Assembly (NCBI GenBank): GCA_009835515.1
Contig: VXXH01000376.1
Location: forward strand, 1-16,960
Source: Candidatus Poribacteria bacterium
Lineage (GTDB): Bacteria > Poribacteria > WGA-4E > WGA-3G
DNA length: 16,960 nucleotides
Direction of reading: 5' to 3'
Shown: positions 1 to 16,960 of the stretch, one piece after another
Position numbering within the stretch: position 1 is the first letter of the stretch
How the letters are laid out: each line of letters starts with the position of its first letter
The notes under the pieces: generated by a model
The model's database searches: none
What the model was told of the DNA's origin: nothing
The model's input: the letters and a program-made list of their open reading frames with translations, nothing else
Position numbers and translations under genes: made by a program

Positions 1-66
1 ATACCCGCTTACAAACCCTAATCTTATACCTCAGAAAAAAATGGGGGTAAGTGAGCTAAATCGCGT

Positions 67-95
67 TTGCATTATAGTGAGATGCGTGGTATAAT
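67..95 (+). promoter_or_regulatory. sigma70-type promoter with extended -10
   Basis: TTGCAT at 67-72 and a perfect TATAAT at 90-95 are separated by 17 bp, and TGG directly before the -10 fits an extended -10 (TGn). The expected transcription start is near 102, only about 9 nt before the ATG at 111. There is no Shine-Dalgarno sequence between them. The reading frame upstream of 111 is closed by TGA at 78-80 with no ATG, GTG or TTG in between, so the start cannot be moved upstream. This promoter probably drives the block up to about 4113. Confidence 0.7.
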
Positions 96-110
96 TTACG
101 CATAGCATTT

Positions 111-872
111 ATGTTACACGAATTTAACGAAAAAGAATTATCCATTACAGAAGATGGCGCGCCGATACTTACTTGCCATCGTGGTGGCGGTGTAGCACGT
201 CCGCCATATCTGCATCCGCTCTATGCCCCCAATGGACAAGTGGTAACGGATGACACAAGCATCGGACATCAGCATCCACCGGGAATCTGTTTCACTTGCG
301 GAACCGTCAATGATGGGCAGCTGAGTCAGGATGAAATTACGCGCGACACAGCGGCAGATTCAGCGAGGTTTTCTATTGTCACGACATGGAAAGATTCGGC
401 AGAACCGTACCTGATAGAAACTTGCACGGCAGAAGTTCAACCACGTCAGACCGAAGTGCAGGTCTTGGATATGGAGTTCTCATTACAGGCACCGAGTCAC
501 TCGCTTGAATTTACGGGAGGTATAGGACTCGGCTGCCTCGCTGCTGAGATGGAGTACCGGAAAGCCGCTAACGCAGACGGACGGATTGGCGAGTCAGAGG
601 TAAATAGCAATATATCGGCGTGGGGTACGCTCTGCGGACTTACGGCTGCTGAGCAGGAAGCCGTCGGGGTCGCCATCTTTCCGCATCCATCAAACGGCGA
701 CACAACATTTCTCGCGGCGGATGCTTCTTTCGGATATCTTTTCGCACAGACGGCACCTTTTACACTAAACACAGTTACAACACACACATTAAAATATCGT
801 GTGCTTGCATACACTGGCGATCTCTTTACCGTGGACTTATGGGAATACTACCAAGATTATACGAGTATGTAA
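111..872 (+). CDS. DUF6807 (PmoA-like) family protein
   Basis: A 253-residue cytoplasmic protein with no signal peptide or membrane segment. Residues 34-64 carry the pattern typical of DUF6807: a YLHPLYAPNGQVVTDD stretch, then a His/Pro segment (GHQHPPGICF). The family was once labelled methane oxygenase PmoA, but it is unrelated to particulate methane monooxygenase. It is common near sugar-related genes in marine and planctomycete-type genomes and is thought to be a beta-sandwich protein; its reaction is not established. Here the neighbours are tRNA-modification and maturation genes, not sugar genes, so context does not help. The start is forced by an upstream stop at 78-80. The stop is 4 nt before miaB, suggesting cotranscription. 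Confidence 0.75.
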   Translation: MLHEFNEKELSITEDGAPILTCHRGGGVARPPYLHPLYAPNGQVVTDDTSIGHQHPPGICFTCGTVNDGQLSQDEITRDTAADSARFSIVTTWKDSAEPYLIETCTAEVQPRQTEVQVLDMEFSLQAPSHSLEFTGGIGLGCLAAEMEYRKAANADGRIGESEVNSNISAWGTLCGLTAAEQEAVGVAIFPHPSNGDTTFLAADASFGYLFAQTAPFTLNTVTTHTLKYRVLAYTGDLFTVDLWEYYQDYTSM

Positions 873-876
873 GATT

Positions 877-2313
877 ATGAAAAACGAAACGCTTTTTCCA
901 CTTTATAATAAAGACACTCCGCATCCGCCACCGCACAAATCGCAAGGCGGGACATCTACTGACGCACCTCAGCAGGCACACGTGCGCCGGGTCTACATCG
1001 AAACTTATGGCTGTCAGATGAACGTCAGTGACAGTGAACTGATGGCAGGCATTTTGACACAAAGCGGACACCAGACAGTGACGCATATTGACGATGCCGA
1101 TGTCGTTCTTGTCAATACTTGTGCGATACGGGAAAATGCGGAAACGAAGGTTATCAATCGGCTCAAGCATCTCAACCACCGCAAACGTCGGCAGCCAGAA
1201 CTCATTATCGGGGTTTGCGGTTGTATGGCGCAACATCTCCGCGACCGACTCTTGGACGCTGCACCCTACGTCGATCTCGTGATGGGGCCGGATGCCTATC
1301 GGAATCTACCCATCGCACTGGATTCGTTGACAGGTGGTGTGGAGGCACACGTCTCCCTGAAAGACCGAGATCCGTTCCTCGGATTACGCTTGGACAAAAG
1401 CGAGGATTATGCCGACATCGCACCCATCCGAAAAGAAGGGATCCGGGCATGGCTCACGATTCAGCGAGGCTGCGATAAGATGTGCACCTTCTGCATCGTT
1501 CCGTTCGTGCGTGGTCGGGAGCGGAGTCTACCGTTGAAACTCCTCGTTGAAGATGTCGAAAAATTAGTTGACCAAGGGTTCAAAGAAGTCGTCTTGCTCG
1601 GTCAGACGGTTAACTCCTATCGCGACAACGGCTCCGATTTTGGGGATCTGCTCTATGCTGTCGGCGAAGTCAACGGCTTAGAACGCGTGCGCTTTACCTC
1701 GCCACATCCGGCAGATGCGACGGAGCGTATGATTGACGCTATGGCGAGTTCTCTAACTGTTTGTAAACATTTGCATCTCCCGCTGCAATCTGGATCTACG
1801 CCGGTACTTGAGCGGATGCGTCGTACCTACACGGCGGAAGCGTATCGGGCACTCGTCTCGAAACTTCGTGAACGTATCCCGGACATTGCCCTCTCTACCG
1901 ATGTTATTGTCGGTTTCTGTGGCGAAACCGAAGCAGAATTTATGCAGACGTATCAGATGATGGCGGACATCCGATACGATTCGGCGTTCATGTTCAAGTA
2001 TTCCGAACGTGAAGGCACACTTGCACACAAGGCACTACCTGATGATGTGCCGGAGACAGAAAAGGGAGAACGCCTCAAACAGATTATTGAACTTCAGGAG
2101 CAGATCTCTGCAGAAATCAACACGGCTGCAGTCGGTGATACTGTCGCTGTGCTGGTGGAGGGCGAATCGCGTCGGGAAACGGATAAATATTACGGCAAAA
2201 CAGACGGTTTCAAAACGGCAGTATTTCCCAAAGTAGATAGTAAAATCGGTGAGGTTGTCAACGTTCGCATTCACAGTACAACAGCGCATACCTTGATTGG
2301 ACAGATTGTCTGA
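877..2313 (+). CDS. miaB: tRNA-2-methylthio-N6-dimethylallyladenosine synthase MiaB
   Basis: A radical SAM methylthiotransferase that adds a methylthio group to i6A37 of tRNAs reading U-starting codons. Starting at the ATG at 877, the protein is 478 residues. The N-terminal UPF0004 domain supplies the auxiliary cluster cysteines C46 (ETYGCQMN), C82 (NTCAIRE) and C116 (CGCMAQ). The radical SAM motif CDKMCTFC gives C199, C203 and C206. The C-terminal ~65 residues form a TRAM-like RNA-binding domain. The start at 877 is preferred because an earlier start at 799 would overlap the upstream gene by 74 bp and add an unrelated tail. Even so, about 36 residues precede the conserved domain, including a Pro/His-rich stretch (PHPPPHK). 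The stop overlaps the map start by one base (TGATG). Confidence 0.95.
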   Translation: MKNETLFPLYNKDTPHPPPHKSQGGTSTDAPQQAHVRRVYIETYGCQMNVSDSELMAGILTQSGHQTVTHIDDADVVLVNTCAIRENAETKVINRLKHLNHRKRRQPELIIGVCGCMAQHLRDRLLDAAPYVDLVMGPDAYRNLPIALDSLTGGVEAHVSLKDRDPFLGLRLDKSEDYADIAPIRKEGIRAWLTIQRGCDKMCTFCIVPFVRGRERSLPLKLLVEDVEKLVDQGFKEVVLLGQTVNSYRDNGSDFGDLLYAVGEVNGLERVRFTSPHPADATERMIDAMASSLTVCKHLHLPLQSGSTPVLERMRRTYTAEAYRALVSKLRERIPDIALSTDVIVGFCGETEAEFMQTYQMMADIRYDSAFMFKYSEREGTLAHKALPDDVPETEKGERLKQIIELQEQISAEINTAAVGDTVAVLVEGESRRETDKYYGKTDGFKTAVFPKVDSKIGEVVNVRIHSTTAHTLIGQIV

Positions 2314-3098
2314 TGGATAAACTTAGGATCAAAAACAGACTCGAAATTGAGAAGATGAAACGGAGCGGTAAAGCAGCTGCGACTGTACTTAAGCGCGTTG
2401 GAGAGGCAATTGCCCCCGGTGTATCCACCGCCGACTTGGAACGCATTTCACGTGATACCATTGCCGAAGTCAATGCTACATCTTCCTTCTTAGGCTATCA
2501 GTTACCGGAACACAGCCCCTATCCTGCCACGATATGTACCTCGATTAACGATGTCGTCATCCATGGGATTCCAGCCGAAAGTCAGGTGTTGAAAGCAGGT
2601 GACATTATCGGGATTGATATCGCTGTCAGCATTGACGGCTATCACGGCGATAACGCATACACTTTCCCTGTTGGAGACATCTCACGCTCAGCGGAACGGT
2701 TGCTTGACGCAACGCGAAGTTCGCTCTACGATGCGATCGCCGAAGCGAAACCGGGGAACCGGATTGGGGACATCTCTTTCAAATTACAGAATGGGGCGGA
2801 ATCGCATGGGTTCTCTGTACTCCAGAGTTTTGCTGGGCACGGTATCGGACGAAACCTACACGAAGCACCGGAGGTTCCGTGTATGGGTGTTGCTGGGCGC
2901 GGGTTGCGCCTCAGACCGGGAATGGTACTCGCTATTGAAACTATGGTGAATATTGGGTTACCCGATGTCCAGATGTCGCCAGACGGATGGACGATTACAA
3001 CTGTAGATGGTTCCTTGTCCGCTCTCTTTGAACACACAGTAGCGATTCTTTCCGATGGACCCGAAATTTTAACAGGGAGCGCATTGTGGGAAATCTAA
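2313..3098 (+). CDS. map: type I methionine aminopeptidase
   Basis: A cytosolic metalloenzyme that removes the initiator Met from nascent proteins. The 261-residue length is normal for a bacterial type Ia enzyme. All five metal ligands are present: D102 (IGIDIAV), D113 (YHGDNA), H176 (FAGHGIG), E209 (AIETMV) and E240 (LFEHTVA). The substrate-binding His is H84 (VVIHGIP). There is no N-terminal zinc-binding extension. The ATG shares its A with the final base of the miaB stop, indicating translational coupling. The last 13 bp overlap the start of ccmC. Pairing of map with secY/infA, common elsewhere, is absent here. Confidence 0.95.
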   Translation: MDKLRIKNRLEIEKMKRSGKAAATVLKRVGEAIAPGVSTADLERISRDTIAEVNATSSFLGYQLPEHSPYPATICTSINDVVIHGIPAESQVLKAGDIIGIDIAVSIDGYHGDNAYTFPVGDISRSAERLLDATRSSLYDAIAEAKPGNRIGDISFKLQNGAESHGFSVLQSFAGHGIGRNLHEAPEVPCMGVAGRGLRLRPGMVLAIETMVNIGLPDVQMSPDGWTITTVDGSLSALFEHTVAILSDGPEILTGSALWEI

Positions 3099-3766
3099 GT
3101 ACAAAAATAATAGCCGCTATCACTGCCATCCTCATCTTCATCTCGCTCTATCTTATCTTCGGTTACGCGCGTACTGAAGGCACAATGCTTGAAGTCCAAA
3201 AGATTTTCTACTACCACGTCTCAGCAGCACTCACCGTTTTTGTAGCGTTTGGTGTCAACTGTGTTTTTAGTATCAAGTACCTTATCCAACGGAGACCGAA
3301 CGACGATCTGCTGGCAGTTGCGGCGGCGGAACTCGGTGTTATCTTTTGCACGGTCGCGCTGCTGTCGGGCCCCATCTGGGCGCGGTACGCCTGGAACACA
3401 TGGTGGAATTGGGAGGCTCGCCTCACGAGCACACTTGTGCTCTGGCTTATGTACATCGGTTATTTTATCCTCCGTTCGGCTTTAGAAGGCGACAAACGCG
3501 GTGTCTATTCCGCAGTACTCGGAATTATCGCTTATTTGGATGTTCCGATTGTCTATTACGCCGTAGATATCTGGCAAGGCGGATTACATCCCGACCGTGG
3601 GACAAAATGGAGTCTTGAGGCGACAATGCGGTATACATGGATGGTAGCACTGCTCGCACTTATTATGCTCTTTACATTCTTGCTAATCATCCGATACCGA
3701 ATGAAAAAGACAGAAGCCCGCTATGAGAGATTACAACAGAAATACCTTGAGGAGACATCTGGATGA
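3086..3766 (+). CDS. ccmC: cytochrome c biogenesis protein CcmC (haem handling)
   Basis: An inner-membrane protein of the haem-handling family that presents haem on the periplasmic side and loads it onto CcmE in System I cytochrome c maturation. The 226 residues hold six predicted membrane helices. The tryptophan-rich haem-binding (WWD) motif is at 103-114 (WNTWWNWEARLT; Glu replaces the usual Asp). The probable axial haem ligands are H44 (FYYHVSAA) and H168 (GGLHPDRG). The start is GTG at 3086, supported by AGGGAG 6 nt upstream; the gene overlaps map by 13 bp. Its stop overlaps the next start by ATGA. No ccmA, ccmB, ccmE or ccmF lies in this window, so the rest of the pathway must be elsewhere. 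CcsA (System II) is a weaker alternative given the short length. Confidence 0.9.
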   Translation: MGNLSTKIIAAITAILIFISLYLIFGYARTEGTMLEVQKIFYYHVSAALTVFVAFGVNCVFSIKYLIQRRPNDDLLAVAAAELGVIFCTVALLSGPIWARYAWNTWWNWEARLTSTLVLWLMYIGYFILRSALEGDKRGVYSAVLGIIAYLDVPIVYYAVDIWQGGLHPDRGTKWSLEATMRYTWMVALLALIMLFTFLLIIRYRMKKTEARYERLQQKYLEETSG

Positions 3767-4113
3767 AGATACTGATTTTAGCAAGTTTTCTGGTGGTACT
3801 TGTATTATTCATCTTTGCGACCCAGGTACCAGTGGATATAACATCTGACAAGGTTTCAGGGGCTGTTTCGGAGGCAATCTCACAGTCTGAGGTGCCTGTG
3901 GATGAAGAGGTCGTGGAGCAGGCGGTGATAAGTTCTATTGAGATACTCGAAAAAGCGCAGAGGACCCGCCTCAAATATCTCGCTGCTGCCTATATTGTGA
4001 TATGGTTGGTCTTTATGTTATACGTATTGCGCTTGGGGCAACAGCAACAGGCTTTAGACAAACGACTCGCGCAGCTTGAAGACACATCTGTAACAGTGGC
4101 CAGTAACCAGTAA
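3763..4113 (+). CDS. CcmD-like membrane protein with N-terminal extension
   Basis: A 116-residue protein. Residues 3-20 are a hydrophobic segment (signal anchor or cleavable signal). Residues 21-66 are acidic and probably periplasmic. Residues 71-91 form a second membrane helix (YLAAAYIVIWLVFMLYVLRL), followed by a Gln-rich short coiled coil (QQQQALDKRLAQLE). The C-terminal half matches the shape of CcmD, the small partner that helps release holo-CcmE: one helix starting with YLAAAY, then a charged coiled tail. Usual CcmD is only about 45-70 residues, so the N-terminal half is extra. It follows ccmC with an ATGA overlap and has a good GAGGAG site. The last residues (VASNQ) and the stop lie within the left arm of an intergenic repeat. 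The assignment rests on context and topology, not a catalytic motif. Confidence 0.7.
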   Translation: MKILILASFLVVLVLFIFATQVPVDITSDKVSGAVSEAISQSEVPVDEEVVEQAVISSIEILEKAQRTRLKYLAAAYIVIWLVFMLYVLRLGQQQQALDKRLAQLEDTSVTVASNQ

Positions 4114-4258
4114 CCAGTGCCCAGTTAAAGAGTGGATCGCGTGAGACAACAGTTTTGGGGTAACCTTAGAGGAAACACCCAAGCAAAAACACCCTCTTTT
4201 CTGGTAACTGGTAACTATAAACAGGAAACTTCTTCTCTGGTAACTGGTAACTGGAAAC
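4094..4258. repeat. palindromic intergenic repeat, CTGGTWA type
   Basis: The left arm is made of 7-bp units (CAGTAAC x2, 4101-4117). Two right arms are near 4200-4216 and 4236-4254 (CTGGTAACTGGTAACT each). The reverse complement of the left arm differs from the right arms by one base per 7-mer, so the element can fold back imperfectly. The left arm codes for the final residues and stop of the CcmD-like gene. The right end abuts the next start (4266) and supplies the only weak ribosome-binding sequence (GGAA). It resembles a small non-autonomous element; no transposase is present. Confidence 0.6.
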
Positions 4259-4265
4259 TTTAAAA

Positions 4266-4733
4266 ATGAAAACGTTCCTTTTTGAATCACAACAGACACT
4301 TGAGCAGCCAATCACGGAAGTTTTTGAATTCTTTTCTAATGCGCATAACCTCGCGGTGATAACACCACCGTGGCTGCGATTTGAAGTGCTGACCCCGGCA
4401 CCGATTGAAATGCTGCCCGGAACGCGTATCGATTATCGGTTAAAACTCCGCGGGATTCCACTCCGTTGGCAGAGCGAGATTACGGAATGGAATCCACCTT
4501 ATGGGTTTGCTGACGAACAACGCCGCGGTCCCTACCGACTCTGGCGGCATACACATACCTTTGATGAGACAGAAAACGGGGTTGTCGTTGGCGATTCGGT
4601 TGAATATGCGGTTTGGGGAGATGGGCTTATTAATAAATTGTTCGTGCGTCCAGATATAGAGAAGATTTTCGCTTACCGCTCAGAACAGTTAGATGAAATC
4701 TTCCGTCATAAAAAAAATAACACTTCTCCGTAA
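4266..4733 (+). CDS. SRPBCC-fold ligand-binding protein
   Basis: A 155-residue soluble protein with the SRPBCC (START/Bet v 1-like) helix-grip layout: an N-terminal strand, an Ile/Thr-Glu-Val-Phe-Glu-Phe-Phe helix with the NAHNLAVITPPWL segment typical of the polyketide-cyclase-like subgroup, a run of alternating strands (DYRLKLRGIPLRW, WQSEITEWNPP), and a C-terminal amphipathic helix (IEKIFAYRSEQLDEIF). The family binds hydrophobic ligands; the ligand here is unknown. Similar stand-alone domains are often labelled cyclase/dehydrase or CoxG-like without proof. The start has only a weak GGAA upstream, from the repeat. The last 28 bp overlap the 3' end of the convergent transglycosylase gene. 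Confidence 0.8.
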   Translation: MKTFLFESQQTLEQPITEVFEFFSNAHNLAVITPPWLRFEVLTPAPIEMLPGTRIDYRLKLRGIPLRWQSEITEWNPPYGFADEQRRGPYRLWRHTHTFDETENGVVVGDSVEYAVWGDGLINKLFVRPDIEKIFAYRSEQLDEIFRHKKNNTSP

Positions 4734-5377
4734 AAACAGAGCCTACCATAATAATGCATCACACGTTTTACGTAGTTTGATGTCTCATTAAATCCTTCAA
4801 AATACCCGTGGGGAGGTGCTTCGCTTCCCCACACTTGTTTATGTATAGATGCGTGTTGCTGGGTCAGTTGGCTGAGTGCTTTACGTACGGGTTCCCATAG
4901 CAACGGATTCGCCTTTTGTTGATGACGGGCAAGTGCTTGTGCGTCGCGAACGCGGCCGAGACCGGCGTTGTAACTTGCTAATACGAGTTGGTGTTGATGA
5001 TCCGGTTGGCTTTCTGGAAACACATGGTAGAGTGTATGTAGGTGCCGTGCTGCACCAGCGATGTTCTGCTCCGCATCTAACGGGTCGTCAACGCCGAGTT
5101 CTTTTGCTGTTTTAGGCATCAGTTGTGTCAATCCTTGTGCTCCCACAGCACTTCGCGCTTTTTCGTCGAACCCGGATTCTTGGGCAATCAGCGCACAGAT
5201 GAGTCGCGGGTCCAAATTCTCTTTAGCGGCATATTTCTGGATCAGTCCCTTGTATTTCAGAATCTTCGGTGTCAGCGCGAGCAGTCGCAGATCCAGGTGA
5301 AGGTTAATGATGCCACTGGACACAAGGAGCAAAGCGATTGTTACGATAACAAAGATGAGTGTGCGTTTCCGAATCAT
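4706..5377 (-). CDS. membrane-anchored lytic transglycosylase (SLT/GH23 domain)
   Basis: Cleaves the MurNAc-GlcNAc bond of peptidoglycan to give 1,6-anhydro ends, on the periplasmic side. A single N-terminal hydrophobic segment (residues 7-25) anchors or exports it. The SLT domain follows: catalytic E67 in IAQESGF, GLTQLMP at 82-88, NIAGAARHL at 105-113 and SYNAGLGRV at 135-143. The C-terminal NETSNYVKRVMHYY segment is typical of Slt70/MltC-type domains. Length 223 is normal for a minimal enzyme. There is no LysM or SH3 wall-binding domain. GGAG lies 7 nt before the ATG. It is the last gene of the nadE-wzi-slt run, 53 bp after wzi, and its 3' end runs into the opposing SRPBCC gene. Confidence 0.92.
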   Translation of the reverse strand: MIRKRTLIFVIVTIALLLVSSGIINLHLDLRLLALTPKILKYKGLIQKYAAKENLDPRLICALIAQESGFDEKARSAVGAQGLTQLMPKTAKELGVDDPLDAEQNIAGAARHLHTLYHVFPESQPDHQHQLVLASYNAGLGRVRDAQALARHQQKANPLLWEPVRKALSQLTQQHASIHKQVWGSEAPPHGYFEGFNETSNYVKRVMHYYGRLCFYGEVLFFL

Positions 5378-5390
5378 TGATTAGCTCCGT

Positions 5391-5432
5391 AGGAGGTGCG
5401 GATACAGGAGCAGTGATACACAACTGATAACT
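5391..5432. repeat. degenerate copy of the CAGTTATCAG-type repeat
   Basis: AGGAGGTGC at 5391-5399 and ACAACTGATAACT at 5420-5432 occur in the same order and orientation as in the better element at 9089-9184 (9121-9129 and 9158-9170). This is a shorter, decayed copy. It lies between wzi and the transglycosylase gene, and its right edge overlaps the wzi stop codon (5431-5433). Confidence 0.5.
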
Positions 5433-6963
5433 ATAGGTAATAACCCAACTGGAACATGAGTTTGTGTCTTTGATTTGTTTCCCTGTTCCGATGTTCACTA
5501 TTTCGCGTGTGGTGCCATGCGTACGAGAGAAATATATTCCATGCATCTAATGGGCGATAGGAAAACCGCCCGCCGATCTCCGTTGTTCGTGCGACGACAC
5601 CGGTAGGAAACGGAAGCGAATCATAATCTTCACCATAAAACCGGTCGACGATGCTGCCTTCACCGTGACGGGTCAGTACTGCGCGAACCTCCGCCGCCGC
5701 GGAGACAGTAAATTGATAGGATGCCGAAAGTCGCAATGTGTCCGAATCGTTACTGATGGGGTGTCCAATTGCGTAGCCGAAATGCGTGAACTGGTTATCA
5801 GGGTCGAGATGTGTGTACGCCCATCGATTGACCCGGGCGTATTCGCTATGGATTCCGAGTTGGCGATCGAGATGTTGTGGGTACCATGTCAAGCCCAAAA
5901 TCCATGCGACTGCGTGTGGATCGTTGGAATCAGATTCATATTGGATATCGTCGATAACCCATTCCGCATAGAGACGTACGCCATCAATAGGTCGGATCGC
6001 TGCATCAACAGCAAACATGACATTATCGTCGGCTTTTGCGTTATATTGTAGGGCGTAATAGAAGGTGAACGGGTTCGCATACTTCCACTCCAGCGTCTGC
6101 GCATCGCCACCGTAAAGTATCCACTCGGCAACGCCGATTTCCACACGGTCGTTGTATTGATAGTCGAGTCGGTGTCCACTCATATAGCGTTTCGCCAGAT
6201 AGCGTTTTGTGCCATCGTCGTACCATGTTGAATCCAGTTGTGTCGTGAAAGCCGTCGCTTTGAGTCGTTTTCCAAATGTACCGGTAAGTCGAACTTGGTC
6301 AAACGGGGGTGAGTTATCCGAGATCCCTACCGTTTTATACCGACTTGCACCCCAGAAAATCCAATCCCTGCCGACAAGTAGGTTAAGGTGGGTACCGTTT
6401 ACCTGCAAATAACTCCTTTTGAAGTCCATAGTGTACTCGCCACGCCACCGTTCAAGACGTTGTCCTGCAGTCTTTCCGTCAAGCGGAGGACTCTCAAAGT
6501 TATGCGCTTCAAATTCGGAATAAAGTGTTAGGCGCGGTGCTGACGGCGGTTTAAGCGTCCCTGCTGTCCAGTGAAAAGCTGTCTCAAGTGCGGGTGCTAT
6601 TTTTTTTTCTGTCGCGCGGAGTTGCGGAAGAAAGGCTATTCGCCTTCCATCGCTATCTGCGAGTTCCCTACGAAACGCTCGTTTCAACTTTTCAAGGAGT
6701 TTCCGATCTATCTCTGATGGAATGACGCTACCTGCGCGTATGCGCGATTCAGCCTGCCGTATAATTTGTGCGACCTCTGCTCTCGAGAGCGGTGCGGTCT
6801 GCCGATGGAATCCGCCTGTGATGCCGTCGGTTTCCAGCTTCGCAAGCGCATCGGTAATCCATCCATCGAAGTTTGCGGGGACATCGGGCGCGCCGTGCGC
6901 AGTGCTGAAAATGAACATGACGGTGAAGAGAAAGATTGTGTTTTGTAAAATTGGATGTATCAC
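5431..6963 (-). CDS. Wzi-like capsule assembly outer-membrane protein with SLH-like N-terminus
   Basis: A 510-residue protein with a signal peptide (about residues 1-24, FIFSTAHG then APDVP). Residues 31-72 resemble an S-layer homology segment ([17 protein letters not shown], then [10 protein letters not shown]). The rest alternates short strands rich in aromatic residues, as in a beta-barrel, and ends in QLGYYL, like outer-membrane proteins with a terminal aromatic region. [20 protein letters not shown] and the following SPPFDQV (198-224) are the recognisable Wzi signature. Wzi of Escherichia coli anchors group 1 capsule at the surface. No capsule synthesis genes are visible here, so the role is inferred from the family. 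The start is GTG at 6963, overlapping the nadE stop by 4 bp, with GGAGG 7 nt upstream. Confidence 0.82.
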
Positions 6964-9071
6964 GCCTGCGCCTCCAATTTTTTGACGCAGGTATCAATAT
7001 GCCGGAATTGCCACGTCCAGCGCGTGTTATAGAGGAACTGCCGTAGGTCAAATCGGTTGTCGTCCGGCGAATAAGATTCGGCGTGGTAAGAGGGTGTTAG
7101 CGTCGTCATTTTATGGCGATTGATGGCGTAATATCTAAAGAAGCGTTTTACCTTTTCGGCGACCTCGCGCGGCGGCAGATGATCCCACTCCTGAACTAAT
7201 TTTTCAAACATACTCACGGGACCACACTGCTCCATTTTCCGAAGCTGCCCAAATCGACTCAATTCGGCATAAGTCATTCCCATGTCGTCTTCATCGGTTT
7301 GCGTATAAGTTTCAGTGATGGGTTCCAGTTCTGCTGTCGGTGGTGCCTCTACAATCTCAGCGAGTGCTGTATAACCGAGATGATGTTCCGCCCATTTTAG
7401 GAAACGCCGCAGATCGTGTTTGCTGATCCCGCCGATCGGATTGATGTCCCCGCTGCTGCAATCGTATTTTGTGAGGTAACCGCGCAGTGCTTCGTCAACG
7501 TTACCGGTGCCTAAAACGAGAAGTGTGCCTTCACGGTTTCGGACCCACGGCATCATCTGTGCGAATAGGTAACTCAGCACCATCCGTAGCCTTGCCTGTA
7601 TGTTCTGGAGTGCCTGATTTTCCTGATAGGTACCGCCTTCAACCTTGAATCGCGGTTTTTTCTGCGTAATACGCGTAAAGAGTGATTGCAGCGCGTTAAC
7701 AAGTCCATCCATATTGATGTCCAGATGATGTGCGCCAATCTGCGCTGCGAGTTGTTTCGCGCGTTTCCGGGTCTCGCGCGAACTATTCTCTGTACCAATA
7801 TAGCATGTATACAACAGACGATTGGCGAGTTCACACGGGTCTGTGAAAACATCGAGTGTCTCACCATCCGCAAGCCAACGGTTGATGTCGTTGATGACTG
7901 CTCTATCTTTTTCACGGACCGCTTTTGCTACTAACTGGCACATTGAACCGACGAGTGTCGCAACGGCACCGCTGTCTGCACCGCCAGAGAGTGGGATGAA
8001 ATAACCCTCCGCCCCAGATCTGCGTAGGTAATCCCAGAGCCAACAGGCGGGCCCCAAGGCGATCTCTGCTTCCGGTTCGTGTGTATGTGGCTCGATTGGA
8101 AGAGAAGATTGGAAGAGAAGATTGGAAGATTGGGCACCTTTCCCGCCTTCTATTCCTATATCAAAATCGACATCTATCTGGGGGAGTCGCTCGGTTTTAC
8201 TCGCTTGCACAGCACGACTCGCCTTTGCACCCCGATAGGTACGGACATCGTGAAGATTTACCGTAGCCGTGACGACCTCTACATCCTTGAGTGAGAATTG
8301 AGAGCCTTGCGCCAAGATTTCACCGTTTTGGGCAATCAGTGCGCAGCCATCGAAATAGAGTCTACCTCCGTCACATCCTTGTTGGTTCGCGTAGAGATAG
8401 ACACCCCCGTTTTTGGCACTCGCGTTCCGAATCAGTGCGATGCGTGTATCGAGTTTGCGTAGCTCATGATGGGAACCGGAACCGTTACCGATGATCTCTA
8501 CACCGGCGTTGCCGAAATGGATATGCGGACTCATCGGCACAAAGAGCTCTTCACAGGTTTCAGCTGCCAAAAGCGTATCCGCAGTCGCTATCGCTGCGAT
8601 ACCGATGGGTACCTGCCGTTGTCCTGTCAGTTCGGTAATCTCGCGTGGCAGTGTGTACGGTTCGGTGGTCCAACCCCGCTCCCATGCCACAAACCAGCGT
8701 TGCTCCCGATAATTGCCATCGCTCGCCAGTACCATCTTCGGACGGATTAATAACAGTTTTCCATCTAACACGAAGACCCGACAGTTATAACGGACATTTT
8801 TGTGCATGACAGGCATACCGATATCGCACAGAATGCCATCAGTGTACCCGCCTTTGAGGATACACGCAAGCGATTCCCAGCTATGCCGCAGCGTGTCAAG
8901 TTCCAGAAAATGGTCTTCACAAGAATACCCTGTGATTTCCAGTTCCGGTCCCAACCGATACCGCGCGCCACTCGCTTTCGCGATCTCAATAGATTCAATA
9001 ATACGCGCCGTATTGCCTTCAAAGTCGAGACTCCACTGATTCAGGTTGCACGTCGCAAGAACTGCTTTCAT
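6960..9071 (-). CDS. nadE: glutamine-dependent NAD+ synthetase, eukaryote-like type
   Basis: Makes NAD+ from nicotinate adenine dinucleotide using ATP and ammonia from glutamine. The N-terminal nitrilase-type glutaminase (about 1-290) has its triad at E45 ([10 protein letters not shown]), K112 (IRPKMVLA) and C173 (ETCEELFVP). The synthetase domain (about 335-680) has the ATP loop LSGGADS (361-367) and [20 protein letters not shown] (521-540), then [10 protein letters not shown]. By memory the length (703) and these blocks match human NADSYN1 and yeast Qns1 more closely than the roughly 540-680-residue bacterial forms. The linker (about 312-325) is coded by a 13-bp tandem repeat. AAGGA sits 7 nt before the ATG. 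Its stop overlaps the wzi start. Confidence 0.95.
8094..8128. repeat. 13-bp tandem repeat inside nadE
   Basis: The unit GATTGGAAGAGAA occurs twice in full (8094-8106, 8107-8119) and then partially (8120-8128), followed by ATTGGG. It codes on the - strand for the low-complexity linker [14 protein letters not shown] between the glutaminase and synthetase domains. Because 13 is not a multiple of 3, gain or loss of a unit would break the gene. Confidence 0.75.
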
Positions 9072-9088
9072 GTTTCTGTCCTTAGACT

Positions 9089-9184
9089 GGTTATCAGTTA
9101 TCAGTCGTCGGTTTTCAGTTAGGAGGTGCTTTTGTTAATCAGATGTCTCTTTAACTGACAACTGATAACTGAGTACTGACAACC
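9089..9184. repeat. MITE-like imperfect palindrome, CAGTTATCAG type
   Basis: The left arm (9089-9121, GGTTATCAGTTATCAG start) and right arm (9152-9184, ending CTGACAACC) are inverted copies matching at 26 of 33 positions, around a 30-bp centre. The element fills almost the whole gap between nadE and the 442-aa gene, ending 2 bp from that gene's stop at 9187. It could fold into a long hairpin in RNA and act as a 3'-end stabiliser or terminator. No coding capacity is seen. Confidence 0.75.
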
Positions 9185-9186
9185 AC

Positions 9187-10515
9187 TTACGTTTTCTGCG
9201 GTTTTTTACGAGCGGCTGGAAATAGGATATTGTTCAGGATTAACCTATATCCGGGTGAATGTTTATGCAAATCAAGGTTCGTCGGGATTGCCCCTTCGCC
9301 GACAAGGTGGCGATAATCCTCTGGATCATGTCCACCGAGAAATGTAAAGGTGCCTTTCCCTAGTTTACCGTGAATGTATTTCGCGTAGTTTGTACCTTCT
9401 ACCTGTCCGAGAATCGTGATAGCCCCTCGGATCTTGTCCATATTAAACGAGGTCGTCTGACCGAGATAGCCCGGCACAACGCTAACATGGTTTTGCGTGA
9501 GCATTGTTGGAATGGGATCGTGCTTTGCGGCGAATTCAAAAAGTTTGAAATCTTCAACGCCACTCTGTGCATCTCTATCAGGGTTCGGATTGTCTATGTC
9601 CGAAAATTCGTATCGGTACGGATTCGTATGGAGGCTGAAATTCTCAAATGCCAAGGTACGCTGAAAGTCGAGTCGCCCTTCAGCATCGCCGGCAATCGGT
9701 GTTCCATCGAGTTCAGGTGCTACGATGTCAATTGCCCCGCCGCGTGTCGCCAGTGCAATGTCGAGTGTTTCCGGTGCAGAACACATTGCGAAGATGAATC
9801 CACCGTTAGCGATATAGTCTGCTATCATTTGGGCGGTTTGTCCTTTATGCTGCGCGACCCTTTGAAATCCGGCTTCCGCTGCCGCCTGCTCAAACATCAG
9901 CATCCGCTGCTGATACCAGACTTGCGTCGAAAACGAGGCGTGAAATTTACCGTGCTGACCGGTGAAATCCTCGTGGTGTAAGTGGAGCCAGTCGTAGCCT
10001 TTTGCCTGTAGGATGCCGCTTTGTACCTCTTTATCCCAGATTTCGTCATAGGGGATCTGCGCATAATCCAGCGCAATTTTGACCGCGTCGTCCCACGGAT
10101 CTCGATACGGAGATGCCTTTGATGGTGCATATACAGCGATCTTCGGTGCTTTTTCTAAGAGGATCTCGTCCATATTGCTGCCTTCAAGAACAGATTGCTT
10201 AATGCTGGTATAGTCGGCATCGCTCATCGGTTCAAAACGGACACCCATTAGGACAGCACGGACTCGCACATCTTGTGAATCTGGGAGAACGAACGCACCC
10301 CCGCGATAGTTCAGCCACCAGTAGCATCGGTACTCACGTGGAACTTGCAGTGCCCAGTACGTCAAGCCGTACGCTTTCAGGTGGTTGGTCTGCTTCCCCT
10401 GCTCCATCGGTATCAAAAGCCACTGTGCAGTGGCAGCGTTGACCACAATAATGGATATGATCAATATAGAAAATCGGACAATGTGTGTTAATTGGGTGTA
10501 AGATTTTTTCATCAT
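9187..10515 (-). CDS. conserved secreted protein (family often mislabelled asparagine synthetase B)
   Basis: A 442-residue protein with an N-terminal signal peptide or anchor (about 13-30, ending NAATA). I recognise blocks from a family common in Bacteroidota: LKAYGLTYWAL and WWLNYRGGAFVLP (47-78), YDWLHLHHEDFTGQHGKF (174-191), GGFIFAMCSAPETLDIALA (238-256), PTMLTQNH (336-343) and LGGHDPEDY (393-401), then SPGYRLILNNILFPAA. The usual database label is asparagine synthetase B, but no N-terminal catalytic Cys or ATP pyrophosphatase loop is seen, so I do not accept that function. The open alpha/beta feel and Cys245 in FAMCSA hint at a GATase-like fold, which is speculative. The gene overlaps the upstream 915-aa gene by 4 bp (ATGA), so the two proteins are probably made together. 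Confidence 0.75.
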   Translation of the reverse strand: MMKKSYTQLTHIVRFSILIISIIVVNAATAQWLLIPMEQGKQTNHLKAYGLTYWALQVPREYRCYWWLNYRGGAFVLPDSQDVRVRAVLMGVRFEPMSDADYTSIKQSVLEGSNMDEILLEKAPKIAVYAPSKASPYRDPWDDAVKIALDYAQIPYDEIWDKEVQSGILQAKGYDWLHLHHEDFTGQHGKFHASFSTQVWYQQRMLMFEQAAAEAGFQRVAQHKGQTAQMIADYIANGGFIFAMCSAPETLDIALATRGGAIDIVAPELDGTPIAGDAEGRLDFQRTLAFENFSLHTNPYRYEFSDIDNPNPDRDAQSGVEDFKLFEFAAKHDPIPTMLTQNHVSVVPGYLGQTTSFNMDKIRGAITILGQVEGTNYAKYIHGKLGKGTFTFLGGHDPEDYRHLVGEGAIPTNLDLHKHSPGYRLILNNILFPAARKKPQKT

Positions 10516-13259
10516 TCTTCACGTTTTGTATCAGTTTGGACAGCGCCGCCTAAAATGGCAGGTTCATGTCCAAACACGATCTGGCCGTTGTGCATCAATG
10601 GTGCTTCGGTGGTTATTGGACTTTCCGTGTTAATTCTCCAGAGTTGGCCGTTGTTTTCATATAAAATCCAGCGTCCTTCAGGCGGAATCCAGACCGGATG
10701 AGAGCCGCCTTTCTGGGTTAACTGTCGTTCTGTCGGCACGCCGTCGCCTGCGTAGGTGATGAGCCAAATTTGCTGATGATTCCCTTCTGTGCGTGTGAAT
10801 GCCAACCGATTTGGATCGGCAGGCGACCAAGCCGGTTGCGTATCATCTGCGGGGGACACTACAATCGGTTCTACACTCGTTTTCACTTGATCAAATGCGT
10901 AGATATTTCGTCTCTGTTTCTCAGCATTTGAGGCGATGTCATTCGGGTTTTCGATTGTTCCCGCTGTGACATACGCGAGCATGCTACCGTCGCTATTCCA
11001 AGCAGGTGTGAAACTTTTCAACGCAGTTGATGGAACAACATATTCGGATCCACTCGGGATGTGCCGCATAACAACCCGACTCCGATTGCCAACATCCGGA
11101 CGTGTATAAGCGATATATTGTGCGTCCGGTGAGATTACCACATCCTTTGCCATCTCGCGTCTATCAAGTAGCAAACTCCCATCGGGTGTATCGGGGCCTC
11201 GGATGATAACGTTCCCGTCTGGGTCTTGGTAGGTAAGTGTGCCGTCGTTTGCGACTGTCGGGCTGTGTCCAGTGTCGAATGGGACACTCATACCATCGGG
11301 CGAAATGCCCCAGATGATATTGTCATAAGTCAAGTAGATAACGCCGGGGAGTTGTTCAGTTTGTAGCGGGTCCTGCTGTTCCGTAGTGGTGAGGTCTCTG
11401 GGTTCAGGTGCTGCGCTCTTACTTTCTTTTATTTTTGCGGCAACGTCTGTCTTAGGCGTGAATTCTTCTATGTCTCCAAGTTCCCAACCGACACCGTTTG
11501 CTTCCCAGAGAAAACCGATGCCTTTTGTCCAATATTTCCACTCCTCATTGACACGTCCGTTGCGGGTAATGCTAAAGATATCTTCGGGTTCACCGAAGCG
11601 TCTTTTGATTTCCCAGCGTCCGCCATCCTCAATCTCCGCCATATTCCCGTCTGTATCGATGTAACTTGCGAGGATTTCAATATTGATATGAGAAGTAGTC
11701 TGCCCTGGCAAAATATTGACGGGGGCAGGCTCACCACGCACTGGATGGCGCGTGCCATATATCCCGACACCGTCGGTGATGCCTGTTTTGCCATCGTCAT
11801 TTGCATCCATTACTGCCATAACATAATAAGTGCCTGGTAGGATGTTGACTAAATAATTGCCATCTCCAGCAACCGTGATAGGTATCGCAATCGGTTCGCT
11901 GAAGTCGGGACTATATGAAAGCGTTAAAATACCTTGTTGAATCGGATAGCCATCCCATGTAATGCGCCCCGCGAGAATGCCCTGTTCAATATGCGCTTCG
12001 ATGCCGGGAGGTGTTGCGTGGAGGTGTCCGTTTGCATCGTAGTGCGCGCTTATAAGGAGATCAATCTTCCGGTTTTCACCAGCACTCAGTGTGATCGGTA
12101 CCGGTGGCTGCGTTGTGATATCCACGGTTCCATAGCCGCCCAAACCGTCCCCTTCACTGTATCTGCCATCTTTATTGGCATCTAAGTTAACAATAACATA
12201 ATATTCACCAGGCGGGAGGGCTATATGAAATGTACCGTCGGTAGCGGTTTCGCCGCTCGCGATAGGGGTAACTAAGGTAGATTCAGCGTACACCTCTATG
12301 CGCGCAGATGTCCCTTCAGGGAGCGATACTTTACCTGTGAGTATGCTTGAATTTTCTTGGGATGTCTGTTTCCGTTGTTGATAAGTTGCACTAATTGTTA
12401 TGCCAATATCTGTGATGAGTTTGTTGGGTGAAATCAATACGGGTTCAGGAAACTCGCCGCGTTTTCGCATGTTTTCGACACCATAAAACCCGAAGTCATC
12501 TCCGGCGTCGAGTTTATTCGTCTTATTGTTATCGACAATCGCCATTAGATAGTATTTACCCGGCGGCAAATTGAGTATCCATGCCCCTGAATCCGACACA
12601 GTGGTAATCCCTGCACGATATTTCCAAGATAAATCTGTATAAGCGAGAATTAAGGCTTTACGCCCTTCAGGCGCAAAAGGCTTTGGGTTTTCCTCATCAA
12701 GTGCGAGGCTAAGGGTCCCGGTACAACCAGAGGTTGCTGCACGTAAATCGGCTTGGAACTGTTGGAGTTCGGTCGGTCGATATCGGGATGCTGGAACGAG
12801 GATAAATTTTCCATCAGTCTGTGTTGCTCGCGCGGTTATCGGAATCTCTATGCTCCGAATGGTTTCTCTGTGATCTACTTTGATTATCTGATACTTCTGT
12901 TTCTCGTCATCCCACTGAGTTACCCCGAAGATACCGAAGCCGTCACCGGCATCGAAATTGCCTGACTTGTCAACATCTACATAAGCCGCGAGATAATATT
13001 GACCGGGTTCGACGCTAAGTTCAAACTGCCCATCACCGAGTTTCGGAATCCCACTGATGTACAACTCCCGTAGTTTTTCATCCCGATAGACAGATACATT
13101 TGCGTGCGACAGATCATGCCCGTCCCAAATAATCCGTCCTGTTATCGTGGCTGTCATCCGTCTCGTGTCCGCATTTTCTTGGGCGGAAAGGTGTTGGCAG
13201 AATATTCCACTTATAGTGCCAATACTGATGACGAGAAGTAGCAGCAGCAACCGTTTCAT
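10512..13259 (-). CDS. secreted repeat protein: four EF-loop beta-sandwich repeats plus TolB-like propeller
   Basis: A 915-residue protein with a signal peptide (about 1-26, ending LSAQ). Four related domains of roughly 110-130 residues each contain a GxYYLxAxxD segment running into an Asp-rich loop like an EF-hand or dockerin calcium loop: D95-D106 (DVDKSGNFDAGD), D243-D254, D360-D371 and D485-D496, each followed by GxGxYG or a variant. They read as carboxypeptidase-regulatory or SdrD-B-like beta-sandwiches. After a spacer (545-635) come PD40/TolB-type blades (ISPDAQYIAYTRPD near 709, PAWNSDGSMLAY near 752, PAWSPADPNRLAFTR near 809, PVWIPPEGRWILYENN near 855). The role is unknown; calcium-dependent stability and polymer or protein binding at the surface are inferred. 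AAAGGA lies 7 nt before the ATG. Confidence 0.8.
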   Translation of the reverse strand: MKRLLLLLLVISIGTISGIFCQHLSAQENADTRRMTATITGRIIWDGHDLSHANVSVYRDEKLRELYISGIPKLGDGQFELSVEPGQYYLAAYVDVDKSGNFDAGDGFGIFGVTQWDDEKQKYQIIKVDHRETIRSIEIPITARATQTDGKFILVPASRYRPTELQQFQADLRAATSGCTGTLSLALDEENPKPFAPEGRKALILAYTDLSWKYRAGITTVSDSGAWILNLPPGKYYLMAIVDNNKTNKLDAGDDFGFYGVENMRKRGEFPEPVLISPNKLITDIGITISATYQQRKQTSQENSSILTGKVSLPEGTSARIEVYAESTLVTPIASGETATDGTFHIALPPGEYYVIVNLDANKDGRYSEGDGLGGYGTVDITTQPPVPITLSAGENRKIDLLISAHYDANGHLHATPPGIEAHIEQGILAGRITWDGYPIQQGILTLSYSPDFSEPIAIPITVAGDGNYLVNILPGTYYVMAVMDANDDGKTGITDGVGIYGTRHPVRGEPAPVNILPGQTTSHINIEILASYIDTDGNMAEIEDGGRWEIKRRFGEPEDIFSITRNGRVNEEWKYWTKGIGFLWEANGVGWELGDIEEFTPKTDVAAKIKESKSAAPEPRDLTTTEQQDPLQTEQLPGVIYLTYDNIIWGISPDGMSVPFDTGHSPTVANDGTLTYQDPDGNVIIRGPDTPDGSLLLDRREMAKDVVISPDAQYIAYTRPDVGNRSRVVMRHIPSGSEYVVPSTALKSFTPAWNSDGSMLAYVTAGTIENPNDIASNAEKQRRNIYAFDQVKTSVEPIVVSPADDTQPAWSPADPNRLAFTRTEGNHQQIWLITYAGDGVPTERQLTQKGGSHPVWIPPEGRWILYENNGQLWRINTESPITTEAPLMHNGQIVFGHEPAILGGAVQTDTKREE

Positions 13260-13315
13260 ATTTTATTCCTTTAACCGTGTTCCTTTGCTATTTGGTTTTA
13301 AGTTACGTGCTATTA

Positions 13316-13344
13316 ATAGTAACACATACAAAGATAATTTGCAA
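13316..13344 (-). promoter_or_regulatory. candidate sigma70 promoter for the 915-aa gene operon
   Basis: Read on the - strand: TTGCAA (13344-13339), a 17-bp spacer, then TACTAT (13321-13316). The start would fall near 13309, giving a leader of about 50 nt to the ATG at 13259. The -10 matches consensus at 4 of 6 positions, so it is only moderately convincing. Confidence 0.45.
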
Positions 13345-13397
13345 GCGGACAGTTATTTCAGAACAGCGTCATTCAATTCCCTATTTTTAAAAAATGC

Positions 13398-13425
13398 TTG
13401 ACAAAAAGTGTGTTTTTTTTATCAT
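13398..13425 (+). promoter_or_regulatory. strong sigma70-type promoter for the His-rich/Cys-rich/GspC-like operon
   Basis: A perfect TTGACA at 13398-13403, a 16-bp spacer ending in a T run, and TATCAT at 13420-13425. The expected start is near 13432, about 355 nt upstream of the ATG at 13789. It is divergent from the candidate promoter at 13316-13344, with about 54 bp between the two -35 boxes, so a shared regulator could act on both. Confidence 0.7.
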
Positions 13426-13431
13426 AGGTGT

Positions 13432-13788
13432 GACGTTGTATCTTCGCTGAGGTCTCCGACGCGGGAAAAAGCGTGGATCGCGTCAGGGCAGCACTCCCTT
13501 TTTCGGGATGCTGCGCAGGTGTCCAACCACCGGCGCAGCGTAGCACTGCCATATCGTGAGTATAGCAGCACTGGTTTCTATTATAGCAGGTGACGGGTGT
13601 TATATGCTATAACAATAGAGACCAGCCCCTCTTGGGACGGATTGCCTGAACCTTCCTTTTCTTTGTTGCTTTAAGGCAATTCCGCCATCCGTTGAATTCA
13701 ACCTCGCAACGCACCCGACACATCGACGCGTCGGGGTGGTTGCGACCGACACCGATGCAGACGTGTATTGGTGATAAGGAGTGAAAAC
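13432..13788 (+). promoter_or_regulatory. long structured 5' leader with several hairpins, two mutually exclusive
   Basis: No gene is seen in this 357-nt stretch. Perfect or near-perfect stems: A, GACGCG/CGCGTC (13458-13463 with 13479-13484). B, 10 bp with one bulge, GCAGCA-c-TCCC against GGGATGCTGC (13488-13498 with 13505-13514). C, 9 bp including one G-T pair plus 4 bp, ATGCTGCGC-a-GGTG against CACC-g-GCGCAGCGT (13508-13521 with 13528-13541). D, TTATAGCA/TGCTATAA (13581-13588 with 13605-13612). E, ATTGCCT/AGGCAAT (13641-13647 with 13674-13680). F, CGCAAC and CCCGAC against GTCGGG and GTTGCG (13705-13744). B and C share 13508-13514 and cannot coexist. AAGGAG at 13776-13781 is the ribosome-binding site. 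I do not recognise a known riboswitch class. Confidence 0.5.
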
Positions 13789-14487
13789 ATGTTTTTACGA
13801 ACCTATTGGGTCCCGATCACGATCTTTATAGCCGTGCTGATGAGCTGCAGTCTGATTTTGTTGCAGCCGAGAGAGAGACCCCCTATAAAAATCTACAAAA
13901 CCACCGAGATTGAGACACAGACGGCGAAACCACCGCCGCCGGGGGCTGACCCGAATGGACACTGGCACGGCGATGAATGGCATGCCGCGCCGCATGAAGC
14001 AGACACCGGGGATGAGACACCGCGTTCGCAGCCCCGCCCACTTCCTGAAACGGCATTAGAAGGTCACTTATCGCCTGAAGAAGCGTATCAGGCGTTGCGT
14101 GAGAAGTATCCCGACCGGACGAACAACCCACACCCGTTTGAGAATGTGCCTGTAGACCTTTATGACTTTGAAGCCACGAAAGCCGCGTTTATGGATCACT
14201 TCAATTTCTACGTGGCACAAGGCGGAAATAAGCCTGAAGTTTTTGAGAATAACCGTGAGGTGCGCATCGCATACGCAGTGATGACAAATATTTCCAACGC
14301 CGCGCAACCCTGGGTCGGTCTCTTTACCCGTGAACAGCGTGAGGAAATTAAGGAGCTGCGTAGACGCTACCGTGAGTTTCAAGGGGTCAACGTCAATCAT
14401 GATCGTGTTTGGCAACTGGTCAAGGATGAAGGGTATAGTGTCTCAGAAGCACTGGATATTTCCAGAGAGGAGGACAGCAACCGATGA
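13789..14487 (+). CDS. membrane-anchored His-rich/Pro-rich protein of unknown function
   Basis: A 232-residue protein with an N-terminal hydrophobic segment (about 6-26). LMSC (17-20) could be an atypical lipobox, otherwise this is a signal anchor. A proline-rich stretch (KPPPPGADP) leads into HWHGDEWHAAPHE (58-70), with His at 58, 60, 65 and 69. This resembles the HxxHxH metal-binding motifs of streptococcal histidine-triad proteins but occurs only once. Residues 90-232 are charged and helical, with LSPEEAYQALREKYP (94-108) and a basic REQREEIKELRRRYREF stretch (181-197). The ATG at 13789 is chosen over an upstream in-frame TTG at 13768 because AAGGAG sits 7 nt before it. The stop overlaps the next start by ATGA. 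I know no characterised homologue; metal binding is inferred. Confidence 0.7.
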   Translation: MFLRTYWVPITIFIAVLMSCSLILLQPRERPPIKIYKTTEIETQTAKPPPPGADPNGHWHGDEWHAAPHEADTGDETPRSQPRPLPETALEGHLSPEEAYQALREKYPDRTNNPHPFENVPVDLYDFEATKAAFMDHFNFYVAQGGNKPEVFENNREVRIAYAVMTNISNAAQPWVGLFTREQREEIKELRRRYREFQGVNVNHDRVWQLVKDEGYSVSEALDISREEDSNR

Positions 14488-15215
14488 GAAACGACAGAAC
14501 AGACCTCTGCGTTCTATCTGTGTTGCTGATCGGTCTGCTTTTTATCGTCAGTATAGCAGATGCCCAAAACGTTGCTGAACTTCGGGAGGCGATGGATGAC
14601 GCAGAGGATTTTGTAGACGATAAAGTAGATGACCATGGGGACGCTAACGATCATCTCAATCAGCAGGTCGCGAATTTTGTTCGGTTGCATGGGCATCTTG
14701 TCGGTATAGAGCTACCAAGTCAATCCCCCGCAACGCATACTCAGGCTCTGATCGTCAAGACAACGCAGATCGTCGAAAAACTTATCCAGGCGAATCAGCT
14801 GACCTCCGCGATGGAACAACAGTTAGCCGCCATCGAGACCCAACGCACGACGTGTAATAATCTGTGGGCGGATGTGCAGTTGGCACAAACCGCCTATGAG
14901 GATGCGATTGATGCGTATAATGAGGAAGTGTCTCCAAATGAGCAGATAACAACGGTCGAAGTGCCGCAGGCGCCGCCTGTCGCGTATTTGTATCTCTGTC
15001 CGGGTCCGTGTTCAACGGCGTTTACGACGCAGGTTTTAGCGACGACCACGCATAAGGTGTTTTGTCAAGAGTCACCGTGTAATGGTACGAGCAGGTCCTA
15101 CTACTCCTGCCCACCCAATTATGAGAACATCTGTCCCGGAAAATGGAATCATCAAACGCCCTGTCGGGGTGGCTGCGGAACACTCTTTGCCGATAATACT
15201 GGCCCCCCCCCATAA
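14484..15215 (+). CDS. secreted coiled-coil protein with Cys-rich tail (5' part of a frameshifted gene)
   Basis: A 243-residue product with a signal peptide (about 9-27, cleavage after IADA). Residues 28-155 are acidic and helical, with heptad-like runs (LIVKTTQIVEKLIQANQL, MEQQLAAIETQ) suggesting a coiled coil. Residues 166-235 are Cys-rich, with paired cysteines at 172/176 (CPGPC), 194/199, 209/217 and 227/231 (CRGGC), like small zinc ribbons or disulfide-bonded modules. The frame ends at TAA 15213-15215, directly after nine C (15203-15211). Another frame rich in Cys continues past that point, so this is probably the 5' part of a longer gene. An AGGAGG-like site precedes the ATG, which overlaps the upstream stop by 4 bp. 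Function unknown. Confidence 0.75.
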   Translation: MRNDRTDLCVLSVLLIGLLFIVSIADAQNVAELREAMDDAEDFVDDKVDDHGDANDHLNQQVANFVRLHGHLVGIELPSQSPATHTQALIVKTTQIVEKLIQANQLTSAMEQQLAAIETQRTTCNNLWADVQLAQTAYEDAIDAYNEEVSPNEQITTVEVPQAPPVAYLYLCPGPCSTAFTTQVLATTTHKVFCQESPCNGTSRSYYSCPPNYENICPGKWNHQTPCRGGCGTLFADNTGPPP

Positions 15216-15843
15216 TGGCAGGGGAGATTGGGGCCATCGCAAAGACTGCGATGAACGGACATCTCGAAACATCTGGAATGGCTGGACAGGAGACTGCATC
15301 GGCACCTACTACAACTGCAATGGACAAACGTCTGCGGATTGCTCGAATGCCAGTCAGCATCTCAGCGATAGCAGTAGCAGTTCGGGTTGTGCGAACAACG
15401 CGACGTATAACTATTGCGATGATCAAGGTTCATGTTCGGAGGGTTCAAGTTCGGGCGTTCCGGGTCCCGTCTGTGGTCATAACTACTGCTGTTGCTCGCC
15501 GTCGGATAGCAGCTCTGGTGGCAGCAGTTCCGGTGGGCGGAACTGTGGGACCTGCGATAGATATTACGCCCCTGGGGAGACGATCGGGACGTGTCCAAAC
15601 GGGGATGTCTGTTGGTTCGACGACAGCAGCTCTGACGGTAGTAGCAGTAGCGACGGCAGTTCAGATGACAGCAGTTCAGACGATAGTAGCGATTCGAGTG
15701 ATAATGGGGTCTGCCAGCAGTGCGGTGGTGCGAATTATTACCCCTGTGTCTACTGTGGTGTGACCTTTGACACCTGTTATTCTCACATTCGGGATTGCTC
15801 GTCGTCGTCGGATGGCTGGCATTCTTCGGTGTCCTATGATTGA
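15082..15843 (+). CDS. Cys/Ser/Asp-rich C-terminal part of the frameshifted secreted protein
   Basis: The frame is open from an ATG at 15082, but only the part from about 15205 looks coding. Before that it runs inside the preceding gene and has no cysteine. From 15205 it has 21 Cys in about 212 residues, in small knuckles: CGHNYCCC, CGTC, CPNGDVC, CQQC, CVYC and CYSHIRDC. These are separated by Ser/Asp/Gly linkers (repeated SSD and SSSDG units, coded around 15620-15710). The composition continues that of the upstream Cys-rich tail, and loss of one C at 15203-15211 joins the two into about 452 codons. Taken alone it would lack a signal peptide and a ribosome-binding site. Zinc knuckles or disulfides are both possible; the acidic linkers suggest an exported, flexible protein. 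The start given is formal only. Confidence 0.6.
   Translation: MVRAGPTTPAHPIMRTSVPENGIIKRPVGVAAEHSLPIILAPPHNGRGDWGHRKDCDERTSRNIWNGWTGDCIGTYYNCNGQTSADCSNASQHLSDSSSSSGCANNATYNYCDDQGSCSEGSSSGVPGPVCGHNYCCCSPSDSSSGGSSSGGRNCGTCDRYYAPGETIGTCPNGDVCWFDDSSSDGSSSSDGSSDDSSSDDSSDSSDNGVCQQCGGANYYPCVYCGVTFDTCYSHIRDCSSSSDGWHSSVSYD
15203..15211 (+). other. nine-C homopolymer at a frame switch
   Basis: GG followed by nine C and then ATAATGG. With eight C, the upstream frame reads Gly-Pro-Pro-His-Asn-Gly-Arg-Gly and continues to the stop at 15841-15843 without interruption. With nine C it stops at once. Poly-C of this length is a classic slipped-strand site and also a common sequencing or assembly error. Confidence 0.8.
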
Positions 15844-15852
15844 TCTTTTCAG

Positions 15853-16551
15853 ATGTCTATCACTTTTAACCCTTTCAAGCGACGCTCCATTTATCTTTTG
15901 ATATTTGGTGCGTTGTTTTTACTGCTGATTGTGGTTGTGGTGCGTGTTCTGTCGCCCTCGCCACCGGACCTTGAACCCGTCAAGGAGAGAACCGCGGTTT
16001 CTGAACCGCGTCGCGTCCACCGAACCCCGCCCCGAGTCTTTGAGGTCTCCGAAAACTACTACCAGACCATCATCGACAATAACCTGTTCCGTCCGTTAGG
16101 CTGGCGACCGCCACGACCGAGAGAACCCTATCGTCTCATTGGCACGAAACTTGCGCGTGATGCGAACACACCGCCACAGGCAATCATTGAATCCACCGCA
16201 GGAAACACAACATATATTGTGTCAATCGGTGAGAAAATAGACGCATCGACCGAAGTTGTAGACATCCAGCCGAAGCAGGTCACGCTTTCGACCAACGGCG
16301 CGCAAAGAAAGTTGAGACTCAATACCGCTGTCACCCTGAACGCGTCGGCTGCCACCCGTCGGTTTCCGATACGGACGACCCACACACCGACACCGATGAG
16401 ACGACCGCCCGGTGTCTCCGCGCCGCGAACCGATAGCCCGCCGTCTCCGCGCCGTCCGCTGTCTGACTGGGAGACCCGCGAAGGTCAACCGATACCGATT
16501 GGCGATGCTCGGCTGAAAAACCCTCAGAAGTGGGGACTCCGCCGCCGATAG
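15853..16551 (+). CDS. GspC/PulC-like type II secretion inner-membrane protein
   Basis: A 232-residue bitopic protein: cytoplasmic N-tail, one membrane helix (about 13-33), Pro/Arg-rich linker (35-62), then a GspC homology-region-like domain (about 68-160). Its signature includes YQTIIDNNLFRPLGW (70-84), YRLIGTKLA (93-101), IIESTAGNTTYIVSIGEKI (111-129) and VVDIQPKQVTL (135-145). In type II secretion this domain contacts the secretin GspD in the periplasm. The tail (160-232) is Pro/Arg/Thr-rich, and no PDZ or coiled coil is present. It starts 9 nt after the Cys-rich frame, with no clear ribosome-binding site, so coupling is likely. No secretin or ATPase gene lies in the window. A type IV pilus PilP-like role is an alternative. 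Confidence 0.75.
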   Translation: MSITFNPFKRRSIYLLIFGALFLLLIVVVVRVLSPSPPDLEPVKERTAVSEPRRVHRTPPRVFEVSENYYQTIIDNNLFRPLGWRPPRPREPYRLIGTKLARDANTPPQAIIESTAGNTTYIVSIGEKIDASTEVVDIQPKQVTLSTNGAQRKLRLNTAVTLNASAATRRFPIRTTHTPTPMRRPPGVSAPRTDSPPSPRRPLSDWETREGQPIPIGDARLKNPQKWGLRRR

Positions 16552-16589
16552 CGGTTTTTGAAAAGAAATGCCGCGCCATTTCTTTCAAA
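16542..16589 (+). terminator. candidate transcription terminator after the GspC-like gene
   Basis: CCGC (16542-16545) and GCGG (16551-16554), followed by TTTTT, form a short intrinsic-terminator-like hairpin across the stop codon. Directly after it, TTTGAAAAGAAATG (16557-16570) and CATTTCTTTCAAA (16577-16589) form a 13-bp stem with one bulge and a CCGCGC loop, but with no T run behind it. Together they mark the probable end of the operon. Confidence 0.5.
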
Positions 16590-16960
16590 CGATTTCCCCT
16601 CGCAGTCGTCTAAACTTCAAAAGCAGCGATGCGTTGTCGCTGCGTGGTTAGAAACTAATAGTCGGAAAGTGGCAACACGCGCCAGACACGGACTGCCATT
16701 TTTTCATGGTTCAGTGGTTGATTAAGGGGTAGATTTTGGGTGTGTCGTTTCCGAGTGGGTTGTTGTCCGTTTGGGTATCCGCCCTTTTGAGCCGATCGAA
16801 ATACATATCGCCCGAAATCGTCAAAACAGGTTAGACGCATATATTCATTATTTCGATTCTCCGCTTGATGTCTTTTGGTTGTTGGGGTGACCTCCCGGTC
16901 GTAACGCTCGCTGGACGTTGACTGCTGATGGCTGGCAACTGAAAACTGAAAATTAAGGAC
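16590..16960. other. gene-free stretch with a hairpin
   Basis: No convincing gene is seen. GCAGCGA/TCGCTGC (16623-16629 with 16637-16643) form a perfect 7-bp stem. A 61-codon frame on the - strand (16840-16655) has no ribosome-binding site and no recognisable family. The right end carries half of a repeat (16919-16955). Confidence 0.5.
16919..16955. repeat. partial intergenic repeat arm at the window edge
   Basis: TGACTGCTGATGGCTGGCAA, followed by the 7-bp unit AACTGAA in tandem (16937-16950) and AATT. The style matches the CTGATAACTG arms seen at 9152-9184. The partner arm, if any, lies beyond the window. Confidence 0.5.

Follow-up and report, generated by a model that had tools for sequence, protein, structure and literature searches.

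An exported cysteine-rich gene of Candidatus Poribacteria interrupted at a run of nine C: a candidate null allele in a family with frequent gene loss

The DNA analyzed here (the window; 16,960 nucleotides of contig VXXH01000376.1), from an uncultured, sponge-symbiotic Candidatus Poribacteria bacterium, carries, as comparison with its homologues shows, one gene for an exported cysteine-rich protein, gene B, which is broken in this assembly at a run of nine C. The reading preferred, with moderate confidence, is that the window copy is a recent null allele, produced by slippage in a C run peculiar to its lineage, within a birth-and-death family. Copies of B come and go in this family by duplication, shuffling and loss, a history of frequent turnover into which the break fits.

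Gene B is the middle member of a three-gene cassette on the forward strand, consisting of gene A, the Cys-rich B and a GspC-like gene C. Gene A (13,789–14,487) has one N-terminal hydrophobic segment, judged by eye, and an HWHGDEWH motif, and belongs to a large paralogous family; its open frame extends from 13,768 to 14,487, with the start placed at MFLRTYW on the basis of the MFIRKYW of its relatives. The A stop codon overlaps the B start as ATGA, and an AGGAGG lies 10 bases 5' of that start, ATG 14,484. The upstream frame of B (14,484–15,215; 243 codons) encodes a probable signal peptide (14,484–14,564; residues 1–27, ending in IADA, again judged by eye), a helical region, a first Cys module and half of a second, and ends in GPPP-stop. 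The rest of the gene (15,211–15,843; 210 codons) is rich in Ser and Asp, contains 21 Cys and includes a 36-residue module, CANNATYNYCDDQGSCSEG...CGHNYCCC, at 15,388–15,495. Gene C (15,853–16,551), which resembles the T2SSC periplasmic domain and has one N-terminal hydrophobic segment (by eye), begins 9 nt past the end of B.

The interruption lies at nine C, positions 15,203–15,211. Read from ATG 14,484, the codons are GGC CCC CCC CCA TAA, with the stop at 15,213–15,215; the initial annotation had correctly described the C run and the stop but had placed the TAA immediately after the nine C, and one A stands between them. From 15,211 the downstream frame reads CAT AAT GGC and stays open to TGA 15,841–15,843, with no further stop, shift or other disabling change and with the family residues kept. 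Taking away one C puts both parts into one frame of 452 codons (242 + 210), as had been calculated, and the downstream frame indeed has no sensible start of its own: the in-frame ATG, GTG or TTG codons at 15,082, 15,121, 15,169 and 15,187 lie within the upstream frame, those at 15,760 and 15,829 lie near the end of the downstream one, and no AGGAGG-like site occurs within 20 bases 5' of any of them. TAATG at 15,213–15,217 was considered as a coupling stop/start overlap and rejected, its ATG beginning a third frame (182 aa) rather than the Cys frame. Codon usage past the C run does not single out the Cys frame (mean log-odds of -0.06 vs. -0.01 for the next frame); homology does so. The run is the longest of C or G in the window, where a dinucleotide shuffle gives an expectation of 0.07 occurrences and at least one in 10 of 200 shuffles, so that its presence by chance is unusual, not impossible. 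The other long frames in the window are intact.

The two parts belong to one gene, as they are joined in the homologues. The joined protein was compared with a protein database, in which the 7998 candidates sharing most words were scored, and 20 matches were obtained. Twelve of these (P0001–P0012) are full or partial B homologues, 42–74% identical to the joined protein, and in all 12 a single frame runs across the junction, P0005 reaching a few residues past it; the alignment of homologues that the initial annotation had suggested thus upholds its proposal that the C run divides a single gene for an exported Cys-rich protein, and provides the intact single-frame homologues expected for a pseudogene. 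P0001 matches both the upstream frame (E 2e-108) and the downstream frame (query 15,082–15,840, E 4e-17). The closest matches spanning the junction are 70–74% identical, and among the same 7998 candidates no near-identical joined protein was found; the product of this species was found in the database in the nine-C form only, as the 243-aa P0021, recorded from two contigs that may represent the same data.

The break falls between CRGGCGTLF and HRKDC and so halves the second of two similar Cys/His modules (15,162–15,360; CRGGC...HRKDC...YYNC...C...H), a pattern common to the single-frame homologues. The spacer from CGT to HxxxC is 13–16 residues long in 11 of the 12 homologues, P0011 being off-pattern, and would be 17 in the window if the frames were joined; no proline run occurs in the homologous loop of these proteins. 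In the DNA of relatives, B-like single frames were found at L004, L009, L011, L012, L030, L032 and L034. At L006, a contig end, the N-terminal part of B is missing, and at L005 the CDDQGSC module of the downstream part shares one frame with the upstream part, the sole interruption of which is a TAG far upstream of the window's break. P0009, the B homologue of a related genome, is recorded as Candidatus Poribacteria, and a search of genome contigs with the family alignment gave one locus, L025, in a Poribacteria MAG, already among the relatives.

The C run itself is private to the window copy and not a feature of the family. The initial annotation had raised the possibility of a poly-C in homologues as well, and none of nine or more C or G was found in 92 related cassette regions, where runs of six to eight are present. 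These regions comprise 283,086 bases, some overlapping: 88 start 200 bases short of the end of an A gene, and among these is the second cassette of the window's own genome; four are further B loci. Outside B, some A genes are preceded by C runs of eight to eleven. Viral contigs contained no copy of the gene B junction at any tract length of the search pattern. Nine-C matches vary from 0 to 187 per genome across 57 genomes, longer runs being counted repeatedly, which makes poly-C abundance a trait of particular genomes, not of gene B. The window's own genome, a draft of 4.85 Mb in 881 contigs with 78.6% completeness, has two C/G runs of nine, the other being intergenic, and five of exactly eight. 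Three of the latter lie within frames that are intact and 613, 568 and at least 1002 codons long, one is near a contig end, and one is beside what is presumably the 3' end of a tRNA. A genome-wide set of poly-C switches was therefore rejected for this genome: it has seven runs of eight or more, and such tracts are not over-represented in its genes.

A side observation concerns longer C runs elsewhere. In relatives, many runs of C8–C13 have a similar stretch behind them, of the approximate form C(n)-ACTTTACAnnnnnTAAGTATT-n-CTTCACAAGG, seen at L008, L021 (own genome, contig C528), L043, L054, L058, L060, L061, L066, L098, L099 and L109, and lying upstream of an A-B cassette in L008, L098, L099 and L109. 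Since its length differs among copies, either a promoter containing a C run of variable length or a dispersed repeat could account for it; in 12 genomes the motif count was not clearly above that of a reversed-pattern control.

How often are B copies broken? Besides the window's own, there are 108 A places, of which 95 were examined; the 13 left out are three at contig ends and ten among the weaker matches. Behind A, 38 of the 95 have a Cys-rich frame open for 300 codons or more, 10 are too near a contig end, and 47 are of other kinds. Thirty-nine were left unclassified, including G010, where B ends after 64 residues, G008:C59, where 614 Cys-rich codons stand open behind an in-frame stop, and G044:C1:2563682, with a possible frame change at 26% identity. 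At least nine of the 46 copies judged, the window's included, are broken and 37 are apparently unbroken, the latter number being an upper limit, as the criterion was an open Cys-rich frame of 300 or more codons close to A rather than each residue, and G005:C1:1382485 probably has an in-frame stop with 122 more Cys-rich codons behind it.

The eight further broken copies represent independent inactivation in relatives. Three come from one genome: in G031:C114, one of the 38, the signal peptide is in a different frame, with a shift at an A7 run; G031:C22 has a frame shift at CCGGGCCG; and G031:C47 has one extra C at GATCCATT in comparison with its intact paralogue G031:C30 (95–97% protein identity). 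G011:C397 changes frame, with no long C run, in the very spacer of the second Cys module that is interrupted in the window. Stops break G029:C311 and G034:C121, a TAG replaces Trp in G036:C1, and G050:C97 has a frame shift. Most of these breaks lie away from homopolymers. Outside the 46, as G010 is, G040:C114 has a TAG just before CRGGC and, like G011:C397, no long C run; together with the window and G011:C397 it makes three breaks near the second Cys module, too few for a hot spot to be called, and chance would allow such clustering just as a site-specific mechanism would give it. NAD synthase, used as a control in the 57 genomes, forms one full-length frame in 54, own genome included; in G029 and G040 it is in pieces whose main parts share open frame length, and in G018 it is in two frames. 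The comparison of B (9 of 46) with NAD synthase (1 of 57) gives a Fisher p of 0.005, or 0.03 if G029, G040 and G018 are all counted as broken, with the qualification that the test overstates independence, three of the nine broken B copies being from G031. NAD synthase is also an essential type of gene, and so controls for sequence error, not for relaxed selection.

What other explanations could account for nine C? The main rival is a sequencing or assembly error, in which the real tract would have eight C and gene B would be intact. This is unlikely, yet it deserves the most weight among the alternatives: the run is the longest of C or G in the window and one of two of its length in a draft of many contigs and incomplete coverage of the genome, and the frame behind it is undamaged. 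On the other hand, the 243-aa product has been recorded twice, perhaps from the same data, three C8 runs of the same genome lie in intact frames, and both the genome's NAD synthase and the window's other long frames came through whole. Next after error, and less likely again, is phase variation, as the initial annotation had proposed, in which replication slippage in the C run would toggle the B tail, and perhaps C, in individual cells. The length and place of the tract fit known poly-C switches (PMC1891110); the protein is exported, a one-unit change restores the full 452 codons, and the remainder is intact. However, the tract is absent from the relatives' cassettes, and the homologous loop lacks a proline run. 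The own genome shows no set of such loci in genes, the other breaks in the family are not at such runs, and the joined form of this very species did not turn up among the 7998 scored candidates. A fuller version, in which the complete Cys-rich protein and a 243-residue stub alternate by slippage within a variable display repertoire, is doubtful to a greater degree. As C begins so close behind B, a real switch would also tune the GspC-like partner, and the duplicated, shuffled and broken A-B-C cassettes would then form that repertoire, directed at the sponge or its phages.

C runs can support slippage, and a programmed +1 ribosomal frameshift or transcriptional slippage could in principle give both a short and a long protein from the nine C. 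The order of the frames fits +1, and G011:C397 changes frame in the same spacer, but does so without a long C run; the 12 homologous proteins are unbroken there, the relatives' regions lack a run of nine, and no slippery site is conserved at the same codon among homologues. Programmed shifting, which had also been put forward, is thus very improbable. Least credible of all is that the two frames are separate genes, for which an ATG at 15,082 might be invoked. That codon sits within the upstream gene, some 130 bases short of the junction, and has no ribosome site, and the window's own downstream frame is absent among the 10 matches listed (8000 candidates scored). The initial annotation had named parts that are always separate genes as evidence against a single one, and the opposite was seen, the homologues joining both; this explanation is already contradicted.

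Under the preferred reading of a null allele, the ancestral gene B would have been a single gene of 450 codons, encoding an exported Cys-rich protein in the middle of A-B-C. In this lineage a C run would have arisen in the loop that separates the two parts of the second Cys module, and slippage, by bringing it to nine C, would have shifted everything behind it into the wrong frame. Ribosomes would stop after 243 codons, presumably producing an exported stub with the helical part, a single complete Cys module and no Ser/Asp/Cys tail. Gene C would lose its coupling to B, since its start would be 637 nt past the stop rather than 9 nt. The break is probably recent, because the downstream frame is undamaged and keeps the family residues. 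The same undamaged frame is predicted equally by a switch or a sequence error, and this counts against the preference for a null allele.

Gene A, for which no Pfam family was found at E 0.01, occurs in 34 of the 57 family genomes; with the window's own copy, its places number 109. Gene B likewise has no Pfam family above cut-off and no solved structure with a sequence match at E below 0.16; the AlphaFold model of P0001 has a hydrophobic helix at residues 5–26 and long helices to residue 149, the Cys part being poorly modelled (mean pLDDT 49). B proteins diverge strongly in their C-terminal modules. The window's CDDQGSC...CGHNYCCC module is also present in the L005 copy and in P0013–P0017, proteins with other N-termini; P0013 has three copies of it (YCDDQGSCSxGSxSGVPGPxCGxNxCCC, 36 residues), and neither P0013 nor P0015 has a Pfam match. 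In the own genome's second cassette (L137, G000:C7), A is intact and a C piece and a B piece are each truncated; a common 64-codon stretch (RSRGCCRVSTRQRHPC...) comes after both, as though one repeat had gone in at two places.

Gene C resembles GspC of type II secretion in that it matches the T2SSC profile over the C-terminal part of the latter (PF11356; E 2e-5, 24.8 bits). It differs in staying below the cut-offs, both of this profile (27 bits) and of NF041515 GspC_delta (E 6e-6, 26.2 bits; cut-off 150), and in being found beside Cys-rich genes at the loci inspected. Type II secretion systems typically have one GspC per secretion operon. Gene C matches number 1–17 per genome in 57 of 57 genomes, with nine in the own genome and many containing stops, and this exceeds the need of one secretion system. 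In G005, a one-contig genome, three GspC-like paralogues (L081:3572, L081:13694 and L110 reverse 3138) share a frame switch directly after PYRLIGE (GGAGAACC/TCGAAACTTGCG), which could be a programmed shift or a break that was inherited and multiplied as the gene duplicated.

The closest parallel is provided by Campylobacter CapC/CapD, surface autotransporters with a patchy distribution, whose copies are inactivated by premature stops and frame shifts and have homopolymers in or near the genes; the authors of PMC7168839 favor progressive decay of capC over tract-driven switching. The proteins are unrelated, however, the tracts are common there and private to one copy in Poribacteria B, and gene B sits in a cassette with a GspC-like gene. 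The poly-C and poly-G contingency genes of Bordetella and Neisseria, many of which encode surface proteins, likewise have a C/G run in or beside the gene at which one base changes the frame, and the tract thresholds used here were taken from them (PMC1891110 and PMC5084427); in Bordetella, C/G runs above eight are over-represented and serve as a screening threshold (PMC1891110). Length polymorphism between strains or species is a property of those genes, whereas for B only the nine-C form was found, and its homologues do not carry the tract. In the full-text literature, one paper came up for Poribacteria together with phase variation, and its subject is single-cell tools; among the matches listed for Poribacteria with GspC, cysteine-rich proteins, pseudogenes or type II secretion, including PMC8546597, none appears from its title and the opening of its abstract to deal with these cassettes.

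As a broken gene, B is ordinary; more interesting is the cassette family itself, in which neither A nor B has a Pfam family. If polymorphism in the length of the C run were real, it would be evidence of a poly-C switch in the phylum Poribacteria. High turnover and frequent inactivation are what one typically sees in surface or interaction proteins when the selection on them changes, and what the broken copy exposes is an expanded Poribacteria family of exported Cys-rich proteins, encoded beside a GspC-like gene, in which turnover is high and inactivation frequent.
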